A stretch of 64,000 nucleotides of DNA. Origin: Enteroscipio rubneri. Its GTDB lineage: Bacteria; Actinomycetota; Coriobacteriia; Coriobacteriales; Eggerthellaceae. The translations under genes were made by a program, and so were the position numbers. Location: NCBI RefSeq assembly GCF_002899715.1, contig NZ_PPEK01000001.1:496001-560000 (forward strand). Reading direction: 5' to 3'. Below, in pieces: positions 1 to 64,000 of this stretch. Every line of letters starts with the position of its first letter. Positions within the stretch are counted from its first letter, which is position 1. The notes beneath the pieces are model-generated. The model saw only the letters and a program-made list of their open reading frames with translations, ran no database searches and was not told the DNA's origin.

Positions 1-24
1 AGGTTTCCGGAGCATCATTTTTGA
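1..24 (+). CDS. possible C-terminal tail of an upstream gene (partial)
   Basis: Frame 1 is open from the window edge and closes at a TGA at 22-24, leaving only seven codons (RFPEHHF). The next gene starts 43 bases on and is an FtsX-like permease, so an ABC ATPase is a natural upstream neighbour, but nothing in seven residues can show that. Confidence 0.25.
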   Translation, partial: RFPEHHF

Positions 25-66
25 AAGATACTCTTGTCGACGCATTGGGAGAAAGGAAGGTCGACC

Positions 67-1392
67 ATGATAAAGCTTGTGTTCTGTGATCTGCGCGACC
101 ATGCCGCCACATGGGTAGGCGCGTTCTGCGTGGCCGTGGCCTGCGGGTACGTCGGCGGGTGGGCGGCGTCGCTCGAAGAGACGGCGGCGACGTTCTCAGG
201 CATGCGCTACATCGGCTCCGTGGTGCTGGCATTCTCGTCGGTGGCCGCGGTTGCGGTGCTCGTTTCGGCGTCGAACCTGACCGTGTCCGCACAGCGGCGC
301 TCCTACGCCTTGTGGCGGTTGGCTAACGTGAGCCCGCGCCGGGTGAGCTGCGTGGTGCTGGCCCAGCTGGTCGTTGTGGCCGTGCTCGGCGCGATCGTCG
401 GAACCCTGCTCGAGGCGGCGACGTTCGTCCCGCTTTTCCCGATGGTGTTCGGCGCGAAGGAGGCGCTTGCTCAAGCGACGCCCCACGTGAGCTTCTCGAT
501 GATGCCGACGGTGTGGCTTGCGGTGGCGGGCGTGTTCTTCTGCGGCGGGTTTAAAGGCGCCCGCAGCGCGGGAAACACGCCGCCCCTCATGGCTTTGCGT
601 GAATCGGAGCCGAAGCGCAGGGGGATGACGTGTTTGCGTATCGCGCTGTTCGCAGTCCTGACCGCGTGCACGGGCTGGACGGTCTTCCTCATGGTCGGCG
701 CTGCGCCGGACGTCGTGATGAACTGGTCGCTGTACCTGCCCATTCTCGCAGTTGCGGTGCTGGCCTGCATCTCCCCTCTGGCGTTGTCGGCGGCGATGGA
801 CGCGTGGACGTCGCTTGTGCCGGGAACGCGTTGGAATGCCTGGTTCGTGGCGCGGCGCACCGCACGCTACGGATTGGGCTCCAGCACGTCGGTTCAGACG
901 CCAGTCATGGTGGGCTTTGGGCTGGTGGCGGGTATCTTTTCGGTCATGGGAGTGTGGGCGGACTACAACGCGCTCCACGGCCTGCGCTTCACCGGCCTCG
1001 ATTGGACAGAAGCGCTCATCCTGTTCGGAGGCCCGGTGCTCCTGTGCGCCGTTGGCGCAGCGGTGAGCGTGGTGATGACGTCGAAGTCCCGCACGCGCGA
1101 TACGGCGTTGCTCATTGCCGCCGGCGCGCGCCCGGAGACGCTCGTAGCAGCGGCCGCATGCGAAGCGCTCATCCATGCCGTCACTGCCACGCTCGTCGCC
1201 GCGCTCGCTGCGCTCGCCTCGAACGCGGTCGTAGCTTCTGCGGTGGGCATGCCGCTGCTTACCGGGCTCGCTTTCGGCGAGGGGCTTCTCGTGTCGCTCG
1301 TGGGCTTCGTCTTGCTGCTGGCCGCCACTCTCATTCCCACCTGCTCCGCCCTTCGCCGGGAGCCTGCGCGGGTTCTGGCTGTGGGGGAGTAG
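67..1392 (+). CDS. FtsX-like ABC transporter permease
   Basis: A 441-residue integral membrane protein with about eight to ten hydrophobic segments spread from residue 12 to the C-terminus. It has the look of an FtsX/MacB-type permease: an N-terminal helix, a helix bundle near residues 45-165, a second bundle, and late helices near residues 300-430 ending in a short basic tail (LRREPARVLAVGE, typical of FtsX C-termini). The ATG at 67 is preceded by a strong GAAAGGAAGG ribosome site; an in-frame start at 34 lacks one. Proteins of this family work with a separate ATPase, here presumably encoded just left of the window, in export of lipids, peptides or antimicrobials. The substrate cannot be told. 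A hairpin with a T-rich tail follows. Confidence 0.72.
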   Translation: MIKLVFCDLRDHAATWVGAFCVAVACGYVGGWAASLEETAATFSGMRYIGSVVLAFSSVAAVAVLVSASNLTVSAQRRSYALWRLANVSPRRVSCVVLAQLVVVAVLGAIVGTLLEAATFVPLFPMVFGAKEALAQATPHVSFSMMPTVWLAVAGVFFCGGFKGARSAGNTPPLMALRESEPKRRGMTCLRIALFAVLTACTGWTVFLMVGAAPDVVMNWSLYLPILAVAVLACISPLALSAAMDAWTSLVPGTRWNAWFVARRTARYGLGSSTSVQTPVMVGFGLVAGIFSVMGVWADYNALHGLRFTGLDWTEALILFGGPVLLCAVGAAVSVVMTSKSRTRDTALLIAAGARPETLVAAAACEALIHAVTATLVAALAALASNAVVASAVGMPLLTGLAFGEGLLVSLVGFVLLLAATLIPTCSALRREPARVLAVGE

Positions 1393-1541
1393 GCCGGTCA
1401 GGCTTCCTTGCTGCCGCTCTCTCATTGCCGCCGATCGCCGACCGGAATGCGCGGCGGACGCCTGTCGGCACCGTGCGTTTCTGCCGAGGATCGGCCTCCT
1501 GCTCGGCACGTTCTCCTTTCCGGTGAAGATGCGGTGAAAGC

Positions 1542-1570
1542 GAAAATGTCGAGGCATTTTCTTTTGCTTT
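1542..1570 (+). terminator. hairpin with T-rich tail after the permease
   Basis: GAAAATG (1542-1548) pairs with CATTTTC (1555-1561) and is followed by TTTTGCTTTT. It probably ends the permease transcript. A TATCAT box at 1585-1590, a possible -10 for the tRNA, lies just downstream. Confidence 0.5.
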
Positions 1571-1614
1571 TCAATCCGTTGTGCTATCATAACCGTCGCT
1601 GCATTAAGCGGCAT

Positions 1615-1691
1615 CGGGATGTGGCTCAGCTTGGTAGAGCGCTGCGTTCGGGACGCAGAGGCCGCAGGTTCAAATCCTGTCATCCCGACCA
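1615..1691 (+). tRNA. tRNA-Pro (anticodon CGG)
   Basis: A full cloverleaf of 77 bases with the CCA end encoded. Acceptor arms are CGGGATG (1615-1621) and CATCCCG (1681-1687). The anticodon stem CTGCG/CGCAG holds the loop TTCGGGA, giving anticodon CGG with G37 as usual for proline. The T arm reads GGTTCAAATCC. A Rho-independent terminator starts nine bases after the CCA. Confidence 0.95.
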
Positions 1692-1699
1692 TGGAGCTG

Positions 1700-1738
1700 A
1701 AAGGGATGTGCTTTCGACATAAAGAACATCCCTTTTTT
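1700..1738 (+). terminator. Rho-independent terminator of tRNA-Pro
   Basis: AAAGGGATGT (1700-1709) pairs with ACATCCCTTT (1726-1735), and the right arm runs into a six-T stretch. Confidence 0.8.
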
Positions 1739-1818
1739 GCATAGAAGTGCTACTCTGGCGAGGCTGGAGTGGGCGGGCCTGCGAAGGCGGGCTCCGCACG
1801 AGCAACTTGGAGGGCTGT

Positions 1819-2088
1819 ATGAAAATCCTTGGAATGGGAATGCCGGAGCTTCTCATCATCCTCGCGGTGATTCTGCTCATCTTCGGGCCGAAGAACCTTC
1901 CGAAGCTTGGCAGCGCGCTCGGCAAGACCGTCAAGAACCTCCGCGAAGGCATCGGCGGTGGCGACAAGGCCATCGAAGAGGCCGACGAAGACGATGTGGA
2001 AGAGGTCGTCGAGGAAGAAGAGGAGCCGGTCAAGAAGAAGACCACGGCTGCCAGGAAGACCACGGTGGCCAAGAAGAAGGCCGAGTAG
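1819..2088 (+). CDS. tatA: Sec-independent translocase subunit TatA
   Basis: An 89-residue protein that forms the membrane channel of the twin-arginine export system. It shows one N-terminal membrane helix (MPELLIILAVILLIFGPKNLP), the conserved FGP hinge, an amphipathic stretch (LGSALGKTVKNLREGI), then an acidic run near residues 50-65 and a Lys-rich tail. The ATG at 1819 follows GGAGGG; an in-frame extension starting at 1747 reads through a non-coding leader and is not used. It is transcribed alone, with a strong terminator after it. Tat substrates in this window include the flavoprotein at 17972-19777 and the solute-binding protein at 54190-55836. Confidence 0.93.
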   Translation: MKILGMGMPELLIILAVILLIFGPKNLPKLGSALGKTVKNLREGIGGGDKAIEEADEDDVEEVVEEEEEPVKKKTTAARKTTVAKKKAE

Positions 2089-2111
2089 TCTAAGCGGGTT
2101 TTGTTTGGTGT

Positions 2112-2156
2112 GCGGTATGTGCAGACGGCTCGCGTCTTGCGCATACCGCTTTTTTC
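2112..2156 (+). terminator. Rho-independent terminator of tatA
   Basis: GCGGTATG (2112-2119) pairs with CATACCGC (2142-2149), with further GC pairs inside, and is followed by six T. Confidence 0.85.
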
Positions 2157-2267
2157 ATATAGCGCCAGCGCACGGTGCGGGTGCTTTTCTACCACCAGCA
2201 TAGGATATCGGATTGCACGCTTGCATGTGCGGGCGTGCCTGTTTTGCACTTGGATAGGCGGCGGAAT

Positions 2268-2738
2268 ATGGCTGACAGCAATTTCATCCTCACTCAGGAG
2301 GGCAAGGATAAGCTCGAGGAAGAACTGCATTTTCTCGAGACGGAGAAACGCGCTGAGATCGGCGAGCGTATCAAAGTGGCGCGCGAGTTCGGCGATATCT
2401 CCGAGAATTCGGAGTACGACGACGCGAAGAACGAGCAGGGTATGATGGAGGCGCGCATCGCCGAGATCAGCCGCATCCTGTCGGAGGCTACGGTGGTCAA
2501 TACGCCGAAGCGCTCGAACAACGTGCACATCGGCTCGACGGTGACCGTCGACATGGGCGGCCGTGAACGCGTGTTCACCATCGTGGGCGGCGCCGAGAGC
2601 GATGCCGCCGCCGGCAGAATATCGAACGAATCGCCGGTGGGCTCGGCGCTTTTGGGCCACAAAAAGGGCGACAAGGTGGAAACGACCGGCCCGACCGGTC
2701 GCGAGATTGTCATGACCATTACTAAGATCGAGCACTAG
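2268..2738 (+). CDS. greA: transcription elongation factor GreA
   Basis: A 156-residue protein with the standard GreA layout: an N-terminal antiparallel coiled coil (about residues 1-75) whose tip carries acidic residues (EFGDISENSEYDDAKNEQ), and a C-terminal FKBP-like domain (SPVGSALLGHKKGD). It enters the secondary channel of RNA polymerase and stimulates transcript cleavage to rescue stalled complexes. The ATG at 2268 gives the normal family length; the longer open frame from 2175 adds 31 unrelated residues. It lies upstream of lysS, a common bacterial order, but 256 bases of structured DNA separate them. Confidence 0.95.
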   Translation: MADSNFILTQEGKDKLEEELHFLETEKRAEIGERIKVAREFGDISENSEYDDAKNEQGMMEARIAEISRILSEATVVNTPKRSNNVHIGSTVTVDMGGRERVFTIVGGAESDAAAGRISNESPVGSALLGHKKGDKVETTGPTGREIVMTITKIEH

Positions 2739-2781
2739 GGTTTCGTCGGCCTGACGGCCGCCGGAACTTCTTGACGCTGCG

Positions 2782-2880
2782 GCCCGCCGTCGCACCCGAT
2801 CTTCGCGCGATGCTGCGGGCTTGCGTACCCAGGTACGCAACGCCTGCGCCATCTCCCGAATTTCGGGTGCGACGGCGGGC
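2782..2880. repeat. nested long hairpin between greA and lysS
   Basis: An 18-base perfect inverted repeat, GCCCGCCGTCGCACCCGA at about 2782-2799 and its complement at about 2863-2880, encloses a second perfect pair, TTGCGTACC/GGTACGCAA, near 2823-2842. More hairpins follow (CGCGCTTCGCGCG near 2919-2931; a GGGCTTG/CAAGCC pair near 2936-2958). It could terminate greA or form a leader on lysS mRNA. The T-box signature expected of a tRNA-sensing leader is not visible. No gene is seen in 2739-2994. Confidence 0.6.
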
Positions 2881-2994
2881 CTCGCTGACTTACTACGCCA
2901 ACCTGCGCGGTTGGTTTTCGCGCTTCGCGCGAAGGGCTTGTCCCTGGCGGGCAAGCCTCGCTATGCGGGCTGTACGAGATTGAGGGGCTGAACA

Positions 2995-4980
2995 ATGAGC
3001 GACATCAACGACACGACCACCACCGGACAGATCATCGAGGACGATCCCGTCGCAGTGCGCCTGGCCAAGCGCGATGCGCTGCTGGCGGCTGGCAAGGATC
3101 CGTACGGTCACGCGTTCAAGTACTCGCACCACCTGGCGGACCTGGCCGCCCAGTACGAGGGCCTGGAGGACGGCGCATCAACCGAAGACGAGGTGCAGGT
3201 TGCCGGTCGCATCATGGCGAAGCGAGACCAGGGTAAGATCGCTTTCCTCGAACTGCGCGACTCGACGGGCGATATCCAGCTGTTCTGCCGCATCAATGCG
3301 CTCGGCGAAGACGCATTCGCCGAGCTCAAGAACCTCGATGTGGGCGACTGGATCGGCGTCGCGGGCACTATGATGCGCACGAAGCGCGGGCAGCTGTCTG
3401 TGGCTATCCAGTCCTTCGAGCTGCTGTCCAAGAGCCTTCGTCCGCTTCCCGAGAAGTTCCACGGCCTGGCTGACAAGGAGACGCGCTACCGTCAGCGCTA
3501 TGTCGACCTCGTCATGAACCCCGAGGTCAAGGATACGTTCGAGAAGCGCTTCAAGATCGTTGCCGCCATCCGCCGTTATATGGAGGATCAGGGTTTTTAC
3601 GAGGTGGAAACGCCCTTTCTGCATCCTATCCTAGGCGGTGCGAACGCCAAGCCGTTCGTCACACATTTCAATGCGCTCGACCGCGACTACTACCTGCGCA
3701 TCGCTACGGAACTGCCCCTCAAGCGCTTGCTTGTGGGCGGGTTCGAAAAGGTGTTCGAGATCGGGCGCCAGTTCCGCAACGAGGGCATGGACCCGTTCCA
3801 CAACCCGGAGTTCACCACCATGGAGGCTTATCAGGCGTTCTCCGATCTCGAGGGCATGATGGAGCTCACGCAGGGCTACATCCAAGCCGCGGCGCAGGCT
3901 GCGTGCGGTACGTTGCAGATCACCTACCAGGGACAGGACATCGACCTGTCGGGCGAGTGGCGCCGCGCATCCATGATCGAGCTGGCCACCGAAGGAGCAG
4001 GCGAGCAAGTGAACTTCGAGCGCACGCGCGACGAGCTTGCGTCTATCCTCGAGCGTAACGGCGGGCATGCCGATGCGACGTGGGGCAAGGGCAAGCTGAT
4101 CGCCGAGATTTTCGAGGCTGTGGCCGAGGAGAAACTCATTCAGCCCACCTTCGTTATCGACCATCCACTTGAGGTGTCGCCGCTGGCCAAGAAGAAAGCG
4201 GGCAATCCGGACCTCACCGAGCGCTTCGAGCTGTTCATCTGCGGGCACGAGTACGCCAACGCTTTCGGCGAGCTGAATGATCCGGTTGACCAGGCCGAGC
4301 GTTTTCGTGCGCAGGTGGAGGCGAAGGATCTCGGCGACGATGAGGCCATGGGATACGACGACGACTACGTGCGCGCGCTCGAGTACGGAATGCCGCCCGC
4401 CGGAGGCGTGGGCTTGGGCATCGACCGTCTGGTGATGCTGCTCGCCGACGCGCCGTCCATTCGCGACGTGCTGCTTTTTCCTCACATGCGCGATGAGGCG
4501 CCTGCGGGCGGGCATCCGCGCGGCGGTGCCGCGCCGGTGGCTTCGGCCCAGGCCGCAGCGATCGCTCCTATCAGGGCGGCCGCTCCCATCGATTTCTCGA
4601 AGGTGGTCGTCGAGCCGCTGTTTGAGGACGAGGTCGATTTCGACACGTTCAGCAAGTCGGACTTCCGCGCCGTGAAGGTGAAGGAGTGCGTGGCCGTTCC
4701 CAAGAGCAAGAAGCTGCTGCAGTTCACGCTCGACGACGGCACGGGCGCCGACCGCGTCATCCTGTCCGGCATCCATGCCTACTACGAGCCGGAGGAGCTG
4801 GTGGGCCGCACGCTTATCGCTATCACCAACCTCCCGCCGCGCACTATGATGGGTGTCGACTCGTGCGGCATGTTGCTTTCGGCCATCCATGAGGAGCCGG
4901 GCGAGGACGGCGAACCCGAGGAACGCCTCAATCTGCTGATGGTGGACGACCGCATCCCCGCCGGCGCGAAGCTGTACTAG
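2995..4980 (+). CDS. lysS: lysyl-tRNA synthetase, class II, with C-terminal tRNA-binding domain
   Basis: A 661-residue enzyme that charges tRNA-Lys. The N-terminal OB-fold anticodon-binding domain (about residues 60-150) is followed by the class II core: motif 2 near GRQFRNEGMDPFHNPEF and motif 3 GLGIDRLVMLL near residue 473. Usual bacterial LysRS ends near residue 500. Here an Ala/Pro-rich linker (about 500-545) leads into residues 548-661, which match the EMAPII/Arc1p/MetRS-type tRNA-binding OB fold (DFRAVKVKECVAVPKSKKLL, then LPPRTMMGVDSCGMLLSA). That domain is usual at the C-terminus of bacterial MetRS, not LysRS. The ATG at 2995 has GAGGGG before it. No frameshift or internal stop separates the two parts. 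Confidence 0.95.
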   Translation: MSDINDTTTTGQIIEDDPVAVRLAKRDALLAAGKDPYGHAFKYSHHLADLAAQYEGLEDGASTEDEVQVAGRIMAKRDQGKIAFLELRDSTGDIQLFCRINALGEDAFAELKNLDVGDWIGVAGTMMRTKRGQLSVAIQSFELLSKSLRPLPEKFHGLADKETRYRQRYVDLVMNPEVKDTFEKRFKIVAAIRRYMEDQGFYEVETPFLHPILGGANAKPFVTHFNALDRDYYLRIATELPLKRLLVGGFEKVFEIGRQFRNEGMDPFHNPEFTTMEAYQAFSDLEGMMELTQGYIQAAAQAACGTLQITYQGQDIDLSGEWRRASMIELATEGAGEQVNFERTRDELASILERNGGHADATWGKGKLIAEIFEAVAEEKLIQPTFVIDHPLEVSPLAKKKAGNPDLTERFELFICGHEYANAFGELNDPVDQAERFRAQVEAKDLGDDEAMGYDDDYVRALEYGMPPAGGVGLGIDRLVMLLADAPSIRDVLLFPHMRDEAPAGGHPRGGAAPVASAQAAAIAPIRAAAPIDFSKVVVEPLFEDEVDFDTFSKSDFRAVKVKECVAVPKSKKLLQFTLDDGTGADRVILSGIHAYYEPEELVGRTLIAITNLPPRTMMGVDSCGMLLSAIHEEPGEDGEPEERLNLLMVDDRIPAGAKLY

Positions 4981-5074
4981 CGTCCTGTCAAGAAGCGACC
5001 TCGATGAAGGAAGCTGCTCGTCGAAAGAGGTGCAGTCGAGGGGGTCCAGCATAGCAGCGTGGTTCATGATGCCT

Positions 5075-5094
5075 CCTCCGTGCAGGCACGGAGG
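5075..5094 (+). terminator. hairpin downstream of lysS
   Basis: CCTCCGTGC (5075-5083) pairs with GCACGGAGG (5086-5094) across a two-base loop. There is no clear T tract, so the terminator call is tentative. The rest of 4981-5460 shows no convincing gene on either strand. Confidence 0.4.
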
Positions 5095-5460
5095 CTTCGC
5101 GGGTCCGACTCGGGTCCCTGCACGTGTGCAAATGCGGAACCTGCTGCTCTGCGCTGGAGGGCGGATCGGGCCGTCCTTGCGCCGCGACCGTCTCGAGTCC
5201 TGTCCAGGCGCTGATTCGCGAACGGCACGCGTTGCGCATCTTCTGCGAATGCCTCGCGCGAGGGCGGGGCCGTCCGAGGACGAGACTCCTCCGCCAGCGA
5301 ACGGGTTCTCGACATTCGCCTACGTTTCAGCTCCTCGTCAAAAGCGAGCACGTTCGGAGTCATCCGCCCGCTCGAACGCGCGCCGTGCGAGGTTGTGGTA
5401 CGATGGCTCCGTCGCGCGTGAGCGCAAGTTATGGAGCACGCGTGTGCGGCAGCCACCGCG

Positions 5461-5487
5461 TTGGCACTCTCTTGACGAGAGTGCTAG
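5461..5487 (+). promoter_or_regulatory. CIRCE operator (HrcA site) in front of clpC
   Basis: TTGGCACTC (5461-5469), nine bases, then GAGTGCTAG (5479-5487). This matches the CIRCE consensus TTAGCACTC-N9-GAGTGCTAA at 16 of 18 arm positions. It overlaps plausible promoter elements (TTGGCA at 5461-5466 with TAGCAT at 5485-5490, 18 bases apart). HrcA binding would make the downstream clpC heat-inducible; hrcA itself is not in the window. Confidence 0.85.
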
Positions 5488-5533
5488 CATGTACTACGAA
5501 ACACAAGAAGCTCCGCGAGAATCGAGGCTTTAG

Positions 5534-8098
5534 ATGTCATTCGAGAAATTCACGGACAAAGCGCGTAAAGTGCTTGTCCTTGCTCAGGATGAGGCACGAT
5601 CGCTTCATCAACCCTATGTGGGCACCGAGCACATTCTGCTCGGTCTTATCCAGGAGAAAGACGGTTTGGCCGCCCAAGCGCTCGAGCGCCTGAACGTCAA
5701 GTACGACGCCGTGGTGCAGGCCATCCGTCAAGTTGTGACCATCGACGAGGATACCGACGTGTCCGGGCACCTCTCCTTCACGCCGCGCGTGAAGCGCGTG
5801 CTTGAGAACAGCCTGCGCGAGGCCATGCAGATGGGCCAATCCTACATATCCACCGAGCATTTGCTGTTGGGCATCGTGCGCGAGGGCGACGGAACGGCGC
5901 TCGAGGTGCTCACGCGCCTGGGCGTCTCGGGCGACGATGTGCGCTCGGCGCTCAACGACCTGGTGGGGCAGAGCCCGGTGTACGCCGGCCGCAACCCGTT
6001 CGACCCGAACGCTGGGTCGTCGGACAGCGTGCTCAAGGAGTTCGGCACCGATCTCACACAGAAGGCGCGCGACGGCAAGCTCGACCCGGTCATCGGCCGT
6101 GCAGGCGAGATCGAGCGGGTCATGCAGGTGCTCTCCCGCCGCCAGAAGAACAATCCGCTGCTTATCGGCGAGCCGGGCGTGGGCAAGACCGCCGTCGTCG
6201 AGGGCCTGGCGCAGCTCATCGTATCGAACCAGGTGCCTGACATCCTGCGAGGCAAACGTCTGTTCACACTTGATGTGAGTGCGCTCGTTGCGGGCTCCAA
6301 GTATCGCGGCGAGTTCGAGGAGCGCCTGAAAAAATGCATCAAAGAGGTTATGGATGCGGGCGACATCATCCTGTTCATCGACGAGATGCACACGCTCATC
6401 GGGGCCGGTTCGGCCGAGGGCTCGATCGACGCCGCTGCCATCCTCAAGCCGCCGTTGTCGCGCGGTGAGATCCAGGTGATCGGCGCCACCACCATCGACG
6501 AGTACCGCAAGCACCTGGAGAAGGACTCCGCGCTCGAGCGGCGCTTCCAGCCCATCACCGTGGGTGAGCCGAACGAGGAGCAGGCACTGCGCATCATGGA
6601 AGGCCTTCGCGACCGGTACGAAGCGCATCACCAGGTGCACTTCACCGACGAGGCCCTACAGGCGGCCGTGGCGCTGGTCGACCGCTACATCCAGGACCGC
6701 TTCCTGCCCGACAAGGCCATCGACGTGCTTGACGAGGCCGGCGCGCGCATGCGCATTCGCAACATGACGCTGCCGAAAGAACTGCGCGACCTTGACGACG
6801 AGCTGCGCAAGCTTCGCGGAGAGAAGGATACCGCCATCGCTGCGCAAGACTTCGAGCGCGCCGCCCAGCTGCGCGATCAGGAGTCCGAGCTCAAGTCCAA
6901 GCGCGAAGAAGCCGAGAAGAAGTGGGAGGAGGACGCTCAGAAATCCATCCACCAGGTGACGGTGGAGGATATCGCTGACGTGGTGTCCATGACCACGGGC
7001 GTGCCGGTGTCGAATCTCACCGAGGCTGAGACCGAGAAGCTTCTGCGCATGGAAGCCGTGCTTCACGAGCGCGTGGTGGGCCAGGAAGAGGCCGTGACGG
7101 CGCTCTCGAAGGCTATCCGCCGTTCGCGCTCGGGTCTGAAGGACCCGAAGCGCCCCGCCGGTTCGTTCATTTTCCTCGGCCCTTCAGGTGTGGGTAAGAC
7201 GGAGCTTTCCAAGGCGCTGGCCGAGTTCCTGTTCAACTCCGAGGACGCGCTCTTGAGCTTCGATATGTCCGAGTACATGGAGAAGCATAGTGTCTCGCGT
7301 CTCGTGGGTTCGCCTCCGGGCTACGTGGGCTTCGATGAGGGCGGCCAGTTGACGAAGGCCGTGCGTCAGCGTCCCTACTCGGTCGTGCTGTTCGACGAGA
7401 TCGAGAAGGCCCACCCCGATGTGTTCAACATCCTGCTCCAGATCTTGGAGGAAGGCCGCTTGACCGACGCGCAGGGGCGCACGGTGGACTTCCGCAATGC
7501 GGTCATCATCATGACGTCGAACGTGGGCGCCCGCGAGATCGCGGAGCCGACGACCCTGGGCTTCTCGGTCGAGGAGCATGCTGGCCTCTCCGACAAGGAG
7601 ATCAAGAGTCGCGTCATGGCGGAGATGAAGAAGCTGTTCCGGCCCGAGTTCCTAAACCGCATCGACGAGATCATCGTGTTTAAGTCGCTCAACGACGAGC
7701 AGATCGAGAAGATCGTCGAGCTCATGGTGGCCGATTTGCGCGAACGCTTGATCGAGCAGAATATGACCATCAACTTGACCGAGGCGGCGCGCAAGCTCAT
7801 CGCGAAGGAAGGTACCGACGCGACGTTCGGCGCGCGGCCTCTGCGCCGGGCCATCCAGCGTTTGCTGGAGGATCCTCTGTCCGAGGAGATTCTCGAGGGC
7901 ATGTGGACGAGCGGTTCGGTCATCGACGTGGATGCCGTGGACGGCGAGCTGGTGTTCTCGGCGGGTTCGGGATCAATTCCTGCGCCGCGCAAGCGCGACA
8001 GCATCGCCCGGGAAGCGGAGCTTCTGCTGACGAACTACGATTTGGGCCATGCCGGTGTGACCGGTGGTGGCTCGATGTCCGGTGGAGCCGCCGACTAG
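5534..8098 (+). CDS. clpC: ATP-dependent Clp protease ATP-binding subunit ClpC
   Basis: An 854-residue AAA+ unfoldase that feeds proteins to ClpP and can disaggregate them. Two Clp_N repeats occupy about residues 1-145. The first AAA module has Walker A GEPGVGKT near 213-220 and Walker B FIDEMH. A middle region with a UVR-like motif ([16 protein letters not shown], about 441-456) marks it as ClpC rather than ClpB, which would have a longer coiled coil. The second AAA module has Walker [10 protein letters not shown] near residue 550, SPPGYVG and the arginine-rich sensor 2 GARPLRRAI. The ATG at 5534 follows a weak GAGG. Upstream CIRCE implies HrcA control. A GC-rich hairpin closes the unit. Confidence 0.95.
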
Positions 8099-8113
8099 GC
8101 ATCCGAGCGTTCG

Positions 8114-8141
8114 CGAGGGCCGTCCGAGAGGGCGGCCCTCG
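8114..8141 (+). terminator. hairpin downstream of clpC
   Basis: CGAGGGCCG (8114-8122) pairs with CGGCCCTCG (8133-8141). The tail is only moderately T-rich (TCGCTTTC). Confidence 0.6.
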
Positions 8142-8244
8142 TCGCTTTCAGGGGATGATCGGCATAGCATATGGCTCGCCAAGCCGCCAAACGAGATTTG
8201 TCGTATACTAATGCGCATCGCAAAACGACCCGAGAAGGACGATC

Positions 8245-9087
8245 ATGCCGAAAACAATCGATCCCGTTTTCTCCCCCGAGGTGCTGGGCGCTGCCGAGCT
8301 GGCCATGGGCGATTTCGACTTCGATGCGCTCACGCAGACGATTGGCGGGCTTAAGGGGGAGGTAGACAAGCATCCGCAGACGGCGGCTATCATCTTGGCG
8401 GGGGGCACGGGAGAGCGTTTCGGCAAAGAGGGCGGCAAGCAGTTGGTCGAGATTGCAGGCAAGCCTATTCTCACCTGGTCGGCCGAGGCCTTCGATGCGG
8501 TGGGGGATATCGGCCTCATCGTTATCGTGTGCCCTGAGGACCGCCAGGCGGAGTACTTGAAGCACGCGATCGATCCGTTCCCGTTCGTCACGCCGGTGGT
8601 GATGGCCCCTTCGGGTCCGAGTCGCCAGGAATCGGCATTTTCCGGTCTCGAGTTCGTTCCTGAGGACTACGAATACGTCGTTCTGCACGACGGTGCCCGG
8701 CCTCTTATATCGCCCGATCTCATCGCTCACACCATTGCGACCCTCAAGGGCAACATTGATTGCGATGGCGCAATCGTGGCTCATCCGGCCGTCGACACGC
8801 TCAAGGTGGTCGAGAACGGGGTGATCGTGGGCACGCCCGATCGCAGTGTGTTTTGGAACGCGCAGACGCCGCAAGTGTTTCGCGCGGGCATTTACCGGCG
8901 CGCACACGCCTCGGCGCTTTCAGACGGTTTTGTTGGCACCGACGACTCGTCGCTTATCGAGCGGCTGGGCGGGCGCGTGCTCGTGGTTGAAGGCAAGCGC
9001 GACAACATCAAGCTCACCGTGCCCGAGGACTACCTCATGCTGGCTGCCGCTGTTCGGACCATGTACATGAAGGGCGGGGAAGAATGA
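8245..9087 (+). CDS. ispD: 2-C-methyl-D-erythritol 4-phosphate cytidylyltransferase
   Basis: A 280-residue enzyme of the MEP isoprenoid pathway that joins MEP and CTP to give CDP-ME. The nucleotide-binding signature AIILAGGTGERFG starts near residue 49. Conserved LHDGARPLI, NAQTPQVFR and TDDSSLIE follow, and the protein ends with the usual NIKLTVPEDY. About 47 residues precede the usual start of the family; this extension is acidic and has no recognised domain. The ATG at 8245 has GAGAAGG at good distance, so the extension is probably real. A TATACT box at 8204-8209 suggests its own promoter. ispF follows, separated by a hairpin repeat. Confidence 0.93.
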   Translation: MPKTIDPVFSPEVLGAAELAMGDFDFDALTQTIGGLKGEVDKHPQTAAIILAGGTGERFGKEGGKQLVEIAGKPILTWSAEAFDAVGDIGLIVIVCPEDRQAEYLKHAIDPFPFVTPVVMAPSGPSRQESAFSGLEFVPEDYEYVVLHDGARPLISPDLIAHTIATLKGNIDCDGAIVAHPAVDTLKVVENGVIVGTPDRSVFWNAQTPQVFRAGIYRRAHASALSDGFVGTDDSSLIERLGGRVLVVEGKRDNIKLTVPEDYLMLAAAVRTMYMKGGEE

Positions 9088-9102
9088 GCATCCGCGGAAG
9101 GC

Positions 9103-9202
9103 GATGCGGCAATATCCCGCCGCTCGGACGGTCCTGCTCGCACGAAACGCCCGCTGGACGTTTCGGCTCGTGCGGAACTCGCTTGGCGGACGTTGCCGCA
9201 TC
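9103..9202 (+). repeat. intergenic hairpin repeat, family A, copy 1
   Basis: Outer arms GATGCGGCAA (9103-9112) and TTGCCGCATC (9193-9202) enclose the family core at about 9122-9189. The core shows GCTCGGACGGTCCTGCTCGC, an inner stem CGAAACG/CGTTTCG around a GCT loop, and GCGGAACTCGCTTGG. Other copies: 45484-45579, 55853-55966, 62188-62295. It lies between ispD and ispF, both on this strand. Confidence 0.88.
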
Positions 9203-9232
9203 GTCTGCGCATGCTGAGATCGGAGGAAGCGA

Positions 9233-9748
9233 ATGATGCAGCCTGCGACGTTCGATCCGACTTCGCTGCGCGTCGGGCAGGGGTACGACGTGCACGCGTT
9301 CGCCGAGGGGCGCAAGCTCATCTTGGGTGGCGTGAACGTTCCCCATGTCCGCGGGCTGCTGGGCCACTCCGACGCCGACGTGCTGGCGCATGCCGTTGCC
9401 GATGCGCTGCTCGGCGGCATACGCGGGGGTGATATCGGCAAACTGTTTCCCGATACCGATCCGGCCTATGCGGGCGCCGACTCGCTCAAGCTGCTGGCTT
9501 CTGTGGCGGGGAAGGTGCGCGCCGAAGGCTTTCAGATACTCGACGTGGATTCCGTCATTGCCGCCCAGGCTCCCAAGCTTGCGCCGTATCGTGAGGCCAT
9601 GCGCGAGAACCTTGCGCGCGCTATGGGCGTTGCGGTGGAAAACGTGGGCGTGAAAGCCACCACCACCGAGCAGCTGGGCTTCGAGGGCCGCGAAGAAGGC
9701 ATATCGGCGACGGCGGTCTGCCTGCTTTGCCGATGTCGCGAGTTCTGA
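9233..9748 (+). CDS. ispF: 2-C-methyl-D-erythritol 2,4-cyclodiphosphate synthase
   Basis: A 171-residue enzyme that cyclises CDP-ME 2-phosphate to MEcPP in the MEP pathway, acting as a trimer with a zinc ion. Visible signatures are GYDVHAF (metal ligands Asp and His), [26 protein letters not shown] and the C-terminal [17 protein letters not shown]. The ATG at 9233 follows GGAGG. The two ATGs at its start are equivalent in effect. It is ordered after ispD as in many bacteria, here with a family A hairpin between them, so both are probably on one transcript unless the hairpin terminates or is cut. Confidence 0.95.
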
Positions 9749-9818
9749 AACGCGATCCTGCAGCCCGTCCGCACTCCTCGCTTTCCACCGAACGAATCAG
9801 CCGAAAGGTACAGCCACC

Positions 9819-11321
9819 ATGATACGACTCTACGATACCAAGACGCGCACCAAGACCGACCTCGTTACACTCGAGCCGGGCAAGGTAGGTATGTACGTGT
9901 GCGGCCCCACCGTGTACAACTACATCCACGTGGGAAATGCACGCACGTTCATTTCCTTCGATAACATCCGTCGCTACCTCATGTGGCGGGGCTTTGATGT
10001 GACGTTCGTGCAGAACGTCACCGACGTCGACGACAAGATTATCGCGAAGTCGCTCGAAGAAGGACGTACGGCCGCTGAAGTGGCCGCCGAGTACACGGAG
10101 GCGTTTATCGAGGATATGCGCAAGGTGAACGTGCTCGACCCCGATGTGCGCCCGAAGGCCACCGAGGAGATCCCCGCCATGTTGAAGCTCATCCAGGAGC
10201 TCATCGATAGCGACCATGCCTACGAAGTGGAGGGGGACGTGTACTTCAGCGTGCGCTCGTACCCTGCCTACGGCGAGCTGTCGGGCCGCAACATCGACGA
10301 GATGGAGGGCGGTCACCGCGAGCTGCGCGCCGACGGCAAGGGCATCGAGGACCGCAAGCGCGATCCGCTCGACTTCGCCTTGTGGAAGGCCGCCAAGCCC
10401 GGCGAGCCGGCGTGGGAGTCTCCCTGGGGCCAGGGGCGCCCGGGCTGGCACATCGAGTGTTCGGCCATGTCGCGCACGTACCTGGGGCTGCCGTTCGATA
10501 TCCACGGCGGTGGCGGCGACCTGGTGTTCCCGCACCATGAGAACGAGCGTGCCCAGAGCGAGGCGGCGTGCGGCTGCACGTTCGCGAACTATTGGATGCA
10601 CGGCGGCATGCTGCAGATCAACTCCGAGAAGATGAGCAAGTCGCTCGGCAATTTCAAGCTGCTGCGCGACATCCTGAAAACCACCGATCCGGCCGTGCTG
10701 CGCTTCCTCATGCTGCAGACGCACTATCGCTCGCCGCTCGACTTTTCCGAGGAACGTGTGGCTGAGGCGTCCGTCGCGCTCTGCCGTATTGGCAACGCGG
10801 TGAAAAACCTCGACTGGCTTCTAAAGAACGCTGAGGATGGCCCGTCCGTGCTCGATGCCGCTGCGCTATCCGTCCGCACGGAACAGGCGAAAGAAGCCTT
10901 CATCCAGGCGATGGACGACGACTTCAACACGTGCAAGGCGCTCGGTGAGGTGTTCGAGCTCATCGCTGAGGCGAACGGGATGACGGCCGAAAAGACGCTT
11001 TCGCGCGAGGATGCGGATGCAGTGCAAGGCGTGCGGGATCTCGTCGTGGAGCTCATGGGCGTGTTCGGCATCGACGTTGCTGCAGAGTCGGGCGCCTGCG
11101 CCGCGAACACATATCCGACCGAGGTCGTGGCGCTGGCCGCCGATCTTGCCGGCTACGACGGCGCCGATGCCGTCGAGGCCATGGATGCGCTTTTGAATGC
11201 TCGCTCCGAAGCACGCGCTGCCAAGGACTGGGCCTGCGCCGACGCCGTGCGCGACGGTTTGTGCGGTCTCGGCTTCGTCATCGAGGACACCCCGCAAGGT
11301 CCGAGGGTTGCGCTGGCCTGA
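9819..11321 (+). CDS. cysS: cysteinyl-tRNA synthetase
   Basis: A 500-residue class I synthetase. It has the N-terminal [18 protein letters not shown], containing the zinc-ligand Cys and the HIGH-equivalent HVGN; the second zinc site region ([15 protein letters not shown]); and KMSKSLGN as the KMSKS loop near residue 270. The C-terminal helical anticodon-binding part is complete. The ATG at 9819 has AAAGG at a suitable distance. It follows ispF by 70 bases, a frequent actinobacterial order, so cotranscription with ispD and ispF is likely. Confidence 0.96.
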
Positions 11322-11364
11322 CGGTCGGCGCAACGCCAACCCGCGTCTTTTCCGAAACCTGCGC

Positions 11365-11370
11365 TACAAT
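11365..11370 (+). promoter_or_regulatory. TACAAT box placed for a leaderless transcript
   Basis: TACAAT ends only seven bases before the ATG at 11378, and no ribosome site lies between them. A start of transcription at the usual distance would coincide with the ATG. No good -35 is seen. Confidence 0.45.
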
Positions 11371-11377
11371 ACGGCGC

Positions 11378-12625
11378 ATGCGAAACCGAGAGACATCTTC
11401 ACCTGAACTCCTCGCGCCGGTCGGCGGGCGGGCGCAGCTGGAGGCGGCCGTGCGCTTCGGCGCGGATGCGGTGTACTTCGCCTGCGACCGCTTCGGGCTG
11501 CGCCAGCGCGCCTCGAACTTCGCGCTCGACGACGTGCCCGCGGCCGTGGTCTGCGCGCATACGGCTGGTGCGAAGGCCTACGTGGCCGTGAACGCGCTCA
11601 TGGACGCCGACGACGTGGCGGCGCTGCCCGCGTACCTGGAGGCCCTCGACGCCGCGGGCGCCGACGCGCTCATCGTGAGCGATCTCGGCGCGTTCTCGCT
11701 CGCGCGTCGACATGCGCCGCACGTTGATCTGCACGTGAGTACCCAGGCCGGCGTGATGAACGCCGAGGCCGCCCGCATGTGGTACGAGCTGGGCGCGAGC
11801 CGTGTGGTGTGCGCCCGCGAGATGAGTGTGGAGGACGTCGCGCGGATGCGCGCCGACGCGCCGCGCGGGCTGGAGCTGGAGGCGTTCGTGCACGGGGCCA
11901 TGTGCATGGCCGTGTCGGGGCGCTGTCTCTTGAGCTCGGCGATGGCCGGCCGCTCGGGCAACAAGGGGCACTGCGCCCAGCCGTGCCGGTGGAGCTACGC
12001 GCTTGTGGAGGAGCAGCGCCCCGGCGAGTTCTACCCGGTGGAGGAAGATGTGCGCGGCACCTACGTCATGAACGCGCAGGACCTGTGCATGGTGGAGCAC
12101 TTGGATGACCTGATCGCGGCTGGCGTGGACTCGCTTAAGATAGAAGGCCGCAACAAGAAGGCGTTCTATGTGGCCACGGTCGTGCACGCTTACCGCCGCG
12201 TGCTCGACGGGGCTGACCCGGCCGAGGGCGCGGCCGAGCTCGCGTGCGTGTCGCACCGTCCCTATTCCACCGGCTTCTACTACGGGCCCGCCGAGCAGTC
12301 GTCCGAGCGCGACGGCTACATAAGGGAGTGCCTGCACGCGGCCGACGTGCGCGCATGCGAGCCGGCCGGCCCGGGCGCGTGGCGCGTGGAGGCCATGTGT
12401 CGCAACCGCTTTTGCGAGGGCGACGAGCTGGAGGCGCTCTGTCCTCATCGCTCTGTCGTGCCGGTGCGGGTCCGCAATTTGGTCTGGTTGCCGGAGGCCG
12501 ATGAGGATGACCCGCATCCCGCGCCCGTTGCCGTGTCCGCGGCGAACCGCTCGGCCGAACGCTATGCCTTCGAGACGGAAGAACCCCTCTCCCCGGGCGG
12601 CTACCTGCGCATCCGCGCCGACTGA
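11378..12625 (+). CDS. U32 family peptidase-like protein (RlhA/TrhP type)
   Basis: A 415-residue protein with the U32 fold: PELLAPVGGRAQLEAAVRFGADAVYF at the start, VSTQAGVMN, and the family signature around EAFVHGAMCMAVSGRCLLS near residues 168-186, followed by CAQPCRWSY. Those conserved cysteines suggest an iron-sulphur site. Characterised family members help hydroxylate RNA (rRNA C2501 or tRNA U34); older members were described as collagenases, which is not supported here. The ATG at 11378 sits directly behind a TACAAT box and lacks a ribosome site; the open frame extends upstream into cysS in another frame and is not used. Confidence 0.85.
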   Translation: MRNRETSSPELLAPVGGRAQLEAAVRFGADAVYFACDRFGLRQRASNFALDDVPAAVVCAHTAGAKAYVAVNALMDADDVAALPAYLEALDAAGADALIVSDLGAFSLARRHAPHVDLHVSTQAGVMNAEAARMWYELGASRVVCAREMSVEDVARMRADAPRGLELEAFVHGAMCMAVSGRCLLSSAMAGRSGNKGHCAQPCRWSYALVEEQRPGEFYPVEEDVRGTYVMNAQDLCMVEHLDDLIAAGVDSLKIEGRNKKAFYVATVVHAYRRVLDGADPAEGAAELACVSHRPYSTGFYYGPAEQSSERDGYIRECLHAADVRACEPAGPGAWRVEAMCRNRFCEGDELEALCPHRSVVPVRVRNLVWLPEADEDDPHPAPVAVSAANRSAERYAFETEEPLSPGGYLRIRAD

Positions 12626-12659
12626 CACGGTCAAGACGCTTTGCGCGGGGCGTGCTCTT

Positions 12660-12774
12660 GTGCGGGCTGTTTTCCGCAGCTTACTCGATATGCGGCGTGG
12701 TGGAAAAAGAGTCAACAGGCACGATGCCGAGATCGGCGCGAACGTTGGAGTTGGCTAAAACTAACAGCCCGCAC
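12660..12774. repeat. distant inverted repeat in the gap after the U32 gene
   Basis: GTGCGGGCTGTT (12660-12671) and AACAGCCCGCAC (12763-12774) are perfect complements 91 bases apart. They could fold as the base of a longer structure. Nothing else supported is seen in 12626-13007. Confidence 0.4.
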
Positions 12775-13007
12775 AGGCAGAAATCCCGCGCATGGGACTG
12801 AGGGGAAAGGTGTTCGTCGATGCTTCCGCGGTTGGCTGCCTTAGGGTGATTTTGTGTCTCATCGTTGATGATAGGGCCTGTGAACTGCGTCGAAGCGATG
12901 GAGTTCTGCAAAGAGGCCGTTATCGCGCTTGTGATCCGGCGCGTTACACTGGGCTGCACTCTACGAAAAGGAACGACATCATCGCTCCAAGGAAAGCGAG
13001 GTGCATC

Positions 13008-13844
13008 ATGCCCAACCATGTCTATCGCTCGACGGCGGCTCCCGGCGTCGCCCAGCGAGTCCGCAGCACGAAGACGGGCCGGAAGCTCGAGCGCGGCGGC
13101 TATCTCACGCCCGAGACCGTCACGCTCTGGATCGTCTACGCCCTCACGCTGCTCGGCAACGTCATCATCGAAGCCGGCCAAGTGGGCGGGAATACGTCGG
13201 CCACGGTCGCATACGGCGTGTTCACGTGGTTCACGCCGGCCGGCTACGTCTTCTCCATCTGGTCGCTCATCTACGTTGCGCTCATCGGCTGGCTCGTCTC
13301 CTACACGCGCGAGGCGCCTACTCGGCCGAAGCGTTTCAGCTTCACGTCCGTGCTGTTCATCGCGAGCTGCGTTCTGAACGTGCTGTGGCTGGCGCTCTGG
13401 CATTTCGAGCTGGTGGGCATCTCACTCATCGTCATCGTCGCCGAGTGGGTGGTGCTCGCGTCCCTGTACCTGAACGTGCGCCGCACGGCGCGGACGGGAT
13501 GGGGCTGGGTGCCCATCTCAATCTACACGGCCTGGGTGACCGTGGCGACGCTCGCGAACCTGGCCATCCTCATCACGCGCGCCCTCGACGGCGGCGTTCC
13601 GTTCTTCAACGGCCTCTCGGTGGTGCTGCTCACCGCGGGCGTGCTGGTGCTGGGCTACGTCATGAGGAAGCGCTACCAGGACATCGCCTTCCCGCTCGTG
13701 TTCTTCTGGGCGCTTATCGGCGTCGCCGTGAACGTGGGCGAGGTGTCGGGCTTCACGGCGGCTCTCGTGTACATCATGCTCGTCGTGGCCGCGATCGCCA
13801 CGTTCGTGCCGGTCTCCAAGGTGCTGGCCGCGATGCGGGGCTAG
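13008..13844 (+). CDS. TspO/MBR-like membrane protein
   Basis: A 278-residue membrane protein with about seven hydrophobic segments after a basic N-terminal tail of about 37 residues. The stretch FTWFTPAGYVFSIWSLIYVAL strongly resembles the conserved loop-helix of the TspO/MBR-like family (the WxPPGWxFxxxWxxLY pattern of classical TspO, and the FTPAGWxFSIWGLIY pattern of longer bacterial relatives). It is longer than classical five-helix TspO (about 160 residues), so the ligand should not be assumed. The ATG at 13008 follows GGAAAGCGAGG. It is a single-gene unit with a hairpin terminator after it. Confidence 0.62.
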   Translation: MPNHVYRSTAAPGVAQRVRSTKTGRKLERGGYLTPETVTLWIVYALTLLGNVIIEAGQVGGNTSATVAYGVFTWFTPAGYVFSIWSLIYVALIGWLVSYTREAPTRPKRFSFTSVLFIASCVLNVLWLALWHFELVGISLIVIVAEWVVLASLYLNVRRTARTGWGWVPISIYTAWVTVATLANLAILITRALDGGVPFFNGLSVVLLTAGVLVLGYVMRKRYQDIAFPLVFFWALIGVAVNVGEVSGFTAALVYIMLVVAAIATFVPVSKVLAAMRG

Positions 13845-13860
13845 GCTTGCGCCGGGTTTC

Positions 13861-13887
13861 GCGCCCGCCCGGCACCCAGGCGGGCGC
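13861..13887 (+). terminator. hairpin downstream of the TspO-like gene
   Basis: GCGCCCGCC (13861-13869) pairs with GGCGGGCGC (13879-13887). There is no T tract. Confidence 0.45.
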
Positions 13888-14075
13888 AGCCGTCTTCCGG
13901 GCGAGCGCGGCTGCCTTCTTCCGGTTGTCCTCCGGGTAAGGCGGCCCTGCGCGGCGCCGTGCGCACCATGCCCTGCGCGGCGTGCAGCAGCGCGGCGAAT
14001 CAGCTTTTCCCGATGCAACCGCCGGTACTTCTTGCTATGATAAGCGGCAAGGAAACCCGGACGAAAGGGGTCGCT

Positions 14076-14375
14076 ATGGGAACGAAGGCAGCGGAGGCAC
14101 TCGACGTATCCCTCGACGAGCTCCCAACCTACCTGCACGCGAAGCATTCCGTGTACATGGAGGTTGACGGAGCGACGTATTACCTCACCGACGTGAACGA
14201 CCGGTACTGGCGGGTGCAGGACACGACCCGTTTGAACGAAAAGGGTCATTACGTCGATGCGAGCGAACTCGTGCCCACGGTGAGTGAGTTCTTGACGCTC
14301 CCCTTCGCCGACGGGAAATCGATCTCCGATCTCTTCGGCCAAGCGACGTTCTACGCGTCCGAGAAAACCGAATAG
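14076..14375 (+). CDS. small hypothetical protein, 99 residues
   Basis: Not recognised. The ATG at 14076 has AAAGGGG before it and a TATGAT box at about 14035-14040, so it is probably expressed. The protein is soluble, acidic and rich in aromatic residues (VYMEVDGATYYLTDVNDRYWRVQ), with no Cys pair, signal or membrane segment. The central part alternates polar and aromatic residues like a small beta-sheet domain. It stands between a membrane protein and an OYE reductase, both on the same strand; no functional link can be drawn. A hairpin follows at 14384-14403. Confidence 0.65.
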   Translation: MGTKAAEALDVSLDELPTYLHAKHSVYMEVDGATYYLTDVNDRYWRVQDTTRLNEKGHYVDASELVPTVSEFLTLPFADGKSISDLFGQATFYASEKTE

Positions 14376-14383
14376 CAGCGATG

Positions 14384-14403
14384 GCGGCCGTGCAAGCGGC
14401 CGC
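14384..14403 (+). terminator. hairpin after the 99-residue gene
   Basis: GCGGCCG (14384-14390) pairs with CGGCCGC (14397-14403), giving a short GC-rich stem with no strong T tract. Confidence 0.4.
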
Positions 14404-14493
14404 TTCCGATTCAAGGGCGCAACGGCCGCGATTGGCGGGGGCTCGTCTGAAGCAGCCGCGTGCGGTCGTTTCTCGTGCAAGGGAGTGGGCAAG

Positions 14494-15606
14494 GTGAGCA
14501 AGCTGTTCGAGAAATTCGAGATTGGGACGCTACGGGCCAAGAACCGGTTCGTGCGCGCCGCCACCTATGAGGCGCTCGCCGATGACGCCGGGCGGCCGAC
14601 GTCGGCGCTGCAGGCTGTGTACGAAAGGCTCGCAGAAGGAGGCGTCGGCACGATCATCACCGGGTATGCGCACGTCATGGCAGACGAGCAGCCCAATCCC
14701 CGCATGCTGGGCATGCACGACGACGCGCTCGTTCCCGCGTATCGCGCTCTGGTCGAGGCCGTGCATGCACGAGGAGCGCGCATCGTGGCGCAGATCGTCT
14801 ACGGGGGTTCGGCGACGCGGCTCGATCCCCCCAGCGCGCGCATTCTCGGGCCGTCCGCCATCGCGGAGCCGAGCACGGGCATTATCCCGGAGGAAGCCTC
14901 GCAGCAAGACATCGACGACGTGGTGGAAGCGTTCGCCCGCGCCGCCCGAAGGGCGCGCGACGCCGGGTTCGACGGCGTCGAGGTGCATGCCGCCCATGGC
15001 TACCTGCTCAGCCAGTTTCTGAGTTCCCGCATGAACCAGCGCACCGATGCCTACGGAGGGTCGATCGAGAACCGTGCTCGCATCGTCGTCGAAGTTATCG
15101 AAGCAGCGCGCAGGGAGGTGGGGCTGGCGTTTCCGCTCATGATCAAACTGAACAGCAGCGACGGTGCGGGCGGGGGACTCACCGAGGACGATAGCCTTCA
15201 AGCGGCGAAGTTGTTCGTGCGCGGCGGCATCGATGCCGTCGAGGCGAGCGGGGTCTGGCGAGCCTGCAAGACGCGCGCGTTTGCGGGGGAGCCATACTTC
15301 GGCGCCTACGCACGGCGTTTGGCGCGCGAGGTGGACGTGCCGGTGGTGGTGACGGGCGGGAACAGGAGCTTCGAAGTAATGGAGCGCATGGTGGCCGAAG
15401 ACGGGATTGCCGCGTTCGGTTTGAGCCGTCCGCTGCTCTGCGAGCCCGATCTTGTCGCTCGGTGGAAGGAGGATCCTGCGTATTCGGTGCGTTGCGTATC
15501 CTGCAACCAATGCGTCGCGTCTCCCGATCGCCGTTGCATCCTGAGAAAGCGCGACGAAGCGGCGGAGTGCCGAGTCGATCCGGGTGAGGGCATAGGGCAT
15601 TCCTGA
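14494..15606 (+). CDS. NADH:flavin oxidoreductase, old yellow enzyme family
   Basis: A 370-residue FMN TIM-barrel protein. Family signatures include NRFVRAATYE near the N-terminus, the active-site region GFDGVEVHAAHGYLLSQFLS (His pair that binds the substrate oxyanion), SIENRAR, and GLSRPLLCEPDL near the phosphate-binding end. The C-terminus carries a short Cys cluster (CVSCNQCVASPDRRC), as in the 2,4-dienoyl-CoA reductase branch that holds a 4Fe-4S cluster, but the FAD/NAD domains of that branch are absent. The start is set at GTG 14494, nine bases after AAGGGA; a GTG at 14485 sits on the ribosome site itself. Substrate unknown. Confidence 0.85.
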   Translation: MSKLFEKFEIGTLRAKNRFVRAATYEALADDAGRPTSALQAVYERLAEGGVGTIITGYAHVMADEQPNPRMLGMHDDALVPAYRALVEAVHARGARIVAQIVYGGSATRLDPPSARILGPSAIAEPSTGIIPEEASQQDIDDVVEAFARAARRARDAGFDGVEVHAAHGYLLSQFLSSRMNQRTDAYGGSIENRARIVVEVIEAARREVGLAFPLMIKLNSSDGAGGGLTEDDSLQAAKLFVRGGIDAVEASGVWRACKTRAFAGEPYFGAYARRLAREVDVPVVVTGGNRSFEVMERMVAEDGIAAFGLSRPLLCEPDLVARWKEDPAYSVRCVSCNQCVASPDRRCILRKRDEAAECRVDPGEGIGHS

Positions 15607-15677
15607 TCGTGCCCGGGATTGTGCCGAACGTGCACAGCGCGCTCTTACGGCACGGTTCTGAAGCTGAAAAACGAAAC

Positions 15678-15704
15678 AAGCCGTCGGCTTTATGCCGACG
15701 GCTT
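15678..15704 (-). terminator. terminator of tRNA-Ala
   Basis: AAGCCGTCGGC and its complement GCCGACGGCTT (15694-15704) form an 11-pair stem. Read on the minus strand it runs into a T-rich tail (TGTTTCGTTTTT). Confidence 0.85.
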
Positions 15705-15713
15705 GCGAATTCA

Positions 15714-15789
15714 TGGTGGAGCCTAGGGGGATCGAACCCCTGACCTCATGGCTGCCAGCCATGCGCTCTCCCAGCTGAGCTAAGGCCCC
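15714..15789 (-). tRNA. tRNA-Ala (anticodon GGC)
   Basis: Read on the minus strand: acceptor GGGGCCT/AGGCTCC, D arm TAGCTCAGCTGGGAGAGC, anticodon stem CATGG/CCATG around CTGGCAG giving anticodon GGC, T arm GGGGTTCGATCCCC, and an encoded CCA (15714-15716). Confidence 0.96.
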
Positions 15790-15805
15790 GAAAAGTGCGA
15801 GCTTT

Positions 15806-15833
15806 AGTATAACGCAAGCGCACATCCGGTCAA
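15806..15833 (-). promoter_or_regulatory. promoter of tRNA-Ala
   Basis: On the minus strand TTGACC (15828-15833) and TATACT (15806-15811) are 16 bases apart, placing transcription start shortly before the tRNA. Confidence 0.8.
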
Positions 15834-16053
15834 GAGGTTTTTTTGGAAATCTACGATCCCCGGTATCAGGGTCGCTGCCGGCTGAGGAGGGAGCCCCCGA
15901 GCCTGCGTGCGGCGCCTGCGATTGCGAGCCGCTTGCCCCTGCGCGCGAGCGACTGCCCCGAAAGGTTGGTATACTGGATGCCTTCGATGGGCGATTGCCC
16001 GGGTCGGGTCCTCGGCGGCTCGGTTTCGGCGCGTGCTGCTGAGGTGGGAGACA

Positions 16054-16533
16054 ATGGCTGAAAATGCAGGTGCGGCCGCACGGCCACGCACGATGGGGGA
16101 CGACGGCGCGCCGATGACGCGTTGGCAGCGGTGTCTCCACAGCTTGTGCGTGCTCATGGTCGCATGGGCGCTGGTCGAACTTGTGGGAGGATCTGCCCTG
16201 TGGGCGGCCTATGCGGTCGATATGCCGCTGCTCGGTTCGGTTGGCCGCGATCTCGTCGTGCCCCAGACGGGCGCTATGGCGTTTTTGGGGGCTCTTCTCA
16301 ACTTGGCCATAGGTGCGCTCGGCATGCGCGGGGCGAAGAACCCGCGCAGGATCACGCTTTTCTTTTGGATCGTGTTCGCGGATGCCATGCTGACGGCGTG
16401 GGCCCTAGCCAGTAGTATATCGTATGGCAGATGCGACCTTACCTCGCTCGTGAGCGGCCTATTCGTCATCGCGCTCGCCGTATGCGCTTGGCAGGTGCGC
16501 GGCCAGACGGGGTACTTCGACGAGCATCCCTGA
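16054..16533 (+). CDS. hypothetical membrane protein, 159 residues
   Basis: Not recognised. After a polar N-terminus of about 27 residues there are four hydrophobic segments (near residues 30-55, 70-90, 100-122 and 130-148) and a short tail. The ATG at 16054 has GAGGTGGGAG before it; a TATACT box lies near 15968. It is convergent with the minus-strand gene ending at 16624. The compact four-helix layout is similar to small DUF-type integral membrane proteins of Coriobacteriia, without a motif that shows a function. Confidence 0.6.
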   Translation: MAENAGAAARPRTMGDDGAPMTRWQRCLHSLCVLMVAWALVELVGGSALWAAYAVDMPLLGSVGRDLVVPQTGAMAFLGALLNLAIGALGMRGAKNPRRITLFFWIVFADAMLTAWALASSISYGRCDLTSLVSGLFVIALAVCAWQVRGQTGYFDEHP

Positions 16534-16623
16534 GCAAGGACGCCCCGATGCGCATCCGAAGGCGCCGGAGGCTGTGCGCAGCACCGCGATGCGCGTCATA
16601 CGGAAGATGCTCGGCGGCTCGCC

Positions 16624-17892
16624 CTAGGCCGGAGTTCGGGCGCATGCGAAGAGCGCGAGTTCCTCGATGAGCAGGTTGAGCTCGGCGTCGCGTGAGGAGT
16701 CGGCGTTCGTCGTCATGCGCAGTTCCGCTCCTGCCGAGTCGGGCCGCCGCCCCGGCACGCCGATCCATCCGCGCAGTGCGGGCTTCAGGGCCTCGCAAAG
16801 CTCCGCGAAGCGCGTGACCGACTCAGGATGCGCAATGCGGTACGAGCATCCGTAGCCGGTCGCCTGGTCGAGCGCCTTCAGGCGGCGCGGCGAGTACAGG
16901 GGATGCCGATCAGGATACCGAAGGAACAGGTACACGCAAGCCGTATAGTAGTTCCCGTGGGACGACCGTCGAGGGACCGCGTTCGCAACGAGGGCGCGAT
17001 GTTGCTCGAACAGGCGTGCTGTCTCGGCCTCGAATCGACAGATGCGCTCGATGAGCGGCTCCTTCTCGTCGAAGAGCGATCGGAGAGCATGCCTCGTCGC
17101 TTCTGGCTCCGCCTGGGCAAACGCGAGCATCTCTTTGTGAGGGTTGAAGAAGTATCCCTTGAACAGCAGATGATGGCTCTCTGCAAGCGCGTCGGACAGC
17201 ATGGCTGCAACATCGTCCGCTTCCTCGTTCCATCGAGCTTGAAAACATCGGACAGCCCGGCGGGTCCGATCGTCGCGATCGTGCTGCAACAGGTGTGCGC
17301 CGTATGCATCGAGCAGCTTCGCCGTCTTTTTCGGATCGAGCACGGGAGTCTCGGGTGTGCAGGCGCGTGGCGGCGGGAACGCATCGGGCCGCACCCATGA
17401 CAGGACGATGGGCAACACGGTTCGGCCCGGCAGGCGCAGGTTCTCCACCTGCGCCTGCACCCGCTTCATCCCAGCCTCGTCCGAATCGCGTTCCATGGCG
17501 ACGGCGAACAGGTTCCAGAGCGCCTCAATCTGAAGCGGCTCGGCCGCGCCGCGGCCAAAGAGGCGCGCCTGCCGGTCCTGGACGAGGGCGAGCCCTTCGA
17601 AGGACTCCGGCGGGCGGACGTCGAGAAGGCCGAGCGCATCGCACAGGCAGGTGAAAAGACGAACGCGCCGATTATTGTCCAACGGACGACAGAAGGCGGC
17701 GAAGATCGTGAACGGGCAGATGTCGTTCAGATCCTCGCCATTTTCGATAATAGGCAGCGAGACGCAGCTCTCTTCGAGCGCATAGGCGAGCGCATCGATG
17801 AGCGCATCGCGATCACGCCTTCGCTCCAGCACCGCAGTTGCGAGCCGCTTATGTGCGGCAAGCCACGGGTACGATTCGATTCGATTCTGCAT
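16624..17892 (-). CDS. orphan McrB-N-like protein without an ATPase domain
   Basis: A 422-residue soluble protein. The first part (PFTIFAAFCRPLDNNRR near residues 59-75, ESFEGLALVQDRQARLF near 96-112, then SWVRPDAFPPP near 165-175) matches in order the sensor region in front of many McrB-type AAA ATPases (pattern DPFTxFGxFNRG, PTxFDGIPVLNN, GLYWIRPxxF). A later stretch (NYYTACVYLFLRYPDRHPLYSPRRLKALDQATG, near residue 320) looks like the 'fate' module of such proteins, where a Tyr-Pro-Ile-Tyr-type motif is usual. No Walker A or Walker B motor and no McrC partner is present. The ATG at 17892 has TGAGG before it. It may be a decayed or repurposed modification-dependent restriction subunit. Confidence 0.5.
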   Translation of the reverse strand: MQNRIESYPWLAAHKRLATAVLERRRDRDALIDALAYALEESCVSLPIIENGEDLNDICPFTIFAAFCRPLDNNRRVRLFTCLCDALGLLDVRPPESFEGLALVQDRQARLFGRGAAEPLQIEALWNLFAVAMERDSDEAGMKRVQAQVENLRLPGRTVLPIVLSWVRPDAFPPPRACTPETPVLDPKKTAKLLDAYGAHLLQHDRDDRTRRAVRCFQARWNEEADDVAAMLSDALAESHHLLFKGYFFNPHKEMLAFAQAEPEATRHALRSLFDEKEPLIERICRFEAETARLFEQHRALVANAVPRRSSHGNYYTACVYLFLRYPDRHPLYSPRRLKALDQATGYGCSYRIAHPESVTRFAELCEALKPALRGWIGVPGRRPDSAGAELRMTTNADSSRDAELNLLIEELALFACARTPA

Positions 17893-17971
17893 AGCGAAAC
17901 CTCACTGCCGCTCGAACGTGCGGGCACCGCCGGGAGGGAGGGTAGCGGCGCCCGCGTTCGAGGGAATCGTT

Positions 17972-19777
17972 CTAGATGTCGATGCTCGGTATCTGCTCGT
18001 GGGCGTTGCCGCCTGCGGCGTTGATACCTGCCATGCGCCCGAAGGTCACGCAGCGCCCGTGCCCGATGCCGGCCACGAAGGTGGGGTAGTCGCCCGCACC
18101 GAAGAAGTCGCCGGCCGACGAGCCTGCCACGTACAGGCCCTCGATGGGCTGGTCGTCGATGTCGAGAACGCGGCATTCCAGATCTTGGCGTAGCCCGCCG
18201 CACATGGTGAGCAGGCAGGCCTGCAGGTGTCCCGCGTAGAAGGGGGGCTGCACGATCGGTGCAAGGATCTCGGCGCGCTTGCCGAAGTCCACATCGTCGC
18301 CCTGCACACACAATTCGTTGTAGCGCTCCACGGTGGCGACGAACACCGCCGGGTCGCAGCCGATCTGCTCAGCCAGGCCTTCGAGCGTGTCGGACTCGAA
18401 CGTGAGGCCCTGCTCCACCTCGCCTTCGAGCACCGCCTGCTGCGCCTCGAGGCTGTACTCGCCGCCGATACGTTGGGTGAGCTGGCCCCATTGCAAACCG
18501 CCGCCGATGCCGGCGTCCACCTGGCGCTTGACCTCCGCCAGCCCGTTCGCGTCGTAGATTGTGTAGGCCTGCTTCGTCGGCTGGAACGCCTTAGTGATGC
18601 TCTTGGACTGGGTGTTCACGTCCTCGTTCTTGAAGCGCTGGCCCAAGCCGTTCACATGGAGGAACCCGTAGCTGGCCGCGCCGAAGTCGAGGTGCGTGAC
18701 CGAGGCGTGGGGCTCGGACTTCTGCATGGCCGCGCCGACCCACATCGCCTGCTGGTGCAGCTCGCCCTGGTTCGCCTCGGGCGGGATGTACACGTACATA
18801 TCGGTGGAGAAGTTCTGGAACGGGGCGTAGCACTGGATCATTTCCTTGTTCGAGCCGTAGTCGCCCGCGGCGATGACCACGCTGCCCGCCTCGTAGCGCG
18901 TGAGCGCGCCGTCATCGGATTCGGTGACGGCTCCGGCGATGGGCCCGTCGCCGTCGCGCAGCAGGCGCACGCACTTCTGGCTCCAGCGCAGGTCGACGCC
19001 CTTGTCAGCCAGCACCTCGTAGAGGCGCGGCATGAGGACGATGTTGCCGAAGGTGTTGTCCTCGCCGTAGAACGTGAAGTTGAACGTCTGCTCCTCGGTG
19101 CCCGTGATGTAGAACGCGTGGGTGACCGGGTACTCGGTGTAGTCGGGGCCCTTGTAGTAGCCGTCCCAGACGTAGGTGGTCAGATCCTTCGGCTCCACGA
19201 GGTCTGCGAGCCAGTCGAAGCACGCTCCGCTCTTGCGCGACCACTCCCACAAGAGCGGCTCCTTCACACGGCCCTGCGCCCAGTAGATCCACCGGCGGAT
19301 GAGCTGGCGGTAGTCTGGCTCCTCCATGAGGCCTTCCGCCACGAGCTCCTGCTGCTTCTTCGTGTGGAATGCCGCGATGTCTAGCCCGCGACCGCAGACG
19401 GTGTCGGTGGGGCTCTTCTCCACCACGATGACGCGCGCCCCCTCTTCGGCCGCGGCGATGGCCGAGCAGCAGCCCGCCAGTCCCGCGCCGATGACGAGCA
19501 CGTCGCACTCCGCCGTCTCCGCGATGTCACCTTCCGGAATGTCCTCGGGCGGCGTGCTCCAGCTCCACGTGCCCTGCGTCATGCTCTTCGAGTCGAGGTC
19601 GAATATCTCGTGCTCGGCCGAAGCGGCGGCGCTCTCCGAAGCCGGAGCGCCGCCCTGGCTTGCGGGCGCGCATCCTGCGAGCGCGCCCCCGGCGATACCC
19701 GCGCCTGCGAGCGTCGACCCGATAAGGAACTGCCTGCGCGACAACGACCTCTTCTGCGTGTTCTTCCCTATGCTCAT
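17972..19777 (-). CDS. Tat-exported FAD-dependent reductase (fumarate reductase flavoprotein family)
   Basis: A 601-residue exported flavoprotein. The N-terminus has a twin-arginine signal (LSRRQFLIGST, then a hydrophobic stretch ending LAGCAP, so possibly lipid-anchored). The FAD-binding motif DVLVIGAGLAGCCSAIAAAEEG starts near residue 90, and the end has GLYVAGSSAGDFFGAGDYP and an FAD-ribityl region with CVTFGRMAGINAAG. This is the flavocytochrome c/urocanate/Cgr2-type fold that reduces C=C bonds of small molecules outside the membrane as respiratory acceptors. No haem-binding CxxCH is in the gene, so a separate electron donor is needed. The ATG at 19777 follows GGAGGG. A membrane LuxR gene is divergent, the usual pairing in Eggerthellaceae; the substrate is unknown. 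Confidence 0.85.
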   Translation of the reverse strand: MSIGKNTQKRSLSRRQFLIGSTLAGAGIAGGALAGCAPASQGGAPASESAAASAEHEIFDLDSKSMTQGTWSWSTPPEDIPEGDIAETAECDVLVIGAGLAGCCSAIAAAEEGARVIVVEKSPTDTVCGRGLDIAAFHTKKQQELVAEGLMEEPDYRQLIRRWIYWAQGRVKEPLLWEWSRKSGACFDWLADLVEPKDLTTYVWDGYYKGPDYTEYPVTHAFYITGTEEQTFNFTFYGEDNTFGNIVLMPRLYEVLADKGVDLRWSQKCVRLLRDGDGPIAGAVTESDDGALTRYEAGSVVIAAGDYGSNKEMIQCYAPFQNFSTDMYVYIPPEANQGELHQQAMWVGAAMQKSEPHASVTHLDFGAASYGFLHVNGLGQRFKNEDVNTQSKSITKAFQPTKQAYTIYDANGLAEVKRQVDAGIGGGLQWGQLTQRIGGEYSLEAQQAVLEGEVEQGLTFESDTLEGLAEQIGCDPAVFVATVERYNELCVQGDDVDFGKRAEILAPIVQPPFYAGHLQACLLTMCGGLRQDLECRVLDIDDQPIEGLYVAGSSAGDFFGAGDYPTFVAGIGHGRCVTFGRMAGINAAGGNAHEQIPSIDI

Positions 19778-20015
19778 GGTGCCCTCCTGTTCCGAGCCGG
19801 CGCTTGCGCGCTCCGGCTCCCCTGCGAATGGGGCCGCCGTTCGCAGCCGTTCCCGAACATGATGGCCCGTGTTCCCCAATGCGCGCCCTTGCCGGACGCG
19901 CCTGCGCTCCGCTTCGTCGCGAGGAGCGCGTCCGATCGCCCACGAGGGCGGCGGACGCCTCGACTATAGGATGGCGAGGCGGCGGCGCGTCACCCATCAG
20001 CCGGGTAGTTTGGGC

Positions 20016-20045
20016 GATTTTGGGAAAATCCCCCAGCTAGGGGGA
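20016..20045. promoter_or_regulatory. overlapping palindromes in the divergent flavoprotein/LuxR spacer
   Basis: GATTTTGGGAAAATC (20016-20030) is a perfect 6-3-6 palindrome and overlaps TCCCCCAGCTAGGGGGA (20029-20045), a 6-5-6 palindrome. Candidate promoter boxes flank them: TATAAT at 20132-20137 toward the LuxR gene, and TATAGT on the minus strand near 19966-19971 toward the flavoprotein. This makes them candidate regulator sites. Confidence 0.5.
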
Positions 20046-20157
20046 GGGATTCGGACGGCCTCTCGGCGCATGATGGGCCTGCTTCGCGCCGAGCCCGCAT
20101 CGCCCGCGTCCGCACGGCCGCTCGATGCGCTTATAATGCAACAAGGGGAGGGTTGCT

Positions 20158-21669
20158 ATGCGCAGGACATCGGGTGGCAGGGGATCGCGTTCGTGGCGAC
20201 GACTCGTCGCCTCCGTCGCTGAGCGTCCTCTGCTATGCGTGGCGATGACGTTCTACTGGCTGTGGATCAATCTGGGGTTCCAGATGCCCGTCGTGTTCCG
20301 CCCGGTAGTGATGGGTGCGGGGATCTCGGTGCCCTCGCAGCTCGGGCCGTTGTTCGCGAGCGCCGCGGCCTACCTTGCCATCAGCGTCTGGTTCGCCCGT
20401 TCGCGCAGGACGTTCAAGAGTGGGTCGTTCGTCACGGCAGTGTGCGTCGCCATGTCCGTGTCCTCGGCGTTCATCGTGTCGTGGCTGGCATTCACGATGG
20501 CCCCTTCGGGAACGGGCGGCACGATGATCTTGCTGCACGAGTCGATGGCGGGTGCGAGCGCGCTTCTGTACGCCACCGGCTCGGTCTTGTTCGGCGCCTC
20601 GTCAGCATTTCTCTGCATAGAGCTGCAGCGCATATTCGGCAGCCTGGGGTCCGAGCACGTGCTGTTCCATGGGTCGGTCGCCATGCTCGTGTCCGTTTCG
20701 GCCATCCTCGTGCTCTCGTTCGTCCCCGAGGCTGTGCAGTGTGCGGTGTTCGTGCTCGCGCCTTTGCCCATCGCGCCGTGCCTGCTGCGCGTGCGCCGGG
20801 GCTTCACGAAGCAAGAGCTGTTCGGCCGCGGGGTGGACGCGGAGTTGAACGTTCCGTACAAGCTGCTGGTGACCGCCCTGCTCCACGGCGTGTCCCTGGG
20901 CGTGCTGCTGGGAAACCCCCTGTTCCAGAGCGGTAACCGCGCTCTTTTGGCTTGCGCTGTGCTGGGATATGCCGTTGCGGCGGCGCTCATCCTGGCCGCG
21001 GCCATCTCGGCGCGATTGAGCTTCAATACGCTGATCTACCAGATCGGGTTCCCCATCATCGCCGTGGGCATCTACCTTATTGCAACGGTCGACGACGCGG
21101 CGCTCGTGGGCGTGTCGGTGCAGCTTGCGGGGTTCTGCTTCCTCCATCTGGTGATGTGGGGCGCGTGCGCGTTCCTCATCAAGAGCTTCGATATGCCAGC
21201 CTCATGGGTCATCGGCACCTCGACGTGCTTGTTCATGCTCGGGCAGCTTGTCGGAGGCGTGGTGAGCGCGGCGGCCGGTCAGTTTGCGGACGCCTCCGAC
21301 ATGCTCGACCGCGTTAACGTCACGATGCTCCTTATCGTGCTCGGCGCGGCGCTGTGCATGATGAGCAGTCATAATCTGCGCACCGGATGGGGGCTTGCGA
21401 AACCCGACACGGAATCGGGTCTCGACAATGCGTTCGGGCGAGCCGTGGCGATGCTCGCCTCGGATGCGGGGCTCACCAAGCGCGAGGGGGTGGTGCTCGC
21501 CCATGTCGCGCGCGGCAAGAACCGCCAGACCGTAAGCGAGGAGCTGTGTATCTCGAAGGAGACGGCGAAAAGCCATATGCAGAGCATCTACCGAAAGGTG
21601 GGCGTGCATTCCCAGCAGGAGCTCATCTCGTATCTAGAAGAGCGCGCCCGCCGCGCCGACGACGGGTGA
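20158..21669 (+). CDS. membrane-spanning LuxR-family transcriptional regulator
   Basis: A 503-residue protein with about twelve hydrophobic segments from residue 22 to about 415, in an MFS-like arrangement, joined to a C-terminal LuxR/GerE helix-turn-helix (LTKREGVVLAHVARGKNRQTVSEELCISKETAKSHMQSIYRKVGV, about residues 438-482). The membrane part presumably senses a ligand and the HTH binds DNA. Its gene is divergent from a Tat flavoprotein, and local control of that reductase is the natural inference. The ATG at 20158 follows AAGGGGAGGG, and TATAAT lies 20 bases upstream. Such regulators are multiplied in Eggerthella relatives beside respiratory reductase genes. Confidence 0.85.
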   Translation: MRRTSGGRGSRSWRRLVASVAERPLLCVAMTFYWLWINLGFQMPVVFRPVVMGAGISVPSQLGPLFASAAAYLAISVWFARSRRTFKSGSFVTAVCVAMSVSSAFIVSWLAFTMAPSGTGGTMILLHESMAGASALLYATGSVLFGASSAFLCIELQRIFGSLGSEHVLFHGSVAMLVSVSAILVLSFVPEAVQCAVFVLAPLPIAPCLLRVRRGFTKQELFGRGVDAELNVPYKLLVTALLHGVSLGVLLGNPLFQSGNRALLACAVLGYAVAAALILAAAISARLSFNTLIYQIGFPIIAVGIYLIATVDDAALVGVSVQLAGFCFLHLVMWGACAFLIKSFDMPASWVIGTSTCLFMLGQLVGGVVSAAAGQFADASDMLDRVNVTMLLIVLGAALCMMSSHNLRTGWGLAKPDTESGLDNAFGRAVAMLASDAGLTKREGVVLAHVARGKNRQTVSEELCISKETAKSHMQSIYRKVGVHSQQELISYLEERARRADDG

Positions 21670-21702
21670 GCGGACGCGCCCCTTGATCGCTTGCGGCCTC
21701 CG

Positions 21703-22545
21703 CTAGTTCGCGGCCGCCTTCTCAAGTTGGGCGACGATGGCGTTGAGCGCGCCGTCCACGTCGTAGTCCTCCACGCGCCCGGCGTCGCACAGGCGGGCGA
21801 ACGCGGGGTCGATGGGCAGTGTGGCGTAGGCGGGGATGCCATAGCGCTCAGCCACGGCCGCGCCCTGGGGCTCGCCGAAGATATGGTGCTTCTTGCCGCA
21901 GTCGTCGCAGACGAAGTACGCCATGTTCTCCACGAGGCCCAGCAGCTCCACGTTCATACTGTGCGCCAGGTTCACGGCCTTGCCTACGATCATGGCCACG
22001 AGCTCCTGCGGGGCCGACACGGTGACGATGCCGTCCACCGGCAGCGACTGGAACACGGTGAGTAGCACGTCGGAGGTTCCCGGAGGCATGTCAACGAACA
22101 GGTAGTCGATGTCGCCCCAGTTCGTCTCGCAGTAGAACTGCTTGATGGCGTTGGACACCACGGGGCCGCGCCAGGCGACGGGCACGTCTTCCTTCGGCAG
22201 CATGAGGTTCGTCGACATGATTTTGATGCCGCTGGCGGTGGAGGCGGGCACTACGCCGTCGGCATCGGCGGTCAGCGGGGCGTTTATGCCAAACGTCTTG
22301 GGTATGGACGGGCCCGTGACGTCCGCGTCGAGGATGCCCACCGAACAGCCGCGCTTCTGCATCTCGCTGGCCAGAAGGCTCGTCACGAGCGACTTGCCCA
22401 CGCCGCCCTTGCCCGAGACGATCCCGATGACGTGCTTGATGTTCGACCGTGCGTTTGCGTCAAGCGTCAACGGCCCCTGCATCGTTCGGTCTCCGCAGCC
22501 GGACACGCCGCAGCTCCCGCATTCATGCGTGCAATCTTCTGCCAT
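21703..22545 (-). CDS. Mrp/NBP35-type iron-sulphur cluster carrier ATPase
   Basis: A 280-residue P-loop protein that carries and delivers 4Fe-4S clusters. The N-terminal cysteines (CTHECGSCGVSGCG) resemble those of Nbp35. The deviant Walker A GKGGVGKS is near residue 45, with Walker B-type DYLFVDMPPGTSDV, and the C-terminal CxxC pair (CDDCGKK) is that used in dimeric cluster binding. The ATG at 22545 is set by the fit of the Cys-rich start; the open frame runs much further upstream without coding sense. It lies convergent to the LuxR gene and divergent from the amidohydrolase. Confidence 0.92.
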   Translation of the reverse strand: MAEDCTHECGSCGVSGCGDRTMQGPLTLDANARSNIKHVIGIVSGKGGVGKSLVTSLLASEMQKRGCSVGILDADVTGPSIPKTFGINAPLTADADGVVPASTASGIKIMSTNLMLPKEDVPVAWRGPVVSNAIKQFYCETNWGDIDYLFVDMPPGTSDVLLTVFQSLPVDGIVTVSAPQELVAMIVGKAVNLAHSMNVELLGLVENMAYFVCDDCGKKHHIFGEPQGAAVAERYGIPAYATLPIDPAFARLCDAGRVEDYDVDGALNAIVAQLEKAAAN

Positions 22546-22674
22546 GATTCCCTCTTTCCGGATTTTCAGCGTCCGCTCTCCGCGGGCGCGCCGCTCGTCA
22601 TACCGGGCATGATAGCATAGTGGCCCGACGGCGCACGGTGCGCCCGAAAGCGCGCTGACGAAAAGGAGCGGAGC

Positions 22675-23976
22675 ATGCTGTTCGCGAACATTGACCTTCT
22701 GGACGAGAACCTCGACCATCGAAGCGGCCAGTGGGTCGGCGTGCGCGACGGGCGCATCGCCTACCTGGGCGCCGAGCCGCCGGCGGGCGAGGAGGCCGCG
22801 GCGTATGGCGAGGTGTATGACGGGCGCGGCAGGCTGCTCATACCGGCGTTCTTCAACGCGCACTCCCATGCGCCCATGACCCTTCTGCGCGGCTATGCGG
22901 AGAACCTGCCGCTGCAGGCATGGCTCAACGACGCCGTGTTTCCTTTCGAGGCAAAAATCACGCCCGAGGACTGCTACTGGGCCGCGCTTCTGGCCTGCGC
23001 CGAGATGGCGCGCTACGGCTGCGTGGCCTTCTCGGACATGTACTACCACATGGACCAGGTGGCCCGCGCGGCGCTCGACGCGGGGCTGAAGCTCAACCTG
23101 TCCGACTCGCTTCTGGCGTTCAAGGGCGAGGGGCTCGCCGACCTGCCGGTGGATGGGGAGAACCGGCGGCTGCTGCGCGATCTGCAGAGTGCGGGCGACG
23201 GGCGCATCGTGGTGGACTGCAACATCCACGCCGAGTACACCTCCAACCCGCGCGCTGTGGCCGACCTCGCGGCATTCGCCCGCGAAGAGGGCCTGCGCGT
23301 GCAGGTGCACGTCAGCGAGACGCGCCTGGAGCACGAGGAGTGCAAAGAGCGCCATGGCGGCCTGACGCCGGTGCGCTACTTCGACAGCCTGGGCCTGTTC
23401 GACGTGCCCGTGACGGCGGCGCACTGCGTGTGGGTGGACGACGGCGACATCGACATCCTGGCCGAGCGCGGCGTGTTCGTGGCAGTCAATCCCGCCTCCA
23501 ACATGAAGCTGGGCAGCGGGTTCGCGCCCGTGCCGAAGATGCTCGAGCGCGGCGTGGAGGTGTGCCTGGGCACAGACGGCATGGCCTCGAACAACAACCA
23601 CGACCTGATGCAGGACCTCTACCTGCTGGCGCTTCTGTACAAGGGATCGACGGGCGATCCGGCCGCGGTCGAGCCGAAGCAGGCTTTGCGCGCCGCCACG
23701 CGCGCAGGCGCGCTCTCGCAGGGGCGCGAGGACTGCGGGTTGGTGGCGGTCGGGGCAAAGGCCGATCTCTGCGTGCTCGACGTTACCGGCCCCTCGTGGG
23801 CGCCCATGACGAACCCGCTAGTGAACGTCGTGTACGCGGGCCACGGCGCGGACGTGCGCCTCACGATGTGCGACGGGCGGACGGTCTACCACGACGGCGC
23901 GTGGCCCACGCTCGACGTGGAGCGCGCGAAAGCCGAGGTGGACGCCCGCACGAAGCGCATCGTCGGCGAGCTGTAA
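22675..23976 (+). CDS. amidohydrolase, MTA/SAH deaminase-like
   Basis: A 433-residue metal-dependent hydrolase of the MtaD/SsnA/TrzN group. Metal ligands are visible as NAHSHAPM (near residue 61), HVSETRLE, TAAHCVW and the C-terminal-side LGTDGMASNNNHDL Asp. The lead-in RLLIPAFFNAHSHAPMTLLRGYAEN and the tail GAKADLCVLD are typical. Likely reaction: deamination of 5-methylthioadenosine or S-adenosylhomocysteine, though guanine- or other aminohydrolase activity is possible. The ATG at 22675 follows AAAAGGAGCGGAG. It is convergent with the PGPGW-like gene; a B-family inverted repeat fills the gap. Confidence 0.85.
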   Translation: MLFANIDLLDENLDHRSGQWVGVRDGRIAYLGAEPPAGEEAAAYGEVYDGRGRLLIPAFFNAHSHAPMTLLRGYAENLPLQAWLNDAVFPFEAKITPEDCYWAALLACAEMARYGCVAFSDMYYHMDQVARAALDAGLKLNLSDSLLAFKGEGLADLPVDGENRRLLRDLQSAGDGRIVVDCNIHAEYTSNPRAVADLAAFAREEGLRVQVHVSETRLEHEECKERHGGLTPVRYFDSLGLFDVPVTAAHCVWVDDGDIDILAERGVFVAVNPASNMKLGSGFAPVPKMLERGVEVCLGTDGMASNNNHDLMQDLYLLALLYKGSTGDPAAVEPKQALRAATRAGALSQGREDCGLVAVGAKADLCVLDVTGPSWAPMTNPLVNVVYAGHGADVRLTMCDGRTVYHDGAWPTLDVERAKAEVDARTKRIVGEL

Positions 23977-24072
23977 AGAACGCGCGAACCGCGCGGCCGG
24001 CAAGAAGTGCCGGGGCGTTTTCGCTCCCGCGGCAACGACCGGCGAGCGGGCGGCTGCAGGCGAATGGCGTCG

Positions 24073-24241
24073 TTCTGCTGGAAATTCGAGGTATGGGAGT
24101 CCGAAGGGCGTCTTTGGATCCGAGCGGAGCGACGAGATGTTCGGCGACCTGCGCTTTTGCGAAAGTCATTCAAGCCTCGCGCACGATTGGGAGCCGAAGC
24201 GGGCGAAACCGGCTCCCATACCTCGTTTTTTCTGCGGAAAA
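24073..24241. repeat. intergenic inverted-repeat element, family B, copy 1
   Basis: CGAGGTATGGGAG (24087-24099) and CTCCCATACCTCG (24213-24225) are perfect complements with 113 bases between. They are flanked by TTCTGC on the left and TTTTTTCTGC on the right. Copy 2 is at 46518-46692, with the same arms and spacing but a different middle. Both lie between convergent genes. Confidence 0.75.
24188..24230 (+). terminator. hairpin and T-run inside repeat B copy 1
   Basis: TGGGAGCCG (24188-24196) pairs with CGGCTCCCA (24210-24218), and a run of T follows after TACCTCG. It would serve the amidohydrolase transcript. Its right arm overlaps the arm used by the long repeat pairing, so only one of the two pairings can form at a time. 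Confidence 0.55.
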
Positions 24242-24286
24242 CGGCGATCGAGCGGTCGGAAAGGGTCTCCGGCGCGATCCGCGCGC

Positions 24287-24667
24287 TTACTTCCCGATGA
24301 GTTTCTTCACGCCGTTGGCGGCGATGAGCGCGCCTCCTCCGATGGCGAGCAGGCCGGGTCCTGGAAGAATGAGCATGGGCACGCCGACGAGCATGATGGC
24401 TCCGCCTGCCGCCGTCTGCACGGCCCCGGCGATCTTGCTCGGCTTCTTGCCGGATTGCCCCTTGCCGTCGATGATCGTGGCGGCGACGTCGTGCGTGGCT
24501 TGTTTGGCGGCGCCCGCCGCCTTCGGCGCGGCTGCGGCCGCCCGGGTGGCCTTCTTGCCGAACGACGGGGCTTGGAACGCATCGGCCGCGGTTGCGGCCG
24601 CGTCCTTTGCCTTGGCGCTCGCGCTGGCGATGGGGGCGACGTCGATGATGGGCTCGTGCTTGCTCAT
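24287..24667 (-). CDS. small Ala-rich protein with C-terminal PGPGW-like membrane hairpin
   Basis: A 126-residue protein. Residues 10-75 are low-complexity and rich in Ala, Lys and Gln, likely helical or disordered. The C-terminal 45 residues hold two hydrophobic stretches around LILPGPGLLAIGGG, close to the PGPGW-type putative transmembrane family of actinobacteria, then a basic tail. The ATG at 24667 has GAGGAG before it on the minus strand. Function unknown; an Ala/Lys-rich tail on a membrane anchor could interact with nucleic acid or envelope. A long gap with promoter-like DNA lies upstream, and no operon partner exists. Confidence 0.6.
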   Translation of the reverse strand: MSKHEPIIDVAPIASASAKAKDAAATAADAFQAPSFGKKATRAAAAAPKAAGAAKQATHDVAATIIDGKGQSGKKPSKIAGAVQTAAGGAIMLVGVPMLILPGPGLLAIGGGALIAANGVKKLIGK

Positions 24668-24905
24668 GGATGCTCCTCGCTCGCGTTCGAGCCGGGATTG
24701 TTCGACTTCCCGGTTGTCAACGTTTCGTTTCGTTCTGTGCGTACCCTTCGATTATACGGGGAGCCGGGAACTCTGTGAGCTGATGCATGGATGCATGCAT
24801 GCGAATCGTCACCGTTCGGTAACGCAGCTTCCGCGAGTTCTACAAACGTTGCGCGGAAAGGGCGATGCGTGTCTGCACGGTTCGAGGTTCTCTGCGATCG
24901 GTACG

Positions 24906-24971
24906 CTGTCCAGTTTGCGCCCTGCCGTTGTGTGCTGCTGCTTCGGCAGGGTAGTTCGGCTCCCTGGACAG
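24906..24971. other. two-tier hairpin in the leader region of the EF-G-like gene
   Basis: CTGTCCAG (24906-24913) pairs with CTGGACAG (24964-24971), and inside it CCCTGCCG (24920-24927) pairs with CGGCAGGG (24944-24951). It lies about 210 bases before the EF-G-like start, in a 500-base gap with no gene seen, so it may be part of a structured 5' leader or an unannotated small RNA. Confidence 0.45.
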
Positions 24972-25181
24972 ACCGTGATGTTCAGGTTCGCGCTTCTTCC
25001 CGTCCGGACGACGAGCGAAATCCTCCGTTTTCCAACGCTCTGCGAGTCATATGCGATACACTGTGAGCCATGAAGTTACCGCTTGCTTCTATGAGGACGT
25101 TGGTAAGGCTCGACTGTGGTTCGCGCCTGAGGCTCTTCGGCGACGGCGCAGGACCACGCGACAGGAAAGTTGGTGGTCAAC

Positions 25182-27248
25182 ATGGCAGCTCCTGCTACCG
25201 AACACGTGCGAAATATTGTGCTGGTCGGCCAAGACGGCGCCGGCAAGACATCGCTCGCCGAGGCGATGCTGCACGTCTCCGGCCGCACGCCCCGCATGGG
25301 CACGACCCACGACGGGAAATCCTATCTCGATTACGACGATGAGGAGATCCGGCGCAAGTTCACCATCGGCACGTCCATCGCCCCCATTCCCTACAAAGAC
25401 TATAAGATCAACTTGCTCGATACCTCAGGCCATCCCGATTTCATCGGCGATACCCTAGCTACCATGCAGGCTGCCGAGATGGCGTTGTTCGTGGTCGACG
25501 CAGTTGCAGGACCGCAGGTTATGACGACGAAGCTGTGGCGCGAGGCCGAGGATATGCGCCTGTCTCGCGCCGTGTTCATCAACCACATCGACCGCGAGAA
25601 CGCCGACTTCGACACGGCTATGGCGCTTCTGCATGCGCGCTTCGGCTCGCGTCTGGGTCCGGTGACCATTCCTATTGGCGTCGATGCGGACTTCAAGGGC
25701 GTTATCGACGTTATCCGCATGAAGGCGCGCTACTTCGAGGGGGGCTCCGAGCGCGTCGAAGACATCCCCGCCGACTACGCCGACGCTGCGCAGGCCGCGC
25801 GCGACAAGCTATGCGACCTTGTGGCCGAGGCCGACGACGATCTCATGATGAAGTATCTCGACGGCGAGGAGCAGCTCACGCAGGAGGAGCTTGAGTCGCT
25901 GCTGGACAAGGCAATCGCGCAGGAGCTGTTCATACCTGTGTTCGTGGGTTCTACGATCATCGAGCAAGGCATCCAGGGCGTCATGGAAGATATCGCCACC
26001 TACTTCCCGCATCCGCGCCATCACGGTCGCTTCCGTCTGGCCAACGGCGAGGAAACGCTCGTCGACGAGACGGGCGAGCCTGCAGCCTTCGTGTTCAAAA
26101 CTGTCTCCGATCCCTTCGTGGGACGTCTGAGCTTCTTTAAGGTCATCTCGGGCGTGCTCGAGCCCGGCATGGAGCTCCTCAACGCGCGCACGCGCAAAAA
26201 GGAGCGCCTGGGGCATCTCTACGTCATGATGGGCAAGGAGAACACCGACGTGAAGAGCGCCAAGGCAGGCGACATTATCGTGGTGCCGAAGCTCAACGAG
26301 ACGCGTACCGGTGACACGCTGTCGAAGTCGGGCGAAGTGGCCATCGATCCGCTGCCGCTGCCCGTGCCGCAGTATCCGGTGGCAATCGAGGCGGAGAACA
26401 AGAACGACGAGGACAAACTGGGCACCTTCCTGGCCCGCGCCGCCGAGAACGATCCGACGCTCTCGATCAGCCGCAGCGAAGAAACTCATCAAACGGTCAT
26501 TACTGCCATGGGCGAAGCGCAGGTGGAAACGCTGCTTGCGCGCCTCAAGGAGCAGACGGGGGTCACGGCCAAACTCGTGCCCGTGCGCATCCCGTACCGC
26601 GAGACCATTCGCAAAAAAGCAGAGGCGCAGGGCCGCCATAAGAAGCAGACGGGCGGCGCCGGCCAGTTCGGCGACTGCTGGCTGCGCATCGAGCCGAATC
26701 CGGGCGGCGGCTACGAGTTCCTCGACGAAGTCGTGGGCGGCAGAATCCCGCGAGGCTTCATCCCCGCCATCGACAAGGGCGTGCAGGACGCCATGGCGGA
26801 GGGCTTTCTGGCAGGCTATCCTATGGAGGACATCAAGTGCGCCGTGTACGACGGCTCCTATCACTCGGTCGACTCCAACGAAATGGCATTCAAGACTGCA
26901 GCGCGCATCGGTTTTCGGGCCGCATGTGAGAAGGCTGATCCTATACTGCTCGAGCCCATGGCCAACCTCGACGTGACAGTGGGCGAGGAATACGCCGGCG
27001 CCGTGATGGGTGACATCTCTACAAGGCGCGGCCGCATCGTGGGCACCGACTCCAACGATGCAGGAGAAACGGTCATCATGGTACGCGTGCCGTACGCCGA
27101 GGTGGTCACATACACGAAGGATCTGCGCGCCATCACGCGCGGCTCGGGTTCGTACTCGCTTTCGCTCGAAGGGTACGAGCCTGCTCCGGTGGATGTGACG
27201 AAAAAGCTTGTCGAAGCCTACCAGGCTGCGCGCGCTGCAGGCAACTGA
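25182..27248 (+). CDS. EF-G-like translation GTPase paralogue
   Basis: A 688-residue relative of elongation factor G. G1 is GQDGAGKT, G3 is DTSGHPDF, and the G4 position reads NHID instead of the canonical NKxD; domains II-V follow, including a domain IV-type stretch (KKQTGGAGQFGDCWLRIEP) and a C-terminal MGDISTRRGRIVG. Such EF-G-like paralogues are widespread in actinobacteria and are distinct from the essential fusA in the str operon; their role (stress, ribosome recycling or regulation) is not settled. ATG 25182 is preferred; a TTG at 25170 and a GTG at 25173 are in frame, and the GGAAAG ribosome site fits them less or more loosely. Two hairpins end the unit. Confidence 0.85.
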   Translation: MAAPATEHVRNIVLVGQDGAGKTSLAEAMLHVSGRTPRMGTTHDGKSYLDYDDEEIRRKFTIGTSIAPIPYKDYKINLLDTSGHPDFIGDTLATMQAAEMALFVVDAVAGPQVMTTKLWREAEDMRLSRAVFINHIDRENADFDTAMALLHARFGSRLGPVTIPIGVDADFKGVIDVIRMKARYFEGGSERVEDIPADYADAAQAARDKLCDLVAEADDDLMMKYLDGEEQLTQEELESLLDKAIAQELFIPVFVGSTIIEQGIQGVMEDIATYFPHPRHHGRFRLANGEETLVDETGEPAAFVFKTVSDPFVGRLSFFKVISGVLEPGMELLNARTRKKERLGHLYVMMGKENTDVKSAKAGDIIVVPKLNETRTGDTLSKSGEVAIDPLPLPVPQYPVAIEAENKNDEDKLGTFLARAAENDPTLSISRSEETHQTVITAMGEAQVETLLARLKEQTGVTAKLVPVRIPYRETIRKKAEAQGRHKKQTGGAGQFGDCWLRIEPNPGGGYEFLDEVVGGRIPRGFIPAIDKGVQDAMAEGFLAGYPMEDIKCAVYDGSYHSVDSNEMAFKTAARIGFRAACEKADPILLEPMANLDVTVGEEYAGAVMGDISTRRGRIVGTDSNDAGETVIMVRVPYAEVVTYTKDLRAITRGSGSYSLSLEGYEPAPVDVTKKLVEAYQAARAAGN

Positions 27249-27260
27249 ACACTCGGGGTT

Positions 27261-27320
27261 CCGTCGCCTCTGCGGGCGACGGATGAAGACGGGAGGGCGG
27301 CCGATACGGCCGTCCTCCCG
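27261..27320 (+). terminator. double hairpin after the EF-G-like gene
   Basis: CCGTCGCC/GGGCGACGG (27261-27282) is followed by a strong stem CGGGAGGGCGGCC (27290-27302) paired with GGCCGTCCTCCCG (27308-27320), with one G-T pair. It separates this gene from the convergent sortase gene. Confidence 0.65.
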
Positions 27321-27382
27321 TCGTCTCTCGACCGGAAAGCTTCGGGGACGCCGAAACAGGACCCGAAGCCGAGGGTGCAGCA

Positions 27383-28078
27383 TCAAAGGGCGGCAGCTCG
27401 CTCCACGGCAAATGCGAGCACGCGCTGCGCTCCGCCGGGCATGCAGGTGACGAGCGTCGTGACCCCGTCCGCCTCTTCCGTTGCCTGCGCATCGAGCACC
27501 ATCGCCGCCTTTCCGACCTGTTCGGAAAGCCAGGCGCGCAATGCCGCCTCGGATGCGAAGGCTGTGCGCTTGGCCGGTTCGCTGCCGTCGATAATGCGCG
27601 CCGCCACGACTTCGAATACGTGCGCGCCGTTCGGCTCGCTCACGACGATCGTGCGATGGTCGGCAGCAAACGACGCATCCAGGTAGCCGCGCACGGGCGC
27701 GAACATGGAACCATCCGCCATGTTGTGGCCCAAGATGATACGCTGAGGGCTGTTCAGCCCTTCGGGGCAGGAAGCGTCGAGGTAGAAACAGCCGCTTGCC
27801 GAAGGCTTCCGGTAGACGTCGTGTTTCAGGTAGTATTCGGGGTCCTCGACGGGCGCCTGCACGATCGGCCCATCGATCGAGGTGCCCGGCACCTCGATCC
27901 AACCGATCACATCGGGGTTGACGGACGTCCAGTACGCCCAGTCGATATTCGACGCACGGACGTCGCACACACCTCCCTTCTCGAGCGAAACACCGGAGAC
28001 GATGCCGTTTTCGCCGTCGTATGCCGGCAACGCGGCGAGGATCGCCGCCGTCAGCGCGCAGACGGCGAGGGCGCGCAT
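27383..28078 (-). CDS. class B-like sortase
   Basis: A 231-residue transpeptidase with an N-terminal signal anchor (MRALAVCALTAAILAAL). Conserved parts are DVIGWIEVPGTSIDGPIVQ, YYLKHDVYRKPSASGCFYLD, RIILGHNMADGSMFAPV with the catalytic His, TLVTC with the catalytic Cys near residue 213, and an Arg shortly after (GAQRVLAF). The YLKHD...GS/CFYLD and GHNM.DGSMF patterns are those of class B sortases. It lies just downstream of the SpaA-like surface protein on the same strand, and is probably its dedicated or pilin-type sortase. The start is uncertain: the ATG at 28078 fits the signal anchor but has GAGGAAGG rather far upstream; the frame is open to 28296. Confidence 0.82.
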   Translation of the reverse strand: MRALAVCALTAAILAALPAYDGENGIVSGVSLEKGGVCDVRASNIDWAYWTSVNPDVIGWIEVPGTSIDGPIVQAPVEDPEYYLKHDVYRKPSASGCFYLDASCPEGLNSPQRIILGHNMADGSMFAPVRGYLDASFAADHRTIVVSEPNGAHVFEVVAARIIDGSEPAKRTAFASEAALRAWLSEQVGKAAMVLDAQATEEADGVTTLVTCMPGGAQRVLAFAVERAAAL

Positions 28079-28269
28079 CGCACGACAAGTGTACCTTCCT
28101 CGAGGGTCGCCGCGGCGCGCCCTTCCGGCGAACCGCCTTCGCTTGCGGTTCCGGAGCGACTTGATCAACCGAGCCCGCCGATGCCGGACGATCCGGCTTC
28201 GCCGACGATCTCGTGCGATCCGCGTCTGGCTTGGAGCACCCCGCCGCTGCGCCGTTCCGAACACGGGGA

Positions 28270-31200
28270 TTATCCCGCGAACCGCAGGCGTCGCCATGCC
28301 GCCGCTCCTGCACAAGCTGTGGCAAGCGCGATGAAGGCAGCTGCGGCGAAACTCGGGGGAAGTTCGGCCCCGGTGCGGCCGTACAAAGACCCTTCCGCCT
28401 TGTCGGCCATGGTCACCGTATGTGCTGTACCAGTCGGCTCGACCGTGAAAGCTACGGCTTCCGCTCCAAGATAACCTGTAGGTGCTTCGATCTCCACCAG
28501 GTGCAGCTCGGATTCCGCCAGGCCTTCGAAGCGCACCGGCCCATCTTCGGACACCCATCCGATCGCCTTCCCTCCATCCTGGGAAGTCCAGTCGGGGCCG
28601 AGTTCGTGCACTTCGACTTCGGCGGGGCTTGTCAGGTGGTTCCGCGGATCGATGCAGGCGCCTTTCGCGTCGACGAGAGCGAGCACGGCACCAGGCAGCG
28701 GATCGCCGGTTGCGGCATCCACTTTTACGATGTCGGTTTTCGTGCAGTCGTCCTCAAGCTCGACATGTTGCTCCTCGGTGGTCGCTTCAACTGCGAATAC
28801 AAGGTCTTCGGCCGGCAGGTACCCATCGGGGGCCTGCTCTTCGTGCAATGCATAGTCGCCCGGGGGAAGCGCCTCGATAGCATGGGGCTCCGACTCGGAC
28901 GTCCATCGTTCGACCAGAGCGCGGAGCGGCTCGCCGTCTTCTCCCTCCGTGAGCGCGTATAGCTCGAGCGTTGCACCCTCAAGCGGTTGGCCCGTCGTGG
29001 CGGCCGTCTTGGAGACCAGCACCTTGGTGCAATCGTTCTCGAATCGAAGGATGCCTGCGGCCTCGCCGTCGATCAGGCCGTCTTTCCCGATAGTGATGTA
29101 TTGCACCGACCCGTCTGCCAAGTAGCCAGGAGGGGCTTCGACTTCGGCGAATCCGTACGTGCCAGGTGGCAGGCGGCATACGATAAGCCTGCCGTCGGCA
29201 TCGGTCGTACCGGAGGAGACGCGGTCCTCGTCCACTCGGTCGAGCGGCGAGAGCGCACCATCCGGATTCTCCGCGTGCTCGGAATCGTCAATGAGGTCGG
29301 GCGCATTCTCCTCGCGCTCGTCGGCGACGTTCCACCAGGCGAACCGCGCGCCCTCGACGGGCGCGCCATCGCCCGCGCGCGCCTTGTTCACCTCGATGCG
29401 CGTTGATGCATCGGTCACGTCGAGCGCCGCAGTTGTCACGGCGACGGACTGTCCCGCGTAGTTAAGCGTCACAGGGTGCGGCTCTGCGTCCAGGAGATAG
29501 CCGTCGGCCTGCTGCGTCTCGGCTACAACGTATGAACCCAGGTACAGCTCGTCGGTTTGCGCCGCTCCGTCCGCGCCAGTCTCGATGCAGGCCACCGGCT
29601 CGCCGGCCACGGCATGTACCGTTCCGTCGCCCGTCACGATATCCGATGCAGCTCGTACCTCGTAGATGCAGTGCGCGACGGGGCCGCCGCGTTCGGCGTC
29701 GGTTTTCGAGACGACAATCCTTCCTTTCTGTGGCATGTCGGGCATCGTGACCGTAAGAGGATCCGCCCATGTCCAGCCGGCGGAACCGTCGACCGTGAAC
29801 GGGATGGGGTCCGGGCCGAGCACGTAGCCCTCGGGGGCTGCGATCTCCTGAAGAAAGTAGGTCTTTCCGCCGTTGAGCTTTTCCGGCAGCATGCAGGTGC
29901 CTCGGGTGTCGGTGGTGAAGGCGGTCAGATGCGATAGGGCGGGGTAGTGACGCGTAAACGAAACCACCTGCCCGTGCTCGTCCAGGATGCGGAACGTCAT
30001 CTGCCCGGCGATTGCCTTGCCGGTTTCGGCATCCACCTTGACTACGCGCAGGGGGGTACCCGTTCCGTCTTCGAGCACGTAGTAGAGTTCCTGTCCGTTG
30101 TCGGTCACGGTTATACCGAAGTCCTCCACGGTCGCGTAACCGGCTGGCACGGTGCTCGCAACCTCGCGGACGATGTAGGAGCCGAAGGGGAGCGCACCCT
30201 CTGCCGTGGAGGCGTAGCCGCGGTCGTCGGTCGTAATCGTCGTGACGACTTCCCCGCGAGTCGCAAGCGTGCCGTCTGTTCGAACCACGGCGCCGTCGTT
30301 ATCGTTGACGATCTGGAAATCGACGCCGACAAGCGTGTCCTTGATGCCGCCGTCGCCTTGGGATGGCTCTGCGCTTGCAATCTTGGTAAGCGCCACATCG
30401 CCGCGCGCCACCTGCTCGGGATCGACGGGGGCTACATAGGTGCGCACGGTTTCGGATGGGCCGCCGCCTGTCACCTGCCGTACATGGACGCGTCCGCCTT
30501 CGGGAAGAAGGTAGCCCTCGGGCGCCGTTGTCTCTCGCACGGTCACCGTGCCGAGCGGCAACACGATGCGCCCGCGAGCGTTGCGATAGAAGTCGTCTCC
30601 CGCCACCTTGTAAGGATATTCGCGTCCTTCCGAGTCCGCGAACGTGCCGTCGGCTCCGGCAAGCGGGATAGTTCCCCGCTCGTCGGTCTGCATGATCCAG
30701 GTACGCTGGGGTTTCGTGCTCTCGATCCAACTCAAGTCGGTGGTCGAATGGAGGCCTGCGTAGAAGCCGATCTCGTATCGCGCTCGCGCAAGTGAGGCTC
30801 CAGCCTGGGGCCGCGCGCCATCCGCATCAGGCTCGAGTTCGGCGTCGCGCTTTTCGAGGAGGATGTCCGCGGTGTCGACCTGCGGTTCGTCTGCGACTGT
30901 GCTCGCGTTGACGCGGACGTACCGGTCGGCGTCGACGACAACCCGGTAGGTCGTGCCGTCGAGCGCGTAGCCGGCAGGAGGAGTGGCCTCTTTGATCCAA
31001 TAGGTTCCCACCGGCACGTCGAGTGCGGTCTTCCAGCGGCCCGCACCGTCGGTTGACATGGTGAAGCGACGGTCGGAGCACGCGGCGTCGCCGTATACGC
31101 CATACGAGGCCCCAGCCAGCGAGTAGCAGGGGTTGTTGCCGGATAGTTGCTCGTCATTGCTTGTTTTGACGAGTTCGATGCCGCCAGCGAAGCTGCGCGA

Positions 31201-31866
31201 AACGCGCACGGTCCCGCCCACGCGCTGGTAGCCGATCAGGCCGTGCTCGTTCTTCGAGACGCCGTCGGTCACGCCCGGCGGGGTGATGCGCACACTGTAT
31301 TCCACCCATCCCGCCCGCACGTCGACCGCCGACACGGCGGCCTCGTAAGAGGCGCTCGTATACGTTGGGGCGGCTGCAGTATGGTTGAGGCATTCGAGCG
31401 GCGAAACGGCCCATGCTCCCGAAAGTTCTCCCGAAAACCCGCTCACATTGAAGTAGGTTTGGCCGTTCGTGCGCCAAGAATTCTCGATGTAGCAGATTCC
31501 GCTCGTCTTCGTGCCGAGGGCGGGGGCGGATGCTGCGTGAGCCTCCTGCATCTGCGACCCTACGATGGGCGCGATCCCCGCTGCGAGCAGCACGACCAGG
31601 AGTGGCGCGGCGCATCTGCGCCTCGTCTTCCCGCAGGGGCGATGCGCGGGTTTCGCCCCGTGTGCCGTATGAGGCCGTGCGCTTGTCCGTGCCTTCGGAC
31701 GCGTGTTGCGCGCGGCTTGCGACGTTCTTGTGCATCCCTGCGCGCCGGGATGCTCCGCCGCGCTTCGCGTTCTCTTCGCGATGAGGGACAACCCGCAGCG
31801 GGCGATTCCGGTGCTTCCGCCCTCGCGTCCGCTGCGGGCTTCGATACATGCGCGATGCCGTTCCAT
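28270..31866 (-). CDS. large SpaA/Cna-B repeat surface protein
   Basis: A 1198-residue wall-anchored protein. A long basic N-terminus leads to a signal peptide (hydrophobic core near 86-104, AHAAS). An N-terminal domain of about 110 residues of unclear type follows, then eight SpaA-like repeats. Each starts with a K-T/V-D-type strand (for example VVKVDAETGKAIAG, VVSKTDAERGG, VNKARAGDGAPVEG) and ends near E-x-x-A-P-x-G-Y; the Lys and Glu there are those that form isopeptide bonds in this fold. The C-terminus has YGRTG in the LPxTG position, a hydrophobic segment and WRRLRF. The ATG at 31866 follows GGGAGGGAG; an ATG at 31896 does not. Likely a pilin or adhesin processed by the sortase downstream. 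Confidence 0.85.
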   Translation of the reverse strand: MERHRACIEARSGREGGSTGIARCGLSLIAKRTRSAAEHPGAQGCTRTSQAARNTRPKARTSARPHTAHGAKPAHRPCGKTRRRCAAPLLVVLLAAGIAPIVGSQMQEAHAASAPALGTKTSGICYIENSWRTNGQTYFNVSGFSGELSGAWAVSPLECLNHTAAAPTYTSASYEAAVSAVDVRAGWVEYSVRITPPGVTDGVSKNEHGLIGYQRVGGTVRVSRSFAGGIELVKTSNDEQLSGNNPCYSLAGASYGVYGDAACSDRRFTMSTDGAGRWKTALDVPVGTYWIKEATPPAGYALDGTTYRVVVDADRYVRVNASTVADEPQVDTADILLEKRDAELEPDADGARPQAGASLARARYEIGFYAGLHSTTDLSWIESTKPQRTWIMQTDERGTIPLAGADGTFADSEGREYPYKVAGDDFYRNARGRIVLPLGTVTVRETTAPEGYLLPEGGRVHVRQVTGGGPSETVRTYVAPVDPEQVARGDVALTKIASAEPSQGDGGIKDTLVGVDFQIVNDNDGAVVRTDGTLATRGEVVTTITTDDRGYASTAEGALPFGSYIVREVASTVPAGYATVEDFGITVTDNGQELYYVLEDGTGTPLRVVKVDAETGKAIAGQMTFRILDEHGQVVSFTRHYPALSHLTAFTTDTRGTCMLPEKLNGGKTYFLQEIAAPEGYVLGPDPIPFTVDGSAGWTWADPLTVTMPDMPQKGRIVVSKTDAERGGPVAHCIYEVRAASDIVTGDGTVHAVAGEPVACIETGADGAAQTDELYLGSYVVAETQQADGYLLDAEPHPVTLNYAGQSVAVTTAALDVTDASTRIEVNKARAGDGAPVEGARFAWWNVADEREENAPDLIDDSEHAENPDGALSPLDRVDEDRVSSGTTDADGRLIVCRLPPGTYGFAEVEAPPGYLADGSVQYITIGKDGLIDGEAAGILRFENDCTKVLVSKTAATTGQPLEGATLELYALTEGEDGEPLRALVERWTSESEPHAIEALPPGDYALHEEQAPDGYLPAEDLVFAVEATTEEQHVELEDDCTKTDIVKVDAATGDPLPGAVLALVDAKGACIDPRNHLTSPAEVEVHELGPDWTSQDGGKAIGWVSEDGPVRFEGLAESELHLVEIEAPTGYLGAEAVAFTVEPTGTAHTVTMADKAEGSLYGRTGAELPPSFAAAAFIALATACAGAAAWRRLRFAG

Positions 31867-32153
31867 GGCAGCTCCCTCCCTGGCCGATGGCGGCATCTGC
31901 GCGATGCCGTGAACCCATCATAATCAGCAGAGCTGGCGTCGCGATGGCGCACGTCTTGCCCCTCGCCGCCGCCTGTCGTTCGCAGGGGAGACCGATCGTC
32001 GAGCTTTCTGCGTCGCATTCCGGCCAGGCATCCGCCCGATCTCCAACGCGTATGCGACGCGCGTCCGACGTCGTTCTAGCGCGCCTGATGGGCGTGGGGA
32101 GAGCGCTGTTGAGTGCAGCCGCGCCGCAGAGCGACGCTGCGCAATGGGCGAGC

Positions 32154-33947
32154 TTATCGGGCGGAGGCGTAGCGCTCGCGGAAGGCGGCGAGGGGCATCG
32201 GGCGGGCGAAGTAGTAGCCCTGTCCGATGTCGCATTCGAGGCTGCGCAGCAGAGCGGCCTGCTCGGCCGTCTCGATTCCCTCGCACACCGTGTCTATGCC
32301 GAGGGCGTTTGCGAGGGGGATCACGTATTCGAGCACGCGGCGAGAACGCACGTCGTCCTCGCTTGCCGAAAGGAAGCCGCGATCAATTTTCAGGACGTCG
32401 ATGGGCATGCTTTTGAGCAGAGACAACGACGAATACCCGGTACCGAAGTCGTCCATGGCGATGGGAAAACCGCGTTCCTGCAGATCGGCGATGATATCGA
32501 TGATCACCTTCTCGTCGGCCGAGAACGCGCTTTCCGTGATCTCGACGTGCAGGAAGGATGCGGGTATGTCGAAGCGCCTCACCACGCTGTCGAACCGCTC
32601 GACGAAATCATTTTGCAGCATGGTGACGCGTGAGAAGTTGACCGCCAGATGGACGGGGGTGCCGTCGGACCTTGGATGGTCGACAAGCGGGTAGAGGCTG
32701 CAGGCCTGCTCCATCATGTAGAAGTCCAGCTCGGAGATGAATCCGTTCCGCTCGAACTGGGGGATGAACCGGTCGGGCGCCAAGAACCCCAGTTCGGGCG
32801 AATCCCGCCGGCAGAGCAGCTCGGCGCCGACGAGCGATCCGTCCTCGAGAGAGAACTGCGGCTGCAGATAGATGGCGTACTCGCCGTTGGTCAAGGCATC
32901 GCGCATGTGTTGTTCGATGCTGCGCTCGAATGCGAGCTTCGACTTGAACTCGTCATCATAGCGGGCGATCAGATTGTCGACGACGCCCTCCTTCAAAACG
33001 ACCGCCGCGTTGCTGACCGCTGTGGCGATGTCCTCATGCGCATCGGTCAGCTCGAAGACGCCGTAGCCGCAGACGATTCTGTCCGAGAACGGCAGCGTCT
33101 CGTTCGCACGCAAGCGCGCGGCCGTCAGCGCGGCAAGCTGCTCGGCGCGCGTCTTTCCGTTGCGAAGCAGCAGCACGAAGTGATCGGCGTTGGCATGCGC
33201 GACGAACTCGCCTGGCTCGCAGGCGAGTTCGAATAGCGATTGAAGCGTGCGGATCACGTCGTCGCCTGCTGAACGGCCGAACGACTCGTTGATGGCGCGG
33301 AAGCCGACGACATTGGTGTATACCACGAGATACGCTCCCGGTTCGCTCGCCTGCACGAGCCGGGCGGCTTCCTCTTCGAACGCGTAGAGGTTGCGCCCGC
33401 GAGTCAGCTGATCCGTGGTGAGGGCTTTTCTCATCTTGAGGCGATGCTGCCGTTCGAGGAGCGAGAAGAAGAGCGCAGAGCTGAGAATGAGCGCGATGCC
33501 GATGGCTGTGATCCATATGAAGTCGCTCTCGGCGCGTCGCTGCGCCAAGAGTACCGTTTCGTCAGCCAGCTTGAAATGCTCTTCGCTTAAAGTCAGCAGT
33601 CGCTCCGAGGATTTCTCCGCATCGGGTGCATCGAACTGCTGCTTGATGCTATCCCACTTATCCTGCACGCGCAACAGCGCGTCCATGAATTCCCCAGTGT
33701 CCTGGTTCACGACCGGGCGCTGCTCCTCGCGGTCGAAAAGCGAGGCGAGCGTCTCGTCGACGCGCTCCACAACCTCGTCGTTCGGAAGATTCGCTATCTC
33801 GAGCTTCACGGCCCGCTGCGTGGCACCCCGAACGACGCCGGCGTCGTTGATGATGCTTGCGTAGTTCTGCGTCTGCACCATGATGAACACGAGCATGCAG
33901 ACGCCGAGGAGCAGCATGATAACGGTTGCGACGACCTTCGACCGCAT
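32154..33947 (-). CDS. membrane GGDEF/EAL protein, probable c-di-GMP phosphodiesterase
   Basis: A 597-residue signalling protein. An N-terminal helix (VATVIMLLLGVCMLVFIMV), an extracytoplasmic four-helix-like sensor (about residues 30-175) and a second helix (WITAIGIALILSSALFFSLL) are followed by a GGDEF domain whose signature is degenerate (HANADHFV in place of the GGDEF loop). The EAL domain keeps the residues needed for hydrolysis: ELL in the EAL position, VNFS, EITES, DDFGTGYSS, LKID. So c-di-GMP breakdown is likely and synthesis is not. The ATG at 33947 with AAAGG is preferred to GTG 33962. It lies 287 bases upstream of the SpaA gene on the same strand, which may link it to adhesion. Confidence 0.85.
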   Translation of the reverse strand: MRSKVVATVIMLLLGVCMLVFIMVQTQNYASIINDAGVVRGATQRAVKLEIANLPNDEVVERVDETLASLFDREEQRPVVNQDTGEFMDALLRVQDKWDSIKQQFDAPDAEKSSERLLTLSEEHFKLADETVLLAQRRAESDFIWITAIGIALILSSALFFSLLERQHRLKMRKALTTDQLTRGRNLYAFEEEAARLVQASEPGAYLVVYTNVVGFRAINESFGRSAGDDVIRTLQSLFELACEPGEFVAHANADHFVLLLRNGKTRAEQLAALTAARLRANETLPFSDRIVCGYGVFELTDAHEDIATAVSNAAVVLKEGVVDNLIARYDDEFKSKLAFERSIEQHMRDALTNGEYAIYLQPQFSLEDGSLVGAELLCRRDSPELGFLAPDRFIPQFERNGFISELDFYMMEQACSLYPLVDHPRSDGTPVHLAVNFSRVTMLQNDFVERFDSVVRRFDIPASFLHVEITESAFSADEKVIIDIIADLQERGFPIAMDDFGTGYSSLSLLKSMPIDVLKIDRGFLSASEDDVRSRRVLEYVIPLANALGIDTVCEGIETAEQAALLRSLECDIGQGYYFARPMPLAAFRERYASAR

Positions 33948-34035
33948 GGGAGCCTTTCGCACAGAGGGGTATATGGTTCCTACTGCATAGTACCATGTTA
34001 CAACCGTTTCCCATGTAAAAGACGATGTTCGTCCG

Positions 34036-34764
34036 CTAGTTGTCGCGCGAAAGCCGCCGGAAGAGGAGCGCGAATGCGACGACCGAGATGACCATCCAGG
34101 CGAGCGTTACAAGGAGCGGCTGGAGGGCGTCGCCAGTGTAGAGGCTGCCCTGCGCCGACAGTTCGATGAGCTCGCTTGCCTCGCCTGTGGGGAAGAAGGG
34201 TGCCAGCTTTTCGAGCGTGTCGTTCGCCATGGAGAACGAGGGCAAAAACGCGACGAGCACGATGGGCAGGCTGTAGAGCCCGGCCGTCATCTGATCGCGC
34301 GCCGCCAGGCCGAGAAGCAATGCGATCATTACGATGGGAACGCTGCCCAAAAGGCTGATCAGCAGGTAGGAACCCATCTGATCGGCGGGAACGTCCAGCA
34401 CGGCGAAGCAGACGGCGTCCACGACTGCAATGGAGGCAAACGCGACGATGCCCCTTGACGCGAGAATGTGCCCGGCGCTCACGTTCGCCAGCATGAGCGT
34501 GCGCAGCGTGTTCTTCTCCTTTTCTTCGGCGATGGCGGTGAGGACCGTCATGCTGCCCACCATGCCTGCGGTGATGCAGAACGCCATGGAAACCAAATAC
34601 CGTGACAGCATCTCGGATTCTTCAGGGGATCCGCCCGACATCTGCGCGTACAGAAGAACGAAGGCGATGGGCAGCAGCGTGCAGATGAGCATGGTGGGGT
34701 TCTTCACCAGATCCTTGAGGTCTTTGCCCAAAAGAGCCCCCGTTTTACGCAGCGTTGTCTCCAT
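34036..34764 (-). CDS. ABC-2 type transporter permease (distal)
   Basis: A 242-residue permease with six hydrophobic segments and the layout of ABC-2 proteins (cytoplasmic N-terminus, TM1 near ICTLLPIAFVLLYA, last helix WMVISVVAFALLF). It starts directly at the stop codon of the ATPase gene (no spacer), so the two are translationally coupled. It resembles the other permease of this operon (35789-36532) along its length, so a heterodimeric channel is likely. Export of a peptide, lipid or antimicrobial is typical for such small ABC-2 systems; substrate unknown. Confidence 0.82.
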   Translation of the reverse strand: METTLRKTGALLGKDLKDLVKNPTMLICTLLPIAFVLLYAQMSGGSPEESEMLSRYLVSMAFCITAGMVGSMTVLTAIAEEKEKNTLRTLMLANVSAGHILASRGIVAFASIAVVDAVCFAVLDVPADQMGSYLLISLLGSVPIVMIALLLGLAARDQMTAGLYSLPIVLVAFLPSFSMANDTLEKLAPFFPTGEASELIELSAQGSLYTGDALQPLLVTLAWMVISVVAFALLFRRLSRDN

Positions 34765-35607
34765 TTAAAACTCCCTTCCCGTCAGCTCTAAGAACACTTC
34801 CTCCAGGTTCGGCTCCACCGAATGGATAGACAGGCAGGCGCCCGAGGCCAGCGCCTCGGCCACGGCGGCGGCGCCTGCAGAGTCTTTCGACGCATGCACC
34901 ACGCGCCCGTCGGCCAAGCGCATGAGCACCTCGTTCTTGGCGAAGCGTAGGCGCAACTCCTCCGGGGCATCGCAGGCGATAAGACGGCCCATGTCAAGGA
35001 TGCCCACGCGCTGGCATAGGTCTTCTGCCTCGGCCATATCGTGCGTGGTGAGGAATATCGTGGTGCCTGCTACGTTCAGCTCGCGCAGCATCTTGTGCAC
35101 CTCGGCGCGCGCTGCGGGATCGAGTCCGCTCGTGGGCTCGTCGAGGAACAGCAGCTCGGGTCCGTGCACGAGTGCGGCCAAAAGCGCGGCGCGCTGGCGC
35201 ATGCCCTTCGAGCAGTTCTTGACGAGCGTCTTCTTATCCGCATCCAGGTTCATGCGCTCGAGCAGCGCGGGAATGTTGTTCCCCGTCACGCCGCGGATCT
35301 TCGCGTAGAAGCGCAGGTTCTCATCGATGGTCATGCGCTCGTAGAGTGCGCTCGTGTCGGAGAGGATGCCGATGCGCTCGTAGTCGCTGCTCGCAGCGTG
35401 CTCGATGGCGCGCCCGAACAGCATGATGCGGCCGGAATCCTTGACGAGCTGACGCGTGAGCAGTTTGATGGTAGTGGTCTTGCCGGCGCCCGAGGGACCC
35501 AGGAAGCCGAAGCACTCGCCGCGTTCCACCTCGAAGGTAAGGTGGTTCAGCACGCGTTTCGCCTTGAAGCTGAGGGACACGTCGTCCATGGACAGCAGGG
35601 GGTTCAT
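34765..35607 (-). CDS. ABC transporter ATP-binding protein
   Basis: A 280-residue ATPase with intact motifs: Walker A GPSGAGKTT near residue 39, a signature reading CSKGMRQRAALLAAL, Walker B ELLFLDEPTSGLDP, and switch HDMAEAE. This is the CcmA/DrrA-type exporter subunit. The ATG at 35607 follows AAAGGAG; an in-frame ATG at 35745 would add 46 residues from a repeat-rich spacer and is rejected. It stands between two ABC-2 permeases and downstream of a LytTR hybrid that carries a degenerate ATPase-like domain. Confidence 0.9.
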   Translation of the reverse strand: MNPLLSMDDVSLSFKAKRVLNHLTFEVERGECFGFLGPSGAGKTTTIKLLTRQLVKDSGRIMLFGRAIEHAASSDYERIGILSDTSALYERMTIDENLRFYAKIRGVTGNNIPALLERMNLDADKKTLVKNCSKGMRQRAALLAALVHGPELLFLDEPTSGLDPAARAEVHKMLRELNVAGTTIFLTTHDMAEAEDLCQRVGILDMGRLIACDAPEELRLRFAKNEVLMRLADGRVVHASKDSAGAAAVAEALASGACLSIHSVEPNLEEVFLELTGREF

Positions 35608-35674
35608 GTAGATGCTCCTTTCGTTTTCGACGGGGAGCAGTTTCCTCCGACGCAAGCTCCTGAACAAGGAAAAC

Positions 35675-35741
35675 GCGACGTCGGGAGCACGCCGCGCGAC
35701 GAGAGGAGCGTGAGGCGCGACGACAGGAGCACGCGTCAAGG
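35675..35741. repeat. three imperfect tandem repeats in the permease/ATPase spacer
   Basis: A unit of about 22 bases with GCGACG and GAGCAC/GAGCGT parts recurs three times in 35675-35741, within the 181-base gap between the permease stop and the ATPase start. It is the only non-coding space inside this operon. Confidence 0.4.
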
Positions 35742-35788
35742 GCATGGGCGCGGGCGCGGCGGCCGGGTTGGGGAGGGAGCCGCCTGCG

Positions 35789-36532
35789 CTACTCGTCGCA
35801 GGGGATGCGCGGCGCGACGATGATGAACGCGACGAGGCTCACGACGATCCATGCGAGCTGCGCAAGCGCGGGCACGATGGACGCGGAGGCGAACAGCGTC
35901 CCTTCCGCCAGCGCGTAGACGAGGGCGAACCCGCCGCCGGTGGGCAGGAGAGGCAGCGCCTGGAACGTGGCTTCGGCGTACACGAAGAGCATGGGCGCGA
36001 TGCCGATGAGGATGATGGGCAGGCTGGAGAAGCTGGCCGCCATCTGGTTGCGCGAGGCGAGGCCCAATGCCAGCGACAGCGCGATCAGCGGGATGCTGGA
36101 CAGTACCGTGACCAGCATGAAGGGGGGCATCGAATCGAAGGATGCTCCCGACACCAGGAAGCACGCCGCCGCTACGAGCGCGGTCCACAGCGTGCTGACG
36201 ATGCCGTGCGCGGCGAGCATCTGGGCGCGGCCGACGCCGGCCAGCTCCATCGTGCGCAGCGTGCGCTTCTCGCGCGCCTCGGCCATGGGGTAGACGGTCG
36301 TCGTGCCGGGCACCATGCTGGTGGAGAACAGCATGCCCGTCACGAGCAGGAACATGCGCGCGTCGTCGTGGGCGATGGGCTCGATGACGACGAAGCGGAA
36401 CAAGAGAAGGAACAGAGCGGGGAACAAACAGCATGCGAGCAGCCCGGGGCTCTTCACCACGTTCATGAAGAATTTTCGCACGAGCGTACCTAAGATGCCC
36501 GGGCGGGCGGCGGCCTGCTTCGCGTTCACCAT
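35789..36532 (-). CDS. ABC-2 type transporter permease (proximal)
   Basis: A 247-residue membrane protein with six predicted helices, beginning with a cytoplasmic stretch and LLACCLFPALFLLLFRF. The middle carries the amphipathic EAREKRTLRTMELAGVGRAQML segment seen in ABC-2 permeases. Its ATG (36530-36532) lies inside the end of the LytTR hybrid gene, a seven-base overlap that implies coupled translation. It pairs with the 34036-34764 permease and the ATPase between them. Confidence 0.8.
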   Translation of the reverse strand: MVNAKQAAARPGILGTLVRKFFMNVVKSPGLLACCLFPALFLLLFRFVVIEPIAHDDARMFLLVTGMLFSTSMVPGTTTVYPMAEAREKRTLRTMELAGVGRAQMLAAHGIVSTLWTALVAAACFLVSGASFDSMPPFMLVTVLSSIPLIALSLALGLASRNQMAASFSSLPIILIGIAPMLFVYAEATFQALPLLPTGGGFALVYALAEGTLFASASIVPALAQLAWIVVSLVAFIIVAPRIPCDE

Positions 36533-37440
36533 CGGTAACGCTCCCTCATCTCCTCAGCACGTCCTTTCGCCAGCGGGATGGACGAGTGCGCGGCGTCGCT
36601 CAGCGTGAGGTTGAAGCTGTTGCGCGTGTAGCGCTCCACCTTCGCCACCTTCTGCACGTTCACGAGGAACGATCGGTGGCAGCGGAAGAACCCGGCGCGC
36701 GACAGCTCGCGCTCCAGCTCGTCCATCGTGCGCGGCGTTTGGTAGCGCTCGCCGCGCACCGAGAGGTACGTGGCCTTGTTCATGCTCTCGGCGAAGTCGA
36801 TATCGCGGGGGTCGAACAGCAGCGTGGCCGTCTCGGTGTGCGCGGGGATCTTGAGCACGTGCACCTCGTCGCCCTCGTACGCGGTGCCCCCGTCCTCGTC
36901 TTCGTCGTCGTCCTGGTCCACCGCGATGAAGCGTCCCTCTTCGTGCCAGCAGGCCACGCCGGGCATGAGCAGCGCCTCGCGCAGCGGCTCGACCGTCGTG
37001 ATGAAACGGCAGCCCTGCTCCATCCGATCGGCGATCCAGGCGAGCGCGATGGAACGCCCTTCGGCGTCGAGGTCGGACAGCGGGCGTTCGAGGAAGCACA
37101 TCTCCGGCTCGAAGAGGCTCGCGCGCGCCAGGTTCACGAGCGCGAGCGCCGAGGGGGAGAGGCCGCCCATCTTGCGTTTCGCGACGCCGCGCAGGTTGAA
37201 GTGCGAGATGGCGTCCTCGTAATGCACCGAGCTGCGCGCGATGCTGCCATAGAAGCGCAGGTGCGAGGCCACGGAGTCGCGCTCGAAGCCGCGGTCGGTC
37301 TCCAGGACGAACGCGCAGCGCTGCGTGCGGTAGCGTGCGCGCACGACCGCCAACAGGGCGGCGGACGTCTCGCGGCTGCACTCGATGTGCACGCTGCGAT
37401 CGTCGGCTGCCAGTTCTTCGATGGAGGAGAATTCGGCCAC
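36526..37440 (-). CDS. degenerate ABC ATPase fused to a LytTR DNA-binding domain
   Basis: A 304-residue hybrid. Residues 1-190 read like an ABC ATPase that has lost its P-loop: no GxxGxGK/S, but a signature-like MGGLSPSALALVNLAR and a Walker-B-like MCFLERPLSDLD, then an acidic linker (QDDDEDEDGG). Residues about 220-304 are a LytTR domain (YLSVRGERYQTPRTMDELERELSRAGFFRCHRSFLVNVQKV). It starts at GTG 37440, nine bases after GGAG and six bases past the glyoxalase stop. It presumably regulates the transporter operon it heads, perhaps by using its ATPase-like part to sense the transporter. Comparable hybrids occur in other Gram-positive ABC-2 operons. Confidence 0.82.
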   Translation of the reverse strand: MAEFSSIEELAADDRSVHIECSRETSAALLAVVRARYRTQRCAFVLETDRGFERDSVASHLRFYGSIARSSVHYEDAISHFNLRGVAKRKMGGLSPSALALVNLARASLFEPEMCFLERPLSDLDAEGRSIALAWIADRMEQGCRFITTVEPLREALLMPGVACWHEEGRFIAVDQDDDEDEDGGTAYEGDEVHVLKIPAHTETATLLFDPRDIDFAESMNKATYLSVRGERYQTPRTMDELERELSRAGFFRCHRSFLVNVQKVAKVERYTRNSFNLTLSDAAHSSIPLAKGRAEEMRERYRW

Positions 37441-37446
37441 GTGATG

Positions 37447-37824
37447 CTACTCCGTGCGCATCGCCGGAAGGATCTCGAGCCAGCACCCGTCGGGATCCTC
37501 GATGAAGTAGATGCCCATGCGCTCGTTCACGAAGCACACGCAGCCCATGTCTTCGTGCAAGGCGCGCGCCGCGTCGATGTCGTCCACTTCGAACGCAAGG
37601 TGTGTGTCGCGTCCACCGTTGTCGTAGGGCTCGGTGCGCCCGCGGTTCCACGTGAACTCCAGCTGAAAGTCGGTCTCGTCGTTGCCGATGAACACGTTCT
37701 CCCACGAGCCATCGTCGGGCCCCATGCGACGCTGCACCTTAAGACCGAGCGCGCGCTCGTAGAATGCAAGCGATTTCTCTTGATCGAGGACGTGAATGCA
37801 CTCGTGTATCATCTTGGCTTTCAT
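37447..37824 (-). CDS. glyoxalase I-like VOC protein
   Basis: A 125-residue single-domain VOC protein, the usual length of bacterial lactoylglutathione lyases. Features are HECIHVLDQEKSLAFYERALGL at the start, DFQLEFTWN, THLAFEVDDIDAA and YFIEDPDGCWLEIL at the end; the His and Glu residues at these places are the usual metal ligands. Methylglyoxal detoxification is the likely role, but VOC proteins also include resistance and isomerase types. The ATG at 37824 follows AAGGAGG. It is the first gene of a tight minus-strand unit with the LytTR hybrid and the transporter. Confidence 0.85.
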   Translation of the reverse strand: MKAKMIHECIHVLDQEKSLAFYERALGLKVQRRMGPDDGSWENVFIGNDETDFQLEFTWNRGRTEPYDNGGRDTHLAFEVDDIDAARALHEDMGCVCFVNERMGIYFIEDPDGCWLEILPAMRTE

Positions 37825-38031
37825 GGTAGCCTCCTTCAGCGTGCCCTTGCGCTTTCTCGAAGGCAGTATACCCGACGCTACGGCCGCGCACCATGGGCTC
37901 CCTCCGCCTCGGCCGAATGTGCGGCCGCCGTCTGCTAGACTGGGTTGCGGAGAAAACCAGCAGGTGATCGGGCAGCCGCCCTTCGCCGCCCAGATGGCGA
38001 CACGGTGGCGCAGCTGCGCATTGGAGGGACG

Positions 38032-39969
38032 ATGAGCTTCGAAACCATGTTCTCGCCTATCGAGATAGGCTCTATGACCGTGAAGAATCGCTTCGTGGTG
38101 CCGCCGATGGGCAATAATTTTGCAAACACGGATGGCACCTGGTCGGAACAGTCCATCGCCTACTATGCCGAGCGTGCCCGGGGAGGATTTGGGCTGGTCA
38201 CGGTTGAGGCGACCGTTGTGCATGAGGGAGCGAAAGGCGGCCCGCGCAAGCCGTGCCTTTACGACGACGGTTCAGTCGCCAGCCTGTCCCGTATCGCCGA
38301 GGCGTGCCACGCGCATGGCGCGAAGGTGTCGGTGCAGCTGCAGAACGCCGGTCCCGAGGGCAATGCCAAGAATGCCGGTGCGCCTCTGCAGGCCGCTTCG
38401 CCCATCCCCTCCGCCTGCGGGCGCGACGTGCCCCGGGAGGTACCCGCCGAAAAGGTGTACGAATTGGTACGGGGCTACGGCGATGCGGCCGAGCGCGCTC
38501 TCCGTGCTGGTGTTGACGCGGTTGAAATCCACATGGCGCACGGATACCTGGTGGGTTCGTTCATCTCCCAGCGCACGAATAAGCGCGTTGACGAGTTCGG
38601 CGGCAGCTTCGAGAACCGCATGCGGTTTCCGCGCCTCATCGTCGAGGAAGTTCGCCGCCGCGTAGGCGACCGGGCAGCCGTCATCGCCCGCATCAACGCG
38701 AGCGATGAGATGCTTGGCGGCCTGGATGTGCACGATGCAGCCGCCGTCGCCTCGTATCTGGAGGCCTGCGGCGTAGCGTGCTTGCATGTCTCTCGCGCCG
38801 TCCACATCAAGGACGAATACATGTGGGCACCTACCGCCGTCCATGGCGGCTTCAATGCCGACTTGGTGAGCGAGATCAAGCGCGCAGTGCATGTCCCCGT
38901 CATCGCGGTGGGTCGCTTCACCGATCCTTATTATGCAGAGCTTCTGGTCAGAGAAGGACGCGCCGATCTTATCGCCTTCGGCCGCCAGTCGTTGGCTGAT
39001 CCGCATCTCCCATTGAAAACAAAGAAGGGATGCTCGGAGGACGTTGTCCCCTGCATCGCATGCCTGCAGGGCTGCGTGGCCCGCATGTACCGCGGTGAGC
39101 CCATACGCTGCCTGGCCAACCCGCTTCTGGGCCATGAGGCGGATCCTCCGTTGCAGGCAGCCTCCCCGAAGCGCGTCGTGGTGGTCGGCGGGGGCCCCGG
39201 CGGCCTGTGCGCCGCGTTCACTGCAGCCGAGCGTGGCCATAGCGTCGTGCTGTACGAGCGGAGGTCGACGCTGGGCGGTGGCATGCATACGGCCGCCTAT
39301 CCCCCCGGAAAAGGCGATATCGCCGGCATGATCCGCTCCTACATCGTTCGTTGCGGCAAAGCCGGCGTGACGTTCAAGATGGGCTGCGAGGCCGATGCAG
39401 CCGTCGTGAGCCGAGAGCGTCCCGACGTGGTCGTCGTGGCCACCGGCTCCCGTCCGCTCGTGCCTCCCATCGAGGGCGCCAACAATCCTGCTGTCATCGC
39501 GGCCGAGGATCTGCTGGAGGGCAGATGCACGGCGGGGAGGAAGGTACTCGTCGTCGGAGGGGGCATGGTTGGCTGCGAGACGGCCGATTTCCTCGCCGAA
39601 CTCCAACATGAGGTGGCCGTCGTCGAATACCGTGACTCCCTGGGCGCTGATATGGCGGAGGAGCATCGCAAGCTCCTCATGCGGGATTTTGCCGAATACG
39701 GGGTGCAGCAGGTCGTCGGGGCGAAGGTGCGCGCGTTTCTCGCTGACGGCGTTGCGTTCGAGACGTCGGATGGGCGGCGATGCGAGCTGCGCGGGTTCGA
39801 CTCGGTCGTGCTCGCCATGGGCTATGTCGGATACGATCCGCTGTCTGCCGAGCTCGTCCGAGCGGGTTTCGATGTTCGCATCGTGGGAGATGCCGTCGAG
39901 GCGCGCCGCGCTCTCGATGCAACCAGCGAGGCGTTCGAGGTTGCCGCATACGACGCGGTGCTAGCGTAA
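38032..39969 (+). CDS. two-domain OYE/FAD oxidoreductase with 4Fe-4S cluster
   Basis: A 645-residue enzyme of the 2,4-dienoyl-CoA reductase/bile-acid-type enoate reductase group. The N-terminal FMN TIM barrel (about 1-330) has VEIHMAHGYLVGSFIS and FENRMRFPR. Cysteines at CIACLQGC...RCLANP (about 340-362) bind a 4Fe-4S cluster. The FAD domain has VVVVGGGPGGLCAAFTAAERGH near residue 382 and the NAD(P) domain VLVVGGGMVGCETADFLAE near 503. It passes electrons NAD(P)H to FAD, Fe-S, FMN and substrate. Such enzymes in gut Coriobacteriia reduce enoates and steroid or bile-acid C=C bonds. The ATG at 38032 follows GGAGGG. It stands alone between divergent and same-strand neighbours. Confidence 0.9.
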   Translation: MSFETMFSPIEIGSMTVKNRFVVPPMGNNFANTDGTWSEQSIAYYAERARGGFGLVTVEATVVHEGAKGGPRKPCLYDDGSVASLSRIAEACHAHGAKVSVQLQNAGPEGNAKNAGAPLQAASPIPSACGRDVPREVPAEKVYELVRGYGDAAERALRAGVDAVEIHMAHGYLVGSFISQRTNKRVDEFGGSFENRMRFPRLIVEEVRRRVGDRAAVIARINASDEMLGGLDVHDAAAVASYLEACGVACLHVSRAVHIKDEYMWAPTAVHGGFNADLVSEIKRAVHVPVIAVGRFTDPYYAELLVREGRADLIAFGRQSLADPHLPLKTKKGCSEDVVPCIACLQGCVARMYRGEPIRCLANPLLGHEADPPLQAASPKRVVVVGGGPGGLCAAFTAAERGHSVVLYERRSTLGGGMHTAAYPPGKGDIAGMIRSYIVRCGKAGVTFKMGCEADAAVVSRERPDVVVVATGSRPLVPPIEGANNPAVIAAEDLLEGRCTAGRKVLVVGGGMVGCETADFLAELQHEVAVVEYRDSLGADMAEEHRKLLMRDFAEYGVQQVVGAKVRAFLADGVAFETSDGRRCELRGFDSVVLAMGYVGYDPLSAELVRAGFDVRIVGDAVEARRALDATSEAFEVAAYDAVLA

Positions 39970-39977
39970 GGGCGTGC

Positions 39978-40012
39978 GGAGGGAGCGCCTTGTCTTCGGC
40001 GCCCTCTCCCGT
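39978..40012 (+). terminator. imperfect hairpin after the OYE/FAD gene
   Basis: GGAGGGAGCGCC and CGGCGCCCTCTCC can pair with one bulge. The T-rich TTTCC follows. The remaining 190 bases to the next start hold no gene; a TATACA box near 40076 could be a promoter. Confidence 0.45.
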
Positions 40013-40202
40013 GCCCGTTTCCTAACGGTTTCGCTGCGGTTCGTCGTCGGATTCGCGGCATGCCGTGCTTTCCGTATACAACCTAACAGACAGGCGGTTG
40101 CCGCTTTCGCGGCCGCATCGCCTCTTCGGCGCTCGATACGAACGCGGTGTGTTCGCGTGCGTTTGTTCGCCGCTGTAACCCGTTGTGCAGGGAAAGGATG
40201 CT

Positions 40203-40868
40203 ATGGAATCCGAGCATGCGCGTGCCGAATGCACGCCCTATATCAGTGCGCAGGGCCTTGGGCTTCGAACCTACGCTGGATACGTGTACCGAGACGTCGA
40301 CGTGGACGCACGTAAAAGCGAGGTTACCGCGGTGCGGGGACGAAACGGAAGCGGGAAAACGGCGCTTCTGCTCACCCTGGCGGGACGCATGAAGCCTACG
40401 GCGGGAACGCTTCGCGTGGGCGGCTTCGAGCTGCCGCGCGAGCGCGCCAAAGCCGAGCGCCACGTGGGCCTCGGTCTGTTCAAGGGGCTCAACGACCTGC
40501 AGGAGAACCTGAGTGCGGCCCGCGCGGCGCAAGCGGAGTTCGAGCTGCACGGGCTGGACTCGCGCCGCGAGTCGGCGGACTATCTTCGAGCCTGGGGCCT
40601 GGCGGATGTCATGGAGATTCGAGTCAAGGACCTCACCTCGGAGAAGCTGGCGCAGCTGGGCATCGCGCTCGCGTTCGTCGGCGAACCCGATGCCGTGGCG
40701 GTCGACGATGTGGAGGACCAGTTGACCACGTCACAGTCTCGGGGATTGATGGAGCTGCTCTCCCGTGCGGCGCGCGAACATGATGCAGCCGTGGTGGTGG
40801 GCGTGGTGGAACGCGAACTGGCCTGTCGAGCGGATGCGTGCGTGTACGTGGCGAAGGAGGGCGAGTGA
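40203..40868 (+). CDS. divergent ABC ATPase paired with YhgE/Pip protein
   Basis: A 221-residue ATPase-like protein. The P-loop GRNGSGKT is intact near residues 48-55. The signature region reads LTSEKLAQLGIALAF in place of LSGGQ, and the Walker B region VAVDDVEDQ lacks the usual Glu after Asp, so hydrolysis may be weak. It ends two bases before the YhgE-like gene, a pairing that occurs widely in Firmicutes and actinobacteria. The ATG at 40203 follows GGAAAGG; the GTG at 40185 is less well placed. It likely energises or gates the export machine formed by the next gene. Confidence 0.78.
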   Translation: MESEHARAECTPYISAQGLGLRTYAGYVYRDVDVDARKSEVTAVRGRNGSGKTALLLTLAGRMKPTAGTLRVGGFELPRERAKAERHVGLGLFKGLNDLQENLSAARAAQAEFELHGLDSRRESADYLRAWGLADVMEIRVKDLTSEKLAQLGIALAFVGEPDAVAVDDVEDQLTTSQSRGLMELLSRAAREHDAAVVVGVVERELACRADACVYVAKEGE

Positions 40869-40870
40869 CC

Positions 40871-43345
40871 ATGGCGTTCAAAGGCCTGCGATTCGCCGGC
40901 TTGGAATGGAGCAATCTCGCGGCGTCGAAGGTGATGTGGGTGGTCATTGGGGCGATCGCCATCATCCCGCTTCTGTACGGTGCGCTGTACTTGGCTGCGT
41001 TCCAAGACCCGTACAGCCGTTTGGACTCGCTTCCCGTCGCGGTGGTGAACGAAGACGAAGGCGCGGTCATCGCGGCCGAGAACCGAAACCTCGGCGATGA
41101 CGTGGTGGATGATCTCAAGCGCACCGACAATGGGCTAGGCTGGCATTTCGTGTCGGCCGACGAGGCGCGGGCGGGTCTTGAGGACGGCACATACTTTATG
41201 ACATGCACGATTCCGTCCGATTTCTCCGCGAGCGCGGCATCGGTCGATGGTGACGCGCCGCGCCGGGCGCAGCTCAAAGTGACGTACAACGAGAGCGAGA
41301 ACATGCTGGCCTCCCAGATCGGGCAGACGGTATGGAAAGAGGTGCGCAAGCAGGTGAGCGATACGGTGGCTGCCGAGTACTGGACGACAGTCCTGAGCCG
41401 CGTGGCCGCCTCGGGCAGGGAGATACGGACGGCCGCCGGCGGGGCGGCCGATCTGGAACGGGGCCTCGCAACGGCGCAGGAGGGCGGTCTGACGATCGCG
41501 ACGGGACTCGGCGTGCTGGACGACGGCGCGCTTGCGCTCGAGCGCGGCCTCAACGTATTGGCAAACGGCGCGCTCGAGCTTTCGTCGAAGGGTGGCCGGC
41601 TGGCGAGCGGGGCCAACGATCTCGCGTCCGGCACAGCTGCGCTCGAGCGCGGCGCAGATGCGCTTGTTGCGGGCACGGCAGGGAACTCGGCGCTCGGCAG
41701 CGGGGCTTCGGATCTGTCGGCCGGACTCAATGCGCTCGAAGCCGGGACGGTCGGGCTTCCGGGCGAGACGAAGAAGCTGCGCGACGGGGTGGCCGACCTC
41801 GTCGGCTCGCTGCGGGGCGCATTGGACGGCGATGGCACCGCGGCGAACCCGGGTCTCGTGGCGGGCTCGCAGGATGTTGCAGCCGGCGTCGCCGCTCTGG
41901 CCGATGATGCTGCGGGATTGCCCGCAGCCAGCAGAGGCGTGTCGTCGGCTGCGCGCGCATCGGGCGACCTTTCGGATGCTCTCGCCGGGCTCCAGGCTCA
42001 GGCGCAGGAAGCTGCGCGATCGGGCGATCAAGCGGCGATGGAAGCCGCGCTGGACGAGATCGGCACCGCGCTTGGAACGGCCGGTCGGGAGGCCGACTCG
42101 ATCAGGATCGGTCTCGATGCGGTCGAGGGATCGACGCAGAGCGGATCGGGCCTTGCTGCAGCCGCCGCTTCCATCGGCGCGCTTTCGTCGGGCGCATCGG
42201 ATGTGAGCGGCGGTTTGGCCCGCATGCAGCAATCGCTTTCGGCGGACGATCCGGCTGTCGACGGCTCGGTCGCCCAGCTGCTGCGCGGCATGGATGCGCT
42301 GGTGGCCTCATCGCAAGAGCTGGCCGATGGCATAGGCGCTGCGGCGACGGGCGCCGATCGGGTGCGAGGAGGCGTTCGGGAAGCGAACGCAGGCGCTTCG
42401 AGCCTTTCTCAGGGCGCGGCCACGGCCGCTGCAGGTGCATCCGAGTTGGCTGATGGTGCGTCGGCCGCCGTCGACGGCGCGGGGCGGCTGGCCTTAGGCG
42501 CGCAGTCGGCCGACGAGGGGTCGGCGCGGCTCGCATCAGGCGCCGGTCAGCTTCAGGAGGGTTCCTCCGCGCTCGTCACGGGGTTATCCGATGCCGTGGA
42601 CGGCTCGGGTGAGCTGGCCGCGAAGCTCTCGGAAGGGGCCGATGAGGCCGCGCGTCAAACGACGGGTATTCCCGCGAAGGCTGCGGCTATGAGCGACCCG
42701 GTAGAGCTCGCAAACGACTACTACACGTTCGTCGAAAACTACGGAACCGGCTTCGCTCCGTACTTCATGGCGTTGGGCCTGTGGGTGGGTGCGCTTGTCG
42801 CGGGCTTCGTGTTCAAGCCGCTCAACGGCAGACTCCTTCTTGCGGGTGCGAATCCTGTCTCCGCCGCGTTTGCGAACTATCTGCCAATGGCGGTCTTCTC
42901 GCTGATCCAGGCCACGCTGCTCATGGTGGTGCTGCAATACGGGCTGCAGCTGCAGATCGACAACGTGCCAGCGTTTTACGCGGTGGGCTATCTCACCTCG
43001 CTCGTGTTCGCGGCCATCATGCAGCTGCTCATGGCGGCGTTCGGTTTCCCCGGCAGGTTTCTGGCCATCATCCTGCTCATGCTGCAGCTTACAACCTGCG
43101 CCGGCACGTTCCCCATCCAAACGACCCCAGGTTTTTTCCAGGCGGTGAATCCCTATCTGCCCATGACGTATGTGGTCGAGGCCATGCGCCAGATCATGAC
43201 GGGGCTCGATTACGGCGTCGTGGCCTTCGCCTGTCTTGTGCTTGCTGGTTTTGGTGCGGCGTGCTTCGCGCTTACGAGCATGGTCGCGTGGCGGAAACGC
43301 ACCGTGCGCATGGATGATCTGCACCCCGTGCTGCGACTGGGGTAG
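40871..43345 (+). CDS. YhgE/Pip-family ABC-2 membrane protein
   Basis: An 824-residue protein. One N-terminal helix (VMWVVIGAIAIIPLLYGALYLAAF) leads to the family motif DPYSRLDSLPVAVVNEDEGA. A long outer region of Ala/Gly/Ser-rich helical repeats follows (residues 180-610, with frequent D-x-x-x-G-A-x-x-L-x-x-G-A units), and then five to six C-terminal helices of ABC-2 type. Relatives include the phage infection protein of Lactococcus and type VII-linked YueB. Cell-surface export or phage receptor roles are known for some; here only the family can be stated. The ATG at 40871 follows two bases after the ATPase stop. Confidence 0.85.
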   Translation: MAFKGLRFAGLEWSNLAASKVMWVVIGAIAIIPLLYGALYLAAFQDPYSRLDSLPVAVVNEDEGAVIAAENRNLGDDVVDDLKRTDNGLGWHFVSADEARAGLEDGTYFMTCTIPSDFSASAASVDGDAPRRAQLKVTYNESENMLASQIGQTVWKEVRKQVSDTVAAEYWTTVLSRVAASGREIRTAAGGAADLERGLATAQEGGLTIATGLGVLDDGALALERGLNVLANGALELSSKGGRLASGANDLASGTAALERGADALVAGTAGNSALGSGASDLSAGLNALEAGTVGLPGETKKLRDGVADLVGSLRGALDGDGTAANPGLVAGSQDVAAGVAALADDAAGLPAASRGVSSAARASGDLSDALAGLQAQAQEAARSGDQAAMEAALDEIGTALGTAGREADSIRIGLDAVEGSTQSGSGLAAAAASIGALSSGASDVSGGLARMQQSLSADDPAVDGSVAQLLRGMDALVASSQELADGIGAAATGADRVRGGVREANAGASSLSQGAATAAAGASELADGASAAVDGAGRLALGAQSADEGSARLASGAGQLQEGSSALVTGLSDAVDGSGELAAKLSEGADEAARQTTGIPAKAAAMSDPVELANDYYTFVENYGTGFAPYFMALGLWVGALVAGFVFKPLNGRLLLAGANPVSAAFANYLPMAVFSLIQATLLMVVLQYGLQLQIDNVPAFYAVGYLTSLVFAAIMQLLMAAFGFPGRFLAIILLMLQLTTCAGTFPIQTTPGFFQAVNPYLPMTYVVEAMRQIMTGLDYGVVAFACLVLAGFGAACFALTSMVAWRKRTVRMDDLHPVLRLG

Positions 43346-43629
43346 GGTGCGCCTGCCGCTTGCTCCGAGGTGTCGGCAAAGATGCATTTATTGAGCGGAT
43401 TCGCGACTTCATAGGACGTACGGCCGGACGCTTCGGCTTGTTGTTTTACTATGGTATCGCCTGCAGAACGAACGGACGGCGTACGGTTGCGCGGCGGATT
43501 TCCGCTGATCTCCCAGCTGGGTCTGGACGGTCTTCTTTTCGGTACGGGCCCGCTTCTCCTGCCCCGTCCGCGTCCGGATGCGACGAGCACGTGTACGCAG
43601 ATGAAGCCAACGACGCGAAGGAACTCACT

Positions 43630-45453
<1,824 letters not shown>

Positions 45454-45483
45454 CGCGCTTCAACGTGCGAGTGCGCAACTGCT

Positions 45484-45579
45484 CCGGAAGTGTCCGGCCG
45501 CTCGGGCGGTCCCGGGCTCGCACGGAAGCTCCGCAGGAGATTCCGACTCGTGCGGCACTCGTTTGGCGGGTGCTTCCGG
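45484..45579 (+). repeat. intergenic hairpin repeat, family A, copy 2
   Basis: Outer arms CCGGAAG (45484-45490) and CTTCCGG (45573-45579). The core is the most diverged copy: GCTCGGGCGGTCCCGGGCTCGC, an inner stem CGGAAGCTCC/GGAGATTCCG, then GCGGCACTCGTTTGG. It lies between glmS and acpS, both on the plus strand. Confidence 0.8.
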
Positions 45580-45628
45580 TGTCGAGGATTTCGCCGGATT
45601 GGACAGGGAGAAGAGAGAGGGTTTGCCT

Positions 45629-46303
45629 GTGAGTGAGAATGTCATCCCAGGCATTCGGCAGTCCGCCGGACCGCCGAATGCCGAGCACCGCGAAGCGGGG
45701 CGCAGGGGGCTGCCGTTAAGCGGCAGCGGATCGAAGGACCTGGGGACCGGCGAGGACTCGCAGGAGGGCAGTGCAGAGGACCCCGGTGCCGAAGCGTTTC
45801 CTGCCGCCGAGGGGCAGGTGGGGCTGGGGGTGGACATCGTGGAGATCGCGCGGATGAGGCGCATCCTCGAGCGCACGCCGAGCTTCCGTACACGCGTGTT
45901 CTCGGAGAGCGAACGCGCGTATTGCGACGGCACGGCCAATCCTGAGGTGCACTACGCCACCCGCTTCGCGGCCAGAGAGGCCGTGCTCAAGGCGCTCGGC
46001 ACGGGCTTCGCGGAGGGCATCGGCGTGCGCGATGTCGAGGTGCGGCGCAACGCGAAAGGGCGCCCCTATGCGGTGCTCACGGGTCGCGCGAAGGCGATCG
46101 CGGCGGAGCGAGGCGTACGGGAGCTTCCGCTTTCGCTATCCTATACGCATACCGACGCGGTGGCATGCGCCATGGCCATCACCGAAGACTCCGTGCGCGC
46201 CTCGGAGGGGCGCGTCGACCCCATGGAGGAACTCGCGCGCAGGTTTAAGGAAGCCCGCAGTCTTCTCGACGAGATGGAAGCCCCCAAGCCCGCCGTCGAC
46301 TGA
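45629..46303 (+). CDS. acpS: holo-[acyl-carrier-protein] synthase with N-terminal extension
   Basis: The C-terminal 135 residues form a normal AcpS, which transfers phosphopantetheine from CoA to apo-ACP: GVDIVEIARM with the metal Asp, TRFAAREAVLKALGTG with the catalytic Glu and Lys, and SLSYTHTDAVA. Taking GTG 45629 (after GAGAGAGG) gives 224 residues with about 65 extra at the N-terminus, rich in Gly, Ser and Glu and without a domain. A later start near 45820 would give the usual length, but no good ribosome site is visible there. It is downstream of glmS across a repeat. A hairpin overlaps the stop codon. Confidence 0.85.
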   Translation: MSENVIPGIRQSAGPPNAEHREAGRRGLPLSGSGSKDLGTGEDSQEGSAEDPGAEAFPAAEGQVGLGVDIVEIARMRRILERTPSFRTRVFSESERAYCDGTANPEVHYATRFAAREAVLKALGTGFAEGIGVRDVEVRRNAKGRPYAVLTGRAKAIAAERGVRELPLSLSYTHTDAVACAMAITEDSVRASEGRVDPMEELARRFKEARSLLDEMEAPKPAVD

Positions 46304-46315
46304 CCGACGGCGGGC
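46288..46315 (+). terminator. hairpin overlapping the acpS stop codon
   Basis: GCCCGCCGTCG (46288-46298) pairs with CGACGGCGGGC (46305-46315). A second stem, GCGCATGTTCGA/TCGAACATGCGC, follows at 46339-46375. Confidence 0.55.
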
Positions 46316-46517
46316 GGCGGCTTTGGCCTTCTGACCGAGCGCATGTTCGATCTCGGATCGAGTTCGAACATGCGCCTCTCGCAGGTCCAAGCGTCCTCGA
46401 CCTTCAAACGCCTTTCTAGCGCCCTTGCCCCAGCCGTGCCCCCCGATCACGTCGCTCGCCTGCCGGCCGAGCAGTTTCGGCCAACTGGGCGCACGCAAGC
46501 GCAGCTCCAACCCCTCA

Positions 46518-46692
46518 TTCTGCAAGAAAAACGAGGTATGGGAAGCCATGCGGAGGAAGAGTTGTGTTTCTTGCGCAAGTGAAAACTTCTGAACTGGGCT
46601 TATGCCGAACGGCCGCCGGCGGCTTGCGCTCGAACCTCATGTTTTCAATCTCGGATCTTCCCATACCTCTATTTTCTAGCAGAAAACGCAAT
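46518..46692. repeat. intergenic inverted-repeat element, family B, copy 2
   Basis: GAGGTATGGGAAG (46533-46545) and CTTCCCATACCTC (46657-46669) are perfect complements with 111 bases between. They are extended by TTCTGC on the left and GCAGAA on the right. The middle differs from copy 1 (24073-24241). It lies between acpS and a convergent minus-strand gene. Confidence 0.75.
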
Positions 46693-46731
46693 TTCAGCCG
46701 CGCCGGTCCCGGAGTATCGTCCTTGTTGCGG

Positions 46732-47676
46732 TCAAGTGCGGGGTTTGCAAGGTCCGAGCAGGATGGCGCGCAGCTCGAGTTGTCGTTCGGTGAACTTCTT
46801 ATCGCGCTTGGGAAGGCGTTCGCCTAGATGTCGCGCTATGACTCTGGCGAGCTTGTCGAATTCGCGCAGGTTGTAAACTTGGGATGCCGTGACGGTGATG
46901 ACGGTCACGCCCATCGCAGTCAGCTCGTCGCGCCTCTTCGAATCCTTCGACAATCGATGCGCGCCCGTATGGCAGAGGTTGCTCTCGTACTCGACGGCGA
47001 GATGCGCCTTTTCCCAGTACAAATCGCATTTGTAGAACGACTGGCTCGCGAGGCCCCTCGTGCGCCTGGTCGGATCGATGCGCTTATTGAGCTGCGGAAA
47101 CGAAAGCGAGTTCCCGCCCATCATGGCGGGCAGGTCCAAGAGCATGGCAAGAGTCGTCTCCATTGATGACGCGGAGTCGGGCAGCACGTAGCGCAGCGCC
47201 CTCCTCGTTTGGACGATACCGTCCATGCCGGCCGCTCGTTGTGCGTATGCCTTCAGCTTCGCGACGGTGGTGAGAGGCGGAAGGTCGTAGCCTTTGCCGA
47301 TGCGGTATGACCCGCAGAGTTCATGTCCTATGCTCACCTGGTCGGGAAGGGGATGGGAGGCTGCCAGCTGGGTGAAGCAGAGCTCCGGCGATGCGACGAA
47401 GAGCTCAGTGCCGGCGTGCAAGAACGAGCCTCGCGGCAGCGGGGCGTTGCGCGTGTGGTATACGGCCCAGCCAGTGCTCGGGCGCTTCTCCAGCCGGTCG
47501 ACGAGCAGGTGTACGGGAAGCGATAGCCCGCATGACTTTCCGAGGCGCAGCGCCTGCTCGTAATCCGCGCAGCATCCTGCGACGAGCGATCGGGATGCCT
47601 GGGGGCGCGAAGATCGCTCCGCGCTGGTTGAACGCAGGTACTCGAGTGCGGTGTCGTGGCTGAGGACAAGTTTCAT
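46732..47676 (-). CDS. DUF559-like protein with an endonuclease-fold C-terminus
   Basis: A 314-residue protein. The last 110 residues read like a DUF559/Vsr-type PD-(D/E)xK fold: CDLYWEKAHLAVEYESNLCH, then KRRDELTAMGVTVITVTASQVYN, with acidic residues at the places of the usual catalytic ones. The N-terminal 200 residues are not recognised and contain several Cys and His. No partner gene is near. The ATG at 47676 lies only 11 bases from a TATGAT box on the minus strand and has no ribosome site, so the transcript may be nearly leaderless. It could be a housekeeping nuclease, a solitary antitoxin or a defence relic; I cannot choose. Confidence 0.6.
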   Translation of the reverse strand: MKLVLSHDTALEYLRSTSAERSSRPQASRSLVAGCCADYEQALRLGKSCGLSLPVHLLVDRLEKRPSTGWAVYHTRNAPLPRGSFLHAGTELFVASPELCFTQLAASHPLPDQVSIGHELCGSYRIGKGYDLPPLTTVAKLKAYAQRAAGMDGIVQTRRALRYVLPDSASSMETTLAMLLDLPAMMGGNSLSFPQLNKRIDPTRRTRGLASQSFYKCDLYWEKAHLAVEYESNLCHTGAHRLSKDSKRRDELTAMGVTVITVTASQVYNLREFDKLARVIARHLGERLPKRDKKFTERQLELRAILLGPCKPRT

Positions 47677-47889
47677 GGTGAGAATGTATCATAGGTTTGA
47701 ACTGGGAACATATAGAATTTTCGAGTGCTGGATTCGCATCGGAGCCGCATTTTGCCCTCATTGGATTCGCGCTGGAAACCCGCTTGGTTCCCGCCGGATC
47801 GGCGTTTGGCTTTTGTCGGGAATCTGTCGGCTTCGCTCTGAAAACGAAAGAGGGTCCAGTCTTGTTTCTCCATGCAGCCTCCCCTCGAC

Positions 47890-47906
47890 CGCGCTACAAT
47901 AGCGCG
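47890..47906. promoter_or_regulatory. palindrome covering the -10 box of nnrD
   Basis: CGCGCTACAATAGCGCG is a perfect 7-3-7 palindrome containing TACAAT (47895-47900). nnrD starts at 47931 with GAAGGGCGG between. A regulator bound here would block the promoter. Confidence 0.5.
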
Positions 47907-47930
47907 AAACCACGACGAAGGGCGGTTTCC

Positions 47931-48797
47931 ATGGCCGATGTTCGCTCATACACGTCTGACGAGTTGACGGCGCTTCTGCCTCTTCCGGAGCGCGAGGCAA
48001 ACAAGTACACGCGAGGCGTGCTGTTCGCGGTGGTGGGGAGCGCTCAGTATCCGGGTGCGGCCTGCCTTGCGGGAACGGCCGGTCAGCGGACGGGCGCAGG
48101 ATACACGCGTGTCACCACGGCGCCCGAAGCGGAGGATCTTGTGCGCTCGTGCAGCCCATCGCTCGTCGTGCGGTCGTTCGAAGGTCTGGCCGCCGCCGAC
48201 CTTCCCGTCGCGCGGGACGGTCATCCGGCCGCGTGCGTTGTGGGTTGCGGCTTCGATCCCAACGACGAGAAAAGCGCGTCGCTGGTTCATTTGGTGCTCA
48301 AACATGCGGCTGCTCCCGTGCTCGTCGACGGTGGCGCGCTGCAGACGCTTGCGTCGTCGAAGGGACGACGGCTGCTCAGACGGCGGTTTGTCAACGGATG
48401 GCCAACGGTGGTCACGCCCCACGCAGGCGAAGCCGCACGGCTTGCGAAGCCCTTTGATTTACCCGTGGACGATCATGCCGAACTTGCCCACGCGATTGCA
48501 CTCGCCTACGGCGTGATCGCCGCAGTGAAGGGTCCGGAGACGTTTGTATCCGATGGAGAGCAGATCGTGCGCATGGCCGAGGGTACGCCGGCGCTTGCGA
48601 AGGCCGGGACGGGGGACGTGCTGGCCGGCATGGTAGGCGCGCTGCTCGCGCAGGGGCTCGACCCGCTCGATGCTGCCGTGCTTGGCGCGACGCTCCATGC
48701 GCGGGCCGGCCGCGCTGCGGAAGCGCTCATGACGTCCATCGCGACGACGGCGGAGGACGTGATCGACGCCATCCCTGCCGCCCTCCGCTCGTTCTAG
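47931..48797 (+). CDS. nnrD: ADP-dependent (S)-NAD(P)H-hydrate dehydratase
   Basis: A 288-residue ribokinase-like protein that repairs hydrated NADH and NADPH at the expense of ADP. Features are GVLFAVVGSAQYPGAACLAGTAGQRTGAGYTRV, VTPHAGEAARL, AAVKGPETFV, and the nucleotide-binding LAKAGTGDVLAGMVGALLAQG near residue 223. The NnrE epimerase domain often fused in front is missing, so this is the dehydratase alone. The ATG at 47931 follows GAAGGGCGG. A palindrome over its -10 box suggests regulation. acpS, often next to nnr genes, is 1.6 kb away across the DUF559-like gene. Confidence 0.9.
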   Translation: MADVRSYTSDELTALLPLPEREANKYTRGVLFAVVGSAQYPGAACLAGTAGQRTGAGYTRVTTAPEAEDLVRSCSPSLVVRSFEGLAAADLPVARDGHPAACVVGCGFDPNDEKSASLVHLVLKHAAAPVLVDGGALQTLASSKGRRLLRRRFVNGWPTVVTPHAGEAARLAKPFDLPVDDHAELAHAIALAYGVIAAVKGPETFVSDGEQIVRMAEGTPALAKAGTGDVLAGMVGALLAQGLDPLDAAVLGATLHARAGRAAEALMTSIATTAEDVIDAIPAALRSF

Positions 48798-48830
48798 ATG
48801 CGCGGTCGGCGAGCAGGATCCGTCGGTCGG

Positions 48831-48851
48831 CGCGCAGGCTGCGCCTGCGCG
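48831..48851 (+). terminator. hairpin after nnrD
   Basis: CGCGCAGGC (48831-48839) pairs with GCCTGCGCG (48843-48851) across three bases. The tail is not T-rich. Confidence 0.45.
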
Positions 48852-48863
48852 TTCTGGCGTGTA

Positions 48864-48886
48864 ACAATGCGGAAACAGATCATTGT
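48864..48886. promoter_or_regulatory. inverted repeat upstream of the HdeD-like gene
   Basis: ACAATG (48864-48869), 11 bases, CATTGT (48881-48886). A TACAAT box at 48914-48919 lies downstream of it. The 6-11-6 geometry equals that of the operators at 54058-54133 though the sequence differs. Confidence 0.4.
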
Positions 48887-48966
48887 ACGTCGGCGCGCGA
48901 ACCGTCGGCGCGGTACAATCTCAGGATCGTTTCCCGACGGAACGCGGGCGGCAAAAGGAGCGCGCT

Positions 48967-49494
48967 ATGGACATGACGAAGAAACATGACTGGGGCTTGA
49001 TCATCGCAGGCATTCTGCTTGTGCTCTGCGCTTTGCTGTTCCTGATTGCGCCGAGTCTCACGCTCGTCACCATCACGGCCATCGCCGGGGTGGCGTTCCT
49101 CGTGTCCGGCATCTTCGACATCGCCAACTATGTGCGGTTCCGCTCCACCATGAGCCTTTCGGGCTGGGCGCTTGCGTACGCCATCCTCGACATCATCATC
49201 GGGCTCATGTTCCTGATCCACCCGCTCGCCTTTTCGGCGGTCATTCCCTGGGTCGTCGGGGCCTTCTTCATCGTGTTCGGCGTATTCGAAGCCATTGCCT
49301 CGTTCAAGATCAGGAATGCGGGCGCGCAGTTGTGGGGCTGGATGCTGTTCTCGGGCATCGTGAGTGCGCTGTGCGGCCTGACGTTCTTCATCGTGCCGGC
49401 GGCCTTCAGCATCTTCTTGTCGGTGTTTATTCTTATGCGCGGCGTGTCCATGCTGTTCTACGGTTGGAGTACGGGGCGTGCGATGATGGTGTAG
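48967..49494 (+). CDS. HdeD-family (DUF308) membrane protein
   Basis: A 175-residue protein with six hydrophobic segments in two similar halves, as in HdeD/DUF308 proteins. Typical segments are GLIIAGILLVLCALLFLIAP, ITAIAGVAFLVSGIFDI and WVVGAFFIVFGVFEAIASF. In enterobacteria HdeD is tied to acid resistance at high cell density; in actinobacteria the role is not known. The ATG at 48967 follows AAAGGAG. It is a single-gene unit with a likely promoter (TACAAT) and an inverted repeat upstream. Confidence 0.85.
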   Translation: MDMTKKHDWGLIIAGILLVLCALLFLIAPSLTLVTITAIAGVAFLVSGIFDIANYVRFRSTMSLSGWALAYAILDIIIGLMFLIHPLAFSAVIPWVVGAFFIVFGVFEAIASFKIRNAGAQLWGWMLFSGIVSALCGLTFFIVPAAFSIFLSVFILMRGVSMLFYGWSTGRAMMV

Positions 49495-49520
49495 CCGTGT
49501 GTTCTGACGGGCGCGAAGGG

Positions 49521-49548
49521 CTGGATCGTTCGCTGAACCATGATCCAG
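49521..49548 (+). other. hairpin between the HdeD-like gene and ligA
   Basis: CTGGATC (49521-49527) pairs with GATCCAG (49542-49548). No T tract follows. It may help end the upstream transcript. Confidence 0.35.
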
Positions 49549-49576
49549 AGCGTTACATTCATCATGCTCGTGTTAG

Positions 49577-51787
<2,211 letters not shown>

Positions 51788-51790
51788 CGC

Positions 51791-51857
51791 AGCGGTTCGG
51801 CATGCCGAACCGCTTCTGTTTGTCGTCCGAACGTCGGATCGCCCCATCCGACGTTCG
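51791..51857. terminator. two hairpins between convergent ligA and FUSC genes
   Basis: A 24-base perfect palindrome occupies 51791-51814, with arms AGCGGTTCGGCA and its complement; the plus-strand tail is TCTGTTTG. A second pair, CGAACGTCGGAT (51828-51839) and ATCCGACGTTCG (51846-51857), follows. Each could serve one direction. Confidence 0.7.
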
Positions 51858-51885
51858 CTGCAGCGGCTCTGCTTCGACCGGCATC

Positions 51886-53925
51886 CTACTTCTCGTCTTC
51901 CAGATAGCCCATGCGTTCAAGGCGGTTCAGCTTGTTCTCAAGCCGCTCGACAGTTGCGTCGATGTGCTCGATGCGTGCCGTAGTGTCGGGCCGTGCGCTG
52001 CGTCCGTCTGCCGAAGCGCTCTGGACGCGCCGCGGATCGAGCAGCATCACGGCATGCTCTGCATCCATGGCGAATTGGTAGTTTGCCTGCAGTACGCGCT
52101 CGACATCTTCGAGCAGGCTCCGGTTTTCTTCCGCCCGCCGCCGCGCGCGCCTCGTCCGTTCACCCTCTTTGGTAAGCGATGCCGCAAGCTTCGCCATGAG
52201 CCCTGCGCTCATATGCAGGTAGTACAGCAGTTGCACGGTGCGCCACAGGTTCACCTGCCCGTGTTCGATACCTTGGTGTATGTTCTCGGCCAGACGCAGG
52301 TCGATACGCTCGATCTCGGCAACTTTCGTCCGAATCGTGGTCGAGCGACGCGTGTTCATGAACACGAAGATCACCGCCATCGCGCAGCTCACCCCGATGA
52401 CCACGAGCGTGAACCGGCTGGTGGCCGAAGCCATGAGCGCCGTGCTGGAATGAAGCGCCATCATGGCCATCTGCGTGACCGCCGCCACGGACGCAATCTG
52501 GTGGAAATTCATCAGCACGATCAGGTAGCCGCCGATGACGATGACGGGCATGAAGATCGCGTCGGGCAGCACCTGGACAAGGATCGAGAAGACGCCAATG
52601 CCGATGAGCGTGCCCGCCGTCGTGTTGAGCGTGGCCTTCATCGTCTCATCGGCGTAGGTGTTCATGATTGCGAACGCAGTGATGGGTATCCAGATGCCGA
52701 ATGCCGTGCCGGCGAAGCGGGTTAGAAGCAGATCCACCACCATGCCGAAACCCACGATGAGGGCGAGCTGGAGCGCGAACCGCGTCTGCGCGTGCTTGAG
52801 GCCGATGTTGTCCTTCATGAAGCGAGCGCGATACCGGATGCTCTTCAGAAGCGGCGTCGAATTGTCGCGCGAGAGGCGCACGTCTTCCAGGGTGCGCAGC
52901 ATGGTTTCCAGCACGCCGCTCCACGATTCCTCGTGGCAGACGATATCGAGTTCGTGCGTCGCCAGGAAGCCGCGCAAGCGCTCGGCCATCTGCCGCACCG
53001 AGGATACCTTGTCGCGGCCGTAGTCGAAGAACACGTCGGCGAGATCCTCGAAGTAGCGCCGTTCGTCTTCGTCGATGCGGCGAACATTCTTGGCGCTGGC
53101 ATGCGCCATGTCCGCAAGCTGTTCACAGCATAAAAGCAGGGCGAAGGTGTAACATTGCCGCCCCGAGAGCAGGCCTCCCTGGCGGAATACCGTGCCGTAT
53201 TCGAGCTCTGCGTACTCCTGCGCGATACGGAAGGTTCGCTTGGGGTGGAGCGCCTCGGCGATACGCTCGGCATCGGCCCGCGTCGGTGCATCCACGGCAT
53301 CCTGTGCCGCCGACGCGGCGCCCGCGGCTGCGAGCTTCGCGAGATCGGACAGCTGGCCGCCCACTTCGTCGAACGCGCGGCGCACGTACCCTCGATCGCG
53401 TGCAAGCACGTCGAGTTTGCCTGTTTTAACGCGGATGGCGCGCATCGCGTAGATGAACAGGGTTGCAAGCGCCATGGAAAGCAGCGTCGCCGCGATACGC
53501 GATCCGATGTCGTCCGGTCCGACAGGGTAAATGAGCAGCATCAAGTAGCCCATGCCCAACCAGAAGAAATTGCGTGGCAGGTAGTCGTCGGAGTGAAGGA
53601 TCGTGATGACGAGCAGAAAGAGCATGCTTACCACAACCATGGATACGGGATGCAGCCCGGCCAGCGTCGCGATCATGCTCATAACGAAGAACCACGCGAG
53701 GCGGCGCAGGTAGTTCGCGAACGAGAGACCGGGTTCGCTCACGATGGTGCGAGAGAAGAACAAAAACACGATACCCAGCAGCGCGTCCGCGATGCCGAAC
53801 AGAGCGTACTCCGTGAAGAAGAGGACGACGAAGAATGCAAGGAATGGCACGACGTCGACAAGCTTCTCGATGTGTCGCCATCGCTTGCTGCGCAGAAGAG
53901 CGCCGGTATTGTTAGCTGCCTGCAT
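51886..53925 (-). CDS. FUSC-family membrane protein
   Basis: A 679-residue protein with two sets of about five to six hydrophobic segments (residues 25-165 and about 350-510), separated by and followed by soluble helical regions. This two-block layout and the stretch FGMVVDLLLTRFAGTAFGIWIPITAFAI with later TTAGTLIGIGVFSIL are those of FUSC/aromatic acid exporter (ArAE, YccS/AaeB-like) proteins. The C-terminal end is a predicted coiled coil (RIEHIDATVERLENKLNRLER). Likely export of small organic acids or tolerance to them; substrate unknown. The ATG at 53925 follows AGGGGGG; the GTG/ATG further up (to 53952) is less well placed. Confidence 0.82.
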   Translation of the reverse strand: MQAANNTGALLRSKRWRHIEKLVDVVPFLAFFVVLFFTEYALFGIADALLGIVFLFFSRTIVSEPGLSFANYLRRLAWFFVMSMIATLAGLHPVSMVVVSMLFLLVITILHSDDYLPRNFFWLGMGYLMLLIYPVGPDDIGSRIAATLLSMALATLFIYAMRAIRVKTGKLDVLARDRGYVRRAFDEVGGQLSDLAKLAAAGAASAAQDAVDAPTRADAERIAEALHPKRTFRIAQEYAELEYGTVFRQGGLLSGRQCYTFALLLCCEQLADMAHASAKNVRRIDEDERRYFEDLADVFFDYGRDKVSSVRQMAERLRGFLATHELDIVCHEESWSGVLETMLRTLEDVRLSRDNSTPLLKSIRYRARFMKDNIGLKHAQTRFALQLALIVGFGMVVDLLLTRFAGTAFGIWIPITAFAIMNTYADETMKATLNTTAGTLIGIGVFSILVQVLPDAIFMPVIVIGGYLIVLMNFHQIASVAAVTQMAMMALHSSTALMASATSRFTLVVIGVSCAMAVIFVFMNTRRSTTIRTKVAEIERIDLRLAENIHQGIEHGQVNLWRTVQLLYYLHMSAGLMAKLAASLTKEGERTRRARRRAEENRSLLEDVERVLQANYQFAMDAEHAVMLLDPRRVQSASADGRSARPDTTARIEHIDATVERLENKLNRLERMGYLEDEK

Positions 53926-54057
53926 GGTGACCCCCCTAGCTCTCACATCCATGGTACTAAAAACAAGCGGCTTTGTGCGAGGTGAGCGGCTCGCGGGCGG
54001 AAGCCGGCGTGTGTCGAGCTTTCGCTCGCCGCTCGTTTCCGCCGCTCGCCTCGTGAA

Positions 54058-54133
54058 GTTACGGAAATAGAGATCGTAACACCATGGGGCGCTGCCGTAT
54101 GCTATAGTGTGTTACGCAATGAAAAACCGTAAC
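54058..54133 (+). promoter_or_regulatory. twin GTTACG-N11-CGTAAC operators at the metal-transport promoter
   Basis: Site 1: GTTACG (54058-54063), 11 bases, CGTAAC (54075-54080). Site 2: GTTACG (54111-54116), 11 bases, CGTAAC (54128-54133). The centres are 53 bases apart, about five helical turns. A TATAGT -10 box lies between them at 54103-54108, so site 2 covers the expected transcription start and site 1 touches the -35 area. The arrangement suits a repressor, perhaps with looping. Confidence 0.72.
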
Positions 54134-54189
54134 AACTCAGATTGGTCGTGCGGTTCCGGTGCTTGCCGGAGCAGCGGCGAGGAGAGGTG

Positions 54190-55836
54190 AACATGGCTGT
54201 GATCACGCGACGCGATTTCGCGAAACTGGCAGGAGCGGGTGCGGCAACGCTTACGCTCGGCGGGCTGCTGTCCGGCTGCGCCAACAATTCGGAAAGCGAG
54301 GCGGTTCCGACTGCGACGGATTCCGGCGACGTCCCCAACGAGGTGATCGTGTCGATGACTCCCGGTTCCGAACCGGCCGCTGGCTTCGATCCGATGGTGT
54401 CGTGGGGCTGCGGCGAGCATGTGCACGAGCCGCTCATCCAGTCCACGCTCATCCGCACCACCGCGGAGCTTGCCTTCGAGAACGACCTGGCCACATCCTA
54501 CGAATGTTCCGATGACGGCCTGACGTGGACGTTCACCATACGCGACGATGCGAGGTTCACCGATGGCGAGCCCCTCACGGCGCGCGACGTGGCCTTCACC
54601 ATCAATGGCATCCGCAGCGCCGCAGCTTCCGAATGCGACCTCTCCATGGTGCGCGAGGCGACGGCGCCCGACGACGCTACGGTGGTCATCGCCATGGAGA
54701 AGCCGTTCAACGCCTTGCTCTATACCTTGGCCGTGGTGGGCATCGTGCCCGAGCACGCCTACGGCGAGGGCTACGGATCGAATCCCATCGGATCGGGTCG
54801 GTACATGCTCGACCAGTGGGACAAGGGCCAGCAGGTCATCTTGCGTGCCAACCCCGACTACTACGGAGAGGCGCCGAAGATGAAGCGTCTCGTCGCGGTG
54901 TTCATGGAAGAGGATGCCTCGCTCGCGGCTGCGCAGTCTGGCCAGGTGGACGTGGCCTATACTTCAGCCACATTCGCGGCGCAGCAGCCGGCGGGCTACG
55001 ACTTGCTGAACTGCGCGTCGGTGGACTCGCGCGGCATATCCCTGCCCGTCGTCCCCGCAGGCGCGTCCAAGACCGACGAGAAGGGCGACGCCGTCGCCGG
55101 CAACGACGTGACGTGCGATGTGGCTGTGCGTCGAGCCATCAACTACGGCGTGGACCGCGAGCGCATGATCGACAACGTGCTGAACGGCTTCGGCACCGTG
55201 GCCTATAGCGTGGGGGACGGCATGCCGTGGTCCTCGCCTGACATGGCGTGCGTCACCGACAAGGAGCTTGCGAACAAGCTGCTCGACGAAGGCGGCTGGA
55301 CTCCGGGTGCGGACGGCATCCGCGAAAAAGACGGCGTCCGCGCTTCCATGGATCTGTACTATTCGGCTGGCGACACCGTGCGCCAAGGCATTGCCGAGGA
55401 GTTTTCGAACCAGATGAAAGAGCTGGGACTCGAGTTTGCCGTTAAAGGCGTGAGCTGGGATGATCTGTATCCGCACCAGTTCAGCGATCCGGTGGTTTGG
55501 GGATGGGGGACGAACTCGCCCATCGAAACATATAACCTGTTCTACTCCAAAGGCTCAGGCAACTACGCCTGCTACGAGAACGCCTCGACCGATGCGTATC
55601 TCGATGAGGCGCTCGGCATGCCGCGTGTGGAGGATTCGTTCGAGCTGTGGAAGAAGGCGCAGTGGGACGGCTCGACCGGGTTTGCGCCGCAGGGCGACGC
55701 CCCGTGGGTATGGTTTGCGAACATCGACCATCTGTACTTCGCTAAGGAGAACCTGCGGGTGGCGGAGCAGAAGCCGCATCCGCACGGACATGGCTGGTCG
55801 CTCGTGAACAACGTCGACCAGTGGTCGTGGGCTTAG
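54190..55836 (+). CDS. Tat-exported lipoprotein, family 5 solute-binding protein (NikA/DppA-like)
   Basis: A 548-residue substrate-binding protein. The N-terminus has a Tat-type signal (TRRDFAKLAGAGAATLTLGG) ending in the lipobox LSGC, so it is exported folded and lipid-anchored. The SBP_bac_5 fold follows (DGLTWTFTIRDDARFTDGEPLTARDV, GSGRYMLDQWDKGQQVILRANPDYYG). In this family peptide, nickel and haem binders look alike, but the gene order (binder, two permeases, two ATPases), the operators upstream and the His-rich ATPase favour nickel or another metal chelate. The ATG at 54190 follows GAGGTG. A family A hairpin separates it from the first permease. Confidence 0.88.
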   Translation, partial: NMAVITRRDFAKLAGAGAATLTLGGLLSGCANNSESEAVPTATDSGDVPNEVIVSMTPGSEPAAGFDPMVSWGCGEHVHEPLIQSTLIRTTAELAFENDLATSYECSDDGLTWTFTIRDDARFTDGEPLTARDVAFTINGIRSAAASECDLSMVREATAPDDATVVIAMEKPFNALLYTLAVVGIVPEHAYGEGYGSNPIGSGRYMLDQWDKGQQVILRANPDYYGEAPKMKRLVAVFMEEDASLAAAQSGQVDVAYTSATFAAQQPAGYDLLNCASVDSRGISLPVVPAGASKTDEKGDAVAGNDVTCDVAVRRAINYGVDRERMIDNVLNGFGTVAYSVGDGMPWSSPDMACVTDKELANKLLDEGGWTPGADGIREKDGVRASMDLYYSAGDTVRQGIAEEFSNQMKELGLEFAVKGVSWDDLYPHQFSDPVVWGWGTNSPIETYNLFYSKGSGNYACYENASTDAYLDEALGMPRVEDSFELWKKAQWDGSTGFAPQGDAPWVWFANIDHLYFAKENLRVAEQKPHPHGHGWSLVNNVDQWSWA

Positions 55837-55852
55837 GGGTTCTGTTGCCGAC

Positions 55853-55966
55853 GCGGAGGGGGCGGACGGCGCCCAGTCGCTCGGACAGTCCTGCTCGCGC
55901 GAACAGCCCGCTGGGCTGTTCGGCTCGTGCGGAACTCGCTTGGTGGGTGCCGTCCGCCCCCTCCGC
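55853..55966 (+). repeat. intergenic hairpin repeat, family A, copy 3
   Basis: The longest outer arms of the family: an 18-base perfect pair at 55853-55870 and 55949-55966 (starting GCGGAGGGGGCGG). The core has GCTCGGACAGTCCTGCTCGC, an inner stem CGAACAGCCC (55900-55909) with GGGCTGTTCG (55913-55922) around GCT, and GCGGAACTCGCTTGG. It lies between the solute-binding protein and the first permease. Confidence 0.9.
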
Positions 55967-56071
55967 TGACTGGCGCGAACCTGCGGCGCGGCGGGGTCGG
56001 TCGGCGTTTTCCCTCGTTGAGGGGTGTTGTCGTCAGGTTTTCGGACAGGTGAGGTTATAGTAGTTTCCATC

Positions 56072-57055
56072 ATGCCTCGGTTCATCGCTCGGAACATAGT
56101 CAAATTCGTGCTGCTCCTGCTTGCGGTGAGCTTGGTCGCGTTTACGCTGGTGAGCGTATCTCCCATCGATCCGGTCCAGGCGAACGTGGGGCAGGCGGCG
56201 CTCGTGAACATGAGCGAGGCGAAGCGTGCGCAGCTCGCCGAGTACTGGGGCGCAAACACGCCGCTTTGGGAGCGCTATGCAAACTGGCTGACGGCGTTCG
56301 TGCAAGGCGATCTCGGTATGTCCTTGCGCTACAACGCGCCGGTTGCCGACGTCATCGCCGCGCGGGCGCTCAACTCGCTTGCGCTCATGGCGACGGCCTG
56401 GGCGGCGAGCGGTGTGCTGGGCTTTGCGCTCGGCATTCTGGCCGGTGCGAACCGCGGGCGTCTCGTCGATCGTATCGTGAAGGGGTACTGCTTTCTGCTG
56501 GCGTCCGTGCCCACGTTCTGGCTGGGACTCGTGTTCCTTGTCGTGTTCTCGGTGCAGCTCGGGTGGTTCCCGTTCGGCTTCTCCGTGCCCATCGGGGTGT
56601 CGGCCGCCGACGTGACGTTGGCCGACGCGCTGCACCATCTTGCGCTGCCGGCGCTCACGCTGTCGGTGGTGGGCGTGGCGAACATTGCGCTGCACACGCG
56701 CGAGAAGACCATCGACGTGCTGGAGAGCGACTACGTGCGCTTCGCCCGCGCCCGCGGGCTGTCCACCTGGGGCGTGCTGCGCCATCACGGACTGCGCAAC
56801 CTTGCGCTGCCGGCCATCACGCTGCAGTTTGCGTCCATCTCCGAGATATTCGGCGGATCGGTGCTGGTGGAGCAGGTGTTCTCGTACCCCGGCCTCGGTC
56901 AGGCGGCCGTTACGGCGGGTCTCGGCGGCGATGTGGCGCTTTTGGCTGGCATCGCCGTATTCTCGGCAGCCTTCGTGTTCGCCGGTAACTTCATAGCGAA
57001 CGTCCTGTACGGCGTCGTCGATCCGCGCATGCGGAAGGGGGCGGGCCGTGCGTAG
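56072..57055 (+). CDS. ABC transporter permease, NikB/DppB-like
   Basis: A 327-residue inner-membrane permease with six hydrophobic segments. The start (FIARNIVKFVLLLLAVSLVAFTLVSVSPIDPVQ) and the EAA-type loop (ESDYVRFARARGLSTWGVLRHHGLRNLALPAITL) are typical of the DppB/NikB group. The ATG at 56072 has no nearby ribosome site, and a TATAGT box ends 10 bases before it, so it may have its own nearly leaderless promoter. It overlaps the next permease gene by eight bases. Confidence 0.9.
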   Translation: MPRFIARNIVKFVLLLLAVSLVAFTLVSVSPIDPVQANVGQAALVNMSEAKRAQLAEYWGANTPLWERYANWLTAFVQGDLGMSLRYNAPVADVIAARALNSLALMATAWAASGVLGFALGILAGANRGRLVDRIVKGYCFLLASVPTFWLGLVFLVVFSVQLGWFPFGFSVPIGVSAADVTLADALHHLALPALTLSVVGVANIALHTREKTIDVLESDYVRFARARGLSTWGVLRHHGLRNLALPAITLQFASISEIFGGSVLVEQVFSYPGLGQAAVTAGLGGDVALLAGIAVFSAAFVFAGNFIANVLYGVVDPRMRKGAGRA

Positions 57056-57944
57056 CGAAAGAGAAATCTGTGAGACTTGCGACGGGGGCGCCTCCGCCTC
57101 CGTGCTTCATGCACCGCACGCAATCCGCATAGGCAACCGTCGGCTTACGCTGGGCGTGTTCGTGGCGGCCGTGGCGGCGCTGGCGGCGGTCGTTGCGGCG
57201 GGGATCGCGGCGGGGGATGCGGCAACGGCTACCGATTTTGCGCAGAAGAACCTTGCACCCAGCCTAGCTCACCCGTTCGGTACCGATTGGATGGGGCGGG
57301 ACATGCTGCTGCGCACGCTCGCGGGCCTTTCCACGAGCGTGCTCGTGGGGCTGTTGGCCGCGACGGCATCGGCCCTGATCGCTCTCGTGCTGGGAACGGT
57401 GGCAGCACTCGGCGGCAAGCGCGCCGACGCTGCAGTCACCTGGCTCATCGACCTCATGATGGGTGTGCCGCATATCGTGCTGCTCATCTTGATCTCGTTC
57501 GCTCTCGGCAAAGGATTCTGGGGTGTTGCCATCGGCGTAGCCGTGACGCATTGGCCAAGCCTTGCGCGCGTCGTTCGCGCCGAAGTTCTCCAGTGCAAAG
57601 AGGCGGCGTTCGTGTCCGTGGCGCGCAAGCTTGGACAGGGACCGGTGCGCGTCGCGACGCGCCATATGCTTCCCTACGTGCTGCCTCAGTTCATCGTGGG
57701 ACTCATCCTACTATTCCCCCATGCCATCCTTCATGAAGCTGCCATCACGTTCCTCGGATTCGGCCTGCCGCCCGAGCAGCCAGCTATCGGTGTCATCCTG
57801 AGCGAGTCGATGGCGTATCTGTCGGCCGGCATGTGGTGGCTCGCGGTGTTCCCGGGACTTGCGCTCGTCGCCGTCGTACTCCTGTTCGATGCGGCCGGTT
57901 CGAATCTGCGCAAGCTTGTCGATCCGCACAGTTCGCAGGACTAG
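57048..57944 (+). CDS. ABC transporter permease, NikC/DppC-like
   Basis: A 298-residue permease with a cytoplasmic N-terminus of about 28 residues (holding a Cys pair, CETCDGG), then helices and the DppC/NikC features HPFGTDWMGRDMLLRTLAGLSTSVLVGL and an EAA loop (CKEAAFVSVARKLGQGPVRVATRHMLPYVL). It starts with GTG 57048, seven bases after GAAGGGG and inside the end of the previous gene, so translation is coupled. The ATPase gene follows after nine bases. Confidence 0.9.
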   Translation: MRSEREICETCDGGASASVLHAPHAIRIGNRRLTLGVFVAAVAALAAVVAAGIAAGDAATATDFAQKNLAPSLAHPFGTDWMGRDMLLRTLAGLSTSVLVGLLAATASALIALVLGTVAALGGKRADAAVTWLIDLMMGVPHIVLLILISFALGKGFWGVAIGVAVTHWPSLARVVRAEVLQCKEAAFVSVARKLGQGPVRVATRHMLPYVLPQFIVGLILLFPHAILHEAAITFLGFGLPPEQPAIGVILSESMAYLSAGMWWLAVFPGLALVAVVLLFDAAGSNLRKLVDPHSSQD

Positions 57945-57953
57945 GAGGTTTCC

Positions 57954-58898
57954 GTGGGCGAAGCGAGCAAGACGAACCCTCTGTCTGCGATACCGGTCGG
58001 GCATGCGACGATCAAGCACGAGGATATGCAGGCGCATCACCACCATACGCACGCGCCGGTCTCGCGCCATGAGCACGGGCACCACGTGCTGCAGGTTGAG
58101 GATCTGAGCGTGGGTTTTCGCATGTACGAGGAAGATGTACCGTACTTTCGCGCGAAACAACGCGAAACGGAGGTCATCGATCGGCTGAACATCTCGGTGC
58201 ATGTGGGCGAAATCGTGGCGGTGGTGGGCGCGTCGGGATCTGGCAAAACGCTTGTAGCCGACGCCGTTCTGGGGCTGTTCGAGCCGAACGCCACGGTGCA
58301 CGGACGCATATGGTTCGACGGTGAGCTGCAGGACGCCGATTCTTTGCAGAAGCTGCGCGGACACGGCATCTCGCTGGTGCCGCAAAGCGTGAACAGCCTC
58401 GACCCGCTCATGAAGGTGGGCCGCCAGGTGGAAGGCTTCGCGCATCCAGACGAGTCGCACGCGGTGCGCCGGCGACGTCGCGAGAAGCTGTTTGCGCGCT
58501 ACGGCCTTTCGGAGGCGGTGGCCGGCATGTACCCCTTCGAACTGTCGGGTGGCATGGCGCGCCGTGTGTTGGTGTGCTGTGCGCTTATGGACGACCCGCG
58601 CGTCATCGTAGCCGACGAACCCACGCCCGGACTTGATCTGGAGCTTGCGGTGCGTGCGCTCGGCGATCTGAGGACGTTCGCCGACGAGGGCGGCGGCGTG
58701 CTGCTTATCACGCATGATATCGAGCTGGCTCTCCAGGTGGCGGACCGCGTGGCCGTGTTTGAGAACGGCACCGTGGTAGAGGAGACGGCGGTTGCGAACT
58801 TCGCGTCGCCCGACCTCCTGGAACACCCTTTCTCCCGTGCGCTGTGGCACGCGTTGCCGGAACACGACTTCCAAACGGGAGGAGGTTCGCCATGCTAG
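57954..58898 (+). CDS. ABC transporter ATPase, NikD/DppD-like, with His-rich N-terminus
   Basis: A 314-residue ATPase. Residues 17-44 hold 11 histidines (HEDMQAHHHHTH, then HEHGHH), placed before the nucleotide-binding domain. That domain has Walker A GASGSGKT near residue 94, a Q-loop QSVNSLDP, a signature LSGGMARR and Walker B VIVADEPTPGLD. The end (HPFSRALWHALP) is the oligopeptide/nickel C-terminal module, though without its usual CxxRC-type cysteines. The His cluster is not part of the standard fold and points to metal sensing or chaperoning. It starts with GTG 57954, after GGAGG, and overlaps the second ATPase gene by seven bases. Confidence 0.9.
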   Translation: MGEASKTNPLSAIPVGHATIKHEDMQAHHHHTHAPVSRHEHGHHVLQVEDLSVGFRMYEEDVPYFRAKQRETEVIDRLNISVHVGEIVAVVGASGSGKTLVADAVLGLFEPNATVHGRIWFDGELQDADSLQKLRGHGISLVPQSVNSLDPLMKVGRQVEGFAHPDESHAVRRRRREKLFARYGLSEAVAGMYPFELSGGMARRVLVCCALMDDPRVIVADEPTPGLDLELAVRALGDLRTFADEGGGVLLITHDIELALQVADRVAVFENGTVVEETAVANFASPDLLEHPFSRALWHALPEHDFQTGGGSPC

Positions 58899-59497
58899 AG
58901 GCGCGGGGCGTCTCGTTCAAGTACCCGGGGGCGAAGCGGCTGCTGTACGAGGGGTTCGATCTGGCGGTAGGGACCGACGAACGTGTGGCGCTTACCGCTC
59001 CGTCCGGATTCGGTAAGACCACGCTCTGTCGGATGCTTGCCGGATACGAGCGTCCGCAGGCAGGGAACGTGCTCGTCGATGGCGAGCCGCTACCGAGGCG
59101 CGGTACGTGCCCGGTGCAGCTGATCCTGCAGCATCCCGAAAAAGCCGTCGATCCGCGCATGCGCATGCGCGACACGCTGGCCGAAGCGGGGGAGGTGCCG
59201 CAGCGTCTGCTGGACGATCTGGGCATCCAGAAGCGATGGCTCGGGCGGTTTCCGCACGAACTGTCTGGGGGCGAGCTGCAACGTTTCTGCATCGCGCGGG
59301 CTTTAGCGGCGCACCCGCGCTATCTGGTTGCCGACGAGATATCAACGATGCTCGACGCCGTCACCCAAGCCCAGATCTGGCGATTTCTCGTGTCCGAGAC
59401 GCAGGCCTGCGGCATCGGGGTCGTGTTCGTGTCGCATTCGCCGGCGCTCACCGAGCGCATAGCCACGCGCGTGGTGGATCTCGCACGAACCGAATAG
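58892..59497 (+). CDS. ABC transporter ATPase, NikE/DppF-like
   Basis: A 201-residue ATPase, shorter than usual DppF/NikE (about 260-330) because the C-terminal module is absent. Walker A reads APSGFGKTT, the Q-loop LILQHPEKAVDP, the signature LSGGELQRFCIARAL and Walker B YLVADEIST (Glu and Ile where EP is common). The ATG at 58892 follows GGGAGGAGG and overlaps the previous stop. With the four genes before it, it completes a five-part uptake system. Confidence 0.88.
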   Translation: MLEARGVSFKYPGAKRLLYEGFDLAVGTDERVALTAPSGFGKTTLCRMLAGYERPQAGNVLVDGEPLPRRGTCPVQLILQHPEKAVDPRMRMRDTLAEAGEVPQRLLDDLGIQKRWLGRFPHELSGGELQRFCIARALAAHPRYLVADEISTMLDAVTQAQIWRFLVSETQACGIGVVFVSHSPALTERIATRVVDLARTE

Positions 59498-59563
59498 CGC
59501 CGCTTTGAGGCAGGCCGCGAGTGCCGCGGGATCTCGTACATCATCCGTCTGCATTATCTTTTG

Positions 59564-59592
59564 TTGACTATATACTAATAAAAGAATAATAT
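59564..59592 (+). promoter_or_regulatory. strong promoter of modA
   Basis: TTGACT (59564-59569), 17 bases, TAATAT (59587-59592), inside an unusually AT-rich stretch for this genome (59548-59594). The modA start is 85 bases downstream. Confidence 0.7.
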
Positions 59593-59677
59593 AATGGGCA
59601 ATTCGGACCAGTGCTGGCGGGGGATTCCCTCGGACGCATGCCGCGGCCCGATCAGGAGCGAGGGAAGGGATGTGCCC

Positions 59678-60583
59678 ATGAAGAAAACGTACCGGATCGT
59701 GCTCGCTGCGATATGCGCGTTCGCATTGGCAGCCGCGTTCGGGATGGCCGGTTGCTCGTCTGAGAACAAGCCGGCCGAGGAGCCGTCGGGAGACGAGCCG
59801 TCTGACGTACAGGACCACGAGGCAGTCGAGCTGCAAATTTTTGCTGCGAACTCGCTATCGAAGGCCATGGAAGAGGTGCAGAATCTCTACCTGGAGGATC
59901 ATGGCTGGGTTTCGTTCGCCGACACCCAGTACGAGGCGTCCGGCACGCTGAACGAGATGCTCGGAGCCGGATCGTCCGCCGATATTCTGATCACGGCATC
60001 GAAAGCCACCATGGATACGGCCGTCGAGGAAGGCTACGTTGATGCCGGAACCCGCTTCGACCTGTTCACCAACGAGCTGGTTATCGTGGCCGGCGAGAAT
60101 TCCGAGCTGAGCAACGTGACGCTCGCCGATATGGCATCGGGTGATTACACGGTGGCCGTGGGCGACGCAAACGTGCCGGCCGGCAACTATGCCAAGCAGG
60201 CGCTTTCCACCACCGATCCGGCGTGTTGGGTGAGCGCCGACGGCGCCATCGGCAGGGAGAGCGCGGGCAAGGAGGGCACTTTCGAGGGAACGCCGCTTGA
60301 AGGCAAGGTTACCGAAGGCTCCAGCGTGGGCAACGTGTGCTCCTACGCCAACTCCGGCGATGTGGATCTGGCTATGGTCTACAGTTCCGACGTGTACCGG
60401 TTCGGCGGAGTGAAGATCGTCGGAACGGTTCCGGCTGACACGCACAAGAATATCGTATACCCCGCCGCTCTGTGCGCGGATTCAGAGAATGCCGAGGCCG
60501 CTCAGGAGTTCCTCGATTGGCTGTTCTCTGACGAGGACGCCATCAAGATTTGGCAGGAATGGGGTTTCGAGTTGGCCGCCTAG
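59678..60583 (+). CDS. modA: molybdate/tungstate-binding lipoprotein ModA
   Basis: A 301-residue binding protein with a lipoprotein signal (hydrophobic run, then GMAGC). The acidic spacer (NKPAEEPSGDEPSDVQDHE) leads to the ModA fold: LQIFAANSLSKAMEEV, SGTLNEMLGAGSSADILITAS, and LFTNELVIVAGENSELS. These are the regions that coordinate the oxyanion in ModA and in tungstate-binding relatives; specificity between molybdate and tungstate cannot be told. The ATG at 59678 follows AGGGAAGGGA. First gene of modABC. Molybdenum or tungsten enzymes are expected in this family. Confidence 0.92.
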   Translation: MKKTYRIVLAAICAFALAAAFGMAGCSSENKPAEEPSGDEPSDVQDHEAVELQIFAANSLSKAMEEVQNLYLEDHGWVSFADTQYEASGTLNEMLGAGSSADILITASKATMDTAVEEGYVDAGTRFDLFTNELVIVAGENSELSNVTLADMASGDYTVAVGDANVPAGNYAKQALSTTDPACWVSADGAIGRESAGKEGTFEGTPLEGKVTEGSSVGNVCSYANSGDVDLAMVYSSDVYRFGGVKIVGTVPADTHKNIVYPAALCADSENAEAAQEFLDWLFSDEDAIKIWQEWGFELAA

Positions 60584-60622
60584 AATTCCGCCATAAATCT
60601 GCGCGCCTGCTCTTGTCGGGCG

Positions 60623-60668
60623 CAATGAAGGAGGATGGGAGGCCTGGCCTTTCCATCCTCCTTCATTG
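60623..60668 (+). other. 16-base-pair hairpin between modA and modB
   Basis: CAATGAAGGAGGATGG (60623-60638) and its perfect complement (60653-60668) form a 16-pair stem with a 14-base loop. There is no T tract. It may protect or separate the modA message from modB, as is common where the binding protein is needed in excess. Confidence 0.6.
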
Positions 60669-60745
60669 TGTATGATGGCATCGAACGTTGCTTTGCGCAT
60701 CGGCTCCATACGGAAGGCGCGAGCCGGGTCTTGGGGGTATCGAGA

Positions 60746-62173
60746 GTGGGAACAACACCGGGAACACGTTTTGGCGCTCTGCTGCTGGCCTTGTTGCTGG
60801 CATGCGCCGTCCTATGCCCCGCGACAGCGTTCGCCGTTGAAGGCGGGGAGGGCAACGTCGCTGCGGAAGCCCCGCTCGAAGATGCGAAGGATGCTTCAGC
60901 GGCTGCCATTAAAACGGCCTCCTCCGACGGCGTGGCCGTTTCGGCCGATGGGGAGGCTGCGCGCATCGACGGGGCATCCTTTGCGGTCGATGCGTTCTCC
61001 CGCGCGCAGAAGGGCTCGAACCGCGAGCTGGACGGCCGTTACCTTGGGTACAGCTACTATCAGGGTAGTTCGCCCGACTATGCAGTTGCCATTGCCACCG
61101 AGGACTACGTGCTGGTTTTTATCCCGCCTACGGCCCATGCCTTGTGCGACGCAGCCGATCCTGCTTCGCGAAACGACCTCAAGCGTTATTTCATCGCGCT
61201 CGACGCGGTGTCGCTTTCGGGCGGCGTCGTCATGGACGACGACGTGCCCTGGTACTTCACGAGTGAGTCGGGTTACGCGATGGGCGGCATCGTGTACGAC
61301 TTTGCCGTGGAGGCCGGCGAAAACCGCTATTTCGTCACTGCCATCGGCGAGGACGGCAACGATGTGGTATCTGCCGCCGTCGAGGGCGTTGCGCGTCCGA
61401 GCTACGTCGATTTCCTGAAGATCGTCGCGCCTGGCGCCGTCGACATCGCGCCGCCGGCCGAGGGCGTGCGGGCATTCGGCGAGTTCTTGCAGGGCATCGA
61501 TCTTTCGCCGCTCTGGGTGACGTTGCGCACCACCGGCACCGCCATCGTGATCATTTTCGTGCTGGGGCTCGCGGCTGCATACTTCGCCCTGCGCATCCCG
61601 AAGCGCGCGCAGGACGTCGCCGACGCTGTGTTCACTATCCCCATGGTGCTGCCGCCCACGGTCTGCGGCTTTCTGCTGCTGCTCGGCTTGGGAAACAACT
61701 CACCGGTGGGACGCTGGTTCATCGATGTGGGATTCCCGCTCATCTTCAGCTGGCCGGCTACGGTGATCGCCGCTGTCGTGGTTGCGTTTCCCCTCATGTA
61801 CCGCAGCGCGCGCGGCGCCTTTGAAGGGCTCGATCCGAACATGCTCGATGCGGCGCGCACGTTGGGGTGGTCGAATCGGAAGATTTTCTTTAAGCTGATG
61901 CTTCCGCTGTCGTGGTCGTCCATCGCGGCGGGCACGGTGCTCTCCTTTGCTCGCGCACTCGGCGAGTTCGGCGCGACGCTGTTTTTGGCAGGCAACTATG
62001 CGGGTATTACGCGCACCGTTCCCATTGCCATCTACTTCGAATGGATGAGCGGCAATATCGACGTCGCGCTGTTCTGGACAGCCGTCATTCTCGTTTTCAG
62101 TTTCGTGGTCATACTGTTCATCAACCTCTGGGGTAGGCGCACGACGAAGTACCGCAGGAGGACCGAAGAATGA
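60746..62173 (+). CDS. modB: ModB permease with an exported N-terminal domain
   Basis: A 475-residue protein. The last 220 residues (from about 256) are a normal ModB permease: LWVTLRTTGTAIVIIFVLGL, the EAA-like GLDPNMLDAARTLGWSNRKIFFKLMLPLS, then GEFGATLFLAGN. Before it comes a signal peptide or anchor (FGALLLALLLACAVLCPATAFA, residues 9-30) and about 215 residues predicted outside, with no recognised domain and two Cys-poor beta-rich halves (YAVAIATEDYVLVFIPP; MGGIVYDFAVEAGENRYFVTAIG). Known ModB proteins are about 220-230 residues. The start is set at GTG 60746 after GGGGG; the open frame extends to 60635. Confidence 0.85.
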   Translation: MGTTPGTRFGALLLALLLACAVLCPATAFAVEGGEGNVAAEAPLEDAKDASAAAIKTASSDGVAVSADGEAARIDGASFAVDAFSRAQKGSNRELDGRYLGYSYYQGSSPDYAVAIATEDYVLVFIPPTAHALCDAADPASRNDLKRYFIALDAVSLSGGVVMDDDVPWYFTSESGYAMGGIVYDFAVEAGENRYFVTAIGEDGNDVVSAAVEGVARPSYVDFLKIVAPGAVDIAPPAEGVRAFGEFLQGIDLSPLWVTLRTTGTAIVIIFVLGLAAAYFALRIPKRAQDVADAVFTIPMVLPPTVCGFLLLLGLGNNSPVGRWFIDVGFPLIFSWPATVIAAVVVAFPLMYRSARGAFEGLDPNMLDAARTLGWSNRKIFFKLMLPLSWSSIAAGTVLSFARALGEFGATLFLAGNYAGITRTVPIAIYFEWMSGNIDVALFWTAVILVFSFVVILFINLWGRRTTKYRRRTEE

Positions 62174-62187
62174 TGGGCTTTTCTGGC

Positions 62188-62295
62188 GGGTGCTTGGGCG
62201 GTAGCCAGTTGCTCGAACAGCCCTGCTCGCGCGAACAGTCCGCTGGACTGTTCGGCTCGCGCGGAACTCGCTTGGCAGGTAGCGCCCAAGCACCC
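62188..62295 (+). repeat. intergenic hairpin repeat, family A, copy 4
   Basis: Outer arms GGGTGCTTGGGCG (62188-62200) and CGCCCAAGCACCC (62283-62295). The core has GCTCGAACAGCCCTGCTCGC, an inner stem CGAACAGTCC/GGACTGTTCG around GCT, then GCGGAACTCGCTTGG. It starts 15 bases after the modB stop and ends 76 bases before the chosen modC start. Confidence 0.9.
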
Positions 62296-62371
62296 TTCGT
62301 TCGATCATCCTTGCCGACGCTTCTTGGGATTCGCCTGCGGGAGACTCATGTAAATCGGGATGGAGCACGCT

Positions 62372-63484
62372 GTGAGCTTGGAAGTTAACATTCGGAAGTC
62401 GTTTCCGTCGTTCGCGCTTGACGTGGAGTTTCAGGCGAGCGACGAAACGCTTGGGTTCCTCGGCGCGTCAGGATGCGGGAAAAGCTTGACCATGCGCTGC
62501 ATTGCGGGCATCGAAACACCCGATGAAGGCCGCATCGTGGTAAATGGGAAGGTGTTCTACGATTCGGAGCGCAAGATCAATCTTAAGCCGCAGGAGCGCA
62601 AGACTGCGCTGCTGTTCCAGAACTATATGCTGTTCCCGAACTTCACGGCGGCCGAGAATGTGGGTGCGGGCATCGGGCGCGACGTTCCGAAGGCTGAGCG
62701 CAGAAGCATCGTGGAAGCGGAGCTTAAGCGCTTCGGGCTGGAGTCCTTCGCAAACCGCTTTCCCGCGCAGCTTTCCGGCGGGCAGCAGCAGCGCGTGGCG
62801 CTCGCCCGCATGCTGGCAGCCCGCCCCGGCATACTCATGCTCGACGAGCCGTTCAGCGCCCTTGACGCGCATTTGAAAAGCGTGCTCGAGCAGAACCTGG
62901 TCAGCCTGTTCGATGCGTTCCACGGCACGGTGCTCTACGTGAGCCATGACATCGACGAGGCGCTGCGCTTTTGCGACCGTATTGCGGTCGTCGAGAACGG
63001 CTCGATCATGGAGATCGAGACGGGCGACGATCTGGTGAACAGGCCGAAGTCGGTGGCGGGCGTCAAGCTGTCGGGCTGCAAGAATGCGACGGCGGCCGAG
63101 TACGTGGACGAGCATCGCGTCCGACTGCCGAAATGGGGTGTGGAAGCGAGCTCGGATGCCCAGGTGCCGCGCGACGTGGTGTGCCTGGGCGTCCGCGCGT
63201 TCTATCTCGAGCAGGTCGAAGGGCCGGGGGAGAACGTCTACCGCGTGCGCGTCGACCGGGTGAGCGATTCGCGCTTCGAGCGCACGGCGCTGCTGGGCTT
63301 TCTCGATCGCGACGAGACGTTCGCGCCGACGGTGAAGCGCACCGACGATGAGATGAAGTATCTGCACCAGCACCTGTTCTGGCGCATCGACAAGCTGGCC
63401 GTCTCCGCCAAGGACCTCCCCCAAGAGGGCGAGGAGCTCTGGATACGCATCCCGCCCGATAAGGTGTATCTCGTAACGCGCTAG
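62372..63484 (+). CDS. modC: molybdate ABC transporter ATPase ModC
   Basis: A 370-residue ATPase. The N-terminal domain has Walker A GASGCGKS near residue 32, LLFQNYMLFPNFTAAENV, the signature LSGGQQQRVALARML and Walker B ILMLDEPFSALD, then SHDIDEA. The C-terminal part (from about residue 235) is a TOBE-type domain that may bind oxyanion and regulate transport, as in other ModC. GTG 62372 with GGAG six bases upstream is preferred to the ATG at 62360, which has no ribosome site. A family A hairpin lies between it and modB. Confidence 0.93.
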   Translation: MSLEVNIRKSFPSFALDVEFQASDETLGFLGASGCGKSLTMRCIAGIETPDEGRIVVNGKVFYDSERKINLKPQERKTALLFQNYMLFPNFTAAENVGAGIGRDVPKAERRSIVEAELKRFGLESFANRFPAQLSGGQQQRVALARMLAARPGILMLDEPFSALDAHLKSVLEQNLVSLFDAFHGTVLYVSHDIDEALRFCDRIAVVENGSIMEIETGDDLVNRPKSVAGVKLSGCKNATAAEYVDEHRVRLPKWGVEASSDAQVPRDVVCLGVRAFYLEQVEGPGENVYRVRVDRVSDSRFERTALLGFLDRDETFAPTVKRTDDEMKYLHQHLFWRIDKLAVSAKDLPQEGEELWIRIPPDKVYLVTR

Positions 63485-63633
63485 CAGCCGGAAGCGCGCG
63501 GGAAGCGCACGTCCGCCGCCGCCGCAAGATACGTTTCGGCGCCGGTCGAACATGCTGGGAAAGCGCACCGCATTCTCAGGCATCAGCATGACGCCAGAAT
63601 GGCGCGCCGCTGCCAATTTCTTTGCCCCTCGTA

Positions 63634-63662
63634 TTGACTGGGGGGTGGTGTAAACCTATTCT
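63634..63662 (+). promoter_or_regulatory. candidate promoter of the terminal gene
   Basis: TTGACT (63634-63639), 17 bases, TATTCT (63657-63662). A second box, TATAAT at 63715-63720, lies nearer the gene but lacks a clear -35. No gene is seen in 63485-63818. Confidence 0.5.
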
Positions 63663-63818
63663 TGAAGGCGACCCGACGCGCTGTCCTCAAAACTATGCTT
63701 ACGATCAGGTCATTTATAATAGTATTGGTCAATTGTGGGCAGTATCGCCCTCGGCGAGGATGAGGACGGCCGCGAAGAAGCATGTGCGACAACGTATAAG
63801 CATAGAGAAGGGTACCGC

Positions 63819-64000
63819 ATGAAGGGGAAGAAACGGGCCGATCGGTCGATGGCGATCGTACTCGCCCTTGCACTGGCATTCACCATGAACGTTCCCGCAG
63901 CTGCGTGGGGCGACCATAGCAATAACGAAGATTCGCTTGGCAGCTTCGTTACGAGCGGGCAGGATGGGGTGTCGGAAGCCGATGGTTCGAGCGTGGCGGG
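63819..64000 (+). CDS. exported protein, N-terminal part only
   Basis: An open frame from the ATG at 63819 (AGAGAAGG before it) runs past the window edge. The 60 visible residues start with a basic stretch, then a signal peptide (MAIVLALALAFTMNVPAAAWG), then an acidic Ser-rich sequence. No domain is reached. Secreted or surface protein of unknown kind. Confidence 0.6.
   Translation, partial: MKGKKRADRSMAIVLALALAFTMNVPAAAWGDHSNNEDSLGSFVTSGQDGVSEADGSSVA

Follow-up and report, generated by a model that had tools for sequence, protein, structure and literature searches.

Twin predicted NikR operators enclose the promoter of a nickel-type ABC transporter operon in Enteroscipio rubneri and other Eggerthellaceae

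Results

An Opp/Nik-type transporter operon lies downstream of two palindromes. The window, that is, the whole 64-kb stretch of Enteroscipio rubneri DNA analyzed here, contains an ABC transporter operon that begins with a nikA-like substrate-binding protein (SBP) gene and is preceded by two inverted repeats (Table 1). The best NCBIfam match of the SBP is nikA (TIGR02294), under the cut-off of that model. Nickel is the probable substrate as judged from family membership, with the SBP below the curated nikA cut-off. No regulator gene was found among the identified neighboring genes of the operon, and a plasmid search returned short SBP-family matches only.

A molybdate transporter cluster follows further downstream. 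An AT-rich stretch ahead of modA (59540-59600) contains TTGACT ... TATAAT and, by eye, resembles a strong promoter of its own (near 59560-59595). Because modA seems to have this promoter, the molybdate transporter is probably outside the predicted NikR-controlled unit. The molybdate permease open reading frame (ORF; 60635-62173, 512 amino acids) is itself an unusual fused ModB: the ModB domain occupies about residues 294-502, and the N-terminal 290-residue region has a signal-like segment and is without a family match.

Table 1. Features of the predicted operator region and of the operon
Feature	Position	Strand	Description
Operator 1 (upstream predicted NikR site)	54056..54082	+	AAGTTAC-N13-GTAACAC; 12/14 arm bases of delta-proteobacterial GTGTTAC-N13-GTAACAC
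Operator 1 core	54058..54080		GTTACGGAAATAGAGATCGTAAC; zero mismatches to GTTACG-N11-CGTAAC (search of the 64-kb window)
Extended -10	54100..54108	+	TGC-TATAGT; abuts operator 2; without recognizable -35
TATAGT hexamer	54103..54108		Between both palindromes
Operator 2 (downstream predicted NikR site)	54109..54135	+	GTGTTAC-N13-GTAACAA; 13/14 arm bases of delta-proteobacterial GTGTTAC-N13-GTAACAC
Operator 2 core	54111..54133		GTTACGCAATGAAAAACCGTAAC; zero mismatches to GTTACG-N11-CGTAAC (search of the 64-kb window)
SBP, Tat-type lipoprotein, SBP_bac_5 family, nikA-like	54193..55836	+	First operon gene; PF00496, E 1.8e-74
Opp/Nik-type ABC permease 1 (nikB-like)	56024..57055	+	Family match
Opp/Nik-type ABC permease 2 (nikC-like)	57048..57944	+	Family match
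ABC ATPase 1	57954..58898	+	Best NCBIfam match NikD
ABC ATPase 2	58844..59497	+	Best NCBIfam matches NikE; overlaps ABC ATPase 1 gene

The palindromes are exact copies confined to a single promoter. Their centers (54069 and 54122) are 53 bp apart, and the original prediction, which had described two identical GTTACG-N11-CGTAAC repeats with this spacing on either side of TATAGT, proved accurate in each of these details. The symmetry extends past the 6-11-6 core to GTGTTACG-N11-CGTAACAC. High frequency of the motif at random genomic positions had been named as counterevidence and is not seen: GTTAC-N13-GTAAC has two matches in the entire 2.83 Mb, which are operators 1 and 2. A loose search of the same genome, with 3 mismatches allowed, is uninformative (211 matches versus 793 for the reversed control). 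The significance of the pair rests on two exact adjacent copies that are unique in the genome and conserved, rather than on the relaxed count in the window (3 sites with up to 2 mismatches, 1.36 expected).

The paired sites are conserved across Eggerthellaceae. Orthologs of the SBP are present in 99 of 137 Eggerthellaceae genomes, and 97 regions upstream of them were extracted and scanned. At least one site was found in 88 of these regions (60 twin, 28 single; 9 had none); the same scan on 4,850 Markov-randomized upstream sequences gave 3 single sites and 0 twins. By genus, twins occur in 24/39 and at least one site in 34/39. Absence of the motif before orthologous operons in close relatives, which the original prediction had named as counterevidence, is thus not what we see. 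In a scan of 84,980 species, we detected at least 116 paired-site loci among the matches listed, 22 of them with an orthologous SBP beside the pair; many of these listed loci contain regularly spaced repeats. In G052, a genome of the family set, the SBP gene occurs twice, and the second copy carries a single site of its own. Two genomes classified in separate genera, g7 and g24 (L117 of Candidatus Aphodovivens, which is G052:C8, and G023:C69), have twin-operator DNA that is identical, which may be due to contamination or recent transfer.

The two operators enclose an extended -10 promoter. In the conserved layout, the extended -10 element TGCTATAGT touches a near-perfect downstream operator (GTGTTACG...CGTAACAC among relatives), and the operator upstream of it is less perfect in its outer arm. 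This outer arm, usually AAGTTAC or GAGTTAC, is imperfect here and in most relatives, and given this imperfection operator 1 probably binds less strongly than operator 2. The centers of the two sites are 52-54 bp apart in 33 of the 60 twin promoters (these 33 come from 15 genera), and other twins have spacings of 38-46 bp (22), 50-51 bp (2), or 63-64 bp (2). Among the 33 promoters, the nine bases before operator 2 (-9 to -1) have the consensus TGcTATagT, and there is no -35 consensus. For the E. rubneri element, a plain sigma-70 scan, which needs a -35 match, found no promoter. The conserved feature is therefore the enclosure of an extended -10 promoter by two operators, not one helical phase. 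This layout, together with the conservation before orthologs, upholds the original reading of the palindromes as operators of a metal transporter that flank the -10.

The motif agrees with the NikR consensus of delta-proteobacteria. Delta-proteobacterial NikR operators, with the consensus GTGTTAC-[N13/14]-GTAACAC (Rodionov et al. 2004, PMC545781), have the same arms and the same N13 and likewise precede a nickel transporter in genomes with nikR (PMC545781). The original prediction, which had reported no NikR match, was right about the enterobacterial operator: GTATGA-N16-TCATAC has no match in the window with up to 2 mismatches. It was wrong about NikR as a whole, since the delta-proteobacterial consensus fits both sites (Table 1). 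Its suggestion that the regulator may be new is rejected, because the motif matches a known NikR consensus and the genome encodes one NikR, in which every Ni ligand is present. The Eggerthellaceae case differs from the delta-proteobacterial one in its host phylum (Actinomycetota), in its target (an Opp/Nik-type ABC transporter, versus nikMQO), in its R-S-A beta strand, and in that twins enclosing an extended -10 are the rule. A pair of NikR sites before one cluster is known from Desulfotalea, where they are 73 bp apart (-197 and -124) and have reversed half-sites (PMC545781, Table 4 therein).

Other known operators are less similar. The Helicobacter pylori NikR consensus, TRTTA-N15-TAWTA (PMC5385501), has identical half-site spacing, and TGTTA-N15-TAACA fits 9 of its 10 positions; the H. 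pylori sites are much more degenerate and serve many genes, with both activation and repression (PMC5385501). In Escherichia coli, a NikR with conserved Ni ligands likewise controls a Nik-type ABC importer (nikABCDE). The E. coli protein has an R-T-T beta strand, versus R-S-A here, and its one known operator has different arms. ModE operators are also inverted repeats before metal-related transporters, and a modABC cluster lies downstream in the window. Regardless, ModE was rejected, as the original prediction had done: by eye, the sites fit neither of the two ModE patterns, one ATCGNTATATA-N6-TATATANCGAT and the other CGGTCACG-N14-CGTGACCG (E. coli-type and Desulfovibrio-type among those cited; PMC545781), and modA seems to own a promoter.

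A single NikR is encoded away from the operon. The gene (G000:C18:29424-29654, minus strand; L003:1480-1902 in the extracted locus) encodes a ribbon-helix-helix domain (PF01402) and a C-terminal Ni domain (PF08753, E 1.3e-28), and its product matches the NCBIfam equivalog NF003381 with 174 bits, versus a cut-off of 105. All four Ni ligands (H, HxH, C) align with those of the solved NikRs 1q5v, 2bj1, and 2ca9. The gene adjoins hypE, a [NiFe]-hydrogenase maturation gene (TIGR02124, 444.8 bits). Directly upstream of nikR, and on the same strand as nikR and hypE, which follow it, lies an 84-amino-acid ORF (L003:1915-2169, minus strand) that matches no NCBIfam model. NikR is present in 114 of 119 sampled Eggerthellaceae genomes, and in one family member, G026 (30 contigs, 92% complete), the sites occur and no NikR match was found.

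The motif and the putative DNA-reading strand of NikR vary between groups. In a sample of the class, the strict motif TGTTAC-N13-GTAACA occurs in 54/76 genomes of the family (reversed control 7/76) and in 7/220 outside it (reversed control 13/220), and NikR occurs in 74/76 and 104/220, respectively. The presence of NikR is thus not enough to predict that of the motif. The putative beta strand is R-F-S-[VI]-A in all 31 family NikRs read, R-F-S-V-T in most proteins of f3 (another family of the order), and R-F-G-[VI]-S in several others. Genomes of f3 have NikR and lack the strict motif; their operator may differ, as their beta strand ends in T, not A. The NikR of a further genome (G249) has an R-G-S strand, and the same motif precedes a Nik-type SBP there. 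These differences fit a diverging operator preference, short of proof.

The motif precedes further nickel-type transporter genes. In relatives, copies outside this operon are found before CbiM/NikM-type transporters (L387, L389) and before BtuF-like metal-transport SBPs of PF01497 (L380, L383, L385). Three genomes from other families have it before a Nik-type SBP (L377-L379). Some single matches (L381, L382, L386) stand before genes that have no evident connection to nickel, and these may be due to chance.

Discussion

The twin palindromes are very probably a pair of NikR operators that follow the GTGTTAC-N13-GTAACAC pattern, and they are predicted from sequence comparison to govern an Opp/Nik-type ABC operon for nickel uptake. 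The sites, the promoter element, their conservation, the NikR gene with its ligands, and the nickel-type targets of the motif in relatives point to NikR as the binding protein, and we infer that it represses and may bind cooperatively. When nickel is plentiful, a Ni-loaded NikR tetramer (ribbon-helix-helix plus ACT-like Ni domain) would bind both operators. Operator 2, which abuts the extended -10, would be expected to cover the transcription start, predicted at about 54115 within this operator, while operator 1, which ends ~20 bp upstream of the -10, would cover the -35 region. With the promoter enclosed by both, RNA polymerase would be excluded and nickel uptake switched off. Operator 2 would be the stronger site. 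Operator 1, being weaker on account of its imperfect outer arm, would probably need either more nickel or cooperation with the other site to become occupied. Two-operator repression by NikR is plausibly cooperative; cooperative binding of NikR tetramers has reportedly been seen for Geobacter NikR in the work of Benanti and Chivers. More tentatively, and with some doubt on our part, Eggerthellaceae might have a dedicated NikR switch, in which the extended -10 promoter has its start covered by a strong site and its -35 region by one that is weak by design, and two tetramers fill them cooperatively to give a steep nickel response, the R-S-A strand reading GTGTTAC.

Short palindromes arise randomly, and the relaxed search of the window did return more sites than expected, as would suit sites that are due to chance or derived from repeats and have no regulatory role. 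The probability of this is negligible: the motif is confined to one promoter in 2.83 Mb, 60 of the 97 orthologous promoters keep its position but vary in their spacer bases, and none of the randomized sequences carries a twin. The conservation test had already ruled out a chance or repeat origin. There is somewhat more room for a different, uncharacterized metal-responsive regulator whose site resembles the delta-proteobacterial NikR motif by coincidence. The distance of nikR from the operon, the family genome with sites and no NikR match, and the f3 genomes with NikR and no motif would all be compatible with such a protein. It is nevertheless quite improbable, since sequence and spacing agree exactly with the published NikR consensus, NikR is near-universal in Eggerthellaceae, the motif precedes three nickel/cobalt-type transporter types in relatives, and the identified operon neighbors include no regulator gene.

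A further possibility concerns how NikR itself would act at the two sites. The original prediction placed them five helical turns apart, and 53 bp does correspond to 5.05 turns, so that two NikR tetramers on the same helix face could interact and, by bending the promoter, close it into a complex. The recurrence of 52-54 bp in 15 genera, with four turns (41-44 bp) or six (63-64 bp) in further genera, is in keeping with such a looping or bridging device. However, off-phase spacings occur (46 bp in genus g6; 38-40 bp in g21, g47, and g48), genera are non-independent samples, 28/97 promoters have a single recognizable site, and simple promoter occlusion accounts for the layout. Looping therefore seems unlikely to us. 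Strict helical phasing is ruled out as a universal feature by the spread of spacings among genera, 38 to 64 bp. The "five turns" thus hold for the 52-54 bp group, but the other spacings leave strict phasing and looping as not established.

NikR is a known regulator family. What is apparently unreported is a NikR regulon in this actinomycetotal family of the gut, with its conserved arrangement of two operators; our literature search found no paper on NikR in Eggerthellaceae. The only unusual element is the recurrent two-operator layout. The analysis replaces the suggestion of a new regulator. For a gut Eggerthellaceae transporter whose substrate, peptide or nickel, is ambiguous by family models, it supplies both a probable regulator and a probable metal. 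The nickel regulon of this family can also now be searched for by its motif. Furthermore, the approximately 60 paired promoters, with their varied spacings, are a natural set for probing cooperation between NikR tetramers.

Family members also contain loci at which the motif stands before genes other than the nikA-like SBP. At five of them (L380, L383, L384, L385, and L396), GTGTTAC-N13-GTAACAC lies near the start of a BtuF-like (PF01497) SBP or related ABC-ATPase locus. These loci are candidates for a NikR-controlled nickel importer of metallophore or cobalamin type. At another locus (L382:1003-3045, minus strand), a site lies 21 bp before the gene for an NADH-dehydrogenase/hydrogenase-4-like membrane subunit, which could mean that NikR controls a membrane hydrogenase or could be a match by chance.
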